Made by a program: the position numbers and the translations under genes | The notes under the pieces: model-generated | Databases searched by the model: none | What the model saw: only the letters and a program-made list of their open reading frames with translations | Told to the model about the DNA's origin: nothing | Shown here: piece after piece, positions 1 to 64,000 of the stretch | How the letters are laid out: each line of letters begins with the position of its first letter | Numbering within the stretch: the stretch's first letter is position 1 | Assembly (NCBI RefSeq): GCF_012275515.1 | Contig: NZ_JAAZQL010000009.1 | Span: forward strand, 1-64,000 | DNA: 64,000 bases | Direction: 5' to 3' | DNA from: Novosphingobium sp. SG707 | GTDB lineage: Bacteria; Pseudomonadota; Alphaproteobacteria; Sphingomonadales; Sphingomonadaceae

Positions 1-287
1 TGGAAGTAGCCGACCGGCAACAGATCGGCCTCACGCGCGGCCAGCCAGGTGCGCGCGGCAGCGCCCTGGCACTTGGGACAGTGCCGGTTGCGGCATGAGT
101 TGTAGGCGATCCGCCAGTGCCCGCAGTCGTCGCAGGCCTCGACGTGACCGCCCAGCGCGGCGGTGCGGCAATTCTCAATCGCCGTCATGACCTTGAACTG
201 GCCGAGGCTCAGATGCCCGGCGTGGGCTGAGCGATACGCGGGCCCGGCGCTACGGAAGATATCGGCGACCTCGAGATGGCTGCGCAC
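1..287 (-). CDS. IS91-family transposase, N-terminal part
   Basis: This is the first ~95 residues of an IS91-type transposase; the rest lies beyond the window. The frame shows the N-terminal zinc-binding region of the family, with a C-x2-C pair in the CDDCGHW segment and a second cluster in CRNRHCPKCQ. The catalytic HUH and tyrosine motifs would be in the missing part. I chose the GTG at 285-287, just after the recombinase stop at 292-294; a slightly earlier overlapping start is possible. It is expected to nick and transfer single-stranded DNA during transposition. The tight spacing suggests translation coupled to the recombinase. Confidence 0.85.
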   Translation of the reverse strand, partial: MRSHLEVADIFRSAGPAYRSAHAGHLSLGQFKVMTAIENCRTAALGGHVEACDDCGHWRIAYNSCRNRHCPKCQGAAARTWLAAREADLLPVGYF

Positions 288-291
288 CGGC

Positions 292-1200
292 TCAGCCGGG
301 AGGAGCCACCTGCGGCTCGAGCAGCGTCGTCAACTTGTCCAGCGGACTGATGACCGCGCGCACCGTTCGAGTTGCGACCGTGGTGTAGAAAGCGGTGGTC
401 TCGAGGTTCGCATGCCCGAGCAGTGCCTGGATGATCCGAATATCGACGCCGTCTTCCAACAGATGCGTGGCGAAGCTGTGCCGCAGAGTGTGTGGGCCGA
501 CCCGCTTTTTGATCCCCGCGGACTCGGCAGCATCGACAACGATGCGATGGAGCTGTCGGGTACTCAGCGGCTTGAGATAGTGCATGCCCGGGAACAACCA
601 GCCATCGGCGTGCATGACGCCCTGCTTGCGGCCGACCGTCCACCACTCACGCAAAAGGGCAAGAAGGTCAGCGGGCAGGAGCGCATTGCGATAGCGCCCG
701 CCTTTACCGCGCTCTACCCGCAGGAGCATGCGCTTGCTGTCGACATCGCGGACCTTCAGCATCGTCACTTCGGCGGCGCGCAAGCCAGCGCCATACGCAA
801 CGGACAGTGCAGCCTTGTGCTTCAGGCAGTTGGTCGCGCCAAGGAGAAGCACGACCTCTTCGCGGCTGAGGACAATGGGCAAGGAGCGCGGATTCTTGAC
901 CGTGTAGAGCTTGCGGGACAGATCCGGGCGATCAATGGTATGAGTGAAAAAGAAACGCAGCGCAGAAACGATGCTGTTCATGGTCGGGATCCCTATGCCC
1001 GCCTCGCGCTGTTCGACCTGGAATTGCCGGAGTTCTTCTGCCGTCGCAGTATCGGGGGGACGCCCAAGATATGTGGCGAACCTCGCGACATGCCGCACGT
1101 AATCGAACTGGGTCTTCCGCGTGAACCGGCGCATGTTCATGTCTTCGATCATGCGCTGACGCAGGGAAGTGACGGGGGCATCAGACAGAACATTGGTCAT
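292..1200 (-). CDS. Tyrosine-type site-specific recombinase of an IS91-like element
   Basis: This 302-residue protein has the two-domain layout of tyrosine recombinases: an N-terminal SAM-like DNA-binding region (about residues 12-95) and a catalytic domain (about 110-290). The expected catalytic residues are visible: Arg141 in GLRAAEV, a Lys near 166, His237 and Arg240 in HTLRH, His263 in LGHANLETT and the nucleophile Tyr272 in FYTT. A good ribosome binding site (AAGGAG) sits 7 bases before the ATG. It lies just upstream of the IS91 transposase, so it probably takes part in transposition or resolution of that element and is not a phage integrase. It looks intact. Confidence 0.9.
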   Translation of the reverse strand: MTNVLSDAPVTSLRQRMIEDMNMRRFTRKTQFDYVRHVARFATYLGRPPDTATAEELRQFQVEQREAGIGIPTMNSIVSALRFFFTHTIDRPDLSRKLYTVKNPRSLPIVLSREEVVLLLGATNCLKHKAALSVAYGAGLRAAEVTMLKVRDVDSKRMLLRVERGKGGRYRNALLPADLLALLREWWTVGRKQGVMHADGWLFPGMHYLKPLSTRQLHRIVVDAAESAGIKKRVGPHTLRHSFATHLLEDGVDIRIIQALLGHANLETTAFYTTVATRTVRAVISPLDKLTTLLEPQVAPPG

Positions 1201-1505
1201 GATACGACTCCTTGGTTGAAAGGAGCCACAATCGTCTGCCTACCTGGACCAGACCTCAACTTAGACCCAGACCGCCGATCACTGGCCAGGCCTCAAAACA
1301 AGCGCCACTCCCGCGTCAGCGGGTTCGTACTAGTCCCAGGCCTGGGCATTCCAGCGCACCGGATGACGGTGAAGCAACGACCGGTTTCTATGCCGCGGCT
1401 TGGGCCCCTGAACGTCAGCAATGCAGGCGCAGGGTGCTGGCGACAGCATGTTCTGCGCTTACAACATCTTGAACCGTGGCGCACGCCTGTAACGCAGGCT
1501 TTGCA
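1201..1505. other. Non-coding stretch at the IS91 outer end
   Basis: About 300 bases separate the recombinase start from the 3' end of the amine oxidase gene. The first bases hold the recombinase ribosome binding site and presumably its promoter. No convincing gene is present. The outer boundary of the IS91-like element should fall in here; IS91 elements favour GAAC/CTTG-type tetranucleotide targets, and one such sequence (CTTGAAC) occurs near 1468-1474, but the match is too short to prove the junction. Confidence 0.4.
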
Positions 1506-2630
1506 TTAAACTTGGCCTGTTGACAGTATGACCCGCGCCGCGCGCTCCGCCGCCATGACAGCGCCCGCGAGATAGCCGGGTTCGACAGCGCTCGTCTCGC
1601 TGCCTGCGAGGAAGAGATGTTGCGCCCACGGGCCAGCCACCCACGGTCGGTCTGACGGTGCGATATAGCCGCCCGCGAAACGGTCCGCGCTGGTGGCGGT
1701 CAGAGGATCTGCGGCCCAATCCTTGATCAATGTGGCCTGCGGGGCCTGCGCTTCCGCGCCGAAGATCCGCGCCAACTGGGCAAGGCAAGCAGCGGTCAAA
1801 TCCGCTTCGCCTCGCGCGGCTCGTTGCTCTGCGGGCACCCCGATGAACCCCATCAGCGCGGCCTCGCCCGTGGCGGTGGTGGCATCGTGCATTTCCACCA
1901 TCGGCCCCACCATGCTCTGCGCGGTGCCGGACAGGCCCGCCTCGCGCCAGAAGGGACGGTCGTAAAAGGCGAAGAATTTGGCGTGGGGCGCCATCCATGT
2001 CGGTGTGGCCTGCCAGCGGACTATGGTGTCGGCCCGTTGCGCGGGGAGGAATTGCACATGGGCCGCCAACAGGCGCGGCGGCAACGCCGCCACGATCCGC
2101 ATTGCATGCAGAATATCTGTTCGTCCATCGGCATCCAGCGTGGTCAATACCGCGCCTTCATCGGTCAGTCGCGCCTCGATCACCCGTGTGTTGAGGCGAA
2201 TGCTGTCCGGAGCCACTTGCGCGGCCAGAGCGCGGATCAGCGTGGCCGAACCGCCCACCAGACGGCGCGATTGCGGTTCCTGATTGATCGGGCGGAAGCG
2301 GTGCGAGGGTTCGCGCGCCATGCGCTCAAACACCACGTCACCGTCGCTGTGCTGAAGGAAGGAGGCAAGGCCCAGTTCCTCGACCAGTCTGCCGATGTCG
2401 GGCTGCGTGCCGGGCCAGAACCACGAAGGGCCAAGATCAAAGCCATCCTCGCTGGGCTGCCCATCGGCGTCCACCGTGACGATGCGCCCTCCGATGCGGT
2501 CGCGCGCGTCCAGAATGGCGCAGGAAACCCCTGCCTTTTGCAGCATTCCAGCCGCCCGCAGCCCTGCTACGCCCGCACCGATGATCGCGACATCTGTTTG
2601 CATCATTCTCTCATCCCCACTCGCGGTCAT
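1506..2630 (-). CDS. Flavin-dependent amine oxidase family protein
   Basis: This 374-residue protein resembles the flavin monoamine oxidase family, which oxidises amines with FAD. The FAD-binding GxGxxG motif is at about residues 18-23 (GAGVAG), followed by GGRI near 47-50. The C-terminal FAD contact region reads GSETS followed by PGYLAGAV. There is no signal peptide, so it should be cytoplasmic. The ATG overlaps the stop of the upstream DUF2938 gene by four bases (ATGA), which supports this start, although a start at Met9 or Met10 is possible. It is the last gene of a four-gene run (SDR, cupin, DUF2938, amine oxidase). The substrate cannot be read from the sequence. Confidence 0.85.
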   Translation of the reverse strand: MTASGDERMMQTDVAIIGAGVAGLRAAGMLQKAGVSCAILDARDRIGGRIVTVDADGQPSEDGFDLGPSWFWPGTQPDIGRLVEELGLASFLQHSDGDVVFERMAREPSHRFRPINQEPQSRRLVGGSATLIRALAAQVAPDSIRLNTRVIEARLTDEGAVLTTLDADGRTDILHAMRIVAALPPRLLAAHVQFLPAQRADTIVRWQATPTWMAPHAKFFAFYDRPFWREAGLSGTAQSMVGPMVEMHDATTATGEAALMGFIGVPAEQRAARGEADLTAACLAQLARIFGAEAQAPQATLIKDWAADPLTATSADRFAGGYIAPSDRPWVAGPWAQHLFLAGSETSAVEPGYLAGAVMAAERAARVILSTGQV

Positions 2631-3118
2631 TGCGAAAATCCCGTAGCGGCCAGCCCCTTGGCTGTCGCATAAAGGCCAAGGCCAAAGACTGTGTGCCCGG
2701 CCAAACTCTTGAGACGGGCTATGCCGGGGCTAGGTGTTCCAGCCCCGGCGATGCCCATTCCCATGCCGGGCATCATCACGAAGAATGGCGCCGCAAGCAA
2801 AGCCCATGACAGCAGCATTGCCGCAAGGACCGATGGATGGTCAAACCATGAGCGCCCTGCCAACACCAGCAGCAGCAGGCCATAACCGGCGCCGATCACA
2901 TAATGGGCGGCCCAGCCCAGAGCGGCCTCTGCCGCCACTGGTTTTGCGCCGGACAGATCGGGCTGCACAAACCGGCCTCGCGGCATATGCCCCAGCCAGC
3001 GCCCCACCATCGCCCAATCGGTTGCCTTCACGCCAAACCCGCGCGTCAGTGCAAGCGCCCACAGATCGAGCAGGGTGGTTGCTCCGACACCGGTGAGGGC
3101 CGCGATCAAGGCGCTCAT
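2627..3118 (-). CDS. DUF2938 family membrane protein
   Basis: This 163-residue hydrophobic protein matches my recollection of the DUF2938 family of small inner-membrane proteins of unknown function. About four membrane-spanning segments are visible: an N-terminal one and three later ones around residues 70-90, 95-118 and 135-155. A Met/Gly-rich stretch (MMPGMGMGIAG) lies between the last two. Both ends overlap neighbours by four bases: its ATG overlaps the cupin stop and its stop overlaps the oxidase ATG. It is therefore translated as part of the SDR-cupin-oxidase operon. Its function is unknown. Confidence 0.7.
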   Translation of the reverse strand: MSALIAALTGVGATTLLDLWALALTRGFGVKATDWAMVGRWLGHMPRGRFVQPDLSGAKPVAAEAALGWAAHYVIGAGYGLLLLVLAGRSWFDHPSVLAAMLLSWALLAAPFFVMMPGMGMGIAGAGTPSPGIARLKSLAGHTVFGLGLYATAKGLAATGFSQ

Positions 3119-3768
3119 GGGTTGCCTCCAAAAGACACAACATGCGGATGGATCAGGGGGCCGCGGCGGATCCAGACCTGCGCCCCTTCATCACCGACCT
3201 TGCCCGTCAACCTTTCGCCTGCGGGCAGGCGCAGCCAGCTCCAGCGGGAGAGAAGATCTTCTCCTGCAGCACAGGCGCCGGACAGAACCAACAGCTCGAT
3301 GCCGTCAGGGTTGGGCAGGTCCAGCAAGGTGCCGGGTGCCCAGTTCTCGATCGAGACCCATTCGCCCGGCGCAAGATACAATTGCCGTGTGGGCGCATTC
3401 TCGCAGCAGACCCCGCTTTCGGAATCACCCTCTGCAAATTGCCATAGGCGCACGAAGATGATGCAGCCCTGTGCGCTGGCGGGCGCGTGGCTGCTGCCCG
3501 GCGGGTTGCGGACATAGCTGCCCGCCGGATAATCGCCGCGCTCGTCCTGGAACGTCCCTTCCAGCACAAGGAACTCTTCCCCGCCGGGGTGGGAATGGGC
3601 GGCAAAGTGGCTGCCCGGCGCATAGCGCACGATCGAGGTGGCGCGGGCCTTTTCACCGCCTTGGCGAAACAGCATGCGGCGTTCTACCCCCGGGGACGGA
3701 CTGGGCACCCAGTCCATCTGGCCGCCATGCACGACTGTTCGCATCGAAAGGTCATCATGGATCCGCAT
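3115..3768 (-). CDS. Cupin-domain protein (ChrR-cupin type)
   Basis: This 217-residue protein has a clear cupin core. Residues about 56-70 hold the first metal motif (HSHPGGEEF, with the His pair and Glu), and His94 in PPGSSHAP supplies the last ligand. A second beta-rich half (about 105-215) makes it look like the bicupin fold seen in the C-terminal domain of ChrR anti-sigma factors. No zinc-binding anti-sigma domain precedes it, so it is not a complete ChrR. It may be a dioxygenase-like or sensor protein. It starts three bases after the SDR stop and overlaps the DUF2938 start. An alternative start at Met9 (3744) is possible. Confidence 0.8.
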   Translation of the reverse strand: MRIHDDLSMRTVVHGGQMDWVPSPSPGVERRMLFRQGGEKARATSIVRYAPGSHFAAHSHPGGEEFLVLEGTFQDERGDYPAGSYVRNPPGSSHAPASAQGCIIFVRLWQFAEGDSESGVCCENAPTRQLYLAPGEWVSIENWAPGTLLDLPNPDGIELLVLSGACAAGEDLLSRWSWLRLPAGERLTGKVGDEGAQVWIRRGPLIHPHVVSFGGNP

Positions 3769-3771
3769 GGG

Positions 3772-4518
3772 TCACAACTCCGCCCGGCCGCCATCCATCA
3801 CGATTTCGGCGCCCAGCATATAGGATGATGCATCGCTGGCCAGAAACAGGACGCCCGCCGCGATTTCTTCGGCCCTGCCCATCCGGCCTAGGGGCACCTG
3901 CGCGCCAACCCTCTCGGTGTAAGCGCGAAACGCTTCCTCGCTCTGGCCGTTCTGACGGTGCAGCGGGGTTTCGATGGAACCAGGGCTGATGGCGTTCACG
4001 CGGATCCGGCGGGGCAGCAATTCGGACGCCATGGTGCGGGCAAAACTGCGCACCGCCGCCTTGGAGGCGCTGAGCAATGCCCGGCCCGGTGCGCCCACCT
4101 GATTGAGCCATGAGGTGTTGAGGATGATCGAGCCGCCTTCACGCATGAGGGGCAGCACGGCCTGCACCGTGAAGAAGGTTCCCTTCACGTTGATGTCCAT
4201 GATGCGGCTGTAGGTGGCTTCGTCGCATGTTTCCAAAGGAGTTGCGATGGCGAGACCCGCATTGGCAAACAGAATGTCGAGATGGCCAAATGCCGCGCCC
4301 ACCGCGTCACGCATCCGCTGCAGGTCAGCGAGATTGGATACATCCCCCTCGACGATCACGATATCGTCACCCAGTTCGGCCCGTGCCGTCTCCAGAGCAT
4401 CACGACGGCGGCCCATGATCGCCACAAGCGCGCCTTCGCGTCGCAACGCGCGGGCAGCCGCCAGTCCGATGCCGCTGGATCCCCCGGTGATCAGTGCTGT
4501 CTTGTCCTTGAGCGTCAT
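3772..4518 (-). CDS. SDR family protein lacking the catalytic tyrosine
   Basis: This 248-residue protein is a classical short-chain dehydrogenase/reductase by fold. The cofactor motif TGGSSGIG is at residues 11-18, NAG at 86-88, Asn110 and Ser136 are in place and Lys153 is present. The residue that should be the catalytic Tyr (Ser136 plus 13, i.e. 149) is Leu: the local sequence is GRALLSASK where the family has a Tyr four residues before Lys. I read this directly in the DNA (TTG CTC AGC). It may therefore be inactive, regulatory, or use another proton donor. It is the first gene of a minus-strand operon divergent from a LysR regulator. ATG at 4516-4518 begins the canonical N-terminus. Confidence 0.9.
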   Translation of the reverse strand: MTLKDKTALITGGSSGIGLAAARALRREGALVAIMGRRRDALETARAELGDDIVIVEGDVSNLADLQRMRDAVGAAFGHLDILFANAGLAIATPLETCDEATYSRIMDINVKGTFFTVQAVLPLMREGGSIILNTSWLNQVGAPGRALLSASKAAVRSFARTMASELLPRRIRVNAISPGSIETPLHRQNGQSEEAFRAYTERVGAQVPLGRMGRAEEIAAGVLFLASDASSYMLGAEIVMDGGRAEL

Positions 4519-4629
4519 GGTCAAACCCTTGTCGTGGTGGCCCGCCATGGGGGATGGGGCGACCTTAGACGAGGCAATCGAGCGACATCGCAAAGAAAGA
4601 AAAACTTTCTCGTGAGGTCCGCAAGGTCT
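4519..4629. promoter_or_regulatory. Divergent promoter/operator between SDR operon and LysR gene
   Basis: The 111 bases between two divergent starts must hold both promoters. A short inverted repeat, AGAAAG-AAAAA-CTTTCT, lies at 4594-4610, close to the LysR start. LysR-type regulators usually bind partly symmetric sites in exactly this kind of divergent region, so this is a candidate operator. The stem is only six bases and could be chance. Confidence 0.4.
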
Positions 4630-5556
4630 ATGGGCCATGACATGCGCCATCTTACCCGCCTTAAATCGCTTCAGGCCGTCGAGGCCGCCGCTCGTCACGG
4701 CAGCTTTGTCGGAGCCGCCGCCGAACTGGATGTGACGCCGCCCGCCGTGGGCCAGTTGGTGCGCTCGCTGGAGGATTGGGTGGGCTATCGCCTGTTCCGC
4801 CGCTCGCGCTCGGGGGCCGAACGTCTGACCCCGGTGGACGAGGCGCGCGAGGCGCTTGAGGATATCGCCAAGGGTCTTGATCTGCTTGAAGCGGGCTTGA
4901 GCAAGTTGCGCGGTCGCCATGCGCGCTCGGTGGTGCTGGTCACGGCATCTCAGGCCTTGGTGGCCAACTGGCTGCTGCCTCGGCTGGAGGATTTTTCCGC
5001 GCTGCATCCCTCCATCGATGTTCGCCTCGATGTGTCGGATCGGGTGATCGATCTGGCCCATGGCGAGGCGGACATCGGCATTCGCTGCGGCCTTGGCGAT
5101 TGGAAAGGCGTGCGCGCAACGCGGCTGATGGGCGAAGAGATCATCGCTGTCTGTCATCCGCGCCTGTTGCCCGACGATCATGCCCCCACCGCCGGCTGGA
5201 TTGCCGAGCAGGTGCTGGTGCATGACGCCACGCCGCATCCGGGCGGGGATTTTCCTTCCTGGTCTGATTGGTTGGCGCGCAGCGGGGCCAATCAAACGAC
5301 CGCGTCGCGTGAATTGAAGATCAATTCCACCTCTGCCGTCATTCAGGCCGCCTTGGCCGGGCGCGGAGTGGCCTTGGTGCGCAAGGCTTTGGTGAGGCAA
5401 GATCTGGAGGCAGGAAGATTGGTGCATCTGTTGCCTGGTTGTCGCTGGCCCGTGGCATGGGCCTATTTTGCGGCAGCGGCCCCCAAGGCGCTGCGGCGCA
5501 ACGAAGTCAAGGCGTTTCATGACTGGCTGGTGCAGACGGCCAATTTCAGCAGCTAG
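4630..5556 (+). CDS. LysR-family transcriptional regulator (GcvA-like)
   Basis: This 308-residue protein has the LysR layout: an N-terminal winged helix-turn-helix (about residues 7-65, with the typical VEAAARHGSFVGAAAELDVTP pattern) and a C-terminal substrate-binding domain (about 95-300). The spacing and the WLLPRL and AHGEADIGIR segments recall the GcvA/AmpR branch. A second in-frame ATG at 4642 is an alternative start. It is transcribed away from the SDR-cupin-DUF2938-amine oxidase operon and probably controls it in response to a small molecule. No sign of damage is seen. Confidence 0.9.
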   Translation: MGHDMRHLTRLKSLQAVEAAARHGSFVGAAAELDVTPPAVGQLVRSLEDWVGYRLFRRSRSGAERLTPVDEAREALEDIAKGLDLLEAGLSKLRGRHARSVVLVTASQALVANWLLPRLEDFSALHPSIDVRLDVSDRVIDLAHGEADIGIRCGLGDWKGVRATRLMGEEIIAVCHPRLLPDDHAPTAGWIAEQVLVHDATPHPGGDFPSWSDWLARSGANQTTASRELKINSTSAVIQAALAGRGVALVRKALVRQDLEAGRLVHLLPGCRWPVAWAYFAAAAPKALRRNEVKAFHDWLVQTANFSS

Positions 5557-5832
5557 CGGATGTGAATGCAGTCGGCTCTCGATGGCGGGATTGCAGCTCT
5601 TAAACGTCTGCTTTTTGGGGCGTAATCGGACGCAAGCGCCCGAAACCCTTCACGATCTCGGCCGTTCGTCCGCCGACCCTCACTGGCTGCTCGTGACAGA
5701 AGCGGCAGTTGTGGCTCGTTGTGGTGAGGAGGCCAGCGGGGATGGCTCCGCCATGGGAAGTCACGTTAGTGGCGACTGGCCCGGTAGCTTGGGCCACACA
5801 TCTCAGTTGAACGGAAATCTCGAAGGGACCGC
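5557..5832. other. Intergenic stretch with a possible c-type heme gene remnant
   Basis: No intact gene is seen. On the minus strand one frame (about 5600-5770) reads like the end of a protein and contains a CxxCH heme-attachment motif (NCRFCHE) followed by VRVGGRTAEIVKGF. It has no proper start of its own and merges upstream into the shadow frame of tenA. It may be the C-terminal scrap of a cytochrome-like gene, or chance. Confidence 0.3.
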
Positions 5833-6495
5833 TCAGATCGGCCAGGTCTCCCGCCGGTAGGCGGAATCCCAGAACATCCATTCGTAGCGCGTGGCGGTTC
5901 GGAAGGCAGTCGCCATGGCGGCGCGGGTTGCCGGGGTGGCGTTGTCGGCGGCCTCGTCCACCAGCGCGCGAACGCGATCGGTTGCCTCGCCGAAGGAGGG
6001 TGCGGCATAGGTATCGATCCATGCTTCGTACGGATTGGGCGAGACAGCGCGCGGCTTGATGTTGCAGCCGACTTCCCAATAGACCCAGAAGCAGGGGAGG
6101 ATGCCCGCGATCAGTTCCTCGTAGCTGCGCGTTGCGGCAAGGCTGGCGAGGTAGCTGGTGTAGCCAAGGCACGCGGGCGTCGCCTCGGCCTCCCGCCCCA
6201 TTTCGGGGGTGACACCGAACTGTACGAAGAAGGCCTGGTGCAGCGCCTGTTCCACCTGCACCGCGACCTTGGCACCGTCCGAGAATTCGAGACGTCCTGC
6301 GGCCGTGGGCGCGCGCGCGGCCGCAATCGCCAGCACGCGGGCATATTCAGCAAGGTAGAGGCTGTCCTGCAGCATGTAGTGCCTGAAGTTCTCGGGCGGG
6401 AGCGAGCCATCGGCAAGCTCGGCAAGGAAGGGCTGGGCAAGGATTGCGCGGCGCAGCGGGGTAACGTCCTGCCAGATCGTGTTGCAGAAGCTCAT
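5833..6495 (-). CDS. tenA: TenA family protein (thiaminase II-like)
   Basis: This 220-residue protein fits the TenA family, which hydrolyses aminopyrimidine breakdown products of thiamine for salvage. The family length is about 220-230. Helical segments such as FRHYMLQDSLYLAEYARVLA near residue 40, a Cys in the ILPCFWVYWEVG segment that matches the active-site Cys, and the C-terminal YEWMFWDSAYRRE with its acidic residue are all present. ATG at 6493-6495 is preceded by GGGAAGAG. No TPP riboswitch signature was found upstream. Other thiamine genes are not adjacent; thiL is about 33 kb away. Confidence 0.85.
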   Translation of the reverse strand: MSFCNTIWQDVTPLRRAILAQPFLAELADGSLPPENFRHYMLQDSLYLAEYARVLAIAAARAPTAAGRLEFSDGAKVAVQVEQALHQAFFVQFGVTPEMGREAEATPACLGYTSYLASLAATRSYEELIAGILPCFWVYWEVGCNIKPRAVSPNPYEAWIDTYAAPSFGEATDRVRALVDEAADNATPATRAAMATAFRTATRYEWMFWDSAYRRETWPI

Positions 6496-6917
6496 GGGCT
6501 GGTTCTCTTCCCTTGGAAACGGCGTGTGGCGCCGAGGCTGACCTAGTGGCCGGTGTTGATCATTAAGCTGTCGAACGGGCCATTTGGGCCACAGGCGCAT
6601 AATCGTAGGATGACCTGCTGATCAACAGCGGACCGCGTTGTATCACGTCAGCGCGTTCGAGGTTGAGGCAGATGGCGACCAGAGCTAGCCTTTCGGATCG
6701 GCTCTGTTGAACGTTTTGGTCTGATAAAAGCAGTCGTCGGGATCGGGCCGGGCATCCCGGTGGGTTCGCAGGACATAGCACTTGTCGATGCCTCCTTTCG
6801 GGCATTCGGAACCCAACTTTCATCGATCCCGTGGCAACCATCCACCGCCAGCGACGTTAAAAACAGCGAGCCGCACCGGCGCCATCGCGCAGTGGTGCCC
6901 TGCGGCGGGAGATCGCC
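6496..6917. other. Intergenic stretch without a recognised gene
   Basis: About 420 bases lie between the divergent tenA and the small hypothetical gene at 6918. Both promoters should be here. I looked for a TPP riboswitch (CUGAGA and ACCUGA elements) on the minus strand upstream of tenA and did not find it. The open frames present are short and unconvincing. The bases just before 6918 hold a ribosome binding site (GGGAG). Confidence 0.4.
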
Positions 6918-7367
6918 ATGGCAAAGCACGAAGATGAGATCGTCCCCGACAAAGGTGCGAAAGGAGCGTGGGGCTTGTTCCTCGGCATTGCCCAGAGCGC
7001 AGGGCGCGAGCGGCCGACTCAGGGCGCGTTGGACCCGTTGCGGCGGCAGCATAAGGTCGGCGGGTTCATGTGTGTGTTCGATGGAAGGGGCAAGCCAGCG
7101 AACCCACTCTCGCTCGAGTTCAGCGAGAGCGGGACTAATGCAACGCTGAGGGAAGTGGCGTCCGGACCCTGCACGCCAAAGCTTTTTACCGGTCACACGC
7201 TTGCTGATCTGCGCGAGTGGAAGGACCACGACTTCGAGAAGAAGGGCTGGCTTACGTATCCGCTGCGTTATGATTCGGTGGCTGACAAGTCCGTGCCGCG
7301 CGACTGGCAGGAAGCCTTTGCCGTGATCGACGCGAAGTTGAACCAGCTGGATCTCAACGCTTTATGA
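6918..7367 (+). CDS. Hypothetical protein, coupled to a phosphatase gene
   Basis: I do not recognise this 149-residue protein. It has no signal peptide or membrane segment and is rich in charged residues. The C-terminal part (PLRYDSVADKSVPRDWQEAF onwards) looks like an ordinary folded domain. A ribosome binding site (GGGAG) lies seven bases before the ATG. Its stop overlaps the start of the histidine phosphatase by four bases (ATGA), so the two are probably translated together. It could be a truncated member of a longer family; the N-terminal 50 residues look less ordered than the rest. Confidence 0.6.
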   Translation: MAKHEDEIVPDKGAKGAWGLFLGIAQSAGRERPTQGALDPLRRQHKVGGFMCVFDGRGKPANPLSLEFSESGTNATLREVASGPCTPKLFTGHTLADLREWKDHDFEKKGWLTYPLRYDSVADKSVPRDWQEAFAVIDAKLNQLDLNAL

Positions 7368-8122
7368 CCCCGCGCTGGCCCGCGACATTATGGGTGGTTC
7401 GCCATGGGCAGAGCGCCGGAAACATCGCCCGCGATCTCGCCAACGAACAGGGGCTTACACGCATCGCGCTCGAACAGCGCGATGTCGATGTGCCGCTTTC
7501 GAACCTTGGGCGGGAACAGGCGACCGCCTTGGGCCGCTGGTTCGCCGGGGCGGACGCGCAGCCCGAGGTCATACTTGCCTCTCCATACGTCCGCGCTGTG
7601 CAAACCGCCGAACTGTTTCGCGCCGCAGGTGGCTGTAGCCCGGCAGAGCGCATCTGTACTGACGAACGCCTGCGCGAGAAGGAGTTTGGCATCCTCGACG
7701 GGCTCACCTCCACGGGGATCCGTGAATTGCAGCCCGACCAAGCCGCTTTCCGCCGCAATCTCGGCAAGTTCTACCACCGCCCACCTGGTGGCGAATCGTG
7801 GGTCGACGTAATCTTCCGCCTCCGCGCGCTGATGGACACCGTCTCGCTCCATTACGGGGGACGGCATGTCATGATCGTGGCGCACCAAGTGGTGGTGCTG
7901 TGCCTGCGTTACGTCATTGAGAATCTGTCGGAGGCCGAAATCCTGGCGATCGACAAGGCTGGCGATGTCGCGAATTGCGCAATAACTGAATACTACTTCG
8001 ATTCTGACTATGGACATAACGGCGGGCTGGTTCTTTCGCGTTACAACGCCACCGCACCGATGGACCGCGACCATACCCCGGTCACCGCTGCACCTGACCG
8101 GATGGTCGCTGCGCGTGGCTGA
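7364..8122 (+). CDS. Histidine phosphatase family protein (phosphoglycerate mutase-like)
   Basis: This 252-residue cytoplasmic protein carries the histidine phosphatase signature RHGQSAGN at about residues 13-20, whose His is phosphorylated in catalysis. A second Arg lies in SPYVRAVQTAE, an acidic residue in RLREKEFGILDG and the second catalytic His in IVAHQVVV. The branch includes phosphoglycerate mutases, fructose-2,6-bisphosphatases and broad phosphatases, and the sequence does not settle which. It overlaps the upstream hypothetical gene by four bases and the NAD(P)HX dehydratase start by eight, so all three form one coupled unit. Confidence 0.85.
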   Translation: MTPRWPATLWVVRHGQSAGNIARDLANEQGLTRIALEQRDVDVPLSNLGREQATALGRWFAGADAQPEVILASPYVRAVQTAELFRAAGGCSPAERICTDERLREKEFGILDGLTSTGIRELQPDQAAFRRNLGKFYHRPPGGESWVDVIFRLRALMDTVSLHYGGRHVMIVAHQVVVLCLRYVIENLSEAEILAIDKAGDVANCAITEYYFDSDYGHNGGLVLSRYNATAPMDRDHTPVTAAPDRMVAARG

Positions 8123-9005
8123 CGTGCCCACTCACGGCGTCCCGCTCGACAGCACTTGGCTGCGAGACCATCCGCTGCCTCATCCAAGGCAGGACACAGA
8201 CAAGAACGCCCGAGGCCGTGTGCTGGTGATTGGCGGTTGCCAAAAGGTGCCCGGCGGCATCCAACTCACCGCCGAAGCCGCGCTGCGCGCGGGCGCGGGC
8301 AAAGTGCAGATCGGCACCATTGCCGGTGCAGCCCTCGCGATCGGCGTGGCGATGCCGGAAGTGGGGATTATCCCATTGGCGGAAACCGAAGGCGGCGAAA
8401 TTGCCGACGCGGGACCTGCCCGGGCCGACCTGTCGCACTTCGATGTGGCGATCATCGGCCCGGCAATTGTCGATGCTCATGCCGCCGGCAGCATTGTGGA
8501 CCAGTTTGTCAAGGCTGCCGGAACAAGGGCCACCCTGGTACTCGATGCAGCCGCATTGATTGCCTGCGCTGGCCGTGAACGCCTGTTGCACGCCTATCCC
8601 CGGCCGCTGATCCTCACGCCACATCTTGGCGAAATGGCAGCAATGCTTGCTTGCGAAGCCGGCCATGTGGGCGCCGACCCCGCTGGCAGCGTGCGTCGCG
8701 CCGCAGAGACTTTCGGTGCAGTGGTCGCCCTCAAAGGAGCCACCACCTTGGTGGCCGCGCCCGACGGTTCGCTGCACGTTTTCGCTGGCGGCGGGGTAGG
8801 TCTGGCCACCGGCGGCTCGGGCGATGTGCTTGCGGGGATTGTCGCGGGCCTCGCGGCACGGGGGGCTGACCCGTTGACGGCGACGCTCTGGGGCGTGTGG
8901 CTCCATGGCGAAGCCGGGCGACGCTGCGCAGAGCAGATTGGCCCACTTGGCTTCCTCGCCCGCGAACTGCTGGCGCATGTGCCCGCGCTCATGCGCGGGG
9001 TTTAG
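8115..9005 (+). CDS. nnrD: ADP/ATP-dependent NAD(P)H-hydrate dehydratase, stand-alone
   Basis: This 296-residue protein is the ribokinase-like C-terminal domain of the YjeF/CARKD family. It repairs hydrated NADH or NADPH using a nucleotide. Visible motifs are an ILTPHLGEM segment in the middle and the nucleotide-binding GGSGDVLAGIVAGLAA near the end. Most bacterial homologues are fused to an N-terminal epimerase (NnrE); that domain is absent, so the epimerase must be encoded elsewhere or dispensed with. The GTG at 8115 is chosen because the conserved protein begins there and it overlaps the phosphatase stop. ThiD-type kinases are distant relatives, but the motifs favour NnrD. Confidence 0.85.
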   Translation: MADVPTHGVPLDSTWLRDHPLPHPRQDTDKNARGRVLVIGGCQKVPGGIQLTAEAALRAGAGKVQIGTIAGAALAIGVAMPEVGIIPLAETEGGEIADAGPARADLSHFDVAIIGPAIVDAHAAGSIVDQFVKAAGTRATLVLDAAALIACAGRERLLHAYPRPLILTPHLGEMAAMLACEAGHVGADPAGSVRRAAETFGAVVALKGATTLVAAPDGSLHVFAGGGVGLATGGSGDVLAGIVAGLAARGADPLTATLWGVWLHGEAGRRCAEQIGPLGFLARELLAHVPALMRGV

Positions 9006-9217
9006 ACGGCCTACGCTTGCTGACTGGCGGCACGCCTACCAACATTTCCGGTTTCAATGAAGGCTCGGAAATAAGACCCCGACTGCCTGCGCCTGATTTG
9101 ATTCCTATGCTTGGGCGAGGTGGCAACAAACGGAATTGCCGAAAGTTTGAGCATCCGCCTAGGCAGCCCTTGCGATTGTGATCATTAACCTTCTTTCCTT
9201 CATACGCGGATTATACG

Positions 9218-10474
9218 TCAAGCAGCCGATGGGTCCTTTTTTGTATCGCCATCTTTTGTTTCAGGCGTGTCGGACGGCACCGTCGTGTCAGATGCATCCG
9301 TGGCGGGAGCAGGCTTGGGCCCGCCAACCGACAGGATCAGACGCACTCCGACCACCAACGCATCAGGCGCACCGGCGACGGCGGCGGGGTGGCGAATGTA
9401 CTGAGCGTCAGGCTGGAAAGCCCAGCGCTCGCTTAATTTGACCTGATAGCTGGCTTCGAACGATGCCTCCGCCCGAGGCAGCTTATTCAGGGCGACCGCC
9501 AGCGGGCTGATCGATGCGCGGGCAAAGGCAAGGCCAAGCCGGTCTTCGTCTCGCCCCGCGAGCAAGCCCTTGCCCACAACGCCGCCGCCCCAATAGCCGT
9601 CAACATCCTGCGCATCGCCGCGGGCGCGACCGTATCGCAGCCAACCGCTCCAGTGTTTCGAGCCAGGCAAGGCGCTTTCGACCTCGGCGTAGAAGCCCTG
9701 GTCACGATGCAATCCCGCGTCATCGAGCCCCGGTCTGGCTAGGGAGTAATTCCAAAACCCTACCGCAGCGCGGCCTTCCTCCGACCAGCGGTAATCGACC
9801 TGACCTATGGTGAGAGCCCCGTCACGCGGCGCAAGGCTGGCAGCGACGAATACCCGAGGGTGGTCCATGTCACCGGGAACGCCATCCAGCACAGCGAGGC
9901 GCGCGGTCCAATGCTTGTTGGGGGTCCAACTGATCCGGGCTCCCAGCGAAGAGACCGGGTAAACGGAAGGTCCATTGAGACCACTACGTGCGATATCGGC
10001 GCCAATACCTTGCGAGGAATTGACCAACCAATTGGCCGCGACGATAGTGTCAAAATCAGCATTGGCGTCCATCAATCCCAAGCGGATCGCGACATTGCGT
10101 TCAGCTGAACCGAAACGTTTTTCAACCCACGCCTCAAAGAGGCGGGTCATCGGCACCGCATCGATGGCGTCGGCGGCCTGAATGTCTTGCGTTCGGGCCC
10201 TCAGGCTGCTTCCGGACAGGTTGAACACCTGGGCGTGGATGGCAAGGCCGGGAGCCCCGAGGCGGTCCCCAGCGATTGTTCCGGAAATCTGGAGGCGATT
10301 AAGGACCACGGGATCTGGAGAGCCTATGCTTGGAATGAGCCAGCCATCCAGATTATCTCGCAGTGTCCCTGTGAACACAGGAGGCGGATCGTCATCGGCG
10401 TTCGCCGCGCACGGTGTCAACCAGACCACCGCGGCAGGCAGCCATAAAAACCAACGGGGAGCGCGGACGACCAT
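9218..10474 (-). CDS. OprB-like carbohydrate porin
   Basis: This 418-residue protein starts with a cleavable signal peptide (hydrophobic core at about residues 8-22, cleavage after AANA). It continues as a beta-rich outer membrane protein of the OprB carbohydrate-selective porin type, with segments such as NRLQISGTIAGDRLG and GFWNYSLARPG. It should form a sugar-permeable barrel. The last strand-like segment (VVGVRLILSV) is followed by about 35 polar residues rich in Pro, Thr, Asp and Lys. That is unusual, because outer membrane barrels normally end on an aromatic residue. It is a single gene with no partner transport genes next to it. Confidence 0.8.
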   Translation of the reverse strand: MVVRAPRWFLWLPAAVVWLTPCAANADDDPPPVFTGTLRDNLDGWLIPSIGSPDPVVLNRLQISGTIAGDRLGAPGLAIHAQVFNLSGSSLRARTQDIQAADAIDAVPMTRLFEAWVEKRFGSAERNVAIRLGLMDANADFDTIVAANWLVNSSQGIGADIARSGLNGPSVYPVSSLGARISWTPNKHWTARLAVLDGVPGDMDHPRVFVAASLAPRDGALTIGQVDYRWSEEGRAAVGFWNYSLARPGLDDAGLHRDQGFYAEVESALPGSKHWSGWLRYGRARGDAQDVDGYWGGGVVGKGLLAGRDEDRLGLAFARASISPLAVALNKLPRAEASFEASYQVKLSERWAFQPDAQYIRHPAAVAGAPDALVVGVRLILSVGGPKPAPATDASDTTVPSDTPETKDGDTKKDPSAA

Positions 10475-10625
10475 GACCTATAAAGAAACCATAACTGGTC
10501 TCGTTCCGCCGACAGTTCGACACTAAGCAGGAATACCCTTCCCGCAGACGGGGGGAGCCGATTATCAAGGACGGACGTCTCGTCGGTGCTGCAGGCGTGG
10601 CGGGCGGTGCTGAGGATGGTCGCTT

Positions 10626-11375
10626 TTACTGATCCGGCCGGTCTCCCTGCCGCATCTCGGACTTGCCGTGAAGATATCGCGGGCTGAAATCACTCAATTG
10701 CACCAGGCGCTGCCAATCGACAATCTGAACAGCGCGCCGCTTTGTGCGGATCACCCCTGCGCGCCGAAGGTCCTGCAGCGTGCGATTGACATGAACGACA
10801 GTCAATCCTGTTGCATCGGCGATCTGTTCCTGGGTCAGGGGAAATTCATAGGCATTTCCCTCCAGCAAGCCGGCGAAGCGCAACCGCACGGCAAATTCAC
10901 ACAAATGATGGGAAATTCGGCCCCGTGCGTCCCGACGTCCGACGTTGGTCAGCCATTCACCAACGATTGATGTGGTCACCAGAGTTTCGCGCCAGAGAGC
11001 GGTCTGAATTGCTGGTCTTTCCGTCAGGAGTCGCTGGACATCGGCCATGTTGAACAGCGCGATCCTGCCCGGAGACAGCATTTGGAGCGTATCGCAGGCT
11101 TTCCCTAGAATCGCGCTTTTAAGATCGGGAAAGTCACCGGGTATATGCACGGAAATGATTTGTCGTTTGCCATCCTGCAGTATCTGATGACTGTAGGCGA
11201 AGCCGGAGAGAAGACCTATGCAGTTTACGGTGCGAATGCCTTCGTCAATAAGGACCTGTCCTGAATCAACCTCTTTTATTCGGCATGGCATTTTTAAAAA
11301 GGCTTCCTTATCGGCCGGCTCCAGCGGCTTCAACTGGTTCAGCTTGCTGAGAATGGGAGCCAGAATCTCTCGCAC
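10626..11375 (-). CDS. Crp/Fnr family transcriptional regulator
   Basis: This 249-residue protein has an N-terminal cyclic-nucleotide-binding fold (about residues 10-130) and a C-terminal winged helix (about 150-230) with recognition helix region EQIADATGLTVVHVNRTLQDL. I see no N-terminal cysteine cluster, so it is not a classic FNR oxygen sensor. It belongs to the broad group with a non-canonical ligand pocket. It lies 147 bases after cyoD on the same strand and could be read through from the cyo operon or have its own promoter. A role in controlling the quinol oxidase is plausible by position only. Confidence 0.88.
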   Translation of the reverse strand: MREILAPILSKLNQLKPLEPADKEAFLKMPCRIKEVDSGQVLIDEGIRTVNCIGLLSGFAYSHQILQDGKRQIISVHIPGDFPDLKSAILGKACDTLQMLSPGRIALFNMADVQRLLTERPAIQTALWRETLVTTSIVGEWLTNVGRRDARGRISHHLCEFAVRLRFAGLLEGNAYEFPLTQEQIADATGLTVVHVNRTLQDLRRAGVIRTKRRAVQIVDWQRLVQLSDFSPRYLHGKSEMRQGDRPDQ

Positions 11376-11522
11376 TTCCTGTCCCTCCTGCAGTTACTTT
11401 CCTACGTGAGAATTGCATCGGACCTGTGTTGGGAAAGATTTCCAGATCTCTCCAGGTTCTGTTTTATTAGTATCAACGGCTCTGGAATTCCGTGCCGTCG
11501 ATGCTCTTCCTGGTCGATGAAC

Positions 11523-11879
11523 CTAATGGCCCGTAATGGCGCCGGGCATCATGTTGGTGTTGAGATGATACATGATCCAAACGGATCCGCCGATGGTCAG
11601 CACCACGATCACAGCCGTAAACAGAAAGGCCAAGAGGGTCCAACCGCCTTCGGAGCGTGTATCGACATGCAGGAAGAAAGCCACATGCACGACGATCTGG
11701 ACCAGCGCCATGGCAAAGATCAACAAGGCTGTAGTGGAACGGTCGGCCTGACCGGTCATGACAAGCCAGAACGGCAGCACCGTGAGCGCTGCGGCCAGAA
11801 GCACGCCCGCCCAGTAGAAGCGATGCCTCTCGGCCCTATGAGCCTGGGAAGATCCATCCATAGCCTGCATATCTGTCAC
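11523..11879 (-). CDS. cyoD: Cytochrome o ubiquinol oxidase subunit IV
   Basis: This 118-residue membrane protein is the small subunit IV of the bo3-type quinol oxidase. Three membrane helices are visible (about residues 25-45, 52-75 and 88-110), with the typical ALVQIVVHVAFFLHVD segment in the second. I chose the GTG at 11879, which overlaps the cyoC stop (GTGA) and has GGAG seven bases upstream. ATG at 11870 is an alternative. Subunit IV aids assembly of the heme-copper centre. It is the last gene of cyoABCD. Confidence 0.9.
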   Translation of the reverse strand: MTDMQAMDGSSQAHRAERHRFYWAGVLLAAALTVLPFWLVMTGQADRSTTALLIFAMALVQIVVHVAFFLHVDTRSEGGWTLLAFLFTAVIVVLTIGGSVWIMYHLNTNMMPGAITGH

Positions 11880-12508
11880 CGCACCACTCCATAGAGATAG
11901 ACGAAGGTGAACACCCCGATCCAGATGATGTCGAGGAAATGCCAGAACATCGAAAGGCACATCACCCGCCGCCGCATCGCCGGGGTCAGGCCGTTTCGGG
12001 CAATTTGGGCCAGCATGACCGCAATCCAGATCATGCCCACCGTGACATGCGCGCCATGGGTGCCGACCAGCGTGAAGAAAGCCGACAGAAATGCGCTGCG
12101 CTGCGGTCCGGCTCCCTCGCTGACAAGATGGCCGAATTCATAGAGTTCGACGCCGACAAAACCGGCCCCCAGCAGGCCGGTCATGGCCAGCCACACGCGC
12201 ACCGGCGCGGCTCGCCCCGCCGCCAGATGCGGCATGGCTTCGCCAAAGGTGATGGAGGAGGCCAGCAGCAGGCCCGTGTTAAGCGCGACAAGCGGCAGGT
12301 TGAAAATCTCGCGCGGCACCGGCCCCCCGGCATAACTGGTGCTGACCACGCCGAACATGGCGAAAAGCGAGGCGAAGATCAGAGCATCGCTCATCAGATA
12401 GATCCAGAAGCCCAGCAGTGTCGCGTTGCCGTCCTCGTGGTCGTGGCCATCCTCATCCACCCGATGCCACGTGATGCTGCGGCCGGGATCATCGGCGTGA
12501 TCGGTCAC
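11876..12508 (-). CDS. cyoC: Cytochrome o ubiquinol oxidase subunit III
   Basis: This 210-residue protein is subunit III of the terminal quinol oxidase. It has five predicted membrane helices, the usual number for the CyoC form. Recognisable segments are [18 protein letters not shown] near residue 30, [16 protein letters not shown]-like sequence near 145, and [19 protein letters not shown] at the end. The GTG start overlaps the cyoB stop (GTGA), and its own stop overlaps the cyoD GTG in the same way. It carries no redox centre and stabilises subunit I. Confidence 0.93.
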
Positions 12509-14511
12509 TGGGCGCCCCCCGACAGGCGTGCTTCCTCTATGCGGGTGACGGTCTCGACCGGGATGAAGAAGTCGCGTTTCATGTTGAACGTATGGCCCAC
12601 GGCCACTACCAGCAGCCCGACAAAGGCGATCAGCGCCAGCCACCACATATACCAGATCATGGCGAAACCCATGACCGCGGCGAGAACGGCAAGGATGAAG
12701 CCGGCCCCGGTGTTGCGCGGCATATGGACGGGTCGGAAACCCGACACCGGCCGCTGATAGCCGCGCGACTTCATGTCATACCACGCGTCCAGATCGTGAA
12801 TGACGGGGGTGAAGGCAAAGTTGTAGGCGGGCGGCGGCGAGGTGGTGGACCATTCCAGCGTCCGTCCGTCCCATGGGTCGCCGGTCGTGTCGGCCAGTTC
12901 GCGGCGGCGCAGAAAACCCATGACGATGCTCATCACAAAGCCGAGGATGCCCACCAGAATGATAAAGGCGCCCACCAGCGCGAGCACGAAATAGGGCTGG
13001 AGGGCGACATCCTCGAAATGGCGGACCCGTCGCGTCGTGCCCATCAGTCCGGCAAAATAGATCGGCGTCCAGGCCACCCAATAGCCGATGACCCAGCCCC
13101 AGAAGGCCACCTTGCCCCACCATGGATCAAGCTTGAAACCGAACGCCTTGGGAAACCAATAGACGATCCCCGCAAACAGGCCGAACACCACCCCGCCGAT
13201 GATGACATTATGGAAATGCGCCACCAGAAACAGGGAATTGTGCAGCACGAAATCGGCCGGAGGAATGGCCAGCAGCACGCCTGTCATCCCGCCCACCACA
13301 AAGGTCAGCATAAAGGCCACCACCCATTGCATCGGCAGTTCGAACCGGATGTCGCCGCGATACATGGTGAAGAGCCAGTTGAAGATCTTGGCCCCGGTGG
13401 GAATGGATATCACCATCGTGGCGATGCCGAAGAAGCTGTTGACGCTGGGTCCCGATCCCATCGTAAAGAAATGGTGCAGCCAGACCAGATAGGACAGGAT
13501 CGTGATGACCACCGTGGCATAGACCATCGAGGAATAGCCGAAGAGCCGCTTGCCGGTGAAGGTCGAGGTGATTTCCGAATAGATGCCGAAAGCGGGCAGG
13601 ACCAGCACATAGACCTCGGGATGCCCCCAGATCCAGACCATATTCCAATACATCATGGGCGCTCCGCCCAGATCGTTGGTGAAGAAATTGGTGCCGACAT
13701 AGCGGTCGAGCAGCAGCAGGAAAAAGGCCGCCGTCAGCGCCGGAAAAATGGCGATGGCCAGCACATTCGAGCATAGCGCCGTCCAGCAGAACACCGGCAT
13801 CTTCATCATCGTCATGCCCGGCGCGCGCATCTTGATAATGGTGGCCACCATATTGATCGCCGAAAGCGTCGTGCCCACGCCTGCAATCTGGAGCGACCAC
13901 AGATAATAGTCGACCCCGGTGTCAGGACTGTAGGCCAGTTCGGCCAGCGGCGCGTAGGAAAGCCAGCCCGTGCGCGCAAATTCGCCCACAAACAGGGATA
14001 TCATCACCAGTCCCGCCCCCGCCGCCGTCAGCCAGAAGCTGAGATTGTTGAGAAAGGGAAAGGCCACATCGCGCGCGCCGATCTGAAGCGGCATGACAAA
14101 ATTGATGATGCCCACCACCAGCGGAATGGCGACGAAAAAGATCATGATCGTACCATGGGCGGTAAATATCTGGTCGTAATGATGCGCGGGCAAATAGCCC
14201 TGATTGGCGCCAAAGGCGACGGCCTGTTGCAGGCGCATCATGATCGCATCGGCAAAGCCGCGCAGCAGCATGATGATGCCCAGAATGACATACATGATCC
14301 CGATCTTCTTGTGATCGACGCTGGTGATCCATTCGCGCCACAGGTAAGTCCACAGGCGATAGCGGGTGATCAGCCCCAAAACCGCCGCACCCGCCAGCAA
14401 CACGATCAGAAACGTGGCCAGCAGGATCGGTTCATGCAGGGGGAGGGCTTGCGGACTGAGCCGTCCGAAAATTGCCATGCCGGTGTCCGGCGGGATCACG
14501 GTGTTGCTCAC
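12505..14511 (-). CDS. cyoB: Cytochrome o ubiquinol oxidase subunit I
   Basis: This 668-residue multi-span protein is the catalytic subunit of the proton-pumping bo3 quinol oxidase. Quinol-site residues known from E. coli are all present with a shift of 13: Arg84, Asp88, His111 and Gln114, and the low-spin heme ligand His119 follows in [10 protein letters not shown]. The CuB region reads [12 protein letters not shown] with the His-Tyr pair, then a His-His pair (WLHHFF), then HFHNV near residue 434 for both hemes. It starts with GTG overlapping the cyoA stop (GTGA). The reaction is oxidation of ubiquinol with reduction of oxygen to water. Confidence 0.96.
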
Positions 14512-15578
14512 AGCGGATGGCCTTCCTGATGGGGTGCGGCGGGCATGGAGCCGTGGCCGGGTGCCGTGCCGCCGCCAATTCCCGGATCATGCGCGCCCGA
14601 CCTATGGGGATTGCCGCCACCGCGCATCATGTCGCCGCGCATGATATCGGCCATGCAGGGGCGCCCCGGTTCCACGCAGCGGTTGACCGCAAGATCGAAC
14701 AGGCCGGGGGTCACGCTGCCGAAATGCATGACCGGCGCTTTCTCGCTCGGCTTTTCGATGGACAGATAAGTGGCGGGCAGGAGCGCGGCCCTGCTCTGCT
14801 TCACCTGGACCAGCCAGCGCCCGAAATCGGACGCGCTGAGCCCGCGAAGCCGGAAACGCATGTCTGAATAGCCGCGCCCCGTATAGTTGCCCGAATAACC
14901 CCAGCTTTCCCCGGCACGGTTCAACACGGCATGCATGCGCGAGTTCATTCCTGGCATCGCGTAGATCATCCCGGCCATAGTGGGGGCATAGAAAGTATTG
15001 AACTGATTGGCCGATGTGATGGAAAAGCGGACCGGGACATCCACCGGCAGAGCCAGTTCGTTGACGGTGGCCACGCCTTGTTCGGGGTAGATGAACAACC
15101 ATTTCCAGTCGAGCGCGATCACCTGTACGTCCAGTACCCGTGTTGCAGGCGTAACCGGCACGCCCGGCCTGGTCCTTTCCAGCGGGCGAAAGGGGTCGAG
15201 CAGATGCGTGCTGGTCCATGTCACGGCCGAAAGCGCGATGATAATCAGCATCGGGATCGACCAGATCGCCAGTTCCAGGGTGGTGGAATGATCAAAATCG
15301 GGGTCGTAGACCTTGTCGGGATTGCCGCGGCGATATTTCCACGCAAACCACACCGTCGTCGCCATGACCGGCACGATGACCAGCAGCATAAGCCCTGTGG
15401 CGAACAGGATAAGATTGCGCTGCTGCATCGCCACATCGCCGGTCGGGTTCATCACCACCATGTCGCATCCGCCCAGCATCAGTGTCGGAACGGCGATTAA
15501 CCATCGCGCATAGCCGGATCGATGCGACGGGGGGCGGGGCAAGGGCTGGTCCGACACGCGCATGGCAAGGCTGTCCAA
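14508..15578 (-). CDS. cyoA: Cytochrome o ubiquinol oxidase subunit II
   Basis: This 356-residue protein is subunit II of the bo3 oxidase. A lipoprotein signal ends in LGGC with Cys38 as the lipidation site. Two membrane helices follow (about residues 55-75 and 100-122) and then the periplasmic cupredoxin domain (about 145-290). The Cys/His cluster of a CuA site is missing, as expected for a quinol oxidase. The C-terminal ~45 residues are a flexible tail rich in Gly, His and Met. A start at Met6 is possible. It is the first gene of cyoABCD, with 172 bases to the divergent transporter gene. Confidence 0.94.
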
Positions 15579-15750
15579 TCAGATGCTGTCCCCTGGGGGC
15601 GGTTCATCAAGGCGTTCGCAGTTCGGGACCATAGCTCCCGGACTGCAAAGAGGATTTGGCCTTGAAACAATCGCAGCTCTGAATCGTTGCACCAAAGGAC
15701 AGGTTTTTCCAAAAATTTATGGCCAAGCAATTTGCCAAAGAGGAATGAGT
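15579..15750. promoter_or_regulatory. Divergent promoter region, cyo operon / MFS transporter
   Basis: These 172 bases separate the divergent starts of cyoA and the transporter and must hold the cyo promoter. AGAGGA at 15741-15746 is the ribosome binding site of the transporter and favours the ATG at 15751 over the one at 15745. I found no convincing symmetric Fnr-type box by eye. Confidence 0.4.
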
Positions 15751-17077
15751 ATGACTGGCGCACCGGCAAGCTCGACCACTCTGGAGCACCACGCTCGACT
15801 GATCAACGCACGCGATCCCCGGATCAGCCCGCGCGATATAGCCGTAGGCGTCATCATCGGCCGTTCGACGGAGTTCTTCGATTTCTTCGTCTATGCCATT
15901 GCTTCGGTACTGGTATTTCCTTCGCTGATGTTTCCCTACGCGTCTCCATTGCAGGGCACGCTCTATTCCTTCGCCATTTTCTCGCTGGCTTTTGTCGCAC
16001 GGCCGCTGGGGGCTTTGCTCTTCATCTGGATCGACCGGCGACATGGGCGCGGAGTTAAGCTGACACTGGCCATGTTTTTGCTCGGCGGATCGACCGCGGC
16101 TATTGCCTTCGTGCCCGGTTATGACCAGGCAGGGCCTATGGCTGCGGTTATTTTGGCACTGTTCCGGCTGGGGCAGGGTTTCGCCCAGGGCGGGACGTGG
16201 GACGGCCTGCCTGCGCTGCTTTCGCTTAACGCGCCGGTCCGGCGGCGAGGTTGGTTTGCTATGATCCCGCAATTGGGGGCAGCCTGTGGGGCTGCTGGTG
16301 GCCTCAGGCGTCTATGCTTATTTGCTCTATACGCTCAAACCGGCGGATTTTCTCGATTGGGGCTGGCGCTACACCTTCTTCGTCGCTTTCGTCATCAATG
16401 TGGTGGCGCTCTTTGCCCGGTTGCGCCTGATCTCGACGCCTGAATTCGAAGCTCTTTACGAAAACCGGGAATTGCAGCCTTCATACGTGGGAGACCTGTT
16501 TCGTGAGGAATGGCGTACGGTGCTGCTGGGCGCCTTTGCCCCGCTTGCCAGCTTTGCGCTTTTCCATCTGGTGACGGTATTTCCGCTTTCCTGGATCACA
16601 CTTTCGACCGGGGAAAGCCCGATCCGCTTTCTGATCATCGAGATGGTGGGGGCAGTTGTCGGAATTGGCGCGGTGATGGTTTCGGGCATGATCGCGGACC
16701 GGGTCGGGCGACGAATGCTGTTGGGATCTTCTGCGGCAGCCATCGCGATCTACAGCGGTTTTGCCCCGCAATTGCTGGGTCGTGGACCGTCGGGTGAATG
16801 GACCTATATGATTCTGGGCTTCGTCCTCCTCGGCCTTGCCTTTGGGCAATCCTCCGGGGCGGTCAACGGCAGTTTCTCTTCCCGGCATCGCTACACCGGC
16901 GCCGGAACCACCGCAACCGCATCATGGTTCATCGGCGCAGCCTTTGCTCCGCTGGCAGCGCTGTTTCTGGCCAGCCATTTCGGCCTGCTGGCGGTGGGGG
17001 CCTATTTGCTCTCGGGCGCAGTCTGCACGCTGCTAGCGCTCGGGCTGAACCGGGAGTGGGGACAGCGCGGGGAATAA
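15751..17077 (+). pseudogene. MFS transporter with a single-base frameshift
   Basis: Two consecutive frames encode one major facilitator protein of the metabolite:H+ symporter type, about 440 residues in all. The first frame covers helices 1-5 with the loop motif RRHGRGVKLT. After IPQLGA it slips into a nonsense tail. The second frame resumes at once with PVGLLVASGVYAYLL and runs through DRVGRRMLLG and the last six helices to 17077. One extra base near 16279-16284 (GGGGGCAGCC) explains the shift. Either the gene is broken or the base is a sequencing error. It stands head to head with cyoA and just before a PRC-barrel gene. The substrate is unknown. Confidence 0.85.
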
Positions 17078-17081
17078 CGGG

Positions 17082-17672
17082 ATGGGGCACGACTGGGCCG
17101 GATGGATCGCGCCGGCCGCGACAATGATCGCGGCCGTGATGACGGCGCTCAACTTGGGTGCGCGCGTTACGGGCTGGGGTTTTGTTGTGTTTCTGATCGG
17201 ATCATTGGCATGGTCATGGATCGGTCTGTCCTCCGGTCAGAGCAACCTGCTTGCCACCAACGGCTTTCTCGCGCTGATAAATGCATTGGGCATATGGCGC
17301 TGGCTGGGGCGGCAAAGTGCGTATGAGGAGGGAAGCCGGCGGGCTCAGGATGCCAGCTGCCGAGCAACGACTCCCACGCTGTTTGCCGCCACGCAGATCG
17401 CGGGGACCAAGGTCACAGATTGCGACGGTGCGATGCTGGGGACAATGATCGAAGCCCTGATCAGCTGCGCGCAAGGGCGGATCAGTTATGTCGTGGTCGC
17501 TTCTGGAGGACTTGGCGGCGTGAACGAGAAACTGCGCGCCGTCCCTAGTGAGGAATTTCATTTTTCGGTTGAGGGCGGGCGGTTGCGCCATGACAGATTC
17601 TGGTTCGAGGCGCTTCCTGTGCTTGATGGCGAGGAATGGCCGATAGAACCTCCCCGACCAGACGATCAATGA
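17082..17672 (+). CDS. Membrane-anchored PRC-barrel protein
   Basis: This 196-residue protein has an N-terminal membrane part with two or three helices (about residues 8-80, including WGFVVFLIGSLAWSWIGL) and a cytoplasmic C-terminal domain (about 98-185) that resembles PRC-barrel proteins (AGTKVTDCDGAMLGTMIEALISCAQGRISYVVV pattern, split here by its turns). PRC-barrels are found in ribosome maturation, photosynthetic reaction centres and stress proteins. The gene starts four bases after the transporter stop with GGGGAA as ribosome binding site, so it is in the same transcript as that broken gene. Its function is unknown. Confidence 0.7.
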   Translation: MGHDWAGWIAPAATMIAAVMTALNLGARVTGWGFVVFLIGSLAWSWIGLSSGQSNLLATNGFLALINALGIWRWLGRQSAYEEGSRRAQDASCRATTPTLFAATQIAGTKVTDCDGAMLGTMIEALISCAQGRISYVVVASGGLGGVNEKLRAVPSEEFHFSVEGGRLRHDRFWFEALPVLDGEEWPIEPPRPDDQ

Positions 17673-17821
17673 GCTTTGGGTCGGACGCCAGTGTGTTGGT
17701 AGGTCTGCAAGCCCCATGAGGTCGGCATCGTGCCGTAATCCGACCGGAATGCAGACTTTCGCGAAAACCGATCACATAGGGACTGGAGCGTGACTACACC
17801 GAACGAGCGCTTTTCCGGAGC

Positions 17822-18394
17822 TTATGCTGGTCCACCCCGCGTCGGAAAGACTGGCCCCAGCATCGCCATCGCCGCCGCGTCATAGGGTCGCTGCAGGGCG
17901 ACGATCTCTTCATAACTGCCACGCAGCCAGGTGTTGTGGTCTTCGGGCCGCAGAATCGTCACCATCGCCTTGGGATGGATAGGCGCAACCAGCTCATTGG
18001 CACCGCATGTCACCATCGCGGAGGCACTGCCGTCGACTGTCGCCTGCGAGAAGCCGACCACGGCAAAGACAGGCTGATCTGTAACCGAGAACCACATCTC
18101 GCTCTTAAGCGGCGGCTTACCGTCGCCCAGATCATGCTTTTCGGGCGTGAACTCGGCGAACTCGGTGAGCGGAACGAGACAGCGGTTAGCCGGCTTCTCG
18201 GCGAGCCTTCGCCAGTGGGGCAGACCAAGCTGACGCACATTGGTCATCGGCCAGGCCGCCTTGCCGCCCAGCACATCCCAGATCATCACGTCCCAGCCTC
18301 GCTCGCCATTGTCGCGCGGTCGCTCGCCAAACAGCTTGTTGGCGGCCCCAAACAGGGCTTCCGGCTAATCAGCGAAACGGGCACGATTACACAT
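17822..18394 (-). pseudogene. SRAP/YedK (HMCES-like) gene with a premature stop
   Basis: SRAP proteins crosslink to abasic sites in single-stranded DNA through Cys2. From ATG at 18394 the frame reads MCNRARFAD, then a TAG at codon 10 (18365-18367), then continues in the same frame through PEALFGAANKLFGE to the normal end at 17822. Later family segments are intact: CLVPLTEFAEF, a WFSVTDQPVFAVVGF core and HPKAMVTILRPEDH. So a single nonsense change, probably GAG to TAG, removes the N-terminus with the catalytic Cys. A restart at Met about 36 would give a protein without that Cys. It borders remnants of other DNA damage genes. Confidence 0.85.
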
Positions 18395-18438
18395 GGGCAA
18401 ATCCTATCAGCGGGGAGGGGAAGGGCAAGCATCCCACC

Positions 18439-18786
18439 TCATCGAAAGTCGCGCGTCCTTACCTTGATCCCCTCAGTGGGCTGGCCCGGGATGATGCCGG
18501 AGCCAAGAGCAAGGTCGGGATCAAACATATTGCGCGCCGGGCGGCCCAGCACCCGCTCCTCCGGATCGCGACGATCTGGCCCGCTGCCATGCTTGACCAC
18601 ATCCGCGCGGGCCACGGGATCCATCCCGCTGGTGTCCCCACGCCCGCCAACGCTGGCGAGCAGCGGGGAGAGATCGTCGAGCCGCTGAGCCACCACATGG
18701 ATCACCTCGCCCTGGACCTGTCCGCCCCGCTGGCGCCGCGCTCGATTTATCATTTGAGCGGGGAAGCGCGCCATGGCTGGGAGCAC
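18439..18786 (-). pseudogene. C-terminal fragment of error-prone DNA polymerase DnaE2
   Basis: About 110 residues match the end of DnaE2 (ImuC), the SOS-induced lesion-bypass polymerase. The recognisable run is GEVIHVVAQRLDDLSPLLAS, followed by a linker and the typical terminal KVRTRDFR. Upstream of about 18770 the similarity fades and no polymerase catalytic domain is present, so nearly all of a ~1,000-residue gene is missing. imuA and imuB are absent too. It sits next to the broken SRAP gene; SRAP and DnaE2 genes are often neighbours in sphingomonads. It is not expected to be functional. Confidence 0.75.
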
Positions 18787-18820
18787 AGCATCGCCAAGAT
18801 GGAGAAGACGCGTTGGTCGA

Positions 18821-19300
18821 TCACCTTGCGCAGCCTTTCGGAGAAAGGTCGACGGGAACTCTCCTTGCGGTCCTGATCCGTGCTGCCAGATCGCGGCTGT
18901 TCAGGTCTTCTGCGGCCCAGCCCACGGAGGCGCCGACGAACTCCAGGACGTCGAACCGCACGTCCAGCTCACGCATGGCCATCTCTTCCTGCGCAGCTTC
19001 ATCAAAGTCTTCAGCTTCGGACATATGTTCGATGACGGGCGACATTCGCACCAGGATCGCCTCGGCGGCCACATCGGCGGGCACGAGGCCTTGGGCTTCG
19101 CACCATGCCCGTAATCGCACGATGTCGCCAAAAGCGCCATCCGGGCCCAGGCTCGCCGCATAGCCCTGCTGGACCTGTTCCCAAGTCAGATCGACAGACC
19201 GCATCTGTTCGAAAGCATGCTCCCACACGTCGCGAGGGGCATTGTCGCCCGGCAGTTGGAAGCCGGGAAGGTCGGGCGTGGGATAGCGCAGTGAGTCCAT
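18821..19300 (-). CDS. Conserved hypothetical protein of a DNA-repair/plasmid-like cassette
   Basis: This 159-residue acidic protein resembles hypothetical proteins that I associate with sphingomonad accessory regions, but I know no function for it. It contains WEHAFEQMRSVDLTWEQVQ and an acidic helix EDFDEAAQEEMAMRELD. No signal peptide or membrane segment is seen. ATG at 19298-19300 is chosen because the sequence upstream in frame is of different character. It lies just upstream of the dnaE2 fragment on the same strand and is divergent from the TolA-like gene. It may be intact. Confidence 0.55.
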   Translation of the reverse strand: MDSLRYPTPDLPGFQLPGDNAPRDVWEHAFEQMRSVDLTWEQVQQGYAASLGPDGAFGDIVRLRAWCEAQGLVPADVAAEAILVRMSPVIEHMSEAEDFDEAAQEEMAMRELDVRFDVLEFVGASVGWAAEDLNSRDLAARIRTARRVPVDLSPKGCAR

Positions 19301-19400
19301 GCAGGCGATAACGTTCAAGTGGGCGTTTGGTTCATGCGGTGAGTTCGCCGCGCCGACCGGCGGATTGGCATCCAAGCGGCGTTTGGATTGTTTAGTCCCT

Positions 19401-19939
19401 ATGGCCAACAAACGCGCACTCAAGGTTTTCCGTACCTCTGCAGGCTTCGAGGACACCTATATTGCCGCGCCCAGCCAAAAGGCGGCGCTCGAGGCATGGG
19501 GCGCCAGGCGCAACCTCTTCGCGCAGGGGGTGGCCGAGCTTGTGACGGACCCTGAACTCGCGAAGGCGGCGCTAGCTCGTCCCGGCCAAGTGCTGCGCGT
19601 CCCACGCGGCACAACCGCCGAACATCTGGCGGCGGGGGAACGTCGAAAGCAACGAAGGCGAAAGCAACTCCGTCGGAGAGGGTGAAGGAAAAGCCGAGCC
19701 CGCCCAACCCAAAGCCTCGGCCCAGTCGCGAAAAGCTGGACGCTGCCCGCGCGGGGGTGGAGCGCAGGCAGAAGGAGTTCGAAACGGCAGAGACGAAACT
19801 GGTGAAGCAGATTGAGGTGCTCAAAGCGCAGTTGGCTGAACGCAAGCGCGAGAACGGCAAGGAGCTTGCTCGCCTGCGAGAACGCGTCGAGGACCAAGAG
19901 CGCCTTTACCGCAGGGCCTTGGCGGACTGGCAGGGCTAG
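19401..19939 (+). pseudogene. TolA-like hypothetical gene with a frameshift in a G run
   Basis: Two frames join into one protein of about 178 residues. The first (from ATG 19401) reads MANKRALKVFRTSAGFEDTY and a compact domain up to TAEHLAAG. The second runs from within the GGGGG tract at 19634-19638 through GTSKATKAKATPSE-like sequence into a charged coiled coil (KLVKQIEVLKAQLAERKRENGK) ending at 19939. Adding one G to the run restores a single frame. Sphingomonad homologues are often labelled TolA-like because of the coiled coil. If no repair is assumed, a 94-residue protein and a GTG-started 85-residue protein overlap by four bases (GTGA). Confidence 0.65.
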
Positions 19940-20119
19940 CCCAAAGCCATGGGCGTGGTGCATCCTCGACATCCCGGCGCGTGTGCAAAGCATGACCGAT
20001 TTTCATCGCAGCAATCCTCTGTCGGCGATTCCCATCGAACATGCTGGCCCCGATGTTCCGCAAGAGCAGGATCGCGCGGCATCGCCGCGCGGCTCGAGCT
20101 AGCGTTACCCGGCGCCATC

Positions 20120-20386
20120 TTATTCGTCGGATGGATCGCCTTCGTAATCGGCGAGAGCTGCCTCCACCATCGCCTGCCAGACCCCAGCATCGCCGGCATT
20201 GGCCATCACGATATCGGGCTCGCGCAGCGTTTTGAGGATGGCGACCGCCTGGCCTATGTAGAGGGGCCATTCCGCTTCGACCTCATCGCCCGCCGAGGGT
20301 TCGTAGCCTTCCCCGTTCACGCTGAGGCGCTCGGCGGCGAGAACCCGGGCAATCCGTTCCACCGCGCTCAATTCCGAAATGGGCAT
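20120..20386 (-). CDS. Conserved hypothetical protein, 88 residues
   Basis: This small acidic protein starts at ATG 20386 with a strong ribosome binding site (AAGGAAGGTGAT). It reads MPISELSAVERIARVLAAERL and contains WPLYIGQAVAILKTLREPD. It looks like a small alpha-helical protein family found in sphingomonad accessory DNA. I know no function. It lies between the TolA-like gene and the exonuclease remnant, all of which seem to belong to one accessory cassette. There is no sign of damage. Confidence 0.6.
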   Translation of the reverse strand: MPISELSAVERIARVLAAERLSVNGEGYEPSAGDEVEAEWPLYIGQAVAILKTLREPDIVMANAGDAGVWQAMVEAALADYEGDPSDE

Positions 20387-20514
20387 ATCACCTTCCTTTG
20401 CGCTGTCGACCTCCTGCGGCCGGTGCCGATGAAATGGTCAAAGCGTCGCCTGGTTTCCTTCGGACCCGGATATGCCTTGCTGCGTCGCGGCTTCGGCTTG
20501 TCGCCAAGCTTTAC

Positions 20515-20716
20515 TCACACAGGCGCATGGGTATCGACCTGACCATCGACCAGTTTTTGGCAGAGGGCTGAGCAGCAAATGGTCGATCCGCAGGCTCGCG
20601 ATGCGGCTGTAGGCGTGGCGGAAGTAATCACAAAACGTACAGATCAATTTGGCGGGATGCTGGTGGCGCAAGGCATCGGTCCAGCCTTGCGCCAAGAGGC
20701 GTGCGTAGGCGTCTCT
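20515..20716 (-). pseudogene. Exonuclease III (XthA-like) C-terminal remnant
   Basis: One frame gives RDAYARLLAQGWTDALRHQH and then TFCDYFRHAYSRIASLRIDHLLLSP, which matches the C-terminal part of exonuclease III, where TFWDY and RIDHLL are hallmark segments. After the run DHLLLSPL the frame slips; the next frame reads QKLVDGQVDTHAPV and stops. In intact proteins about 12 residues including the catalytic SDHAPV His lie between VDT and the end, so there is also a small deletion. The N-terminal catalytic residues are missing upstream, where an in-frame TAG occurs. This is a dead fragment of an AP endonuclease. Confidence 0.7.
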
Positions 20717-20840
20717 GGCGTGCTAGTGGTCATAAAGGGCAAGCCACATGGTGATGGTCCGATCAGCGCAGCCATCCAGCGGGTGATCGACGTCTGAAGT
20801 CCACGTCGAATCTACCCCGCCCTCGACTTTGATCAGCCCC

Positions 20841-20882
20841 CGGCATCGTACCTGCGCGCATTAGCGCGCAGGTACGATGCCG
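20841..20882. repeat. Perfect 19-bp inverted repeat over a gene end
   Basis: Bases 20841-20859 and 20864-20882 are exact reverse complements, separated by ATTA. The right arm encodes the last six codons of the SnoaL-like gene, and the loop holds its stop codon. The stem is GC-rich and very stable. No T run follows on either strand, so it is not a textbook rho-independent terminator, though it could block 3' exonucleases or end transcription of the minus-strand operon. Confidence 0.85.
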
Positions 20883-21415
20883 ACCTGTCTGAGGAATGTG
20901 AGATTGTCTTCTAGGTGCCAGTTGTCGGTAATCTGTCCTTTCTGGATGCGTAGAATGTCGGTCGCGATGAAGTCGATCGCTTGGCCCTTGCCCTGCACGC
21001 CGTCGAGACTGCCGGTGAAATGGCCCGTGAAGTGCAAATGCGATACCACCCGGTCCCCGACCACAAGCCGCTGAACGACGTCCATCCTGAGATCAGGAAC
21101 GGCGGCGAGAAACGCTTTCGAGGCAGCGACGGGTCCGCTGGGGCCTTGAGGCCGGCCCGGCGGCAGGGTGTGGTCCACGAAGCGCGGCGAGAGCGCCCGG
21201 CGTAGCAGAGCGGGGCTGCCATTCTCCCAGAAACCATAAAAGGCATCGACCGGCTTAAGCAGGGCATCTCTCGTCGTCGGCGACATGCCTGATGCGACAA
21301 TCAGTTCCTGCGGTATTGCCATGGCGAGTGCGGCGACATCATCGACCTGTGCAGCCTCGGCGGGTGCCGCGGCGGCCACGGTCAAGGCTATCAGAGGGAA
21401 CAGGCGCATGATCAT
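20861..21415 (-). CDS. Exported SnoaL-like protein
   Basis: This 184-residue protein has a signal peptide (hydrophobic residues 4-18, Ala-rich cleavage region). The mature part looks like the NTF2/SnoaL fold (ester cyclase and delta-isomerase relatives): DAFYGFWENGSPALLRRALS, then DHTLPPGR, then HLHFTGHFTG and DILRIQKGQITDNWHLED. The final segment is typical of SnoaL-like proteins. It is the last gene of a minus-strand operon with an atypical SDR and a deacetylase, and starts four bases after the SDR stop. The substrate is unknown. Confidence 0.8.
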   Translation of the reverse strand: MIMRLFPLIALTVAAAAPAEAAQVDDVAALAMAIPQELIVASGMSPTTRDALLKPVDAFYGFWENGSPALLRRALSPRFVDHTLPPGRPQGPSGPVAASKAFLAAVPDLRMDVVQRLVVGDRVVSHLHFTGHFTGSLDGVQGKGQAIDFIATDILRIQKGQITDNWHLEDNLTFLRQVGIVPAR

Positions 21416-21419
21416 CTCC

Positions 21420-22130
21420 TCACGCGATCGTGCCGCCGCCGTCGATCATGACGGTGGCGCCGGTGGCGAAAGGGTTGGTTGCGAGGAACAGGATGGCCTG
21501 CGCGATATCCTCGGGCTGGCCGATGCGTTGTGCGGGAAGCTTCGCGGCTGCTTGTTCGAACAGCCGCTGCCGGTCCGCCTCAGACATTCCGCTCCACAAC
21601 GGCGTGTCGATCATACCCGGTGATACGGTGTTGACGCGAACGGGCGCCCTTTCGAGTGCAAGTCCCCGCCCCAGCGCCTCGAGTGCGGCGTTGATCGCAC
21701 CCTGAAGCACCGATGTCGCGCTCGGCCGATGGGACAGAAAGCCCGAGACAAAGGTCAACGAACCACCGGTATTAATCCGGACGGCCCGTGCGATCCGGTA
21801 TGCGCCCCAGAACTTGCTCTCCATCGACGCTTTGGCATCCTCGATCGCCAGTGTGCTTATCGCGCCGGATTTCGTGGCGGCAGCCGCGATCACAACATGA
21901 TCGAACGGAGCGGTGCTCTCAAAGAAAGCCTCCACCGCGTCATTATCGAGGAAATCGACTAGAGCCGTTTCAGCACCCGTCACAGCGGCAAGCGAGATGA
22001 GCTTGTCGGTGTTCCGGCCTGTTGCGACAACCTGCGCGCCGACGGCGGCGAAGGCCTTGACGGTCGCTTCGCCGATCCCGCCAGCGGCACCGACCACGAG
22101 GACGTGTTGGCCCTTGAGTTCGATAGTCAT
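21420..22130 (-). CDS. Atypical SDR without the Tyr-x3-Lys pair
   Basis: This 236-residue protein has the SDR fold with a glycine-rich cofactor loop (GAAGGIGEAT) and the conserved VRVNTVSPGMIDTPLW and IDGGG segments. Where classical SDRs have Ser-x12-Tyr-x3-Lys, this one reads SGFLSHRPSATSVLQGAI, with Leu and Ile at the Tyr and Lys positions. A subgroup of SDRs lacking these residues is known (Lin1944-like), of undetermined function, so this is a family trait and not a mutation. It starts with ATG after GGAGAAC-type sequence, and lies 22 bases after the deacetylase stop. Confidence 0.85.
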   Translation of the reverse strand: MTIELKGQHVLVVGAAGGIGEATVKAFAAVGAQVVATGRNTDKLISLAAVTGAETALVDFLDNDAVEAFFESTAPFDHVVIAAAATKSGAISTLAIEDAKASMESKFWGAYRIARAVRINTGGSLTFVSGFLSHRPSATSVLQGAINAALEALGRGLALERAPVRVNTVSPGMIDTPLWSGMSEADRQRLFEQAAAKLPAQRIGQPEDIAQAILFLATNPFATGATVMIDGGGTIA

Positions 22131-22152
22131 TCTTGTTCTCCTTCAAGAGGGA

Positions 22153-23151
22153 TCAGGCCGAGGACCCCGGCAGACCGCTGATCGCGGGCGCTCCGCGATC
22201 AAAGACAGGCGTCTGAGGGCGGTGGGCGAGGGCGTAGGCGGCGATCTCGTCCTTGCGGGCAAACCAGACGCCGGCCTTCGATTTGGCATAGGCCAGGAAA
22301 CGGTCGAGGACGCGAACACGGTTCGCATGGCCGGAGATGCGATCGTGCAATGACACGACCATCATCCGCCGCTTGTGCGCGCCCTCCTCGTAAAGCTGGT
22401 CGAATTCGTCCTTCAACGCCTGCTCATAAGCATCTGGATTCCAGCTCCCGAAGGGAAAGGAGACGATGTCGTTCATGTGAAGTGTGTAAGGAACGGTGAC
22501 GAAGTCGCCGCCTTTGAGCTTGATGATGAACGGCTGGTCCATGCTCGGCTCGTCGATATGGTATTGGAAGCCGAGCGACTGGAGGATGTCGAGCGTATGC
22601 TGCGAGTTGCGCATCCAATAGGCGTTCCACCCGAGCGGCTGCTGGCCTGTGATCTTCTCAATGCTTGCTGCGCCCTCGGCGATGAAACGCCGTTCGGCAT
22701 CGGGATCGAGAGCATAGCTGTTTTGCCAGGCGCGACCATGCGCAGCGGCCTCATGTCCCCGGCGAACGATCTCACGGGCCAGATCCGGCGCCTTCTCGAT
22801 CGCTTGGCCGACCATGAAAGACGAGAGTTTGACCTGGTACTTGTCCATCAGGTCGAGGATGCGCGGTATGCCCTCGTAAATGCCATACTGAAAGAAAGCG
22901 TTGGTAGGAAGGTCGGGCAAACCCTTTTCGATAGGGTCGGGAATGATGCCACCCGCGCCCGAAATGGGCTGTCCGCCAGCTTCGAACATGAGCGAAAAAC
23001 TGACGGCGAGACGGGCATCGTTCGGCCAGAAAGGTCCGGAAGCAGGCATGATGACCTCCTGAGCTTTGAGCGTCGGCGACAAGGTAACCGCAGCAGCGGC
23101 GAAGCCGCTGCCGAGAAGGGTTCGGCGGGTAAGGGGAAGCTGCGTTGTCAT
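22153..23151 (-). CDS. PuuE-like polysaccharide deacetylase family protein, Tat-exported
   Basis: This 332-residue protein begins with a twin-arginine signal (RRTLLGSGFAAAAV at residues 9-22). The rest follows the NodB-fold branch that includes PuuE allantoinases: AVSFSLMFEAGGQ in place of the usual Asp-Asp motif, then GHEAAAHGRAW with the His pair, a YWMRNSQHTLDIL middle part and VVSLHDRISGHANR near the end. It probably hydrolyses an amide or cyclic amide in the periplasm, but the substrate is not clear. It is the first gene of the operon with the atypical SDR and SnoaL-like protein, divergent from a LysR gene. Confidence 0.85.
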   Translation of the reverse strand: MTTQLPLTRRTLLGSGFAAAAVTLSPTLKAQEVIMPASGPFWPNDARLAVSFSLMFEAGGQPISGAGGIIPDPIEKGLPDLPTNAFFQYGIYEGIPRILDLMDKYQVKLSSFMVGQAIEKAPDLAREIVRRGHEAAAHGRAWQNSYALDPDAERRFIAEGAASIEKITGQQPLGWNAYWMRNSQHTLDILQSLGFQYHIDEPSMDQPFIIKLKGGDFVTVPYTLHMNDIVSFPFGSWNPDAYEQALKDEFDQLYEEGAHKRRMMVVSLHDRISGHANRVRVLDRFLAYAKSKAGVWFARKDEIAAYALAHRPQTPVFDRGAPAISGLPGSSA

Positions 23152-23231
23152 AGCGCAGATATCGGCTCTTGCGCCCCGGGCGATAAGCTGTGAATAATTT
23201 CATGCACACTCGCATCAAGGTTGATAATGCA

Positions 23232-24125
23232 ATGCTGGATGATCTTAACGAACTGAAGACATTCCGCGCCATCCTGAGCGAAGGCAGTCTATCGGCAGCG
23301 GCTCGGCGAATGGGCCTGACGCTGGCGGTGGTCAGTAAGCGGTTGGCAACCTTGGAGAGTCGTGCCGGGGTGCGCCTTATCCATCGTAGTACACGCTCGC
23401 TCAGCGCCACTGAGGAAGGCGCGCGGCTGCTGATCGACGTCGAACGGGCGCTCGACGCAATCGAAGCCGGCGAGGAAAGGCTCGCTGGCGGCCGGGACGA
23501 GCCGGTCGGCACTCTTCGCGTCAGTGCACCTATCTCGTTCGGCCGGCGCTACGTCGCGCCGGTGCTCGGTCGCCTCGCTACGCGCTATCCTAGGCTTGCC
23601 GTGTCCCTGTACCTCAATGATCGGTTGGTCGATCTCGTCGGGGAGGGGCTGGATCTGGTGATCCGCATCGGCACTTTGACCGACAGTTCGGCCATGATGC
23701 GGAAACTTGCCGACAATCGGCGCATCCTCGTGGCATCGCCTGGTTATCTTGATCGCGCGGGTCGGCCCGAAACGCCGGAACAGGCTGCTGAGCACGAATT
23801 CCTGCGCTACGGCAGTGCGGCCGAGCCCTGGCATCTCAAGGGGCCGGGCGGGGCAACCGCTCATGTCGCTGCGGCAGCACGAATGCGTGTCGATAATGGC
23901 GATGCGGTCCACGACTGGGCGCTCGCTGGCCTCGGCATCATGCTCAAATCGGAGGTCGACGTCGTCGAAGATATGTCACTTGGACGGCTGGAGCGCGTAC
24001 TGCCTAACTGGGATTGCGGCGAAGCGCCGATTGTCGCACTTTATCCTACAGCACAATACCTGCCGCTCAAGACCCGCGTTTTTCTCGATGAGCTGTCCGC
24101 GCATATGGCGGGTTTGCCAAAGTAG
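23232..24125 (+). CDS. LysR-family transcriptional regulator
   Basis: This 297-residue protein has an N-terminal winged helix-turn-helix (about residues 5-63: FRAILSEGSLSAAARRMGLTLAVVSKRLATLE) and a C-terminal effector domain typical of the large group of LysR repressors near SDR genes. ATG at 23232 gives the canonical N-terminus; GTG at 23190 and ATG at 23202 are in-frame alternatives. It stands head to head with the deacetylase operon, so autoregulation and control of that operon from the shared 80-base gap is likely. It appears intact. Confidence 0.9.
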   Translation: MLDDLNELKTFRAILSEGSLSAAARRMGLTLAVVSKRLATLESRAGVRLIHRSTRSLSATEEGARLLIDVERALDAIEAGEERLAGGRDEPVGTLRVSAPISFGRRYVAPVLGRLATRYPRLAVSLYLNDRLVDLVGEGLDLVIRIGTLTDSSAMMRKLADNRRILVASPGYLDRAGRPETPEQAAEHEFLRYGSAAEPWHLKGPGGATAHVAAAARMRVDNGDAVHDWALAGLGIMLKSEVDVVEDMSLGRLERVLPNWDCGEAPIVALYPTAQYLPLKTRVFLDELSAHMAGLPK

Positions 24126-24232
24126 TGCTAGCTTAAGAACAGGCCTGTATTGGCTGAGCGGCGCATTACTTCGAATTGACCTGTCGCGCAAGGCGCTCAA
24201 AAACAGGGGAGGATTTTTTTCAGAGGCGTTGC

Positions 24233-24564
24233 TTGACAACCATCCTGTTCATTTGCAGCCAGAACCACCTGCGCAGCCCAACGGCCGAGCAGGTGTTTGC
24301 CGACTATCCCGGCCTTGAGGTGTCCTCAGCCGGCACCAACCATGATGCCGAAAACCCCCTGACCGCAGGACTGGTGTCATGGGCCGACATCATCGTGGTG
24401 ATGGAAAAGCAGCACCGCGCCAAAGTGCAACGGCGGTTCCGCGCGGCCTGCAACGTGGGCAACGGATCATCTGCCTCAATATCTCGGACGACTATCCCTT
24501 CATGCAGCCGGAACTGGTGGAACTGCTCAAGGCACGCATGGCGCGGCATCTTCCGCCAGCATGA
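24233..24564 (+). pseudogene. Low-molecular-weight phosphatase-like gene, frameshifted
   Basis: The frame from about 24233 (a TTG start) reads TTILFICSQNHLRSPTAEQ, which contains the C-x5-R-S phosphate loop of low-molecular-weight tyrosine phosphatases, and goes on through VSSAGTNHDAENPLT and WADIIVVMEKQHR. Near 24455 the frame is lost; a second frame continues with GQRIICLNISDDYPFMQPELV to 24564. One missing base or two extra bases explain it. Homologues are about 105-110 residues, so both halves together are full-length. Active-site residues are kept in the first half. It is probably a recent pseudogene. Confidence 0.75.
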
Positions 24565-24672
24565 TCATGAATGAACGACAAGTTTGGGTGGCTCCACCGG
24601 AGGCGTTGAACGTCTCCTTTAAGGGCGTAAGCTACAGCAATCACTCAATTCGGACGGATGTCACTCAATCAA

Positions 24673-24698
24673 GCCCGTTACGCGATCACGTAACGGGC
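24673..24698. repeat. Perfect 10-bp inverted repeat
   Basis: GCCCGTTACG at 24673-24682 and CGTAACGGGC at 24689-24698 form a perfect stem with a six-base loop (CGATCA). It lies between the phosphatase remnant and the 3' end of the DUF4349-like fragment. No T run follows, so a terminator role is uncertain; a protein-binding site is possible. Confidence 0.55.
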
Positions 24699-24741
24699 AG
24701 GTATGCAAGAAGCAAAAGCTTGCAGGCCCCACGTTGCCGTC

Positions 24742-25315
24742 TCAATCAGCGGGAGGGCCAAAGAGCTTCCGGCGTAACTTCGCAAAATACCTCCAGCGCC
24801 ACAGCAGGATCAGGCCCAGCCCAAGAACAGCCCAAGGCATGCCGTAAGCAAGACCGAGGAGCACGGTACTCATCATAGTGGTCATGCTGATCCATCCGGC
24901 ATGAGCGGCATCGCGAATGAGGTTGTTGCCGAAAGCAAACCCGCCTTCACCGCGATAGTTGAAACTCATGGGAGTATTGGCCAATTGCTCCGCGCTATCG
25001 GCTTGTGCGGACTTCTCCTGTGTGATCTGACCCCGCAGCTTTGCAATTTCAGACCGCAACGTTTCCCTTTCGGGATCATTGGGCTTCATGGCGGCAAGCT
25101 TGCGTTCAAGCTCGGCGATCTGGCTTTGGATCGATTGACTGCGCTGCTGGGACGCTGAGATTTTGGCGGCTGCGTCTTCTCCGGTGATTTCGGAATCGAC
25201 CAGCTTACCCGCAGCTTTCTGCACCGCTGCAATGCCCTCTTTGCCGAAGCTGCGAGCCAGGGCGGGAGCCAGCTTGAATTCAAGTGATGCGGAAACACGG
25301 TCATTGTCGTTCAAG
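24742..25315 (-). pseudogene. DUF4349-like membrane protein, 5'-truncated
   Basis: About 190 residues of a protein like DUF4349: a mixed domain (ASLEFKLAPALARSFGKEG), a coiled coil (QSIQSQIAELERKLAAMKPND to about residue 110), then MSFNYRGEGG and two membrane helices near the C-terminus (residues ~140-180, YGMPWAVLGLGLILLW), ending in a basic tail. Full-length relatives start with a lipoprotein or signal sequence and about 80 more residues. Here the 5' end is abruptly replaced near 25315 by the 3' part of a TonB receptor gene on the other strand, so promoter and start are lost. The family call is moderate. Confidence 0.6.
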
Positions 25316-26089
25316 GCCGGGGCTGAGTACAAATTCTCGTCCGATCTGATGACGTATTATTCGTTCTCGCAGGGGTTTAAGTCGGGTGGTTGGACCACGC
25401 GTTTGCTTGACGTCATATCACCGCCGAACGACATCAGTCAGCTGACCTTCCGGCCCGAGACGGCCAATACGCATGAGCTTGGTCTGAAATCCACGCTCCT
25501 CAATCGCAAGCTGCGTCTCAATCTGGCGGCCTTCAGCACCGATTATGACAACATGCAGGTTACGGTCTACAATGGCCTTTCACCCGTATTCAAAAATGGC
25601 GGCAAGGCCACGATCCGCGGCTTTGAGGCCGAGGCGCAGGCGAAGCTGGGCGAATTGTCGATCAACGGCAGCGTCGGCTATCTGGATGCCTATTATCGCC
25701 AGCTCAGCCCCGGCGTGACATTCGCGGCAAGCAACAAGCTGGTCAATACCCCCGAATGGTCGGCCGCTTTTGGTGGGTTTTGGCGGCACACTCTGGCAAA
25801 CGGCAGCGCACTCTCTCTGGCTGCCGATTATAGCTACAAGAGCAACGTTCATCCTGATGCGGAAAATTCGCGTTACCTTCAGTCGGGCAATGTCGGCATG
25901 CTGGATGGCTCGATTGGGTATACCGGCAGGGATGAGCGCTGGAGCCTGACCTTGGGCGTGCGCAATCTGACCGATAAGCGCTTTGTCGTTGGCGGGTTTG
26001 ATCAATCCTCCCCCGGCAGTGTAGGCTTTGTATCCGCAACCTATAGTCCGCCTCGCCAGTGGTATCTCACCTTGCGGGTTCACGACTGA
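25316..26089 (+). pseudogene. TonB-dependent receptor, C-terminal fragment
   Basis: About 255 residues of the barrel of a TonB-dependent receptor: AGAEYKFSSDLMTYYSFSQG, then FKSGGW, a repeated strand-turn pattern, GGKATIRGFEAEAQ and the C-terminal GVRNLTDKRFVVGG and YSPPRQWYLTLRV. Such receptors are 700-900 residues; the signal peptide, plug and most of the barrel are missing. The fragment begins at the junction with the DUF4349-like fragment. It cannot make a working receptor. Confidence 0.85.
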
Positions 26090-26469
26090 CCAGTTGTACA
26101 GCCTGAGTTGTTATGCCTTGAACCCGTCATCCTGAGTTTTCCGAAACCTGTCGGACGATCGTGCAGGCCAGTTCGCTCGATCAGGGTTCTGCGGCTGCTT
26201 GAGAGCAAACCGCGATGTGGGGACCGGGACCTTTCAAGCGCCGGGACCGCCGGAGAAGCCGCCGTGCGGGGCGGATCAAGGGCGGCGGCGGGAAGGGCGG
26301 CGAACCCGCAGGAAGCCCGCCAGGCCGGTCGTCATAGGGCCCGCTGCATGCCGACAGGGCATGTTGATGAAGAAGTGGGCGCGCCGGTCGGTCAGGAGCC
26401 GGCGCGCCCTGATGGCGCGGTCTGAGCCCCGGGCGCTGCCGGGCAGCGTAAGGCGGTTTGCCGGGAGAG
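26090..26469. other. Non-coding decayed stretch inside the island end
   Basis: Nearly 400 bases follow the receptor fragment. They are GC-rich, with short open frames on both strands and no family I recognise. On the minus strand this is where the C-terminal catalytic half of the integrase should lie, but the conserved Arg, His-x-x-Arg and Tyr motifs are not visible, so that half has been lost or scrambled. Confidence 0.4.
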
Positions 26470-27163
26470 CAAGCCATTGGGGCACTGCCCCATCATAGGC
26501 ATCAATGGACCGAAGCAGGCCGCCCAGAATGTCGGGGTCGGTGACCGCCGCGTGATGCTTCGTCTTGGGTGTGACGAGCGCCCCTTTCAGATTGGCCGAG
26601 ACATATCATACTGCGCGCGGCCCGTGACGATCGCATAGCGGAAGATCGTGCCGAACGTGCTGCGCAGGCGATTGGCGGTCTCATGGCGTCCGCGCAATTC
26701 AATTTTTCGAAGCACATCAAGCAATTCAGGCGCCGTCAGTTCCGTGATAGGGCGGTCGCCGATATCGGGTTTGGCAAAATCGAGCAGCCAGCGCAGCTTG
26801 GATATGGTCGGTCGAACGGCCGTCTCTCTCAAGCTTGCCGAGCCATTCCTTGCTTATCGCCCGAAACGTATCCTGCGAGCGGGCCCGTTCTTCGCGCTGC
26901 TTGTCCTTGCGGATTTGGGCAGGATCACGGCCCTCCGCCAAGGCCTCGCGGGCGGCTGCCCTCATGGCCCGGGCCTTGGCGAGGGGCAGGTCGGGATAGT
27001 TCCCGAGAGACAGAGTTTTCTGCTTGCCCCCGAAGCGATAATTAAATCGCCAGAGCCGTCCACCCGTGGGCATGATGAGCAGGCAAAGCCCTAGCTCATC
27101 GCTCAATTTGTAGGGCTTATCTTTTGGTTTTGCGGCATTAATTGTCAGTGCGGTGATAGCCAT
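26470..27163 (-). pseudogene. P4-type integrase, frameshifted and truncated
   Basis: The N-terminal DUF4102 domain starts at ATG 27163 (ALTINAAKPKDKPYKLSDE, then RFGGKQKTLSLGNYPDLPLAKAR). Near 26826 the frame is lost at KLERDGR; the next frame carries the SAM-like domain (TISKLRWLLDFA, DRPITELTAPELL, RLRSTFGTIFRYAI). Near 26583 a second slip leads to NLKGALVTPKTKHHAAVTDP in a third frame, fading by about 26470. The catalytic domain is missing. Integrases of this kind sit next to the tRNA gene they use; tRNA-Phe lies 170 bases upstream. It marks the end of a genomic island that can no longer excise by itself. Confidence 0.85.
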
Positions 27164-27217
27164 GATGGTATCGTCCTGATAGTATGATTGCGCATACCAA
27201 CAAGAGTACCATCAGAT

Positions 27218-27237
27218 GGTCCGGGTACAACCGGACC
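27218..27237. repeat. Inverted repeat between integrase remnant and tRNA-Phe
   Basis: GGTCCGG and CCGGACC flank a six-base loop (GTACAA). It lies about 100 bases past the tRNA 3' end, in tRNA transcription direction. It could end the tRNA transcript or be part of the old attachment region (integrases bind arm sites here). There is no T run. Confidence 0.4.
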
Positions 27238-27335
27238 CGCCCGACTCTACCGGACTGGTGATCCAGCAGAAATGGCGCAATTCCGCCATTGCCGGATGTC
27301 CTCAGACGGTCTAGAATGTGTTTGGAAGGCGGTAA

Positions 27336-27411
27336 TGGTGCCTGGGGACGGGATCGAACCGCCGACACCGTGATTTTCAGTCACGTGCTCTACCAACTGA
27401 GCTACCCAGGC
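27336..27411 (-). tRNA. tRNA-Phe (anticodon GAA)
   Basis: The minus strand folds as a 76-nt tRNA: acceptor stem GCCTGGG/CCCAGGC, D arm with AGCTCAGTTGGTAGAGC, anticodon stem CGTGA/TCACG around the loop CTGAAAA (anticodon GAA), and T arm with GGTTCGATCC. The CCA end is encoded. It lies downstream of yacG on the same strand and upstream of the integrase remnant, so it is the probable integration site of the island to the left. Confidence 0.97.
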
Positions 27412-27525
27412 ATTACCATTTGTTACCGTTTAGCAGAGGATGTTGCCATCGCCTCGCTGCCGGTGGACGGGCCTATGGCTAACCGGATCGGTCTTGGCAA
27501 GCCAAAAAAACACATTCGATGAAAC

Positions 27526-27687
27526 TTATTTGTCATCCTCCCCATTTGCGGGGTTTCCGGGCAGGGCATAGCCGTCCGACAGCCACTGCATCAGGTCGCG
27601 ATCACGGCAACGGGTTGAGCAAAATGGTTTATGTGATTCGTTGCGGGGCTTGCCGCAGACCGGGCATTTGCGATTTTGTTGGGTCAT
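27526..27687 (-). CDS. yacG: DNA gyrase inhibitor / zinc-binding protein YacG
   Basis: This 53-residue protein has the YacG zinc finger: CPVCGK near the start and [23 protein letters not shown]. Four cysteines bind zinc. In E. coli YacG binds GyrB and blocks DNA binding. ATG at 27685-27687 overlaps the stop of the RNase gene by four bases (ATGA). It is the last gene of infA-maf-RNase-yacG. Confidence 0.93.
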
Positions 27688-28640
27688 AATGTCACCGCCT
27701 GCGCGAATCCGCCGTCGAGAGCAAGACCCGCATCTTCCTGAAAATCCAGCCGCCGTCCGCTGCGCTGGGCCAGTTCCTCGCGCCATGCGGGCGTGATGGC
27801 CGCCATCACCGAAGGGTGGGCGCGCAGCAGCAGCAGTCCGGCCTCCGCAACCCTCTCGGCCCGGCGCAGCAAAAGCCGCGCCGTCGCGCCCGCCCGCGCA
27901 TGGGTCAGCCGCGCCAGCAGCGAAGGGCGCTCCATCCGCGAAACGATCTGGACAAAGCCAAAGCCGTTCATCGCCGTGCGTTCATGGGGCCAGCCTTCCA
28001 GATCCTGCGCCAGAACGCCGTCCACCGCCTGCCGATCAGCCTTGGTCTCCAGAGTGGGGAAATCGATGCCGATCGAACCGCCCAGATCGAGCCGCCTGAT
28101 GGTCGAGGCCACCGCCCCGGCCGCCGCCACGGCCAGCGCGGGCGGGGGCAGGGGGCCATCGACGTCGATCACCGTCATCGCGGGCGTGGGCGACAGCACC
28201 AGCGCTCCGCCGGAAAAGGCGACCGCACCGCTCCATGCTTCGCCCCACACATCCTCCCACACACCGGCGGGGAATTGGCGCACCACGCGCGCATCGGGCA
28301 GGATATCGGCAAGGCGCGGGGCAGGGCGCAGCGGTGCATCGCACGGACGCGACTGGGCCAATTTATAGCGGCCCGTTTCCGCCATGGCGCTGCGCAAGAT
28401 CTCGACGCGGATCGGCGCGCCCTCGCTCGCCTCGCGCGGCAGGCGGTCGACCAGCGCTTCCTCGCCGCTCTTCAGGCGCAACAGGCCCCGGCGCGAACCT
28501 CCCGCGCGGCGGATCAGGGTCGCGTTCTCAACCTGCCCCGGCGCGGCGCTTCCGGGCCAGTCGATCTTGGCGGCCACCACTTCGGCTCCATCGAGCAGCA
28601 CCGCGCGATCCTCGCCGATGCCTTGCTCGATCAACCACAT
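27684..28640 (-). CDS. RNase E/G-like ribonuclease, short form
   Basis: This 318-residue protein resembles the catalytic core of RNase E/G, as seen in the short homologues of sphingomonads located between maf and yacG. Conserved pieces are the N-terminal [18 protein letters not shown], the centre with [14 protein letters not shown] (matching the GGxIVIDF DNase I-like motif) and a C-terminal helical part. The zinc-link CPxCxG of full RNase E is not present. It is shorter than E. coli RNase G (489 residues), so substrate range may differ. It is seven bases from maf and overlaps yacG. Confidence 0.85.
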
Positions 28641-28646
28641 GGGCGT

Positions 28647-29243
28647 TTAATCCAGAGGATAGGAGGCGGCGCGCAGCAGCGCCCGCGTTTCATACAAAGG
28701 CAGGCCGATCACGCCCGAATGGCTGCCCGACAGGCGCCGGATCAGCGCTTCGGCCCGGCCCTGGATGGCATAGCCGCCCGCCTTGCCCAGACCTTCGCCG
28801 CTGGCGATATAGGCCTCGATTTCCTGATCGGTCAGATTTTTGAAAATCACCAGCGTCTCGACCTGCTTGACGCGTTCGCGCCCCGCCGTGTCGATCACGC
28901 AGACCGAGGAGATGCACATTTGCCGCCGCCCGGAAATCGCGCGCAACATTTCGCGCTGCAATTCCACCGTATCGGCCGGGGGCAAAACCCTCCGCCCCAG
29001 CGCCACCGACGTATCGCCCGCGATCACGATCTCGTTGGGCGCACGGTCGACGGCGCGTGCCTTTTCCACCGCAAGGCGGCGGGCATAGGCACGCGGCAAT
29101 TCGCCTTTGAGCGGCGTTTCGTCGATGTCGGGGCTGGCGATGCGGTCGGGCACAATGCCCAGACGCGCCAAAAGGTCCCGCCGCCGGGGCGAGGACGAGG
29201 CCAGCACCAGAAGCGGTTTGCCGGCCTGATCGGTCATAGCCAT
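28647..29243 (-). CDS. maf: Maf-like nucleotide pyrophosphatase
   Basis: This 198-residue protein belongs to the Maf/HAM1-like family, which hydrolyses non-canonical or UTP/dTTP-type nucleotides. The signature SSSPRRRDLLARLG lies at residues 16-29, the catalytic Asp region in VIAGDTSVALGRR, and GYAIQGRAEALIRRLSGSHSGVIGLPLYET near the end matches the family closing motif in pieces. Length is normal. It lies between infA and the RNase gene on the same strand with short gaps and probably shares their transcript. Confidence 0.92.
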   Translation of the reverse strand: MAMTDQAGKPLLVLASSSPRRRDLLARLGIVPDRIASPDIDETPLKGELPRAYARRLAVEKARAVDRAPNEIVIAGDTSVALGRRVLPPADTVELQREMLRAISGRRQMCISSVCVIDTAGRERVKQVETLVIFKNLTDQEIEAYIASGEGLGKAGGYAIQGRAEALIRRLSGSHSGVIGLPLYETRALLRAASYPLD

Positions 29244-29264
29244 CGCTAGGGTGCAGCCAGGCGC

Positions 29265-29510
29265 TTAATAGCTGCCGGGGCCGCCGCGACCGGGCATAAA
29301 GCGATAGGTGATGCGACCCTTGGTCAGGTCATAGGGGGTCAGCTCGACCAGCACCTCGTCGCCCACCAGCACGCGGATGCGGTTCTTGCGCATCTTGCCT
29401 GCGGTGTGGCCGAGGATCTCATGATCGTTCTCCAGCCGCACGCGGAACATCGCGTTGGGCAGCAGTTCGACCACCTGGCCGCGCATTTCGAGCAGTTCTT
29501 CTTTCGCCAT
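29265..29510 (-). CDS. infA: Translation initiation factor IF-1
   Basis: This 81-residue protein is IF-1, an S1-like OB-fold protein that binds the ribosomal A site during initiation. It begins [19 protein letters not shown] and contains [20 protein letters not shown] and the [10 protein letters not shown] segment. The C-terminal extension GRGGPGSY is short. ATG at 29508-29510 gives the standard N-terminus. It heads the infA-maf-RNase-yacG run, with 239 bases to the divergent TonB receptor. Confidence 0.97.
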
Positions 29511-29749
29511 CCGTAAACTTCGGTTCTCTAATAAGAGGGGAGATTGGCGCGCGCCATAGACGCAGATACGGCAAAAGGAAAGCCAAACTCGCGCAAGGTT
29601 TGGCCAGATATGCCAACATGCCGCCGAAATGTAGCGCCAATGCGACAATATGTTACCTTGCCGCGCTTGCGAACAGGCGGTCCAATCGGCATCCGCATAG
29701 CCCTGACAGCCATGCCAATCATAAGGTTCTGTCTCAGGGAGTATCCGTT

Positions 29750-32398
29750 TTGCGCAAGATTGCCCGCAAGTTTGGCCCCCGGTTTGCCTTTGTGCCGGTA
29801 TCGCTGGTTTGGGTGATGGCGTCCGGTGGGTCGGTGCTGGCCCAAACGCAATCTGCGCCTGCCGCAGAGGCCGCGCCGCTGGCCGCCGCCGACGCGCCAG
29901 TGGTCGAAACCGCCGCAGAGGGTGCATCCGACGATGCCACCGCAACCGCCACCGCCCCCAAAACGCCGGTGACCCGCGGGCGCGAGATCGTGGTCGTGGC
30001 CGACCGCATCAAGGGGCAGGTCGAGGCGCCCCAGCCCCCCGTGGCGGTGTTCGACGAGGAAGACATTGCCGCCTATGGCGCAACCACGGTGGATGACCTG
30101 ATCACCGCCATTTCGCCGCAGACGGGCAGCGGGCGCGGGCGTGGTTCTTCGGGCCCGGTCATTCTGGTCAACGGCCAGCGCATCACCAATTTCCGCGAAA
30201 TGATGAATTATCCGCCGGAATCGATCCGTCGGGTCGAGGTCCTGCCCGAGGAAGTCGCGCTGCGCTTTGGCTACAGCGCCGACCAGCGGGTGGTGAACAT
30301 CATCCTCAAGGATCACTATCAGGCCCGCACGGTCGAGGCCGAACTGGCCCTGTCCGACAGCATCGGCGCCAATACGCTGAAAGGCATGGCATCGGTGCTG
30401 AAAATCGATAAGGGCAAGCGGATGAACCTGACCGCCAAGGCCGACCGCACCAATCCGGTCACCGAGGCGCAGGCGAAAGTCCTTCAGGCGCGCAACACCA
30501 TCCCCACCTTTTCGACCGATCCCAGCCCGGCGGCCAACCGTACGCTCGTGTCCAATACCAAGGACTATTCGCTCAACGGCACCTATACCGCGCCGCTGGG
30601 CAAGGACGGCATGGGCGGCAATATGACGTTCAACGCGCTGGCTTCGCGCGCGGATGTGACGGGGCTGGCGGGGCTCAACACCTATTCGCCCGCCACCGAT
30701 GTGCTGCGCACCTTTGACGGGGCTCTGACGCGGCGCACGCTGACCGACACCTATTCGGCCGGGGCGGGGCTGAACAAGCGCCTGCTCGACTGGAACCTGT
30801 CGGCCACCACCGACATCAGCCATGTCGACGCCACGACCACCACGGCCAATCGCGTGACCGACAATGCGGTTCTGGCCGCCGCTTTGGCCAGCGGCATTGC
30901 GCCCAGCGGCGGCTTTACCACCGCCAAGAGCAAGACCGACACAGTCACCACGCTGGTCACGCTTGTCGGGCGTCCGGTTGCCCTGCCGGCGGGCAAGATG
31001 GCGGTGACGGTCAAGGGCGGCTTCAATTACACCGCTCTGAACGCCAGCAGCACCAGCACGCTCAGCCCCGCTTCGAACCTGAAGCGCGGCGATGCTTCGC
31101 TGGGCGTCAATCTGGGCATTCCGCTCACCAGCCGCCGCGAGCATGTGGGCGAGGCGCTGGGCGATATCACGCTCAACCTCTCGGCCTCGGCCGATCACCT
31201 GTCCGATTTCGGCGAACTGGTGGACTGGAGCGCGGGCCTGACATGGAATGTCACCGACAAACTGGGGCTTCAGGCCAGCTATCTCTATGACGAGGCCGCG
31301 CCTTCGCTGTCCAATCTGGGCTCGCCGCTGGTGGCCACCTATAACGTATCGGTCTATGACTTTGTGAAGAGCCAGACCGTGCTGGCCACGGTCATCACCG
31401 GAGGCAATTCAGCGCTGGTGAAGGAGCATCGCAATGATATCAAGCTGGGCCTGAACTGGACCCCGCCCATCCTGAAGGGCAAGTCCAATCTGGTGGTGGA
31501 ATATTTCAACAACCAGTCCAGCAATGTCACCAGCGCCTTCCCGACCACGCTGACCACGGCGATCGAGGGGGCCTATCCGGGACGCGTGACGCGCGATCCC
31601 ACTACAGGCGCCATTACCCAGATCGACCGCCGCGCGATCACTCTGGCCGAAACGCGCGATGAGCATGTGCGCTGGGGCTTTAACATCGGCGGCAATCTGG
31701 GCAAGGAAATCCGGTCGCAGGGGCGCGGGCCGATGGGCATGTTCGGCGGTGGCCCACCTCCGGGAGGCGGGCGTCCGGGCGGTAATGGACCGGGCGGAGG
31801 GCGTCCGGGTGGCGGTGGTTCGGGTGGTCCGCCGCCGGGCGGCGGCATGGGCGGTCCTCCGCCGGGCGGGGGCGGTCCGGGTGGCCCTCCGGGTGGTGGG
31901 CGTGGCGGTCGTTATGAAGGCCGCTGGAACCTCTCGCTTTATCACACTGTCTATTTCGTAAACCGGGTTCAGGTCGCGGCCAGTGGGCCATCGCTTGATC
32001 TGCTGGGCGGCGATGCGCTGTCGGGCGGGGGCACGGCGCGGCACTCGCTGGAGGGCGAGGGCGGCTTCTTCTTCAAGGGCATCGGCCTGCGCATGAACGG
32101 CACGTGGACCGCGCCCACCCATGTCAACGGCAGCGGCGCGCCCGGTTCGACCGATCTGCGCTTTGGCTCGCTTTTTAAGCTGAACACGCGCCTGTTCTTC
32201 GATCTGGGGCAGCAGAAGCGGTTGGTGAAGGAAACGCCCTTCTTCAAGGATGCGCGTTTCAGCATCGGGGCCAAGAACATCTTCAACCAGCGCCAGCGCG
32301 TGACCGACAGCAATGGCAACACCCCGCTGTCCTATCAGCCGCTCTATATGGATGCGCAGGGGCGGGTCATCGAGGTGGAATTCCGCAAGATGTTCTGA
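29750..32398 (+). CDS. TonB-dependent receptor-like outer membrane protein with Gly/Pro-rich insert
   Basis: This ~882-residue protein starts at a TTG with GGGAG eight bases upstream. A signal peptide is followed by an Ala/Thr/Pro-rich linker (to about residue 70), a plug-like domain ([47 protein letters not shown]) and a long beta barrel ending in an aromatic residue (EVEFRKMF). About residue 665-722 a run of [13 protein letters not shown] units interrupts the barrel (31741-31911), then the barrel resumes with [12 protein letters not shown]. Such Gly/Pro-rich insertions occur in a sphingomonad receptor group of unknown ligand. No transport genes are adjacent. The gene ends in a strong terminator. 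Confidence 0.88.
31741..31911 (+). repeat. Gly/Pro-rich coding repeat inside the receptor gene
   Basis: About 57 codons consist almost only of Gly, Pro and a few Arg, Ser, Met and Asn, with imperfect units such as [12 protein letters not shown] and GGPGG. The DNA is correspondingly repetitive (CCGGGCGG-type units). Codons vary at third positions, so the repetition is kept at the protein level. It should form a long flexible loop. Confidence 0.8.
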
Positions 32399-32425
32399 TC
32401 GGGCCTGATGGCTGGGCAAAAGTTG

Positions 32426-32457
32426 GGGGAGAGGCGCAGCGCACCTCTCCCCTTTTT
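32426..32457 (+). terminator. Rho-independent terminator of the receptor gene
   Basis: GGGGAGAGG (32426-32434) pairs with CCTCTCCCC (32444-32452), followed at once by five T. It lies 28 bases past the receptor stop. It also shows that the uvrC start must be the ATG downstream of it. Confidence 0.9.
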
Positions 32458-32482
32458 GCGTGATGGGGCCTATCTGGGCGGG

Positions 32483-34420
32483 ATGGTTGATGATGCGAAC
32501 AATCCGCCCGACCGCGCGGCGGACCGGTTTAATGAGGACAAGGCGGTAAGCCTGATCCGGGGCGGGGGCGAGCGGCCCGATCTGGACGCGGGTGTGGCGG
32601 CGATCCGCGAGGTGCTGGCGACCTTGCCGGTGCGGCCCGGCGTGTATCGGATGCAGGACGCGCGCGGCGACGTGCTCTATGTCGGCAAGGCGCGGGCGCT
32701 GCGCAACCGCGTGGCCAATTATACGCAGGTGGATCGGCTGCCTCTGCGTCTGCAACGCATGGTGTCGCAGACGCGAAGCATGACCATCGTGACCACCAAC
32801 AGCGAGGCCGAGGCGCTGTTGCTGGAAGCGCAGCTCATCAAGCGGTTTCGCCCGCCTTATAATGTGCTGTTGCGCGATGATAAAAGTTTTCCTTTTATTT
32901 TGCTGCGTTCCGATCATGATTTTGCGCGAATTATGAAGCATCGCGGCGCGCGCCGGGCCGAGGGCAATTATTACGGCCCCTTTGCCAGCGCCGGTTCGGT
33001 CAACACCACGATCAACGCCTTGCAGAAACTTTTCCTGCTGCGAAGCTGCACCGATTCCTTCTTCAGTCGGCGTGACCGGCCCTGCCTGCTGTATCAGATC
33101 AAGCGGTGCAGCGCGCCCTGTGTGGACCGGATCAGCAAGGAGGATTACGGCGAACTGGTGCGTCAGGCGAAGGATTTCCTTGGCGGCAAATCGAACGCGG
33201 TTCAGCGCGAGATAGAGGCGCAGATGAGCGCGGCGGCGGAGGATCTCGATTTCGAGCGCGCCGCCATGTTGCGCGACCGTCTGCGCGCGGCCACCTTTAT
33301 CCAAGGCTCGCAGGCCATCCATGCCGAGGGCCTGCCCAATGCGGACATCTTTGCCTGCGCCGAAAAGGCGGGGCAGATCGCGATCCAGGCCTTCTTCATC
33401 CGTGGCGGCCAGAATTGGGGCCACCGCGCCTTCTTTCCGGCCCGCACCGAGGGGATGGAGATGGGCGAGGTGCTGCAAAGCTTCATGGCGCAATTCTATG
33501 AGGAAGTGCCGCCCCCGCGCGTCATCCTGCTCGACCGCGCCTTGCCCGAGGCCGATCTGCTGGCCGAGGCCTTGAAGGAGGCCGCAGGCGGCAAGGTCGA
33601 AATTACCATCCCGCAGCGCGGCGACCGCAAGCGCCTTGTCGAACAGGCCGAGCGCAATGCGGCCGAGGCGCTGGACCGCCGCATGGCCGAGAGCGGCAGC
33701 AAGGCCAAAGTCTGGCGTGAAATGGCCGATTTCCTCGAACTGGACGAGCCGCAGCGGATCGAGGTTTACGACAACAGCCATATTCAGGGCACCCATGCGC
33801 TGGGCGCGATGATCTGCGCCGGGCCGGACGGGTTCATCAAGAACCAGTACCGCAAATGGAACATCCGCGAGGCCCAGACCAACGACGACTTCGCCATGAT
33901 GCGCGAGGTGATGACCCGCCGCTTTGGCCGCGCGATGGAGGAAGATCCCGACCGCGATAAGGGCCAGTGGCCCGACTGCGTGCTGATCGACGGCGGCAAG
34001 GGACAGATGAGCGCGGTGAAAGCGGCGCTGGAGGAACTGGGCGTTGAGGACGTGCCGCTGATCGCCATCGCCAAGGGACCGCACCATGGTCGCGATGGGC
34101 GCGAGGTGTTCCATTTCCCCGATGGGCGCGAGAAAATGCTGCCTGTCAATTCGCCCGTCCTGTTCCACCTGCAACGCATGCGCGACGAGGTCCACCGCTT
34201 CGTCATCGGCGCCCACCGCGAAAAGCGCAGCCGGGCGATCACGGCCTCGCCGCTGGACGAAATCCCCGGCATCGGGCCTGCGCGCAAGCGGGCTTTGCTG
34301 CTGCATTTCGGCACCGCCAGTCGGGTGAGGGCGGCGGCGCTCGATGACCTTATGCGCGCGCCCGGTGTGTCAGAGGCGGTGGCGCGGACGGTGTATGATT
34401 TCTATCATCCGGGGGGGTGA
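32483..34420 (+). CDS. uvrC: Excinuclease ABC subunit C
   Basis: This 645-residue protein makes both incisions in nucleotide excision repair. The GIY-YIG domain is at about residues 50-130 (PGVYRMQD, VLYVGKARALRNRVANY), followed by CLLYQIKRCSAPC, the UvrB-binding helix pair (AEDLDFERAAMLRDRL), the RNase H-like nuclease domain (EVYDNSHIQGTHALGAM, VLIDGGKGQ) and the C-terminal helix-hairpin-helix pair (IPGIGPARKRALLLHFG). ATG 32483 lies after the receptor terminator and gives the conserved length. An earlier in-frame ATG at 32408 precedes the terminator and is rejected. Confidence 0.97.
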   Translation: MVDDANNPPDRAADRFNEDKAVSLIRGGGERPDLDAGVAAIREVLATLPVRPGVYRMQDARGDVLYVGKARALRNRVANYTQVDRLPLRLQRMVSQTRSMTIVTTNSEAEALLLEAQLIKRFRPPYNVLLRDDKSFPFILLRSDHDFARIMKHRGARRAEGNYYGPFASAGSVNTTINALQKLFLLRSCTDSFFSRRDRPCLLYQIKRCSAPCVDRISKEDYGELVRQAKDFLGGKSNAVQREIEAQMSAAAEDLDFERAAMLRDRLRAATFIQGSQAIHAEGLPNADIFACAEKAGQIAIQAFFIRGGQNWGHRAFFPARTEGMEMGEVLQSFMAQFYEEVPPPRVILLDRALPEADLLAEALKEAAGGKVEITIPQRGDRKRLVEQAERNAAEALDRRMAESGSKAKVWREMADFLELDEPQRIEVYDNSHIQGTHALGAMICAGPDGFIKNQYRKWNIREAQTNDDFAMMREVMTRRFGRAMEEDPDRDKGQWPDCVLIDGGKGQMSAVKAALEELGVEDVPLIAIAKGPHHGRDGREVFHFPDGREKMLPVNSPVLFHLQRMRDEVHRFVIGAHREKRSRAITASPLDEIPGIGPARKRALLLHFGTASRVRAAALDDLMRAPGVSEAVARTVYDFYHPGG

Positions 34421-34437
34421 TGTGTGGGGGTATTATG

Positions 34438-34652
34438 AAGGGGGCCTCCGGCGGGCAAAGGGACTTGTCCCTTTGCAATCCCGTTAATGGGGAGGGTTCC
34501 TGCGGCGGCGTTCTATTTTATTAAAAGCCTGCGGCGCTGGTATATTGCGCCGCAGGCTTTTCAAAATTCCGAGGCCGCGTCCGACACTTTGCGGCTGAAC
34601 CCATAACGCAACGCAGACAGTAACGGGAGCGCGAGGGTCTAGACCCTCGCAT
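34438..34652. repeat. Three-hairpin dispersed repeat, copy 1
   Basis: Between the convergent ends of uvrC and the acetyltransferase gene lies an element with three hairpins in order. They are CAAAGGGAC-TT-GTCCCTTTG (34456-34475), a 15-bp stem with A and T tails (34523-34561), and the perfect palindrome GCGAGGGTCTAGACCCTCGC (34631-34650). A second copy with the same blocks in the same order and orientation is at 52260-52499. Shared blocks include GGGGCCTCCGGCGGGC before the first hairpin, CGCGTCCGACAC before the last part and GACAGTAA followed by GGGAGC before the palindrome. It contains no ORF. Confidence 0.85.
34523..34561. terminator. Bidirectional terminator within repeat copy 1
   Basis: AAAAGCCTGCGGCGC pairs perfectly with GCGCCGCAGGCTTTT across a nine-base loop. 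The T-rich tail reads on both strands, so it can stop transcription from uvrC (plus) and from the acetyltransferase gene (minus). Confidence 0.85.
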
Positions 34653-34663
34653 CAAAACCCTTC

Positions 34664-35869
34664 TTAAATCCCAAACCCAGCCCCGCCCAATTCCCGCCGA
34701 GCCATAACCCCAAACAGGCCCCGCCGAACCGCCCCGCCGATCTCGATTGAGACCCGTCCCACCGGGCGGCGCTCATGCCACAGGTGGGTGATCATCGGAT
34801 GGGTTTCATCCGCACAGCTATCGACCCAGCCCAGCCCCGGCATATCCAGCATCGCCAGATTTTCGCGCTGCAACAGCACGCCGGGGGAATAGGCGCTTAA
34901 CGTCTCATCATAGGCGGTCTTGAACATGAAGGCGCCGGGCTTGGTCATAAAGGTTGCCAGCATGGCGATAGGCCGCCCGTCCAGCGTCATCGACAGCCGT
35001 TCAAGCCGCCCCCGCGCCGCCGCGCCATGCAGCGCCTCTCGCCACAGCGCCGTGGTCGCGGGCAGGCAGGCCAGCGCCGATCCGGCCTCGCCCTTCCACC
35101 CTGCGGCTTCCAGCTTCAGGAAATCCTCGCACCAGGCCGAAAGGTCGTCCTCGCCTTCATGGCGCACAAATTCCAGCGTGCCCAATTCGCCCAATCGGTT
35201 GGCCTGACGCCGGTATTCCTTGCGCTTCTTGCCCGAAACCGTCGCTTCGAAATAAGCCTCGGGCGACAGGTCGCTCTGCAGCATCACATGCTGTTTGCGC
35301 CCCACTAGCGCGGCGTTGCGCCCCTGCTCGTTCAGCACATCGCGCAAGGCATCGGCCACCGCCCCCGACAGCGGCAATTCGCCCAGATGCAGGAACAGGC
35401 CCAGCCCGCCCTGCGCATCGGCCCAGGCCAGCAGCGCCCGCCAGAACGGCCTTTCCAGCCCCCGCGCCACCAGCGGCGCGCCAAGGAAGCCGTTGGGATG
35501 CGTCCAGCCGGCCCAATGCGGGATGGGGCGGGTGTAATAGCGGCTCTGGCGCACAATGGGCATGATCCCGGCCAGATCGCCGCCCATTTCAAAGCGCAAT
35601 ATCCGCACCCGTCCATCGGGATCGAGCCCGCGCAGCGCAGGCAGCAGATACCAGCTTTCGAAAAACGGGTTCGGCTCGCTGGCCCACATGGCCAGAGCAT
35701 CCCACGCCAACATCGCCCCCATATCCTGCATCTCGCGCCAGTCGACGCTGCGGATTTCCCCCGCAGGCGCGGGTTTGGGCGGCAATTGCGGCGCGGGGTT
35801 GGGGCCGGGTGGCAAGCGCGAAGGCGCGACAACAGGCTTGGCGCGAATAAAATTGGGCTGGCTCGCCAC
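34664..35869 (-). CDS. FemAB/CelD-like GNAT acetyltransferase
   Basis: This 401-residue protein has the double-GNAT layout of the group often annotated as cellulose biosynthesis protein CelD or BioF2-like acetyltransferase. A Pro-rich N-terminus (about residues 15-38) is followed by the first half (WDALAMWASEPNPFFESWYLLPAL) and the second GNAT half (about 200-370: SGKKRKEYRRQANRLGE, then GEAGSALA and FKTAYDETLSAYSPGVLLQ). The YSPGVLL segment near the end is the typical acyl-CoA-binding mark. It probably modifies a polysaccharide or lipid precursor. It faces uvrC across the three-hairpin repeat. Confidence 0.8.
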   Translation of the reverse strand: MASQPNFIRAKPVVAPSRLPPGPNPAPQLPPKPAPAGEIRSVDWREMQDMGAMLAWDALAMWASEPNPFFESWYLLPALRGLDPDGRVRILRFEMGGDLAGIMPIVRQSRYYTRPIPHWAGWTHPNGFLGAPLVARGLERPFWRALLAWADAQGGLGLFLHLGELPLSGAVADALRDVLNEQGRNAALVGRKQHVMLQSDLSPEAYFEATVSGKKRKEYRRQANRLGELGTLEFVRHEGEDDLSAWCEDFLKLEAAGWKGEAGSALACLPATTALWREALHGAAARGRLERLSMTLDGRPIAMLATFMTKPGAFMFKTAYDETLSAYSPGVLLQRENLAMLDMPGLGWVDSCADETHPMITHLWHERRPVGRVSIEIGGAVRRGLFGVMARRELGGAGFGI

Positions 35870-35954
35870 AGTTACCTCGTGAGCGCGGAAAATATGCGCC
35901 CAAGGTTAAGGAGAAAGCCGGAAAGGAAGTATGAATAAGCGGGATATTTTCTGA

Positions 35955-35986
35955 CCCTGCGCCCGGCGTAATGACCGGACGCAGGG
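35955..35986 (-). terminator. Stem-loop after hppA
   Basis: CCCTGCG and CCGG pair with CCGG and CGCAGGG with one mismatch and an eight-base loop. It lies just past the hppA stop on the minus strand. No strong T run follows, so termination is likely but not certain. Confidence 0.5.
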
Positions 35987-35996
35987 CCAAAAGCGA

Positions 35997-38102
35997 TCAG
36001 CCCATATGCCCCGCCAGCGCCGCCAGCAGCAGCAGCGCGACAATATTGGTGATCTTGATCATCGGATTGACGGCCGGGCCAGCCGTGTCCTTATACGGAT
36101 CGCCCACGGTGTCGCCGGTCACGGCGGCCTTGTGGGCCTCGCTGCCCTTGCCGCCGTGATGGCCGTCCTCGATATACTTCTTGGCATTGTCCCATGCGCC
36201 GCCGCCGCTGGTCATCGAGAGCGCCACGAACAGGCCCCCCACGATCACCCCCAGCAACAGCGCGCCCAGCGCCGCAAAGCCATTGTCCTGCCCCGCCACC
36301 AGCGTGATGACATAATAGACCAGCACCGGCGTCAGCACGGGCAGCAAGCTGGGCACGATCATTTCCTTGATCGCCGCCCGCGTGACCAGATCGACCGTGC
36401 GGGCATAATCGGGCTTGGACGTGCCCGCCATGATGCCGGGGTTGCTCTGGAACTGTTCGCGCACATCGACCACGACATCGCCCGCCGCGCGGCCCACCGC
36501 CGTCATACCCATCGCGCCAAACAGATAGGGCAGCAAAGCGCCCAGCAAGAGTCCGACAATGACATAGGGATTTTCAAGGCTGAAATTGACGCTCAAATGC
36601 GGGAAAAACTCGCGCAGATCCGTGGTATAGGCCGCAAACAGCACCAGCGCGGCCAGCCCCGCCGAACCGATGGCATAACCCTTGGTCACCGCCTTGGTCG
36701 TGTTGCCGACGGCATCGAGCGCATCGGTCCTTTCGCGCACCGAGGCTTCCATATCGGCCATTTCGGCAATGCCGCCTGCATTGTCCGTCACCGGCCCATA
36801 AGCGTCGAGCGCCACCACCATGCCCGCCAGCGCCAGCATGGCCGTTGCCGCATAGGCAATGCCGATCAGGCCCGCCAGCTTAAACGCGATGATGATCCCC
36901 GCCACGATCACCAGCGTGGGCAGGGCGGTCGCCTCAAGGCTGATGGCAAGGCCCTGGATGACATTGGTGCCATGGCCGGTCACGGATGCCTTGGCGATGG
37001 ACTTGACCGGGCGATAGGAGGTGCCGGTGTAATATTCGGTGATCCAGATGATGAGGCCGGTGATGACCAGACCCAGCAGCGAGCAATGGAACAGCGCGCC
37101 GCCAGTCAGGCCCGATGCGTCAATTGGCGTGCCGAAATCGCCCACCGCCGTATGGATCGCCCAGCCGATGGCCGGGATCGATAGGATCGCGGTGACAAGG
37201 AAGCCTTTGTACATCGCGCCCATGATGTTGTTGCTCGCGCCCAATCGCACGAAATAGGTGCCGATGATCGAGGTGACGATGCACACGCCGCCGATCAGCA
37301 GCGGCAGGCTCATCAGCGCCATCAGATTGCCCGTGCCTTTGACTAGCAGCGCGGTCAGCACCATGGTTGCGCCCACGGTCACCACATAGGTCTCGAACAG
37401 GTCGGCGGCCATACCGGCGCAATCGCCCACATTGTCGCCCACATTGTCGGCGATCACGGCGGGGTTGCGTGGGTCATCCTCGGGAATGCCCGCCTCGACC
37501 TTGCCGACAAGGTCTGCGCCCACGTCGGCGGCCTTGGTAAAGATGCCGCCGCCAAGCCGAGCAAAGATCGACACAAGCGAAGCCCCGAGCGCCAGCGCCG
37601 TCAGCCCCGTCACCACGGTCCGGTCATTGGGGGCAAGGCCATGGCCGAAGCCACCCGTCGAGGTCAGATGCCAGAAGAACCCGGCAATCGCCAGCAGCGC
37701 CAGTCCGGCCACCAGCATCCCCGTGATCGCGCCCGCGCGGAAGGCCAGTGTCAGGCCCGCCTGCAGGCCCTGCTGCGCGGCGGCGGCCGTGCGCACATTC
37801 GAGCGCACCGACACATTCATGCCGATAAACCCCGCCGCGCCCGACAAAACCGCGCCCAGCACAAAGCCGATCGCCGCAATCTTGCCCAAGGCCAGCGCAA
37901 TGATGATCGCCGCTACAATGCCGACAATCGCAATCGTGGTATATTGCCGCTTAAGGTAGGCCTGCGCGCCTTCCTGAATGGCGGCGGCAATTTCCTGCAT
38001 CCGGGGCGAACCGGCGCTCGCGCCCAAAACTTGCCTGCTTGTGATGTAACCGTAAACAACGGCCAAGGCCCCAAGGCCCATGGCGATCAGCACCAGGTTC
38101 AT
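35997..38102 (-). CDS. hppA: K+-independent H+-translocating pyrophosphatase
   Basis: This 701-residue protein with about 16 membrane helices couples pyrophosphate hydrolysis to proton transport. Hallmark pieces are [40 protein letters not shown] (active-site loop, quoted in parts: [19 protein letters not shown]), [18 protein letters not shown] and [20 protein letters not shown]. The key subclass motif is GNTTKA; K+-independent enzymes have Lys here where K+-dependent ones have Ala. ATG at 38100-38102 gives the normal N-terminus. It stands alone, with 279 bases to the divergent desaturase. Confidence 0.96.
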
Positions 38103-38381
38103 AGCTATCCCCTCTGCTTTTCGGTCCTGTCGGGCAAATCCGGCAGTTCCTGTCCGGGCCTGTTCTTGTTCGATCAAACAGTGCCCATCGCTTGCACAGG
38201 TATAGGGGGCTGAAAAGTCAGCGCAAGGGTGATTTGATCCGCGCGGCCCCGGAATGGGACAGATTGTCCATTAAGATTCTGTTAGGGATTTTTCCAAAGC
38301 GCATCATGGTTTACAAATGGTTATCGACCGATTCACCAAAGCTTGAGTCGGGTCCGAAATGCATCAGACGGGGCATGATAA

Positions 38382-39404
38382 ATGCTGGAAGATCCAAAGC
38401 TCGTTCAGGACGCGATCAAGGCGCCTGTCGAACCTGCACTTTATAAGCCCGCGCTGGATTCTGGCGGCGCGCGGGCCATTCCGCTGGGCCGCGACGATGG
38501 GCTGGACCGGCACACGCGCCGCAATCTGCGCAAGGAAGAGATCGAGATCGCGCGTCAGTTTCACGGCGGGCGGATGTGGCCCTATGCGGTGGCGGCCTTT
38601 GGCTGCTTTGCGCTGTGGGTGTCGTTTTTCCCGCTGGCGATCATGGGTTATCTTAACCTTCCGCTGGCCTGTCTGATCTCCTGCGTGATCGCCACGGGCG
38701 GCTATGTGACCAGCCACGAGGCGATGCATTCAAACATCGCGCGCAAGGGCGAAAAGCTGCGCTGGCTTAACGAAGCGGTGGGTGCGGTTTCGACGATCCC
38801 CATCGTGTTTCCGTTCTCGATGGCGCGCATCATGCATCTGGAGCATCACTACCACTGCAATGATCCGCTGAAGGACCCCGACTATACCGACGAGGCGCCC
38901 AATTGGTGGATGGCGATCTATAAGACCTGGTATAACCGCCAGCCCGGTGTCGATGGCTCGATCCATCATTACAAGCGCATCCTGGCCGAAATGGGCACGC
39001 CCGAGGCCCAGCGGGCGCTCAAGGAAACCATGCTGCTGCAATTGTTCTTCATGGCGGTGCTGTTCACCATGTCGTGGAATGGCTATGCGATCGAGGCGGC
39101 TTTGCTCTGGTGGCTGCCGCGGCATGTCGGCCTGTCCTATATCCGCTTCTATCTGAGCTGGGCGCCGCATCACCCGCGCGAGGGCAAGACCGGCCGCTAT
39201 GAGAACACCAATCTGTTCAAGAGCAAGCTGGGCCATGTGATGTCGATGGGGATGCAGTATCACATCATCCATCACATGTATCCGGGCATCCCGAACCACC
39301 GCACCAAACATGCCTATTACGCGATGCGCCATATTTTGGAGGCGCGCGGGGTGGATGTGTCGCCGCTGCCGCCTGTTGGCGGGCCTGCGGTCAAGGGGAG
39401 CTAA
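38382..39404 (+). CDS. Membrane fatty acid desaturase/hydroxylase family protein
   Basis: This 340-residue protein has the three histidine boxes of the membrane di-iron desaturase family: HEAMHSN (about residue 111), HLEHHYH (about 151) and QYHIIHHMYP (about 290). Four hydrophobic helices are seen (residues about 65-105, 135-150 and 215-250). Members desaturate acyl chains or hydroxylate carotenoids, and sequence alone does not decide. It uses di-iron, oxygen and an electron donor. A small membrane protein gene starts four bases after its stop and is probably co-expressed. Confidence 0.85.
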   Translation: MLEDPKLVQDAIKAPVEPALYKPALDSGGARAIPLGRDDGLDRHTRRNLRKEEIEIARQFHGGRMWPYAVAAFGCFALWVSFFPLAIMGYLNLPLACLISCVIATGGYVTSHEAMHSNIARKGEKLRWLNEAVGAVSTIPIVFPFSMARIMHLEHHYHCNDPLKDPDYTDEAPNWWMAIYKTWYNRQPGVDGSIHHYKRILAEMGTPEAQRALKETMLLQLFFMAVLFTMSWNGYAIEAALLWWLPRHVGLSYIRFYLSWAPHHPREGKTGRYENTNLFKSKLGHVMSMGMQYHIIHHMYPGIPNHRTKHAYYAMRHILEARGVDVSPLPPVGGPAVKGS

Positions 39405-39408
39405 GCCG

Positions 39409-39603
39409 ATGGAAAATGTGCTCAAGCAGGTCTTCTATTGGATGCCGTTCTTTTTCGGCATCGGCTTTATCGCGCCGCTGATCGCCCAGACGATGAACCT
39501 GTGGCATTGGCAGGCGCCTTTTGGCCTGTCGACCACCGCCTTTGGCCTGATTATCGGCGGGGCATGGGGCCTGCAGACCGTGATCCGCGGGCGCTGGGTT
39601 TAA
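39409..39603 (+). CDS. Small membrane protein downstream of the desaturase
   Basis: This 64-residue protein has two hydrophobic segments (FYWMPFFFGIGFIAPLIAQ and FGLSTTAFGLIIGGAWGLQ) and a positive C-terminus, so it is a small inner-membrane protein. A strong ribosome binding site (AAGGGGAG) overlaps the end of the desaturase gene. It may help the desaturase fold or pass electrons, but that is only inferred from position. It ends eight bases before the convergent thiL end. Confidence 0.75.
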   Translation: MENVLKQVFYWMPFFFGIGFIAPLIAQTMNLWHWQAPFGLSTTAFGLIIGGAWGLQTVIRGRWV

Positions 39604-39611
39604 GTGGGGAT

Positions 39612-40481
39612 TTAATGCTGATAGCCCAGTGAGCCAAGGGGAGGGGCGCCGTCGATCAGCACCGGCGCCTCTTGCCCTTTTACCACCACGCCGATCTGGT
39701 GCATCGGCAAAGGCAGCGTCAGCTCGGGCGGCGCGGTCAGCAGCAATTGATAATCATCGCCCCAGCGCAAGGCTTCATCGCGCCGGTCTTCGGAACAGGC
39801 CAGCGGGATTGCCGCGCTCTCAAGGCTGATCGTCACCTTGCTGGCCCGCGCCATGCGCGAGGCGTCGAGCAGCAGCCCGTCCGAAACATCCATCATCGCG
39901 GTAACGAAAGGGGCCAGTGCCTGACCCTCGCCCAGATGGGCCTGAGGGCGGCGATAGGCGAGGCTTTGGGATTCGGGCAGCCCAAGGCGCAAGGCTTCCA
40001 GCCCCACCATGGCGCCGCCCACCGGCCCGGTGATATAGACGAGATCACCCACCTGCGCGCCATTGCGCCCCGGCACCGGCAAAAAGGATGCGCGCCCGAT
40101 GGCGGTCAGGCCCAGCACCTGCGGCCCATCGCTGCTGACCGTATCGCCGCCCAGCAGTCGCGCGCCATATTCATCCAGCGCTTCGGCCAAGCCGACGAGG
40201 AAGCGCGGTTCGGCGCCGTTCAGTTGATAGGAGAGCAGCACGCCCATCGGCACCGCGCCCTTGGCGGCCAGATCCGACATATTGGTGGCCACCAGTTTCC
40301 ATGCCACATCGGCCGGGTCCTGATCGGGCAGGAAATGCACCCCCGCCACCATCGTGTCATGGGTCAAAACCAGCGTCTCGCTGCCAAAAGGCAGCACTGC
40401 GCAATCATCGGCCAGCCCACGTGCGGCGGGGTCGCTGGCCAGCGCGCGCAGCGCCTCGATAAAGGCCAGTTCCCGCCCCAA
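39612..40481 (-). CDS. thiL: Thiamine-monophosphate kinase
   Basis: This 289-residue protein phosphorylates thiamine monophosphate to thiamine pyrophosphate, the last step of cofactor synthesis. Family marks are GLADDCAVLP, LVLTHDTMVAGVHF, ATNMSDLAAKGAVPMG, GGDTVSS and the Mg/ATP segment MMDVSDGLLLDASRMA. Length is normal. It starts five bases after the nusB stop and is the last gene of hisG-hisD-nusB-thiL. The local order nusB-thiL is common in bacteria. Confidence 0.95.
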   Translation of the reverse strand: MGRELAFIEALRALASDPAARGLADDCAVLPFGSETLVLTHDTMVAGVHFLPDQDPADVAWKLVATNMSDLAAKGAVPMGVLLSYQLNGAEPRFLVGLAEALDEYGARLLGGDTVSSDGPQVLGLTAIGRASFLPVPGRNGAQVGDLVYITGPVGGAMVGLEALRLGLPESQSLAYRRPQAHLGEGQALAPFVTAMMDVSDGLLLDASRMARASKVTISLESAAIPLACSEDRRDEALRWGDDYQLLLTAPPELTLPLPMHQIGVVVKGQEAPVLIDGAPPLGSLGYQH

Positions 40482-40486
40482 GCGGA

Positions 40487-40936
40487 TTAACGCGCCGCCC
40501 GCGCGATGGCGTCGAGCACGCCGTTCACGAATTTGGCTTCGCGCTCGTCAAAGAAGGCATGGGCCACATCGACATATTCGTTGATGACCGTGGGTGCGGC
40601 CACATCGTCGCGGGCCAGCAGCTCATAGGTGCCCGCGCGCAGGATCTGCACCATGGTCTTGTCCAGACGCTCCAGCCGCCAGCCCTCGGCCAGTTTTTCG
40701 GATATGCGCGCGTCGATTTCCTCGGCCCGCGCCAGCACGCCCTTGACCACATCGTCGAAATGGATGCGGTCGGCATCGGCAAACTGGATGTCCTCGATTT
40801 CCGCGCCCAGACGGTGGCGGTGGAATTCATCAAGCAGCACCGGCAGCAGCGTGCCTTCCATCGCATGCTGATACAGCGCCTGCACCGCGCCAAGGCGGGC
40901 GACCGAGCGGGACTGGGACTTGGGAGCTTTGCTCAT
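40487..40936 (-). CDS. nusB: Transcription antitermination factor NusB
   Basis: This 149-residue all-helical protein binds boxA RNA with NusE in rRNA antitermination. It begins SRSVARLGAVQALYQHAME and ends with the family segment VINEYVDVAHAFFDEREAKFVNGVLDAIAR. ATG at 40934-40936 is preceded by a short spacer from hisD (40 bases), which suggests readthrough from the his genes. Earlier in-frame ATGs lie inside hisD and are not used. Confidence 0.95.
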   Translation of the reverse strand: MSKAPKSQSRSVARLGAVQALYQHAMEGTLLPVLLDEFHRHRLGAEIEDIQFADADRIHFDDVVKGVLARAEEIDARISEKLAEGWRLERLDKTMVQILRAGTYELLARDDVAAPTVINEYVDVAHAFFDEREAKFVNGVLDAIARAAR

Positions 40937-40976
40937 CGAAAAATTCCTTATTGGGGCCGACCTTATCGGGGCGGCC

Positions 40977-42272
40977 TTATTGACCCAGCCGGATCGCGAC
41001 AGAGCGACCATGGGCGGGCAGCCCTTCGGCATCGGCAAGGGCCACAGCGGCCGGGCCGATAGCAGCCAGAGCCGCTTCGTCAAGTTGCAGGAAGCTGGTA
41101 CGCTTCATAAAGTCTAGCACGGAAAGCCCGCTGGCGAAACGCGCGCGGCGGCCGGTGGGCAAAACGTGGTTCGGCCCGGCGACATAATCGCCGATCGCCT
41201 CGGGCGTGTGGCGGCCCAGAAAGGCGCTGCCCGCATGGCGGATTTGCGCAAACATGGCGTCCGGATCGTCGATGGCGATTTCGATATGTTCGGCGGCCAG
41301 TCGGTTGGACAGGGCCGGGGCCTCGCCCATCAGATCATCGACCACGATCACCACGCCGTAATCATTCCAAGATTGCCGCGCGGTGGTCTGCGTGGCCAGA
41401 GCCTGCAGTTCCACCTCGACCGCCGCGATCACGGCATCGGCAAAATCGGCATCATCGGTGATCAGGATCGACTGGGCCACCGGGTCATGCTCGGCCTGAG
41501 ACAGCAGATCGGCCGCGATCCACGCCGGATTATTTTTGCCATCGGCCACCACGAGAATTTCCGAAGGCCCGGCCACCATGTCGATGCCCACCACGCCGTA
41601 AAGCTGGCGCTTGGCCTCGGCCACATAGGCATTGCCGGGGCCGACGATGACATCGACCGGCTTGATCCGATCCGTGCCATAGGCCAGCGCGCCCACGGCT
41701 TGCGCCCCGCCCACGCGCCAGATCTCGTCCACACCCGCCAGATGCGCGGCGGCCAGAACGAGGCTGTTGACCGCGCCGCGCGGGGTAGGCGTGACCACCA
41801 CCAGCCGCTCAACGCCCGCCACCTTGGCCGGAATGGCGTTCATCAAGAGCGAGGACGGATAGGCCGCGCGACCGCCCGGAACATACAGCCCCGCCGCGTC
41901 CACCGGCCGCCACACCGCGCCGAGGCGTACGCCCGCCGCATCGGTATAGTCGCGGTTCTCCGGTTTCTGCGCCTCATGATAGGCGGCAATGCGGCGTGCG
42001 GCCGTTTCCAGCGCATCGCGCAGGGTCGGGTCCAAAGCCTCAAACGCGGCGCGGCATTCCTCCGCGCTGATCCGCCAGTCGGCCTCGGTTTCCAGTGCAT
42101 GGCCGTCAAAGCGCGCGGTGTAATCCACCAGCGCCGCATCGCCGCGCGCCCGCACATCGGCCAGAACCGAGAGCACCACCTGCGTCACGCCCGCATCGCT
42201 CTCGCGCCGGTCGCCCACGATTTTCTCGAACGCCTCGGAAAAGCCGGCGTCCCGCGAATTAAGCCGGATCAT
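40977..42272 (-). CDS. hisD: Histidinol dehydrogenase
   Basis: This 431-residue zinc enzyme makes histidine from histidinol in two NAD-dependent oxidation steps. Conserved pieces are [72 protein letters not shown] (with zinc-ligand residues), AEHIEI and [17 protein letters not shown]. The length matches the family. Its ATG overlaps the hisG stop by four bases, so the two are coupled. Confidence 0.97.
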
Positions 42273-42931
42273 GCTTCGACCTTTTCCGCCGCCATCTTGC
42301 GGAACTGTTCGACCAGCTCGCCCACGCGCGGATCGGTCTTGAGCGCCGCCCGGTTGACGATCAGCCGCGCCGAGATCTGCATGATGACTTCCGTCTCGCG
42401 CAGGCCGTTTTCCTTCAGCGTGCGCCCGGTGGACACCAGATCGACGATCCGCCCCGACAGACCCAGCATCGGCGCCAGTTCCATCGCGCCGTTCAGCTTG
42501 ACCACCTCGGCCTGGATACCCTTGGCTTCATAGTGCTTGTGGGTCAGATGCGGATATTTGCTGGCCACGCGCAGGTGGCTGGCGCTGGCCGTATCGCCCG
42601 CATCGACGGGTTCGGCCACCGACAGGCGGCAATGGCCGATGTTGAGATCAACCGGCGCATAAAGGTCGGGATAGGCGAATTCCTCCACCACATCCGAGCC
42701 GACGATCCCGGCCTGCGCCGCGCCATGCGCCACGAATGTGGCGACATCGAACGCGCGCACGCGGATCAGCCGCATGTCCGAGCCTTCGACGGCAAAGGAC
42801 AGCGCGCGCGACTTCTTGTCATGAAACTCCGCTTCGGGCACGACACCAGCGCGCGCCATCAACGGCAGAGCTTCATCGAGGATGCGCCCCTTGGGGATCG
42901 CAAAGGTGAGCGGTTTGGACGAGAATGACAT
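42269..42931 (-). CDS. hisG: ATP phosphoribosyltransferase, short form
   Basis: This 220-residue protein catalyses the first step of histidine synthesis, joining ATP and PRPP. It has [16 protein letters not shown] at the start, [10 protein letters not shown], the central [15 protein letters not shown] and the PRPP loop [15 protein letters not shown]. It ends without the ~80-residue C-terminal ACT-like domain of the long form. Short HisG needs the HisZ partner for activity and feedback, and hisZ is not next to it. ATG 42931 gives the conserved start; ATG at 42952 is possible. Confidence 0.93.
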
Positions 42932-42972
42932 GCGCGCCGCATTAGTTTGCATTGGAGCCCAGAGCAACCGCC

Positions 42973-44037
42973 ATGACAGCACAGAATCCGATCATGGAAA
43001 TCGCCCATGTCCATGACACGCTGGAATGGCAGGCGCGCCATTGCGATCAGAACAGCGCGCCGATCACCGCGCGCGTGCTGCGCGGCATGGCGGGGTTGCT
43101 GTCGGGGCCGACTCTGGTGGGCGCGCGGATGCGGGGTTGGCCGGGGCTTTCATTGGAGGACGCAATGCCGCTGCGCCTGGCAGGCGGGCTGCATTACCTG
43201 TGGCTGTCGGGGGCGGAACCGGCTCTGGGGGCGGTCTATCGCGGCGAGGTGGAAGATGCGGGCGCGATTGTGACCGAGGTTGTGGCGCGCCATGACGCAG
43301 AGCTGCTGCCATGGTTCGACGGGCCGCCCCAGACCAATGAGGCAGGGCGTTCGGCGGGCATCATGGCGGGGCTGCTATGGCTCTCCGGGCGCGTGGGATC
43401 GCGCTTTGAAATGAATGAGATAGGGTGCAGCGCAGGCGCCAATACTATGATGGAGCGCTATGCCTATGATCTGGGCAGCGTCCGCGTTGGTGAGGAAGGC
43501 AGCCCGGTTTCGATCCGTCCCGAATGGCGCGGGCCTCCTCCGCCCTCGGGCAAGGTGGAGATCACCCATATCGAAGGTTGCGACCGCGCGCCCATCGACC
43601 TGTCTGATCCGGCGGCGGCGCTGCGGCTGCGCGCCTATGTCTGGGCAGAGAATCATGAGAGGATGGCGCGGCTCGATGGCGTGATCGCGCTGGCACAGGA
43701 GCGGGCGCCGATCCTGACGCAGGCCGATGCCGCCGATTGGGTCGAGCGCCGACTTGCCGCGCCACAGGAGGCGGGGGTGTGCCGGGTGCTCTATCACTCC
43801 ATCGTCTGGCAATATCTGGGCGATGAGCGCCGCGCGCGGATCACCGCCGCGATGGAGGCCGCAGGGGCGCGCGCCACGCCAGATCGCCCGCTGGCATGGG
43901 TGATGCTGGAAACGAATCGGACCACGTTTCGCCATGAGTTGCGTGTGCGCTACTGGCCCGGCGGCGAGGAACCGACTTTGCTGGGCGCGGCCCATGCCCA
44001 TGGCGCTTGGGTGGAGTGGTTCAGTCCTTGCGGCTGA
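42973..44037 (+). CDS. DUF2332 family protein
   Basis: This 354-residue cytoplasmic protein fits DUF2332, a family of uncharacterised proteins common in alphaproteobacteria and actinobacteria. Typical pieces are [21 protein letters not shown], the Gly-rich [19 protein letters not shown], resembling a cofactor-binding loop, and YHSIVWQYL. It is divergent from hisG with only 41 bases between starts. Its 3' end overlaps the slipin gene tail to tail by 17 bases. Function unknown. Confidence 0.8.
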
Positions 44038-44800
44038 TCGCCTTGGCCGCCTCAAGGATCTCGGTGGGGAACATGGCGATGATTGTCGAATTATGCTCGA
44101 CGCCGATCTCGCTCAGCGTCTGCAACCGGCGCAATTCCAGCGCGCCGGGCACCTTTGCGATGACCTGCGCCGCCTCGCTCAGCCGCAGCGAGGCTTCGGC
44201 CTCGCCCTCGGCCTTGATGATGCGGGCGCGTTTCTCGCGGATGGCCTCGGCCTCGCGGGCGATGGCGCGCTGCATCTGTTCGGGAATGTCCAGATCCTTG
44301 ATCTCGACCGCATCCACCGCCACGCCCCATTGCGCGCAGGTCTTCTCCAGCAAGACCAGCAGCCGCGAATTGATCGCCGCGCGATCTTTCAGCATCTGGT
44401 CCAGATCGCTTTGCCCGATGGCATCGCGCATCCCCGTCTCGGCCGCCTGAATCACCGCGCCTTGCCAGTTCACCACCGTCGTGACCACCCGCGCCGGATC
44501 GACCGCGCGAAACCACAGCACCGCATTGACCCGCACCGCCACGCCATCGCGCGTCACGGTCTCCTGCGTGGCGAGGTCAAAGGTGATGACGCGCAGATCG
44601 ACCCTGACCACCCGGTCGATCAACGGCACCAGCCAAAACCAGCCCGGCCCCTTGGTTTCGGCCAGACGCCCGAGGCGGAACACCACGGCGCGCTGAAACT
44701 CCTGATTGATGCCAAAGGATTTGAGCGCCAGCACCGCCGCGATGATAATCAGCAGCGTCAGCATGGGATGATAGGCGGCAATCTCGAACAGGGAATCCAT
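44021..44800 (-). CDS. SPFH/band 7 slipin-type membrane protein
   Basis: This 259-residue protein has one N-terminal membrane helix (residues 12-28, MLTLLIIIAAVLAL) followed by a band 7 domain. Conserved pieces are NQEFQRAVVFRLGRL, GPGWFWLVPLIDRV and the helix EIKDLDIPEQMQRAIAREAEAIREKRARI. It belongs to the slipin/stomatin branch, which forms membrane scaffolds. The usual NfeD-type protease partner is not adjacent. It is followed upstream by NUDIX and bolA genes on the same strand, 19 bases away. Confidence 0.9.
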   Translation of the reverse strand: MDSLFEIAAYHPMLTLLIIIAAVLALKSFGINQEFQRAVVFRLGRLAETKGPGWFWLVPLIDRVVRVDLRVITFDLATQETVTRDGVAVRVNAVLWFRAVDPARVVTTVVNWQGAVIQAAETGMRDAIGQSDLDQMLKDRAAINSRLLVLLEKTCAQWGVAVDAVEIKDLDIPEQMQRAIAREAEAIREKRARIIKAEGEAEASLRLSEAAQVIAKVPGALELRRLQTLSEIGVEHNSTIIAMFPTEILEAAKAISRKD

Positions 44801-44819
44801 ACAAGGCACCTTTCCCGTT

Positions 44820-45263
44820 TCAGGCGCCCAGCACGCGCCCCAGCATTTCACTCATATCCTCAGGATAGATCGTTTCGGGCCAACCGGCGATCTCTTTGCG
44901 CGCAAACCAGCGATATTCGCGCATCATGGCCTGTTCGGTCGGCGTATGGCCCGCCGTGTCGATGGCGGGATCGGCCACACGCAGCAGGAAATAGCGATCG
45001 TCACCTGTCACCGGCTCGCCGGCAAGGGTGACGAAATCGCTGATCACGCGGGTGACTTCCGGCCCGCAATCAGCGTGAATGCCGGTTTCCTCGTGCAATT
45101 CGCGCGTGGCGGCTTCCTCATAGGTCTCGCCATCCTCTGCCTCGCCGCCGGGCGCACACCAGAAGGGCGCGCGATCATCGGGAGTGAAGCGGAAGAGCAG
45201 CAATTCCTCCGCCTCATTGAGCAAGAGAATGCGCGAGGCGCGGCGAATCCGGCGCTGATTCAC
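44820..45263 (-). CDS. NUDIX hydrolase
   Basis: This 147-residue protein has a complete NUDIX box, GEAEDGETYEEAATRELHEE, matching Gx5Ex7REUxEExGU when read with the following TGI. The family hydrolyses nucleoside diphosphates linked to other groups and needs Mg. The substrate is not evident. Its start overlaps the bolA stop by four bases (ATGA), so it is translated with bolA, and it is 19 bases from the slipin gene. Confidence 0.92.
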   Translation of the reverse strand: MNQRRIRRASRILLLNEAEELLLFRFTPDDRAPFWCAPGGEAEDGETYEEAATRELHEETGIHADCGPEVTRVISDFVTLAGEPVTGDDRYFLLRVADPAIDTAGHTPTEQAMMREYRWFARKEIAGWPETIYPEDMSEMLGRVLGA

Positions 45264-45538
45264 GCCGCCTCGCCGGGGGCAAAGGCGCGGATCGCCAGCG
45301 CATGAACCCGCTGACCCGGAATATCGCCCAGCGCCTGATTGACCATCCGCTGGCGCATCACGCGATTGACGCCGGCAAAGGCGGCGCTTTCAATCACCAC
45401 GGTGAAATGCGATTCCCCCGTTCCGTCGTCGCCCATATGTCCGGCATGGCTGCTCGAATCGTTGATGACATCGAGCCGCGCGGGAGCAAAAGCGGCGGTC
45501 AGACGTTGGGTGATTTCCGTGGCAAGCGGGCCGGACAT
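45260..45538 (-). CDS. bolA: BolA family protein
   Basis: This 92-residue protein has the BolA fold with the core ITQRLTAAFAPARLDVINDSS, the SHAGH metal/Fe-S-related segment, ESHFTVVIESAAFAG and the HALAIRAFAP end. BolA proteins work with monothiol glutaredoxins in iron-sulfur trafficking and stress control. It is the first gene of bolA-NUDIX-slipin and is divergent from a J-domain gene, a common alphaproteobacterial arrangement. Confidence 0.95.
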   Translation of the reverse strand: MSGPLATEITQRLTAAFAPARLDVINDSSSHAGHMGDDGTGESHFTVVIESAAFAGVNRVMRQRMVNQALGDIPGQRVHALAIRAFAPGEAA

Positions 45539-45597
45539 AGAAGGTTTCCTTAAAGCAGGGTCTTTCCTCCTAGCCCATTTGTCGCCAAGGGGAAAAG

Positions 45598-46188
45598 ATG
45601 GTTCAGGACAGATTTCACGGCAGGGTTAGGGACTCGCAGCGTCCATGCGAATGGCCCGGATGCGATCAGGCGGGCGAATTTCGCGCGCCCGGCGCCAAGG
45701 CTTCGGGCTTTGACGGGCCGGGTAATTACCGCTGGTTCTGCCTTGACCATATCCGTGCCTTCAACGCCGGTTACGATTATTTCGAGGGCATGAGCCCGGA
45801 GGAAATCTGGGCGGCGCAATCGCCGATCCATGGCTGGGAACAGGAAACGCGAGCCTTTCGCCCAACAGCGGGCATCGATTCGGCCCCGCGCTGGGCCGAT
45901 TTCGCCGATCCGCTGGACGCGATCAGCCAGCGCGCCCGCCGCGCCAGGGAAGCGATGCGCCCTATGGCATGGCCCGATGGCCGCATCGCCAGCCAAGAGG
46001 AAAAACGCGCGCTCGATACGCTGGGGCTGGGGGTCGACGCGGATCGGCGCGAATTAAGGGTGCGCTATTCCGACCTCGTCCACCGCTATCACCCCGACCG
46101 CAACGGCGGCGACCGCAGCCATGAAAGCAAACTGCAACAGGTGGTCGAGGCCTATCAGATGCTGCGCAAATTGCCGGGGTTTGCCTAA
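45598..46188 (+). CDS. J-domain (DnaJ-like) protein
   Basis: This 196-residue protein has a Cys-containing N-terminal region (CEWPGCDQAGEFRAPG and WFCLDHIRAFN) and a C-terminal J-domain (about residues 135-195) with the HPD motif in YHPDRNGG, which stimulates a DnaK-type chaperone. The class is the one found between bolA and cobS in alphaproteobacteria. Here cobS is 4.6 kb further on. Its stop overlaps the convergent SRPBCC stop by four bases. Confidence 0.92.
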   Translation: MVQDRFHGRVRDSQRPCEWPGCDQAGEFRAPGAKASGFDGPGNYRWFCLDHIRAFNAGYDYFEGMSPEEIWAAQSPIHGWEQETRAFRPTAGIDSAPRWADFADPLDAISQRARRAREAMRPMAWPDGRIASQEEKRALDTLGLGVDADRRELRVRYSDLVHRYHPDRNGGDRSHESKLQQVVEAYQMLRKLPGFA

Positions 46189-46622
46189 GCCTCGGCCAGC
46201 GCGGCCAGTTGGTCGGCACACGCGCTCCACCCATTGGTAAAGCCCATCGCTTCATGCTGCTTCATCGCCTCGGCGCTCCAATGGCGGGCGCTGGCGGTAT
46301 AGCGGGTGCCTTCGCCTTCGGCGTCCACCTGCCAGATGCCGATCATAAAGGGGCCGGAGGGCTCCAGATCGCCATTGACCGCATCGGTGGTGACAAAACG
46401 CCGCCCTTCGTCCCACGCCAGATAGATGCCGCGCATCGGCATGACCTCGCCATCGGGGCCGAACATGGTCATTTCGCAGGCCCCGCCCGGGCGGCGATCC
46501 TGATGCACCACCTCGGCCCGCCATGGCGCGGGGCACCACCATTCGTTCTGGCGGTTGACCATGATGTCCCAGACCTTGTCCGGCGCGGCGGCAATATAGC
46601 GGGAGATCGACAATTCATGCAT
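46185..46622 (-). CDS. SRPBCC (AHSA1-like) domain protein
   Basis: This 145-residue protein is an activator of HSP90 homologue-type SRPBCC protein with a START-like hydrophobic pocket. It begins ISRYIAAAPDKVWDIMVNRQNEWW and ends with HEAMGFTNGWSACADQLAALA. Such proteins bind small hydrophobic ligands. ATG at 46622 has GAGG nine bases upstream. It follows a GST gene by 11 bases and forms the last gene of the GST/VOC cassette. Confidence 0.88.
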   Translation of the reverse strand: MHELSISRYIAAAPDKVWDIMVNRQNEWWCPAPWRAEVVHQDRRPGGACEMTMFGPDGEVMPMRGIYLAWDEGRRFVTTDAVNGDLEPSGPFMIGIWQVDAEGEGTRYTASARHWSAEAMKQHEAMGFTNGWSACADQLAALAEA

Positions 46623-46633
46623 GACACGTTTCC

Positions 46634-47281
46634 TCAATCGCGATCGGGCGCGCCCAGCGGGAAATAGGCGCGAAAGGGCCGCGCATTCTCAACACAGCGC
46701 GAGATAGGGGGCAGGGCCAGCAGATGCGCCCGCCAGTCGCGCAGATTTGGGCAATCCTCTGGAATACGCGTGACCCAATCGGCATAGAACAGCGAGGGCG
46801 CGGCCGCGCATTCGATCAGTGTGATCGCATCCCCGGCCTGATAGTCCTCCAGCCATTTCTCGATCCAGCGATAGGTGCGCAGCAGGCGCTCATCGACCCG
46901 CTTTTGCACCTCGTCCGAGACGGCGCCATGGCGGATCGCCTCATCGACGCTCTCCTGCATGGCGTTCATCACGTAATTGTCGAAAACCCGGTCGATCATG
47001 CGGGTGCGGATCGCCGCATCGGGATCGGCGGGCAACAGCGGGGCCGGGCCGGGGTAATGCAGCGCCAGATATTCGATGATCGCGCTGGCCTCGAACACCT
47101 GCGTTTCGCCATCGACCAGCAGGGGGAATTTTCCCATCGGCCCGGCTGCCTGAACCCTAGTGTAAAATTCGGGGTTCTGGCCGTCCAGCATCCGAAAGGT
47201 GAAAGGCGTTTCGTTGGCGTAAAGCGCGATCAGCGCCTTCCATGTATAGGACGAGAAGGGGTGGCCATAGAGTTCGAGCAT
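46634..47281 (-). CDS. Glutathione S-transferase family protein
   Basis: This 215-residue protein has an N-terminal thioredoxin-like half (LELYGHPFSSYTWK, GKFPLLVDGETQVFEASAIIEYL) and a C-terminal helical half (RMIDRVFDNYVMNAMQE, then IECAAAPSLFYAD). The active-site Ser/Tyr lies in the first strand loop. It may conjugate glutathione to electrophiles. ATG 47281 overlaps the stop of the VOC gene; a GTG at 47284 also fits. It is part of a run of five minus-strand genes. Confidence 0.9.
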   Translation of the reverse strand: MLELYGHPFSSYTWKALIALYANETPFTFRMLDGQNPEFYTRVQAAGPMGKFPLLVDGETQVFEASAIIEYLALHYPGPAPLLPADPDAAIRTRMIDRVFDNYVMNAMQESVDEAIRHGAVSDEVQKRVDERLLRTYRWIEKWLEDYQAGDAITLIECAAAPSLFYADWVTRIPEDCPNLRDWRAHLLALPPISRCVENARPFRAYFPLGAPDRD

Positions 47282-47787
47282 CACGCGCCCTTTCGCGCCG
47301 CTTCAATGGCGGCAATGTCGATTTTCACCATCGTCTGCATTGCGGCAAACACCCGCCCGCGCGCCGCAGGATCGGGATCGCCCATGCCCTCGATCAAGGC
47401 GCGCGGCGTGATCTGCCAACGCACACCCCAGCGATCCACGCACCATCCGCAGGCCATCGGCCCCCCGCCACCGGAAATCAGCGCATCCCAATAGCGGTCG
47501 GTCTCTTCCTGCGTTTCGGTGGTCACCTGGATCGAAAAGGCATCGGTATGCTTTGTATGCCCGCCGCCATTCAGGCCGATGCAGGCAAAGCCCAGCAGCG
47601 TGAATTCCACCACCAGCGCATCGCCTGCCTTGCCGCCCGGATAATCGCCGGGCGAGCGCATGACATGGCCCACCGCCGTATCGGGAAACAGACCGGCATA
47701 GAAGACCGCCGCCGCCTCGGCCCCGCCATGCACGGCCTTGTCATACCACAGGCAGAGCGTGCCCTTGGCTTTCCCCCACTGGCTCAT
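47281..47787 (-). CDS. VOC family (PhnB-like) protein
   Basis: This 168-residue protein is a PhnB/3-demethylubiquinone methyltransferase-like VOC protein. The family pattern is seen in LCLWYDKAVHGGAEAAAVFYAGLFPD, FTLLGFACIGLNGG and GGGGPMACGWCVDRWGVRWQITPRAL (in parts). Many members are of unknown function. It overlaps a GST gene at each end by four and one bases, so translation is coupled. It likely belongs to the detoxification unit under the HxlR regulator. Confidence 0.88.
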   Translation of the reverse strand: MSQWGKAKGTLCLWYDKAVHGGAEAAAVFYAGLFPDTAVGHVMRSPGDYPGGKAGDALVVEFTLLGFACIGLNGGGHTKHTDAFSIQVTTETQEETDRYWDALISGGGGPMACGWCVDRWGVRWQITPRALIEGMGDPDPAARGRVFAAMQTMVKIDIAAIEAARKGA

Positions 47788-48434
47788 ACTTTTGCCTCCG
47801 ATGATGCCGCCTGTGCCGCCGCGATCAGGGCATGGTCGATAGCCTTGGCCTCGACATAGCTCGCCCGTCCGGTCAGGCGTTCGCCATAGGCCACAAATTC
47901 CGGCAATTCGGGCAGGGTCTTGAACATCGTGCCCCACAATACATGGCTGCCGACATAGACATCGGCCATCGTGAAGCGATCGCCGCACACATAATCGACC
48001 CCGCGCAAATGCGCCGCCAGCGTGTCCACCACCATGTCATAGCAGCCAAATCCGACGCTCACCCGCTGGCGCTCGGTCGGTTCAAAGCCCATGGATCGCG
48101 CGGTGATCGCCTGTTCCAATGGCCCTGCGGCAAAGAACAGCCAGCGATAATAAGCCGCCCGCTCCCGCGCGGTGGGGGCCAGCGCGCCGCCGCCCTCGGT
48201 TTCGGCCAGATAGGCACAGATGGCCGAGGTTTCGGCAATCGGATAATCGCCATCGGCGCTGTGATGCACCAGCGTCGGCAATTTGCCCAGACCATTGGCC
48301 GCCAGCAGCGCCGCCGGTTTGGGTGCGCCATATTCGACGATCACCTGTTCGTAATCGGCCCCGACCTCATGCAGCGCCCATCGCGCGATTTGCCCGCGCG
48401 ACATCGGATTGGTGAAAAACGTATAGCTGGCCAT
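47784..48434 (-). CDS. Glutathione S-transferase family protein
   Basis: This 216-residue protein has the N-terminal thioredoxin-like fold (YTFFTNPMSRGQIARWALHEV, GLGKLPTLVHHSADGDYPIAETSAICAYL) and the C-terminal helical part (YYRWLFFAAGPLEQAIT, CGDRFTMADVYVGSHVLWG). The N-terminal Asn-Pro-Met-Ser segment resembles beta-class-like GSTs with Ser near the thiol. It overlaps the VOC start by four bases and lies 52 bases from the upstream glyoxalase gene. Confidence 0.92.
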   Translation of the reverse strand: MASYTFFTNPMSRGQIARWALHEVGADYEQVIVEYGAPKPAALLAANGLGKLPTLVHHSADGDYPIAETSAICAYLAETEGGGALAPTARERAAYYRWLFFAAGPLEQAITARSMGFEPTERQRVSVGFGCYDMVVDTLAAHLRGVDYVCGDRFTMADVYVGSHVLWGTMFKTLPELPEFVAYGERLTGRASYVEAKAIDHALIAAAQAASSEAKV

Positions 48435-48486
48435 AACGCATCCTCACGAGAACATTGATGGAACAATATCGCGAAAAGGGGCGCCC

Positions 48487-49272
48487 TCAAACCAGTTTCT
48501 GGCCCACGATGGCAAAAGCCGCGCCTTGCGGGTCCAGCGCGTTGATAATCCAGTCTCCGCCGGGAACTTCGACCGGCCCGTGCAGCACATTGGCCCCGCC
48601 CGCCACCGCGGCCCGATGCGCGGCGTCGAAATCGGCGGCGCGTATATAGTGGTTCCACCCGCCCATCGATACATGGGGCGGCTTGGGCATCATCGCGCCA
48701 ATCGTCACGCCATTATGGGCAAGGAACTGATAGGTGCCGAAACTGCCCATATCCATCGACCCTGCCGGTTCCCAGCCGAAGATCTCGGTATAGAAGGCCA
48801 GCGCGGCGTCGAAATCGCCGGTGTAGAGTTCGTTCCAGCCCACGCTCTGCGCCTCGGTGGGGGAAAAGGCGACCGAAGGGGTGGCGTCCGGCCCCGGATT
48901 GGGCTGCATCAGATAGAAGCTGGCGCCCCACGGGTCCATGACCATCGCAAAGCTGCCCTCGGCAATATCCATGCGGGGCATCAGCGCCCGCCCGCCGCGC
49001 GCGATCACCTGCGCCAGCGTGGCGTCCAGATCATCGGTGCCGATATAGCCGACCCACATCGGATGCGCGCCCTGCGCCAGCATATCCTCCGACAGCGGCA
49101 GCACCCCGCCGACCTGACGCCCATCGGCGCGGGCGATATGACCGTAGAACAGCGGCGGCTCGTTCCCCGGCGCGATGGTCCAGCCGATGGTGTCCTCATA
49201 GAAGGCTTTGGCCCCGGCGGCGTCCTTGGTCATCAGCTCATACCAGATCCAGCTTCCCAGCAGCTTGTCCAT
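48487..49272 (-). CDS. Two-domain VOC (glyoxalase-fold) protein
   Basis: This 261-residue protein has two VOC modules (about residues 5-120 and 135-255), similar to the CFP30B-type hydroxylase/glyoxalase group of actinobacteria and alphaproteobacteria. Each has a WYELMT or WNELYT opening, a FY or FYTEIFGW segment and a closing DPWGASFYLMQP or DPQGAAFAIVGQ. The GTG/ATG choice is simple: ATG 49272. It heads the minus-strand cassette and is divergent from the HxlR gene. Confidence 0.9.
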   Translation of the reverse strand: MDKLLGSWIWYELMTKDAAGAKAFYEDTIGWTIAPGNEPPLFYGHIARADGRQVGGVLPLSEDMLAQGAHPMWVGYIGTDDLDATLAQVIARGGRALMPRMDIAEGSFAMVMDPWGASFYLMQPNPGPDATPSVAFSPTEAQSVGWNELYTGDFDAALAFYTEIFGWEPAGSMDMGSFGTYQFLAHNGVTIGAMMPKPPHVSMGGWNHYIRAADFDAAHRAAVAGGANVLHGPVEVPGGDWIINALDPQGAAFAIVGQKLV

Positions 49273-49361
49273 CTCGCTCTCCCTTTGGGGCATCCCTTGT
49301 GATTCTGTATTGACGTGATTCGTATCGACAGAGGGTGGCAGTATGGTTACAAATTACAACC
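49273..49361. promoter_or_regulatory. Divergent promoter/operator, VOC cassette / HxlR gene
   Basis: These 89 bases hold both promoters. An inverted repeat ATGGTT-N9-AACCAT (49343-49363) ends in the HxlR start codon. HxlR-type regulators bind short symmetric sites of this kind, often overlapping their own start, so it is a candidate operator. A direct TTAC repeat lies within its spacer. Confidence 0.5.
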
Positions 49362-50027
49362 ATGAAGTTGGGAAAAGTAACCTCTGAAACCAAGAACAGT
49401 CATGGACGCTGGTATGGCGATGCCTGCGGGGCGGCGTTTGGCATGGAATTGCTGGGCGAACGCTGGGCCGGGCTGGTGCTGCGCGAGCTGATGCTGGGCG
49501 CGCGGCGGTTCACCGATCTGCGCTTTGCCCTGCCGGGGATCAGTGCCCGTGTTTTGACCGAGCGGCTGAACGGGCTGGAGGCAGCCGGCCTTGTCCGACG
49601 TGATGAGGAGGAGCGGCTCTATGGCCTCACGCCTTGGGGTCGGGCGGTTGAGCCGGTGCTGCTGGCCATGTGCCGCTGGGCGCTGATGTCGCCGGATCGG
49701 GATATGGCGCTGGCGATCTCGCCGGTGGCGCTGATGCTCTCGCTGCGGGCTCTGATCGTGGCGGAACGGGCGGCGGATATGGACATGACCTGCGCCATCA
49801 TCATCGCGCGCGAGAGTTTTTCGCTGACACTGCAATTGGGCGTGCTGACCATTGCGCGGGGAGGGGCAGGGGGCGATTTCATCCTGACCGCCCCCAACAC
49901 CGCGCCGCTCAAGCGCTTCATCTATGGCAAGGCGCCCTTGGCCGGACTGCCGGATCTGGCGCTGGCGGGCGATGCCTATATGGCCATGATGTTCGCCCGC
50001 TGCTTTGCGCTTCCTGATACGGTTTAG
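49362..50027 (+). CDS. HxlR-family transcriptional regulator with C-terminal domain
   Basis: This 221-residue protein has an N-terminal HxlR winged helix (about residues 15-100: CGAAFGMELLGERWAGLVLREL, FTDLRFALPGISARVLTERL, GLVRRDE). Most HxlR proteins are about 110-150 residues; here an extra ~110-residue C-terminal domain follows (AISPVALMLSLRALIV onwards) that could bind a ligand. The protein has a Cys at residue 22 (GDACGAAFG), a position often used by redox-sensing HxlR members. It is divergent from the VOC/GST cassette and probably controls it. Its stop overlaps the convergent GST stop by four bases. Confidence 0.9.
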   Translation: MKLGKVTSETKNSHGRWYGDACGAAFGMELLGERWAGLVLRELMLGARRFTDLRFALPGISARVLTERLNGLEAAGLVRRDEEERLYGLTPWGRAVEPVLLAMCRWALMSPDRDMALAISPVALMLSLRALIVAERAADMDMTCAIIIARESFSLTLQLGVLTIARGGAGGDFILTAPNTAPLKRFIYGKAPLAGLPDLALAGDAYMAMMFARCFALPDTV

Positions 50028-50668
50028 GCCAATCCTGCGGCCTTGGCCTGTGCGATTTCCATTGCGGCCACGCTTTGCCATGCCGGCCGGGCAGTCACGC
50101 GGTCATACCAGGCCGCAATCGCCGGGAAACGCGCCCTGTCCAGCCCCGCGCCAATATATTCGGCCGTGCGCAGCAGGCTGGCCACGGCCACATCGCCCAG
50201 CGAGAATTCGCCAGCCAGCCAGCCATCGGAGGGCGTCACGCCTTCCAGATAGGACAGCACCTCGTTGAACTTTTCGATCGCGGCCAACGCCGCATCCTCA
50301 TCCCCCGCCACGCCGCGAAAACGGGGCAGGACAAAGCGGTTGAAGATCGCAGGGCCAAGCGCGGGCACCATGATCGTATCGGCCAGTTCCTCGAACCACA
50401 CCGCGCGGCCGCGCGCGCGGGCCTCGACCGGATAGATCGGGGCATCGGGCGCCAGCGCGTCGAAATAGGCGCAGATCGCGGTGGAATCGCAGAGCCGGTA
50501 ATCGCCGTCCTTGATCGCCGGGATCTTGCGGAACGGGCTGGCAGCCAGAAAATCCTCGCAAGGATCGGCAAAGCTGAAAGGCGGCATGTCGAATGCAAGC
50601 CCCTTTTCCGCCGCCACCACGGCCACTTTGCGCACGAAAGGCGAAAACAGGGCGCCGAACAATTCCAT
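50024..50668 (-). CDS. Glutathione S-transferase family protein
   Basis: This 214-residue protein has the GST pattern: ELFGALFSPFVRKVAVVAAEK, then ASPFRKIPAIKDGDYRLCDSTAICAYF, and a C-terminal half with FSLGDVAVASLLRTAEYIG. The Ser in the first loop is the likely catalytic residue. ATG at 50668 gives the standard start. It is convergent to the HxlR gene and divergent from cobS, so it may be a separate transcript from the other GST/VOC genes. Confidence 0.92.
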   Translation of the reverse strand: MELFGALFSPFVRKVAVVAAEKGLAFDMPPFSFADPCEDFLAASPFRKIPAIKDGDYRLCDSTAICAYFDALAPDAPIYPVEARARGRAVWFEELADTIMVPALGPAIFNRFVLPRFRGVAGDEDAALAAIEKFNEVLSYLEGVTPSDGWLAGEFSLGDVAVASLLRTAEYIGAGLDRARFPAIAAWYDRVTARPAWQSVAAMEIAQAKAAGLA

Positions 50669-50756
50669 AATAATTTCTCTCCCCAAGGTGAATCTGGTTC
50701 TCAAACCCTGCAAACATATTGCAGCCGCGAGAAGCAGCGGCTAGCAGTTTTGTGCG

Positions 50757-51749
50757 ATGACCGAGATTCAGAACATTCAGCCCGACAGCCGCTCGACCAC
50801 CATCCTGAGCGCACCCGACATCACCGTTGATGTGCGCGAGGTGTTCGGCATTGATATCGACATGAAAGTCCCCGCCTTTTCGGTGGCGGACGAACGCGTG
50901 CCCGACCGCGACGACACCTATGTGTTCGACCCGGACACCACGCTGGCGATCCTTGCCGGTTTTGCCTATAACCGCCGCGTGATGGTTCAGGGCTATCACG
51001 GCACCGGCAAATCGACCCATATCGAGCAGGTGGCCGCCCGTCTGAACTGGCCCTGCATCCGCATCAACCTTGACGCGCATATCAGCCGTATCGACCTGAT
51101 CGGGCGCGACGCCATCGTTCTGAAGGATGGCAAGCAGGTCACCGAATTCCGCGAAGGACTGCTGCCCTGGGCGCTGCAGACGCCGACGGCGCTGGTGTTC
51201 GACGAATATGATGCTGGCCGCCCCGACGTGATGTTCGTGATCCAGCGCGTGCTGGAAACCGAGGGCAAGCTGACCCTGCTGGACCAGAACCGCGTGATCC
51301 GCCCGTCCAAGTGGTTCCGCCTGTTCGCCACCGCCAACACGGTGGGCCTTGGCGATACGTCGGGCCTCTATCACGGCACGCAGGCGATCAATCAGGGCCA
51401 GATGGACCGCTGGAACATGGTCGTGGCGCTGAACTATCTGCCTCATGCGACGGAAACCGGCATTGTCCACAAGAAGGTGCCCGGCCTGCCCGAACGCACC
51501 ATCGCCGACATGGTGCGCGTGGCCGACCTGACCCGTGCGGGCTTTATCAATGGCGACATCTCGACCGTGATGAGCCCCCGCGCCGTCATCACTTGGGCGC
51601 AGAACACCGAAATCTTCAAGGACGCCGGTTTCGCCTTCCGCCTCTCGTTCCTCAACAAGTGTGATGAGACCGAGCGCGTGCTGGTGGCTGAGTATTATCA
51701 GCGCGTGTTTGGGACGGATCTGCCCGAGAGCGTGGTGGCGCGGGCTTGA
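50757..51749 (+). CDS. cobS: Cobaltochelatase CobS subunit (AAA+ ATPase)
   Basis: This 330-residue AAA+ protein is the ATPase subunit of the aerobic cobalt chelatase. The N-terminal CobS motif is at residues ~30-65 ([34 protein letters not shown]), Walker A in [13 protein letters not shown], Walker B in [10 protein letters not shown] and sensor [10 protein letters not shown]. Normally cobT follows directly. Here a decayed ORF follows and no cobalamin genes are near, so its role is uncertain. Related CobS-like proteins are kept in genomes lacking cobalamin synthesis. Confidence 0.93.
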
Positions 51750-52247
51750 TGCCCGTTGCCGCGCTGGCCTTCTTTCTGGCCTTTGGTGATCTGGAAGAAG
51801 GCCCGCAGCGCTGGTGTGCCTATCGCACGTCCGCCGAGATGAAAAAAAGCGGTCGGATCGGGCGAAACGAGCGGACAGTGGGCCGAGATGCGATAGCAGG
51901 GCGGGGCAGTAACCCGTCTGTTTTATGCCACCGAGAGCGAAGATTATTACGTCGAGGACACTTATAGCCTGGACACGACAGGACGGACGGTGGCGCTGGC
52001 TAGGCATGGCCATTACATCAATGACCCGTTTTGGACGGCCGTCTATCGCTCTGATGCCAAAGGCAAGCTGATGCTGACCCAGCCAAGTGCAGCCGAAAAG
52101 AAGAAGCGTGAGACGGCCGGGCGCGAAGATAGTTTTCTCGACTGGCCGAAATACGTCAATCTTTCGTCCATGCCTTTTGCGGGTTTGGTGGCGCGAAGGA
52201 ATGGGGCGGTTGTCATGCGATATGGCTGCATCAAGGCGTCGCGTTGA
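51749..52247 (+). pseudogene. Hypothetical gene after cobS with frameshift and stop
   Basis: The ATG overlaps the cobS stop (TGATG). Frame one reads a short hydrophobic start ([19 protein letters not shown]) to SAEMKK. Removing one A from the AAAAAAA run at 51842-51848 leads into a frame reading KAVGSGETSGQWAEMR, then TAG (51894). The third part continues in that frame with AVTRLFYATESEDYYVEDTY, then LDTTGRTVALARHGHYINDP and the end at 52247. The original protein of about 165 residues is not one I recognise. At least two lesions are needed, so it is a pseudogene. Confidence 0.65.
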
Positions 52248-52349
52248 GTTTTGAGGTAGGAGGGGCCTCCGGCGGGCAAAGGGACTTGTCCCTTTGCAAT
52301 CCCATTAATTTTGGGTGGGACCGCAAGCTGGGGTGTTTTGGAGTTGATG

Positions 52350-52385
52350 GCCTGCGGCGCAATTAGAAAGCTCCGCAGGCTTTTT
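52350..52385 (+). terminator. Terminator within repeat copy 2
   Basis: GCCTGCGG (52350-52357) pairs with CCGCAGGC (52373-52380) and is followed by five T. It should stop transcription coming from cobS on the plus strand. Confidence 0.8.
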
Positions 52386-52412
52386 ATTGGATACGTCGCG
52401 TCCGACACCTGA

Positions 52413-52448
52413 CGCTGAACCCGCTGAACCCGCTGAACCCGCTGAACC
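52413..52448. repeat. Four tandem copies of a 9-bp unit
   Basis: CGCTGAACC occurs four times head to tail without a mismatch. Copy 1 of the surrounding element has only one similar unit (CGGCTGAACCC). The number of units is thus variable between copies and likely varies between strains. Confidence 0.9.
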
Positions 52449-52502
52449 CTTGGCACGACAAAGACAGTAATGGGAGCGCGAGGGTCTCGACCCTCGCATT
52501 AT

Positions 52503-53249
52503 CTATTCCCCCGGATAAAACGCCCGGTTGAAAAACAGCCCATCAGGCGGCGCATTCACCGGCAACGCCTGCCGATTGCGCGCGGCCAAGGCTTCGCCCA
52601 CCCGCTCCACCGGCCATTGCCCCAGGCCGACAAAAGACAGCGCCCCCACCATCGATCGCACCTGATGGTGGAGGTAACTCCGCGCGGCGGTTTCGATGAT
52701 CACTTGATCGCCCTGCCGCCGCACGGTCAGGCTGTCGAGCGTCTTAAGGGGGGAGGCGGCCTGACAATGGACCGAGCGGAAAGTGGTGAAATCATGGTGG
52801 CCAACCAGCGCCTGCGCGGCCTCATGCATCGCCTCGGCGTCCAGCGGTTTGGCCACCTGCCACGCATGGTTCAGTCCGATGGTCAGCGGCGCGCGGCGGT
52901 TGACGATGCGATAGATATAGCTGCGCCCGATGCAGGAAAAGCGCGCATGCCAGTCATCGGCCACGACCCTGCAATCCAGCACCGCAATCGGATCGGGGCG
53001 CAGATGGTAATTCATCGCCTCCATCAGGCGGAAGGGGGCGATGTCCTTTTGAATATCGACATGGGCCCGCATGAACAGCGCGTGGACCCCGGCATCGGTG
53101 CGCCCGGCGGCAAACATCACGGCCTGCTCGCCGGTGACGCGTTCGATAGCTTCCTCGACGGCCTGCTGGATGCTGGGGCCATGCGCTTGCCGCTGCAGGC
53201 CCATGAAGGGCGTGCCGTCAAATTCCAGCGTAAAGGCGAAACGGGTCAC
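52503..53249 (-). CDS. truA: tRNA pseudouridine synthase A
   Basis: This 248-residue protein makes pseudouridine at tRNA positions 38-40. The catalytic Asp is in [16 protein letters not shown]. Other family pieces are [35 protein letters not shown] and [16 protein letters not shown]. The GTG at 53249 overlaps the fmt stop by four bases (GTGA) and gives the normal N-terminus. It is the second gene of fmt-truA and ends four bases from repeat copy 2. Confidence 0.94.
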
Positions 53250-54178
53250 GAAAGGCGCGTCCTGGCGGGAATGGGCCGTCCGCGCAGCAGGTCGGCCACG
53301 GCCATGGCGGGTTTGCCTGCGCGCTGAATGGTGTTGACGCGGATGGCGCCGGTGCCGCAAGCGACGGTCAGCGCATCGTCGAGCGTCACGCCCGGACCTG
53401 CCGGAGGGGCGACCGCAGCGTCGTCAGCTTCTGGGGCCAGATCGGCGGACAAGACCTTGTAACGCTCGCCCTCCAGTTCGAAGAACGCGCCGGGCGCGGG
53501 CATGAAGGCGCAGATCTGGCGCAACACCTGTTCGGCGTTGGCGGTAAAATCCAGCAGCGCCTCGGCCTTGTCGATCTTGTGGGCATAGGTGATGCCTTCA
53601 TCGGGCTGCGGCTTCGGCGGATAAGCGTCCAGATCGCCCAGCACCTGAACAATCAATCGCGCGCCCATTTGCGCCAGTTCCTCGGTCAGTTCGCCGGTCG
53701 TCTTGTTGGCAATATCCGTGCGCCCTTCCAGCCGCACCGGGCCGGTGTCCAGTCCTGCCTCCATCTGCATGATGCCGATGCCGGTTTGCGGGTCACCTGC
53801 CAAAATCGCCCGCTGAACCGGCGCGGCCCCGCGCCAGCGCGGCAGCAGCGAGCCATGCAGATTGATGCACCCATGCACCGGCGCGACCAGAACCGCACGC
53901 GGCAGGATCAGCCCATAGGCCGCCACCACCGCAACATCGGCTTTCAGCGCGGCAAAATCGGCCTGTTCCTGCTCGCCCTTCAACGATACCGGATGGCGCA
54001 CCTCAATCCCCAGTTCCAAGGCGCGTTTATGCACCGGGCTGGGCGTCAATTCGCGCCCGCGACGGCCGCCGGGACGGGGGGGCTGGCTATAGGCGGCCAC
54101 CACATCGTGGCCTGCGGCCACCAAAGCCTCCAGCGCCGGAACGGCAAATTCGGGCGTGCCCATATAGATGATGCGCAT
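53246..54178 (-). CDS. fmt: Methionyl-tRNA formyltransferase
   Basis: This 310-residue enzyme formylates initiator Met-tRNA. The start [19 protein letters not shown] and the catalytic segment [24 protein letters not shown] (in parts) are standard. A C-terminal domain (about residues 210-310) binds the tRNA acceptor. The gene is divergent from recR by 53 bases and is followed by truA. The deformylase def lies nearby on the other strand, a common grouping. Confidence 0.96.
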
Positions 54179-54231
54179 AAGTCACTTTCCGGCTCTTTGC
54201 CTTTGCTCTGCGCCGCCCTATCTGGAGGCGC

Positions 54232-54828
54232 ATGGCATCGCAAGAGATCGAGACACTGGCGCAGGTTTTGGCGCGCCTGCCGGGGCTGGGGCCGCGCAGC
54301 GCGCGTCGGGCCGTGTTGTGGCTGATTAAGCGGCGCGACACCTCGCTGGGGCAATTGCGCGATGCGCTGGAGGTGTTGCAGGACCGGCTGGTGGAATGCA
54401 CCACCTGCGGCAATGTGGACACCAGCGATCCTTGTGCGATCTGCGCCGATCCGCGCCGTGATGCGCGCTCGATCTGCGTGGTGGAGGATGTGGCGGATCT
54501 GTGGGCGCTGGACCGGGCGCGGCTGTTTACCGGGCGCTATCATGTGCTGGGCGGGCGGCTGTCGGCTTTGGATGGGGTGCGGCCTGAGGACCTGTCGATC
54601 GCGCCTTTGATAGAGCGTGTGGGCGCGGGCGGGATTGACGAGGTTGTGCTGGCCATGAATGCCACGCTGGAGGGACAGACCACCGCGCATTATATTGCCG
54701 AGAGGCTGGAAGGGATGCCCGTGCGCGTGACGCAACTGGCGCATGGCCTGCCGGTGGGGGGCGAGCTGGACTATCTGGACGAGGGGACTTTGGCGCAGGC
54801 GCTCCGGGCCAGGCGGCCCGTTTCTTAA
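54232..54828 (+). CDS. recR: Recombination protein RecR
   Basis: This 198-residue protein works with RecF and RecO in loading RecA. It has the N-terminal helix-hairpin-helix ([18 protein letters not shown]), the C4 zinc finger ([16 protein letters not shown]), the Toprim domain ([27 protein letters not shown]) and the C-terminal [17 protein letters not shown]. It is followed by def on the same strand after 90 bases. It looks complete. Confidence 0.96.
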
Positions 54829-54918
54829 AAACGCGCGCGAGACGCCCGGTTTCCTGACGATTACAGAAATCGGACACGGCGCCTTGCGCGCGGGGCAGGG
54901 TGCGATTATCTGCGCCCT

Positions 54919-55488
54919 ATGGCTATCCGACCGATCCTCGAAGCGCCCGATGCGCGCCTGAAGCAGATTTCTGCCCCTGTCACCGTGTTTGACGATGAGC
55001 TCAAGGTGCTCGTCGCCGATATGTACGAGACGATGTATGATGCGCCGGGCATTGGCTTGGCCGCCATTCAGGTGGGCGTGCCGCTGCGTGTGGTGGTGGT
55101 CGATCTTCAGCCCGAAGATCCCGATGCCGAGCCCGAAGTCTGCACCTCGCATGGCGGGCATGAGCATACGCATCAGCCGGTGAAGCGCGAGCCGCGCACC
55201 TTCATCAACCCGGAAATCCTTGATCCTTCGGAAGAACATTCGGTCTATCAGGAGGGCTGCCTGTCGGTCCCCGATATCTATGCCGAGGTTGAGCGCCCCG
55301 CCACCTGCCGCCTGCGTTGGCAGGATGTCGACGGCAATGTGCATGAGGAAGCGATGGAGGGCCTGATGGCCACCTGTATCCAGCATGAGATTGACCACCT
55401 CGAAGGCATCCTGTTTATCGACCACCTTTCGCGGCTGAAGCGCAGCATGGCGCTCAAGAAGCTGGAAAAGGCGCGCAAGCTGGCTTGA
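54919..55488 (+). CDS. def: Peptide deformylase
   Basis: This 189-residue metalloenzyme removes the N-terminal formyl group. The three motifs are GIGLAAIQVG, EGCLSVP (with the metal Cys) and HEIDHLEG with the His pair. A 30-residue His-rich insertion (TSHGGHEHTHQPVKREPR) sits between motifs 1 and 2; alphaproteobacterial enzymes often have a longer loop here. The C-terminus is basic. ATG at 54919 fits the standard IRPILEAPD start. Confidence 0.96.
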   Translation: MAIRPILEAPDARLKQISAPVTVFDDELKVLVADMYETMYDAPGIGLAAIQVGVPLRVVVVDLQPEDPDAEPEVCTSHGGHEHTHQPVKREPRTFINPEILDPSEEHSVYQEGCLSVPDIYAEVERPATCRLRWQDVDGNVHEEAMEGLMATCIQHEIDHLEGILFIDHLSRLKRSMALKKLEKARKLA

Positions 55489-55540
55489 TTCGGGGGCGAT
55501 TGCCCTCTAGGTTCACGGTTCGTTCTGACTGGAGTGAGCC

Positions 55541-56944
55541 GTGGATTCTGCCTTGTTTGTGATTGTTGCTTTGGTGGTCGGGCTGGGGCTGGGCTGGTTT
55601 CTCGGCCTGCGCCCTGTGGCCGAATCGCAGGCAAGGCTGGCCGAGCGCGAAAAGGCTTTTGCCGAATTGGACGAGCGTTTCCGCCGCGCGATCACCGATC
55701 TGGCTGCTGCGGGCGAGCGTGCGACGCGGGCCGACGGGCTGGCGCAGGCGCTGGAGGATGCGCGCGCCGATATGCTGCGTGCCCAGCGCGACTTGGCGAC
55801 CCTGCGCGCGCAAGCCGAGCATTTCGAAGAGCAAAAGCGCCTGCTGCTCGAATCGCAGGATCAACTGCGCCGCGAGTTTGAAGTGGCCGGCGCCCGCGTG
55901 CTGGAACGGGCGCAGGAGGCATTTCTGTCCCGCGCCGAGGCCCGCTTTACCCAGAGCGAGGAAAAGCAGGCCGAGCGGATCAATTCCGTGTTGGCCCCGG
56001 TGGGGGCGCGGCTGAAGGCCTATGAGGATCAGGTGAGCGCGCTGGAAAAGGGGCGGGTCGATGCCTTTGGGCAGCTCACTGGCCTGATCCAGTCGATCCG
56101 CGATGGGCAGGAAAAGGTGCGCGAGGAAGCGGCGCGTCTGGGCAATGCGTTAACCAATGCGCCCAAGGCGCGCGGGCGCTGGGGCGAACAGGCACTGCGC
56201 AATGTGCTGGAGCAATGCGGCCTTTCCGAACATACCGATTTCGTGACCGAACATTCGATCGACACCGAGGAAGGGCGGCTGCGCCCCGATGCGATCGTTT
56301 CGATTCCGGGCCAGAAGAAACTGGTGATCGACGCCAAGGTCTCGCTCAACGCTTATCAGGAGGCGTTCGAGGCTAGCGATGAGGGCGCGCGCGATATCGC
56401 GCTGGCCCGCCATGTAGCCAGTATGCGCGGCCATGTGCAGACTCTGGCCACCAAGTCCTATCAGAGCCAGTTTGCCGAAACGCCCGATTATGTGGTGATG
56501 TTTGTGCCGGGCGAGCATTTCGTCGCGGCGGCGATGGAAAAGGACCCGGAACTTTGGGATTTTGCATTCCGTAATAGAGTCTTGCTGGCCACACCTACCA
56601 ATCTGGTGGCGATTGCGCGCACGGTGGCGATGGTGTGGAAACAGGACATGCTGGCGCAGGAGGCCCGCGAGATCGGGCGTCTGGGCGGCGAGTTGTACGA
56701 TCGTCTGGCCGTGGCGGGCGATCATCTCAAGCGCGTGGGCGGTGGCCTCACCAGCGCGGTGGACAATTACAACAAGTTCGTCGGCAGCTTTGAGCGCAAT
56801 GTCATGGCCAGTGGACGGCGCCTGCGCGACAAGGGCATCGAGATCGGCAAGCGCGAGATCGAGGATGTCGCGCTGGTCGAGAGCCAGCCGCGCCATGGCG
56901 ATGTGACTGAGCCTTCGGCGCTGCCATGGCCTGATGGGGAGTAA
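55541..56944 (+). CDS. rmuC: DNA recombination protein RmuC
   Basis: This 467-residue protein begins with a membrane helix (residues 5-24), followed by a long coiled coil (about 30-150). The RmuC nuclease-like domain (about 215-400) carries RGRWGEQALRNVLEQCGL, GRLRPDAIVSIPGQKKLVIDAKVSLNAY, and ETPDYVVMFVPGEHF. RmuC limits inversion of short repeats. GTG start is probable at 55541 after a weak ribosome site. It ends 17 bases before the convergent methyltransferase gene, with a small stem-loop between. Confidence 0.93.
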   Translation: MDSALFVIVALVVGLGLGWFLGLRPVAESQARLAEREKAFAELDERFRRAITDLAAAGERATRADGLAQALEDARADMLRAQRDLATLRAQAEHFEEQKRLLLESQDQLRREFEVAGARVLERAQEAFLSRAEARFTQSEEKQAERINSVLAPVGARLKAYEDQVSALEKGRVDAFGQLTGLIQSIRDGQEKVREEAARLGNALTNAPKARGRWGEQALRNVLEQCGLSEHTDFVTEHSIDTEEGRLRPDAIVSIPGQKKLVIDAKVSLNAYQEAFEASDEGARDIALARHVASMRGHVQTLATKSYQSQFAETPDYVVMFVPGEHFVAAAMEKDPELWDFAFRNRVLLATPTNLVAIARTVAMVWKQDMLAQEAREIGRLGGELYDRLAVAGDHLKRVGGGLTSAVDNYNKFVGSFERNVMASGRRLRDKGIEIGKREIEDVALVESQPRHGDVTEPSALPWPDGE

Positions 56945-56950
56945 GCAGGG

Positions 56951-56971
56951 GGAGGGGGGGATTACCCCTCC
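56951..56971. terminator. Small stem-loop between rmuC and the TrmH-type gene
   Basis: GGAGGGG (56951-56957) pairs with CCCCTCC (56965-56971). It lies between the convergent ends and takes in the last codons of the methyltransferase gene. No long T run follows, so termination is weakly supported. Confidence 0.4.
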
Positions 56972-57762
56972 AGCGTGGCCAGCACCTCATAGGCCAGCAC
57001 GGCGGCGGCCACCGCGGCATTGAGCGAATCGGCTCGCCCCTTCATCGGCATGGTCACGCGCAGGTCGCAGGCGAGCTCATATTCCTCGGGCAGTCCGCGC
57101 GATTCGTTGCCCACCATGATGAAGCAGGGCGCGGCATAGGGGGCACCGCGATAAGGCACCGCCTCACGCAGTGAGGCCGCCACCAACTGCCCATCTCCGC
57201 CGCGCAGCCAGGGCAGGAATTCCTCCCACCGCGCCACGGCCAGCTTCTGCGTAAAGATCGCGCCCATGCTGGCGCGCACAGCCTCGACGCTGAAGGGATC
57301 GACGCAATCGTCGAGCAAGATCAGCCCGCCCGCGCCCACCGCATCGGCCGTGCGCAGCATCGTGCCCAGATTGCCCGGATCGCGCATCGCCTGCGCCACC
57401 AGCCAGATCGGCGCGGCATGGCGATCCACACCCGCCAGCGATGTGTCAAATTCGCGAAATACGCCGCAAACGGCCTGCGGATTATCCTTGCCGGTAATCT
57501 TGGCCAGAATATCTTCGCTGGTCTCGATCACCTCGCCGCCCGCGTCCAGTACGGCCTGTTCCAGCGTATCGAGCAGGGGATGCGCCTCACGCCCCTCGGC
57601 CATGACCAGCGTCTCGGGCAAACGCCCGCTTTCGCGCGCATCGGTCAGCAGCCGCAATCCTTCGGCCAGAAAGCAACCCTCGCGGCGGCGCAGCTTCTTT
57701 TCCCGCAGCGAGCGCAGGAATTTGACCGTGGGGTTGGAAAAGCCGGTGATGGTGCGGCGCAT
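56962..57762 (-). CDS. TrmH/SpoU-family RNA methyltransferase
   Basis: This 266-residue protein has a substrate-binding N-terminal part (VKFLRSLREKKLRRREGCFLAEGLRLL) and the SpoU knot domain with IWLVAQAMRDPGNLGTMLRTADA, SVEAVRASMGAIF, IMVGNESRGLPEEY and the closing VTMPMKGRADSLNAAVAAAVLAYE (in parts). Such enzymes methylate ribose in 23S rRNA or tRNA; the target is not known here. It is a single minus-strand gene between rmuC and the HPr gene. Confidence 0.92.
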   Translation of the reverse strand: MRRTITGFSNPTVKFLRSLREKKLRRREGCFLAEGLRLLTDARESGRLPETLVMAEGREAHPLLDTLEQAVLDAGGEVIETSEDILAKITGKDNPQAVCGVFREFDTSLAGVDRHAAPIWLVAQAMRDPGNLGTMLRTADAVGAGGLILLDDCVDPFSVEAVRASMGAIFTQKLAVARWEEFLPWLRGGDGQLVAASLREAVPYRGAPYAAPCFIMVGNESRGLPEEYELACDLRVTMPMKGRADSLNAAVAAAVLAYEVLATLEG

Positions 57763-57837
57763 GTCAGAGGCAAGCCTTATGGCAAAACAGGGAAACTGCG
57801 CCGCCTATAGCCACGCCATGCGCCCCTGTCGAACCCT

Positions 57838-58116
57838 TCAATCCTCGCCGAAACCGTCCTTGACCAAACCGGAGAGCCGCGCCAGCGCCTGATCCGCGCC
57901 ATCGCCCGCCACGACAATATCCACACTGTCGCCGCGCGCCGCGCCCAGCATCATCAGGCCCAGAATCGAGCCGCCCGCCGCCTCGGTGCCGTCCTTGAGC
58001 ACCTTGACGTTGAGGCCGCCCGGCAGCATCGCCACCATATTGACAAATTTCGCGCTCGCGCGGGCATGCAGGCCCTTTGCGTTCACGATCTCAACGGTTT
58101 CCCGTGCTTCAGCCAT
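57838..58116 (-). CDS. HPr phosphocarrier
   Basis: This 92-residue protein is an HPr-like phosphocarrier. The phospho-His is in AKGLHARASAKFVNM (His17 by count), and the regulatory Ser in GGSILGLMMLGAARGD. It accepts phosphate from enzyme I and passes it to EIIA, and can be phosphorylated on Ser by HprK. It is the last gene of the rapZ-EIIA-HPr set. No sugar permease is adjacent, as usual for the regulatory PTS of alphaproteobacteria. Confidence 0.95.
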   Translation of the reverse strand: MAEARETVEIVNAKGLHARASAKFVNMVAMLPGGLNVKVLKDGTEAAGGSILGLMMLGAARGDSVDIVVAGDGADQALARLSGLVKDGFGED

Positions 58117-58152
58117 GCTTTCCTCTCACCTGTGTACAGGAATCCCGGTTTA

Positions 58153-58557
58153 TCAGGCTTCCTGGCCCAGAAACTCGGACGCTATGGTTATGTAATTGCG
58201 TCCAGCATCACGCGCCGCGCCAACCGCCGCCCGTACCGTCGCGCCCTTTCGCGCACCGGCCAGACGGATCAGCATCGGCAGATTGATTCCGGCGATCACC
58301 TCGACCCGGCCTGCCTCCATCAGCGAAATCGCCAGATTGGAGGGCGTACCCCCGAACAGATCGGTCAGGATGATCGCGCCTTCGCCGCTGTCGACGGTCT
58401 TGATCGCCTCGGCAATTTCTTTGCGGCGGCGTTCGACATCGTCATTGGGGCCGATACAGACCGTGGCCACCGCTTCCTGACGGCCCACAACATGCTCCAT
58501 CGCGCGCACGAATTCCTCGGCCAGATGGCCATGCGTCACCAGAACAAGGCCGATCAT
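58153..58557 (-). CDS. PTS EIIA of the mannose/fructose type
   Basis: This 134-residue protein is a mannose-family EIIA. The phospho-His is His9 in GLVLVTHGHLAEE, and the body contains GAIILTDLFGGTPSNLA and the INLPMLIRLAG segment. In alphaproteobacteria this protein has no transport partner and acts as a regulator. It lies 36 bases before the HPr gene and 91 after rapZ. Confidence 0.93.
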   Translation of the reverse strand: MIGLVLVTHGHLAEEFVRAMEHVVGRQEAVATVCIGPNDDVERRRKEIAEAIKTVDSGEGAIILTDLFGGTPSNLAISLMEAGRVEVIAGINLPMLIRLAGARKGATVRAAVGAARDAGRNYITIASEFLGQEA

Positions 58558-58648
58558 GCCCGCATCCCAGACATTTGTTGCATCATGACAATAATGGCGC
58601 CGGGCATGTGGGGAGCAAGACCTTTCGCAGGCAGACATTTATGGCCAC

Positions 58649-59623
58649 TCATCGCGCGGCGCTTCCTTCAACAAGGTCGGCCGCGCGTGAGCCCAGATTA
58701 CGGTGAATCATTGTGGGCGAAAATCCGGATGCGCGCAAGGCTGCGCCGATTTGTTCGGCCATGAAAACCGACCGATGGCGCCCTCCTGTGCATCCAAAAG
58801 CGATGTGAACATAGGCTTTTCCCTGCGCCTGAAAGCGTGGAAGCAATAGCAGGAGCAGGTCGCGAATACGGGTAAATGCCTCGTCAAAGGCCGGATCTTC
58901 GCGGATGAAGTCGCCCACGGGGCCTTCGCGGCCGGTCATCGGGCGCAACACCTTGTCCCAATGGGGATTGTTCAGAAAGCGCATGTCGAAAACAAAGTCG
59001 GCCAGCGGGGGCATGCCCTTGGAAAAGCCGAAGCTAGTGATCGTCAAGGTTAACGCGGGGCCCGAATCGGGTGCGAATTGTTCCCGCATCGCCTGTTGCA
59101 GCGCGTTGGTGGTAAAGGCGGTGGTGTTGATGACGATGTCTGCCCATCGGCGCAGCGGTTCCATCATGTCGCGCTCGGCCGAAATGCCGGTGGCGACCGG
59201 CATGTCCGAGGCGAGGTGATGGCGGCGGCGCGTCTCGTTATAGCGCCGTTCCAGTTCGCCAACGCCGCAGTCGAGGTAGAGCGTCGTCAATTCGATATCG
59301 GGGCGCAGGCTCAACCGTTTGACCAGCGCGATCACCGCCTGCGGATCAAAGCCGCGCGTGCGCGAATCAAAGCCGATGGCCAGTGGCCCGCCCATGGGAT
59401 GACCATCGAGATGCTGGTCCTCCTGATTGGTGTCGAGCAGCCTTTCGAGAAAGCGGATCGGGAAATTGTCGATGGTTTCCCATCCCAGATCCTCCAGCGC
59501 CCGCAGCGCCGTGGATTTGCCCGCGCCCAGCACCCCCGTCACCAGCAGGATGCGCTGCTTGTCCGGATCGCCATGCAGGGTGAGGCTGTCCGAAGCGGCA
59601 GGGGATGTGTCGGAGGCTGTCAT
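58649..59623 (-). CDS. rapZ: RNase adapter RapZ-like P-loop protein
   Basis: This 324-residue protein has Walker A GVLGAGKSTALRALED, the following TIDNFP segment, DCGVGELERRYNETRRRH and the C-terminal FGCTGGRHRSVFMAEQ. RapZ in E. coli controls glmS mRNA by binding sRNAs and RNase E; in other bacteria it binds nucleotides and links to PTS. It is 67 bases after hprK and precedes EIIA. A role in EIIA-linked signalling is an inference. Confidence 0.93.
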   Translation of the reverse strand: MTASDTSPAASDSLTLHGDPDKQRILLVTGVLGAGKSTALRALEDLGWETIDNFPIRFLERLLDTNQEDQHLDGHPMGGPLAIGFDSRTRGFDPQAVIALVKRLSLRPDIELTTLYLDCGVGELERRYNETRRRHHLASDMPVATGISAERDMMEPLRRWADIVINTTAFTTNALQQAMREQFAPDSGPALTLTITSFGFSKGMPPLADFVFDMRFLNNPHWDKVLRPMTGREGPVGDFIREDPAFDEAFTRIRDLLLLLLPRFQAQGKAYVHIAFGCTGGRHRSVFMAEQIGAALRASGFSPTMIHRNLGSRAADLVEGSAAR

Positions 59624-59690
59624 AAATCTTCTCTGCGCCCAGAGCGTTAAAATGTGAAGAGGGCGCGCCTATGCAATTTGGGGCAACACT

Positions 59691-60143
59691 TCAGATTTCC
59701 GTTGGTTCCCAAAGGCCATGGTACTTTAGGGCGAGTTCGGCGCGCAGCACCAGCGCCGAACTGTCGGGCCAGAGCGTGATGCAGGGAATTACCAGCGAGC
59801 CCACCGTGATTCTGGGCGCGACCTCGATATGGCGCGGCCCGCCCGCCTCCAGCCGAATCATTAACGCCACCCTTGCGCGCTCGGCCACCGGCATCGTCAC
59901 CAGCCCGACCCCGCGCACCTCGATCAACCCGCGCGTGTTGGGGTGGGGCAGGGCGTAAAGGGCATCCTGATCCTCGCAGAGCATCACCCCATCATCGCCC
60001 ACCAGCACTGCGCCCCGGTCAATCAGCCCCAGCGCCAGCGAGGATTTGCCGACCCCGGGCGCCCCCTCGATCAGGATCGCGCGGTCCCCGATGCTGACAC
60101 AGGTCGCCTGTCTGGCCCAGTGGGGGTTGGTCGGGCTGCTCAT
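59691..60143 (-). CDS. hprK: HPr kinase/phosphorylase, short alphaproteobacterial form
   Basis: This 150-residue protein is the C-terminal catalytic domain of HprK only. It has Walker A GAPGVGKSSLALG, the GDDGVMLCEDQ segment and the signature EVRGVGLVTMPV. Firmicute HprK has an extra ~130-residue N-terminal domain; alphaproteobacteria commonly have this short form. It phosphorylates HPr on Ser. Its ATG overlaps the chvG stop by four bases, so it is made with the two-component system. Confidence 0.93.
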   Translation of the reverse strand: MSSPTNPHWARQATCVSIGDRAILIEGAPGVGKSSLALGLIDRGAVLVGDDGVMLCEDQDALYALPHPNTRGLIEVRGVGLVTMPVAERARVALMIRLEAGGPRHIEVAPRITVGSLVIPCITLWPDSSALVLRAELALKYHGLWEPTEI

Positions 60144-61729
60144 TCCTCCTCGACCTCCTGATGATAGGTGGGCAATTCGATCACCAGTCGCGCGCCCCGC
60201 TCGCCGGGCAAGGGATCGCGCGCGGTCAGGGTGCCGTCATGGCCCTCGATGATCGTGCGGGCGATGGCCAGGCCAAGGCCTGAATGCGCGCCGAAATCCT
60301 CGCCCGCCGGGCGCAGCGAGTGGAAGCGCTCGAACACGCGTTCGCGCGCCTGCGGCGGGATGCCGGGGCCCTCGTCGCGGATTTCGACGACCACATGCTC
60401 GTTGGTGCCGGTGATCTCGATGCGGATCGCGCCATGCGGCGGCGAAAAGGACACGGCATTGTCCAGCAGGTTTTCCAGCACCCGTTCCAGCCTTGTCGCC
60501 ACGCCCGCCACCACGGCCTCATGGTTGCCGATATGGTGCAGCAGCAGCCGGCAATCGCGATTGGCCCCGCGCCGCCCGCGTGCGCCCACCATCGCCTCGG
60601 CCAGCACGCGCAGATTGACCGGCTCAAACGTGCTGCGCGCCAGTTCGGCGTCGATCCGGCTCGCCTCGGCAATTTCGCTGATCAGGCGGTCCATGCGCTG
60701 AACATCGTGATTGGCAATGTCCATCAATTGGCGGCGCAGATCGAGATCGTCGATTTTATCAAGCGACTCCAAGGCACTGCGCAAGGAAGCTAAGGGGTTT
60801 TTGATCTCATGGGCGACATCGGCGGCAAACCGATCCACCCCATCCATGCGCGTGCGCAGCGCCTCGGTCATGTCTGAAAGCGCGCGCGCCAGCAGCCCGA
60901 TCTCATCCCCGCGATCCGGCAGGCGCGGCACCACCACCGTTCGGTCGCGCCCTAGCCGCACCCGGACCGAGGCGCGCACTAGCAGGCGCAGCGGCTGCAC
61001 AATCGTGCGGGCCAGAAACAGCGAGAGATAGACCGTGAGCAGCAAAGCAATCGCCACGACAATCGCCAGCGTCTGACGCGCATCGCGCACGCTTTGCGTC
61101 ACATCGCGGGCGTTCTGCTGGACCAGCAGCACCTGTCCGCGCCGCCCGACCGGCGTGGCGGCGTTGATGATGGGCGTGCGGTCCGGGGCATAATGTTCGC
61201 GCACGGCGGTCTGACCCGATCGGCGCGCCTCGATCACCTCGGGCCAGTCATTGGCGTGGGTGGGGGCGGGCGGCTCGACATAGGCGGGGACCTCGGGCGC
61301 GCCCAGAATGGCGTCCATGCCCCGGTCGAGCAGGCGCGCCGATTGCATATACCACGGCTGGGTGGCCGGATCGGCCAGATGGAACGATGGCGGGGCCAGC
61401 AGGAAGCTGTCGGCCTCCAGCGACCCGTCGGCACGATAGAGGCGCAGGCGCAGCGCATGACGGCGGCCAATCGTGGTCAGCACCTGCGCGCGCGTATCGC
61501 CCGATGCCTGCGCCAGCGCCTCGGCGGCGATCTCGGCCTCGCCGCTGGCGCGTTTGAAGCGTTCGCCCAGCACCTCGCGGCGATAGGAATCGATATAGAG
61601 CAGGCTGAAAGCGATCAGCGCCAGCACGATCACATTGACCGCCAGAATGCGCGTGGTCAGCGAAACGCCGCGCCATGGACCGCCGCGCGCATGGGCCGGG
61701 CGGCGCGGGGGCATTTCCGCCGCGTTCAT
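60140..61729 (-). CDS. chvG: Sensor histidine kinase ChvG-like
   Basis: This 529-residue kinase has two membrane helices (residues ~28-46 and ~222-242) around a periplasmic sensor domain (about 47-220), a HAMP domain ([19 protein letters not shown]), the phospho-His in [19 protein letters not shown], and the ATPase domain with N box [11 protein letters not shown] and DEGPGIPP and [14 protein letters not shown]. It matches the ChvG/ExoS group that senses acid or envelope conditions. Its start overlaps chvI by four bases. Confidence 0.94.
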
Positions 61730-62487
61730 CCGCCCTCGCTGAAGGAATAGCCTGCGCCATACAGCGTTTCGATGGCCGAAAATGTCGGGTCCACCTGACG
61801 GAATTTGCGGCGCAGGCGCTTGATGTGCGAATCGATAGTGCGATCATCGACATAGGTGTCATCATTATAGGCGCAATCCATCAACTGGTTGCGGCTCTTG
61901 ATGACGCCGGGGCGCTGGGCCAGCGTTTCGAGGATCAGAAATTCGGTCACGGTCAGCGAGACGGGCCGGTCATCCCAGCGCACCTCATGGCGGGCCGGGT
62001 CCATGCTCAACCGGCCGCGATGCACCAGATCGGGGGTGGGCGTGTCATCCTGCGCAGGTTCGGCGGCATCGGCGCGGGCCACCTCGACCCGGCGCAGAAT
62101 CGCGCGGATTCGCGCCACCAACAGCCGCTGGCTGAAGGGCTTGGTGATATAATCATCCGCGCCCATGGCAAGGCCCAGCGCCTCGTCGGGCTCCTCATCC
62201 TTGCTGGTCAGGAAAATCACCGGCAGCGCGGATTTTTCGCGCAATCGCTGCAACAGTTCCAGCCCGTCCATACGCGGCATCTTGATATCGAAAATCGCCA
62301 GATCGGGCGGATTTTCAAGGCAGGCTTTCAAGGCGCTGGCACCATCGGCATAGACGCGCGTGGTAAAGCCTTCGGCCTGCAAGCCTATGGAAACGCTGGT
62401 TAAAATATTGCGGTCATCATCCACCAGCGCGATCGTGTGGCGCGGCGTGGCAGAAGATGCGGCTTTCTCGTTGTTGCTCATCGACAT
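61726..62487 (-). CDS. chvI: Response regulator ChvI-like
   Basis: This 253-residue regulator has a receiver domain (about residues 18-130: [22 protein letters not shown], phospho-Asp in [44 protein letters not shown]) and an OmpR-type winged helix (about 155-250: [44 protein letters not shown]). A linker rich in Asp, Ala and Pro separates them. ATG 62487 is preceded by AGG; an ATG at 62499 is possible. It is the first gene of chvI-chvG-hprK-rapZ-EIIA-HPr. Confidence 0.95.
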
Positions 62488-62974
62488 AGCGACCTGCATG
62501 GCGCGGCTGAACCAAGGCTGAGCGGTAGCCTGTGGCGGGACCGGGCGCAAGCGTGACAGGTTTACATCAAACGTAGGAAAATAGGAGGAATTGCAATCTG
62601 CCATTTGACGTAGTGTGGGGGCTGGTCTATGAATTCTCTCGTCAATTCGTATGTAATTGACAAAGGGGGCCTTCCGGCACGGCGATTATTGCGAGGGGGC
62701 ATTCTTGAATCGACCGTTTGTTGTTGCGGCCTGTTGGCCCTTCTTGCGGAGTGTTCGGTTTTGACCAAGCTGTTTGATGGAAACGTGGATCGCTCTGGCC
62801 TGTCGGGTCGGTGCGTTCTGTCGCGGCCCGTCCGGCGATAATTTCGGTTTCGCGCATACACCACGGAAGATTGGTGAGAGGAGGGGCGCCGGTGGCTATG
62901 TCACCGGCGCCTTTTGCTTGGCCCCGTCATAAACCCGTGTCATGCATTCGGTTAACCAATCGGAGGGTGAAACG
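62488..62974. other. 487-bp intergenic region with inverted repeat and terminator
   Basis: No convincing protein gene is found. It holds the chvI 5' leader and promoter, a perfect 7-bp inverted repeat GTCAATT-N7-AATTGAC (62641-62661) that could bind a regulator, a TTGACA-like -35 element overlapping its right arm at 62657-62662 on the plus strand, and a strong terminator at 62885-62915. In many alphaproteobacteria pckA lies opposite chvI; it is not here. A plus-strand non-coding transcript ending at the terminator is possible. Confidence 0.5.
62885..62915 (+). terminator. Rho-independent terminator in a gene-free region
   Basis: GGCGCCGGTG (62885-62894) pairs perfectly with CACCGGCGCC (62902-62911) with a seven-base loop, followed by TTTT. 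No plus-strand gene precedes it within about 400 bases, so it must end an unknown short transcript or insulate the gene at 62975. Confidence 0.85.
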
Positions 62975-63337
62975 ATGAGCTTGCTTGATTCCCTGCTGGG
63001 GCAATTGTCGGGTAACGTCGATGTGGCGGCCATCGCGGCCAAGGTGGGCATTGACCCCGCCACCGCGCAAAACGCGATCACCGCGCTGGGTCAGGCCCAT
63101 GCGCAGGAAGGCGACACGGTGGAAACCGCCGCCGCGCAGACCGGTATCGCCCCCGATACGCTCAATCAGGTGGTGGGCGCGCTGGGCGGCGTTGAAGGAC
63201 TGGGGCAGGTCTCGCAGATCCTGCAGAACAACCCGCAGATCCTCTCGTCCATCAACAGCTTCCTTGACCGCGATGGCGATGGCAGCGCGCTCCACGATGT
63301 GCTGGGGATGGCCAAGGGCCTGTTCGGGCGGTCCTGA
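62975..63337 (+). CDS. Small conserved hypothetical protein with EF-hand-like segment
   Basis: This 120-residue protein begins MSLLDSLLGQLSG and is alpha-helical with Ala/Gly-rich helices (VDVAAIAAKVGIDPATAQNA). Its last third reads SFLDRDGDGSALHDVLG, which resembles a dockerin or EF-hand calcium loop (DRDGDGS). It resembles small proteins of the YidB/DUF937 type. A ribosome binding site (GGAGGG) lies seven bases before the ATG. A small membrane protein gene starts three bases after its stop. Function unknown. Confidence 0.75.
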   Translation: MSLLDSLLGQLSGNVDVAAIAAKVGIDPATAQNAITALGQAHAQEGDTVETAAAQTGIAPDTLNQVVGALGGVEGLGQVSQILQNNPQILSSINSFLDRDGDGSALHDVLGMAKGLFGRS

Positions 63338-63340
63338 ACG

Positions 63341-63526
63341 ATGTTGAGTACGGCGCTTTCGATGGCTGTGCTGGCCGTGATCCTGCTGGTGATCGGCTCG
63401 GGCGCCCTATGGCGGCGCGGGGTGCGCAAACAGGCGATTCTGATGATCGTGCTGGCGGTGATTCTGGGCGCCAATGTTGCGATCTGGAGCCTGCCGCCTC
63501 CCGCCGCGCTTTCAGGAAAACCATGA
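63341..63526 (+). CDS. Small two-helix membrane protein
   Basis: This 61-residue protein has two hydrophobic segments (LSMAVLAVILLVIGSGALW and ILMIVLAVILGANVAIW) joined by a basic turn (RRGVRKQ), so a small inner-membrane hairpin. It follows the hypothetical gene at 62975 by three bases and is probably in the same transcript. Function unknown; small size leaves some doubt, but the composition and spacing favour a real gene. Confidence 0.65.
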   Translation: MLSTALSMAVLAVILLVIGSGALWRRGVRKQAILMIVLAVILGANVAIWSLPPPAALSGKP

Positions 63527-63538
63527 CGGGAGCCTGAC

Positions 63539-63593
63539 GCCCGATCAGCGGATCGGGCGTTTTAGGCAGCCAAATCCGATCAGCGGATCGGGC
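63539..63593. terminator. Duplicated hairpin between convergent genes
   Basis: The 18-base unit CCGATCAGCGGATCGGGC occurs at 63541-63558 and again at 63576-63593. Each can fold as GATC-based stems; the first, with GCCCGATC/GATCGGGC and a following GTTTT, looks like a terminator for the plus-strand genes. The second copy encodes the last codons of the hydrolase gene on the minus strand. Confidence 0.65.
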
Positions 63594-64000
63594 AATCCGG
63601 CGAAAGCCGCATGTCGAGGTAATTGTCGACCGCGCGCATCATCTCGTCGAGTTCGTTCTCATAGAAATGGTTGGCGCGGGGCACTTCGTCGTGGTGGATC
63701 GTGATGTGCTTTTGCGTGCGCAGCTTATCCACCAGCTTCTGCACCGAATTGGGCGTGACAACCGTGTCGGCCGCGCCCTGCACAATGATGCCGCTGGCCG
63801 GGCAAGGGGCCAGAAAGCTGAAATCATACATGTTGGCGGGCGGCGACACGCTGATGAAGCCCCGGATTTCCGGGCGGCGCATCAAGAGCTGCATCGCGAT
63901 CAGCGCGCCAAAGCTGTAACCGGCCACCCAGGTCGTGCTGGATTCCGGGTGGATCGACTGCACCCAGTCGAGCGCGGCAGCCGCATCCGACAATTCGCCG
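63580..64000 (-). CDS. Alpha/beta hydrolase, C-terminal part (runs off the window)
   Basis: About 140 C-terminal residues of a dienelactone hydrolase/KHG-type alpha/beta hydrolase are visible, continuing past the right edge. The nucleophile elbow GYSFGALIAMQLL contains the Ser, the acid is probably in QGAADTVVT and the His in RANHFYENELDEM. The group is cytoplasmic and of unknown substrate in sphingomonads. Its 3' end lies within a duplicated 18-base hairpin sequence. Confidence 0.85.
   Translation of the reverse strand, partial: GELSDAAAALDWVQSIHPESSTTWVAGYSFGALIAMQLLMRRPEIRGFISVSPPANMYDFSFLAPCPASGIIVQGAADTVVTPNSVQKLVDKLRTQKHITIHHDEVPRANHFYENELDEMMRAVDNYLDMRLSPDCPIR

Follow-up and report, generated by a model that had tools for sequence, protein, structure and literature searches.

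A hairpin-armed, REP-like repeat family of Novosphingobium whose gene-bearing copies differ in their inserts between sister species

Two intergenic sites in a 64,000-nucleotide stretch of Novosphingobium sp. SG707 (the window, part of a 186-kb contig in a 5.64-Mb genome of 41 contigs) were found, by end-to-end alignment, to hold full-length members of one repeat family, in which two outward-facing hairpin arms flank a central hairpin, T. The family is common to sister species at orthologous places, and its arms are better kept than its spacers. In some members a small gene sits between the arms; where sites could be compared, sister species have the flanks and arms in common but not this insert. 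This suggests that the hairpin ends mark sites of gene swapping, the gene usually differing between species at the few places that can be compared. With a probability of roughly 0.6, we read the window copies as the empty form of a REP-like composite element, with L+R or L+L arms around T, placed directly behind stop codons, and the family as a set of integrase-free docking and exchange cassettes, the mechanism of exchange being one that we infer.

The initial annotation had recognized the same five blocks, in the same order and on the same strand, at 34438-34652 and 52260-52499, and aligning the two copies over their whole length bore this out. The places were right, but the ends had to be moved to 34443-34653 (copy 1) and 52264-52500 (copy 2), both on the plus strand and both of the empty form L-T-R. 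Copy 1 matched our covariance model with 212.5 bits over model positions 1-215, being itself a member of the underlying 21-copy alignment A2; copy 2 matched with 176.9 bits and aligned with copy 1. Copy 1 is built, in this order, of arm L, a variable inner segment J, hairpin T, a segment I and arm R. Arm L (34444-34482, plus strand) comprises the head GCCTCCGGCGG, a hairpin at 34455-34476 with the stem GCAAAGGG/CCCTTTGC, and the tail AATCCC; the lead once listed as a separate block belongs to this first arm. The inverted repeat T (AAAGCCTGCGGCGC..GCGCCGCAGGCTTT, 34524-34560, plus strand) has a stem of 12 pairs, with 97.4% of cells paired over 96 copies. Segment I (GCGTCCGACAC .. GACAGTAACGGGAGC, plus strand), whose approximate limits of 34566-34630 were drawn from alignment A2 and a comparison of inner-segment models, leads to arm R, the hairpin of which (GCGAGGGTCTAGACCCTCGC, 34631-34650, plus strand) is a perfect palindrome, GCGAGGGTC/GACCCTCGC. 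As arm types, L is GCCTCCGGCGGGC followed by a stem and AATCCC, and R is GGGAGC with a GCGAGGG stem. In copy 2, all 39 bases of arm L (52265-52303, plus strand) equal those of copy 1, T lies at 52348-52382 (plus strand), segment I is longer by 26 alignment columns of CTGAACCCG-type units absent from copy 1, and the R hairpin (52478-52497, plus strand) has the apex TC where copy 1 has TA.

Both copies lie between convergent genes, as had been noted. Copy 1 begins 23 bp behind the end of a UvrC-like gene (32456-34420, plus strand; Pfam UvrC_RNaseH_dom, E 3.1e-50), and the stop codon of a GNAT-domain gene (34664-35869, minus strand; Acetyltransf_6, E 6.9e-22) follows 11 bp after it. Copy 2 is followed after 3 bp by the stop of a TruA-like tRNA pseudouridine synthase gene (52503-53249, minus strand; PseudoU_synth_1, E 5.5e-35), its other neighbor being an 85-aa ORF of weak score and without a Pfam match. 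Rfam returned only a tRNA above its gathering score in the window, plus one match at E 0.1, far under its own; a tRNA gene lies at 27339-27411 on the minus strand.

Genome-wide searches showed that these are far more than an isolated pair. Outward arm pairs spaced by 40-250 bp gave at least 131 short copies in the SG707 stretches fetched, and a DNA search with copy 1, in which 40 of 189 candidates were scored, gave at least 40 places with a complete or nearly complete element. The covariance model, built on 21 copies, returned at least 150 genome rows, all at E<=4.5e-17, some of which are one place read on both strands because the element ends are inverted repeats. An L-arm pattern had 205 matches in the SG707 genome and its reversed control none. 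A free-standing 10-mer signal, such as a DNA-uptake word, was rejected, since 172 of the 195 occurrences of CCTCCGGCGG in the SG707 pieces sit inside arms.

Sixty-two SG707 stretches (1.096 Mb, window included) contained 138 clusters: 46 L-T-L, 72 L-T-R in either direction, no R-T-R, and 20 that were partial, longer or had T unscored. Plain arm-T-arm units with outward arms, that is, inverted doublets as in REPINs, made up 118 of the 138. The two sides of T usually differ, one being a J flank and the other an I flank, and no element was assigned R on a J flank. Among 131 SG707 elements, 57 clearly and 61 weakly combined J:L with I:L or I:R, the remainder being I-I (1 clear, 3 weak) or J-J (9 weak), so that one side alone switches between R and L in SG707. 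Hereafter, C-numbers denote contigs (of the SG707 genome unless G039 is named), G-numbers other genomes and L-numbers fetched loci. R-R pairs are present in G017, in 3 of 3 clusters at three loci. Two of the at least 150 model rows were listed for contig C1 (1.197 Mb), which is probably a megaplasmid, because a 20-kb piece of it matches a 1.32-Mb N. humi plasmid over its full length with 93.4% identity.

Positions were scored against genes called by an in-house codon-usage caller rather than a published one. Across 784 kb of contiguous SG707 DNA, 58 clusters, lone arms included, were found in convergent (30), tandem (26) and divergent (2) gaps, and none inside genes. Over 400 kb with 46 convergent, 251 tandem and 47 divergent gaps, the three kinds held 12, 15 and 0 of the 27 elements, respectively, an enrichment in convergent gaps (12 elements per 46 against 15 per 298 other gaps; Fisher p=3e-5). 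The proposed convergent location thus holds as an enrichment, but the number of copies in tandem gaps is nearly as high, at 26 of the 58 clusters in 784 kb. The distance from stop codon to element start had a median of 14 nt and quartiles of 8 and 21 (277 sides, SG707 and G039 pooled). Published REPs are placed in the same way, behind genes in convergent or unidirectional gaps and often <20 bp from the stop, and the element shares the traits of the REP superfamily, namely, high copy number and intergenic location between convergent or unidirectional genes, as given in the accessible part of PMC3733652. A lone R arm stands between divergent genes at the same place in both species (SG707 C8:98567-98612; G039 C12:105974-106019).

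The family is kept at orthologous places. SG707 is mostly 90-93% identical to Novosphingobium sediminicola at the loci that could be matched and 90.6% identical to G039 over 343 kb of long matches. Forty-five of 47 clusters in 400 kb of G039 were placed by both flanks (the two that could not be placed were left out), and 43 of these 45 had a scored element at the same SG707 place; the two exceptions retain an altered R hairpin and a remnant of an arm, respectively. Identity over 40 ortholog pairs was 0.94 for the L arm, 0.86 for the R arm, 0.82 for T, 0.67 for the spacer and 0.89 for the flank. Over 96 copies, 95.9% of stem cells were paired, against 90.5% in shuffled and 36-47% in slid controls, a figure flattered by the mixing of L- and R-bearing copies and by an alignment fitted to the structure. 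The stems covary across copies, though partly owing to the L/R mixture. The reading as a dispersed repeat with conserved structure is supported, and the suggested non-autonomous mobile repeat is borne out in that the family behaves as a non-autonomous REP-type element. A long-range stem of TCCCGTTA and TAACGGGA joining the two ends was rejected, as it showed no covariation and 475 of 500 shuffles reached its paired fraction; the match is better accounted for by common descent of the two ends.

The arms are partly homogenised as well as conserved. The comparison of orthologous hairpins was confined to arms with exactly one hit per strand in both partners: 14 of the 44 L hairpins and five of the 15 R hairpins were identical, and changed stem pairs were more often broken in one partner (9) than compensated (6). 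By eye, eight of the 44 L apices and four of the 15 R apices had switched as a block, among forms that are used elsewhere in the genome too (CGGGGG, ACTTGT, TCTCGA; TCTAGA, ACGAGT). In seven of nine apex-switched elements the interior, compared for 35 of the 40 ortholog pairs, exceeded 95% of random non-orthologous pairs in similarity; in one it was just at that limit and in the last under it. Alike interiors together with switched apices point to short conversions between copies in most cases; replacement of whole elements is argued against by interior identity in the seven, not in the other two. Two further observations concern altered copies. At SG707 C8:111030-111061, an L-T-L element has lost its middle and is reduced to a single long, near-perfect palindrome, and this site holds a whole element in G039 (C12:93406-93617) and a gene in N. 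umbonatum. A stretch of ~60 bp (..GCATCGCTGATGCCAAAAACCGGTTCCCACTTTTTGGC..) lies in the L-hairpin apex at L066 9109-9389 (SG707 C3:429109-429389) and at L184 5843-5950 (N. umbonatum) and may be a second small repeat targeting L hairpins.

A minority of elements, in SG707 and sister species and all outside the window, are loaded with a small accessory gene enclosed by the arms. At the orthologs of C8:117228 and C9:91410 in N. umbonatum and N. ovatum, ~600 bp with a small ORF lie between the same outward arms. Seven of 71 outward arm pairs were loaded in a set of 75 loci (5 of 80, non-sphingomonad, were left out), with a G+C of 0.42-0.56 against 0.62-0.69 in the flanks. In SG707, seven arm brackets with inserts were seen against the 131 short copies; in contiguous sequence there were none against 58 clusters in 784 kb, and two against 11 short elements and two lone arms in 300 kb. 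In N. umbonatum, 400 kb contained four two-armed elements, two of them loaded. Many loaded elements have two inner motifs in common at a distance of ~100 bp from the arms, endA (GAAGGCCGCTGCGCGGCGGGG) and endB (GCCGCTTCGCGGGAAG), each recognised in 18 of 25 loaded elements. Exact endA, 21 bases, had nine matches in four of nine genomes searched, eight of them within an L-L bracket with an ORF. Sixteen loaded elements in stretches chosen through such ends, a set selected accordingly, included 11 in convergent gaps and 10 with both motifs. Toward the gene, endB runs into a stretch ending TTGCGGACAT (12 of 18 within 2 mismatches, 0.6 in shuffles), by our reading a putative promoter -35 region. 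An endB-like hairpin is kept in 11 of 131 SG707 short elements and in 3 of 44 in G039, the 11 including C8:117228 and C9:91410, the empty SG707 partners of the first loaded sites.

Six of 22 cargo proteins tested exceeded a Pfam cut-off, as DUF6615, Asp/Glu racemase, DUF4826, DUF4304, alpha/beta hydrolase and, in a long bracket, reverse transcriptase; the other 16 ORFs had no match above it, and some of these may not be genes. Homologs of the cargo were found on plasmids in two of two cases tested, and PADLOC, run on five proteins, found the reverse transcriptase alone. The latter (L369 15963-17282, SG707 C4:277963-279282; RVT_1, E 6.7e-21; best DRT-type PADLOC model RT_UG17) lies in a bracket (C4:277309-279963) whose L arms are 2.6 kb apart and enclose at least one other ORF, with two copies of a ~130-bp stretch, seen by eye, beside it. 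This bracket is counted among the 16 loaded elements; the cassette reading does not rest on it.

The inserts differ between species, each represented by one genome. At site X, SG707 (C4:292035-293679), N. sediminicola (L190) and G039 (C35:12609-13285) share both flanks (91.6-94.0% by blastn) and have ends that are 0.87-0.93 alike, and their three inserts have no mutual blastn match. At site Y, SG707 (C3:171723-172494) and G039 (C3:70401-71195) hold unrelated inserts between flanks that are 0.92-0.93 alike, and N. umbonatum (L187) holds a third insert, with one flank matched only (78.7%). The inner ends at Y diverge more than the flanks (0.78-0.80 versus 0.92-0.93), which indicates that exchange boundaries differ among sites. 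Site W encloses a 143-aa ORF of 41% G+C in SG707 (C2:124266-124900), while N. sediminicola (L232) and G039 (C2:106267) have 93-aa proteins that are 57% identical to each other and unrelated to the SG707 insert; both flanks are shared, at 89-92% to SG707, and homology ends at the L arms. The 93-aa pair has a dS of 0.72, a dN of 0.29 and a dN/dS of 0.40, its flanks being 93% identical. Overall, flanks at X, Y and W are 89-95% identical between sister species whose inserts are unrelated; alternative gene content between conserved flanks, a trait of minimal mobile elements, was observed in three species at X, two at Y and three at W. Unrelatedness was judged by blastn, because the identities that a pairwise aligner gave for the cargo (0.60-0.82) were about those of a shuffled baseline (0.73). 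At five further sites with both flanks matched, other species are loaded and SG707 is empty (C8:117228, C9:91410, C2:246230, C4:79404) or collapsed (C8:111030). N. ovatum holds yet another insert at C2:246230 (site Z), with one flank matched.

DNA matches to the element occurred in 11 of 41 genomes of the genus, SG707 included, and the full model, at E<=1e-6 with strict filters, was found in 8 of 397 genomes of the Sphingomonadaceae, again including SG707. The L-arm pattern was absent from 397 other genomes drawn across the phylum. It was present in 95 of 247 genomes of the Desulfovibrionia, the class of Fundidesulfovibrio, with up to 240 matches per genome, against a single match in all for the reversed pattern; one Selenomonadaceae MAG also had a match. 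In Desulfovibrionia loci L290-L309, the free stem positions pair in 19 to 21 of 21 distinct arms, and the hairpins, with their CCTCCGGCGG head, stand mostly behind genes in the loci seen (the class of G434). Thirty-four arms at 30 Desulfovibrionia loci were positioned by a gene caller trained on Novosphingobium: 18 were tandem, 9 convergent, 1 divergent, 2 inside genes and 4 at edges. In the IMG/VR matches, the free stem positions pair in 15 to 18 of 21 arms, and some of these matches look like chance. On the phage-like IMG/VR contig 2519899530 (L326, L327), the same hairpins stand close behind ORFs. An autonomous element between the arms of viral contigs (L324, L326) was considered and rejected, since by ORF reading the brackets hold ordinary-looking or phage-like genes. 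On a mobilizable Roseomonas mucosa plasmid (NZ_CP025190, L331), one L-arm-like hairpin lies near IS transposase genes.

In the docking and exchange model that we favor, the near-identical arms, with 205 L-arm matches, would serve as recombination boundaries, and short crossovers or conversions within them would swap the segment in between, without an integrase of their own. The convergent place behind two genes would tolerate an insert, presumably because no promoter is disturbed there. In addition, as has been suggested for REPs, the hairpins could affect the 3' ends of mRNA where they follow stop codons. No recombinase was identified, and the exchange could equally come from genes entering elements, or being lost from them, along other pathways. 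We counted against docking that loaded elements are a minority, that both window copies are empty, that most cargo ORFs tested lack a Pfam match, that the loaded set was chosen by motif and endA and endB were each recognised in only 18 of its 25 loaded elements, that the inner ends at Y diverge more than the flanks, that the N. umbonatum copy at Y and the N. ovatum copy at Z match by one flank, that broken pairs outnumber compensated ones (9 > 6) and that two of the nine apex-switched interiors stay within the random range. A wider version, which we put forward only tentatively and would sooner doubt than accept, is that the ~200 arms make each element a docking site, any bracketed gene being swappable into any other by arm recombination, with the empty three-hairpin form as the resting state and the L arms as a cross-phylum REP class headed by CCTCCGGCGG and tagged neither GTAG nor CGTC.

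Several other explanations were weighed against docking and exchange. The element might be an ordinary REP/BIME-type repeat, a pair of palindromes, formerly mobile, that persists behind genes and influences mRNA 3' ends, translation near the stop or DNA topology, with inserts that are incidental in a tolerant gap. Its placement <20 bp behind genes is that of published REPs (PMC3733652), its inverted doublets with less conserved spacers resemble REPINs (PMC3116915), as far as the accessible parts of these papers go, and 131 short copies stand against seven SG707 brackets with inserts. This account nevertheless leaves unexplained the unrelated inserts between the same arms at X, Y and W and the inner ends common to many loaded elements, and neither a GTAG or CGTC tag nor a RAYT was found; we regard it as unlikely, though well worth keeping in mind. 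A RAYT-driven REPIN family would fit the inverted doublets in high copy, but transposase searches (Pfam Y1) of SG707 and 13 further genomes with arm or model matches lent it no support, the single partial match in SG707 being IS200-like by reading and 11 of the 13 having none, and we give it hardly any credence for SG707, barring a RAYT that has since disappeared or has diverged beyond reach of the Pfam model.

A miniature transposon with passenger genes, moved as a whole from arm to arm by a transposase supplied elsewhere, would fit the inverted ends, the high copy number, the patchy occurrence in the genus (11 of 41 genomes, SG707 included) and the stretch ahead of the gene that many loaded elements share. 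We consider it improbable, as 43 of 45 sites are common to SG707 and one sister species, no clean empty site appeared among four odd sites that were aligned, and different inserts at one site need replacement rather than insertion. Finally, the double-sided intrinsic terminator for convergent genes that the initial annotation had proposed finds some backing in the symmetric GC-rich central hairpin with its A and T tracts and in the enrichment in convergent gaps. The T run directly after the stem, however, is just 3 long in 153 of 218 stem ends and reaches 4 or 5 in 23, a consensus scan gave no terminator-like site at T in either window copy (in copy 2 it marked the R hairpin instead, on the plus strand), and 18 two-armed elements have no scored T, 12 of them also lacking any other central stem of >=6 pairs. 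T is thus no canonical terminator, and a terminator module as the nature of the element is very improbable.

REP-like repeats are abundant in bacteria, and the reason for their persistence is debated. If the docking model is true, such repeats help to carry small genes of unknown function from strain to strain, and the abundant empty copies chart where genes could enter. From the loaded sites comes a set of small exchanged genes worth functional testing, and the CCTCCGGCGG arm is a simple marker for the same search in Desulfovibrionia.

Among known systems, the minimal mobile elements of Neisseria are similar in that one site between conserved genes can hold different genes and no integrase is involved. 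In Novosphingobium, hairpin arms bound the variable gene, and such arms recur at many other places in the genome, mostly as empty elements. Integron gene cassettes are single accessory genes that have structured DNA ends and vary between strains, whereas our elements are scattered single sites behind host genes, not arrays, and have two inverted arms. Phage morons, in which a single gene is inserted as its own unit between conserved genes, differ in that the units described here are chromosomal and bounded by repeat arms.

The element also resembles REPs. No description of it was found in the open-access literature as seen mostly through titles and abstracts; papers containing the letters GCCTCCGGCGG were unrelated by title, and the matches listed for CCGCCGGAGG included no description of it. 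A word search of the RepRanger paper (PMC12306157) found neither "sphingo" nor "CCTCC" in the text available. CGTC-type REPs have been described in sphingomonads, including a CGTC-2 family in N. aromaticivorans (PMC3733652, in part). By eye, neither a GTAG nor a CGTC tag stands at the foot of the palindromes in 21 aligned copies, the feet being GCCTCCGGCGG/AATCCC in L and GGGAGC in R. With REPs, BIMEs and REPINs, as portrayed in the accessible portions of PMC3733652, PMC3116915 and PMC2817692, the element shares short palindromes, inverted pairs and high copy number, the location in convergent or tandem gaps, often within 20 bp of stop codons, heterodimers and few loop types. It differs from them, on the same partial texts, by having no GTAG, GTGG or CGTC tag and no RAYT found, by the third, central hairpin of most copies, by an arm R that is one-sided in SG707, and by its loaded form, in which a gene lies between the arms.
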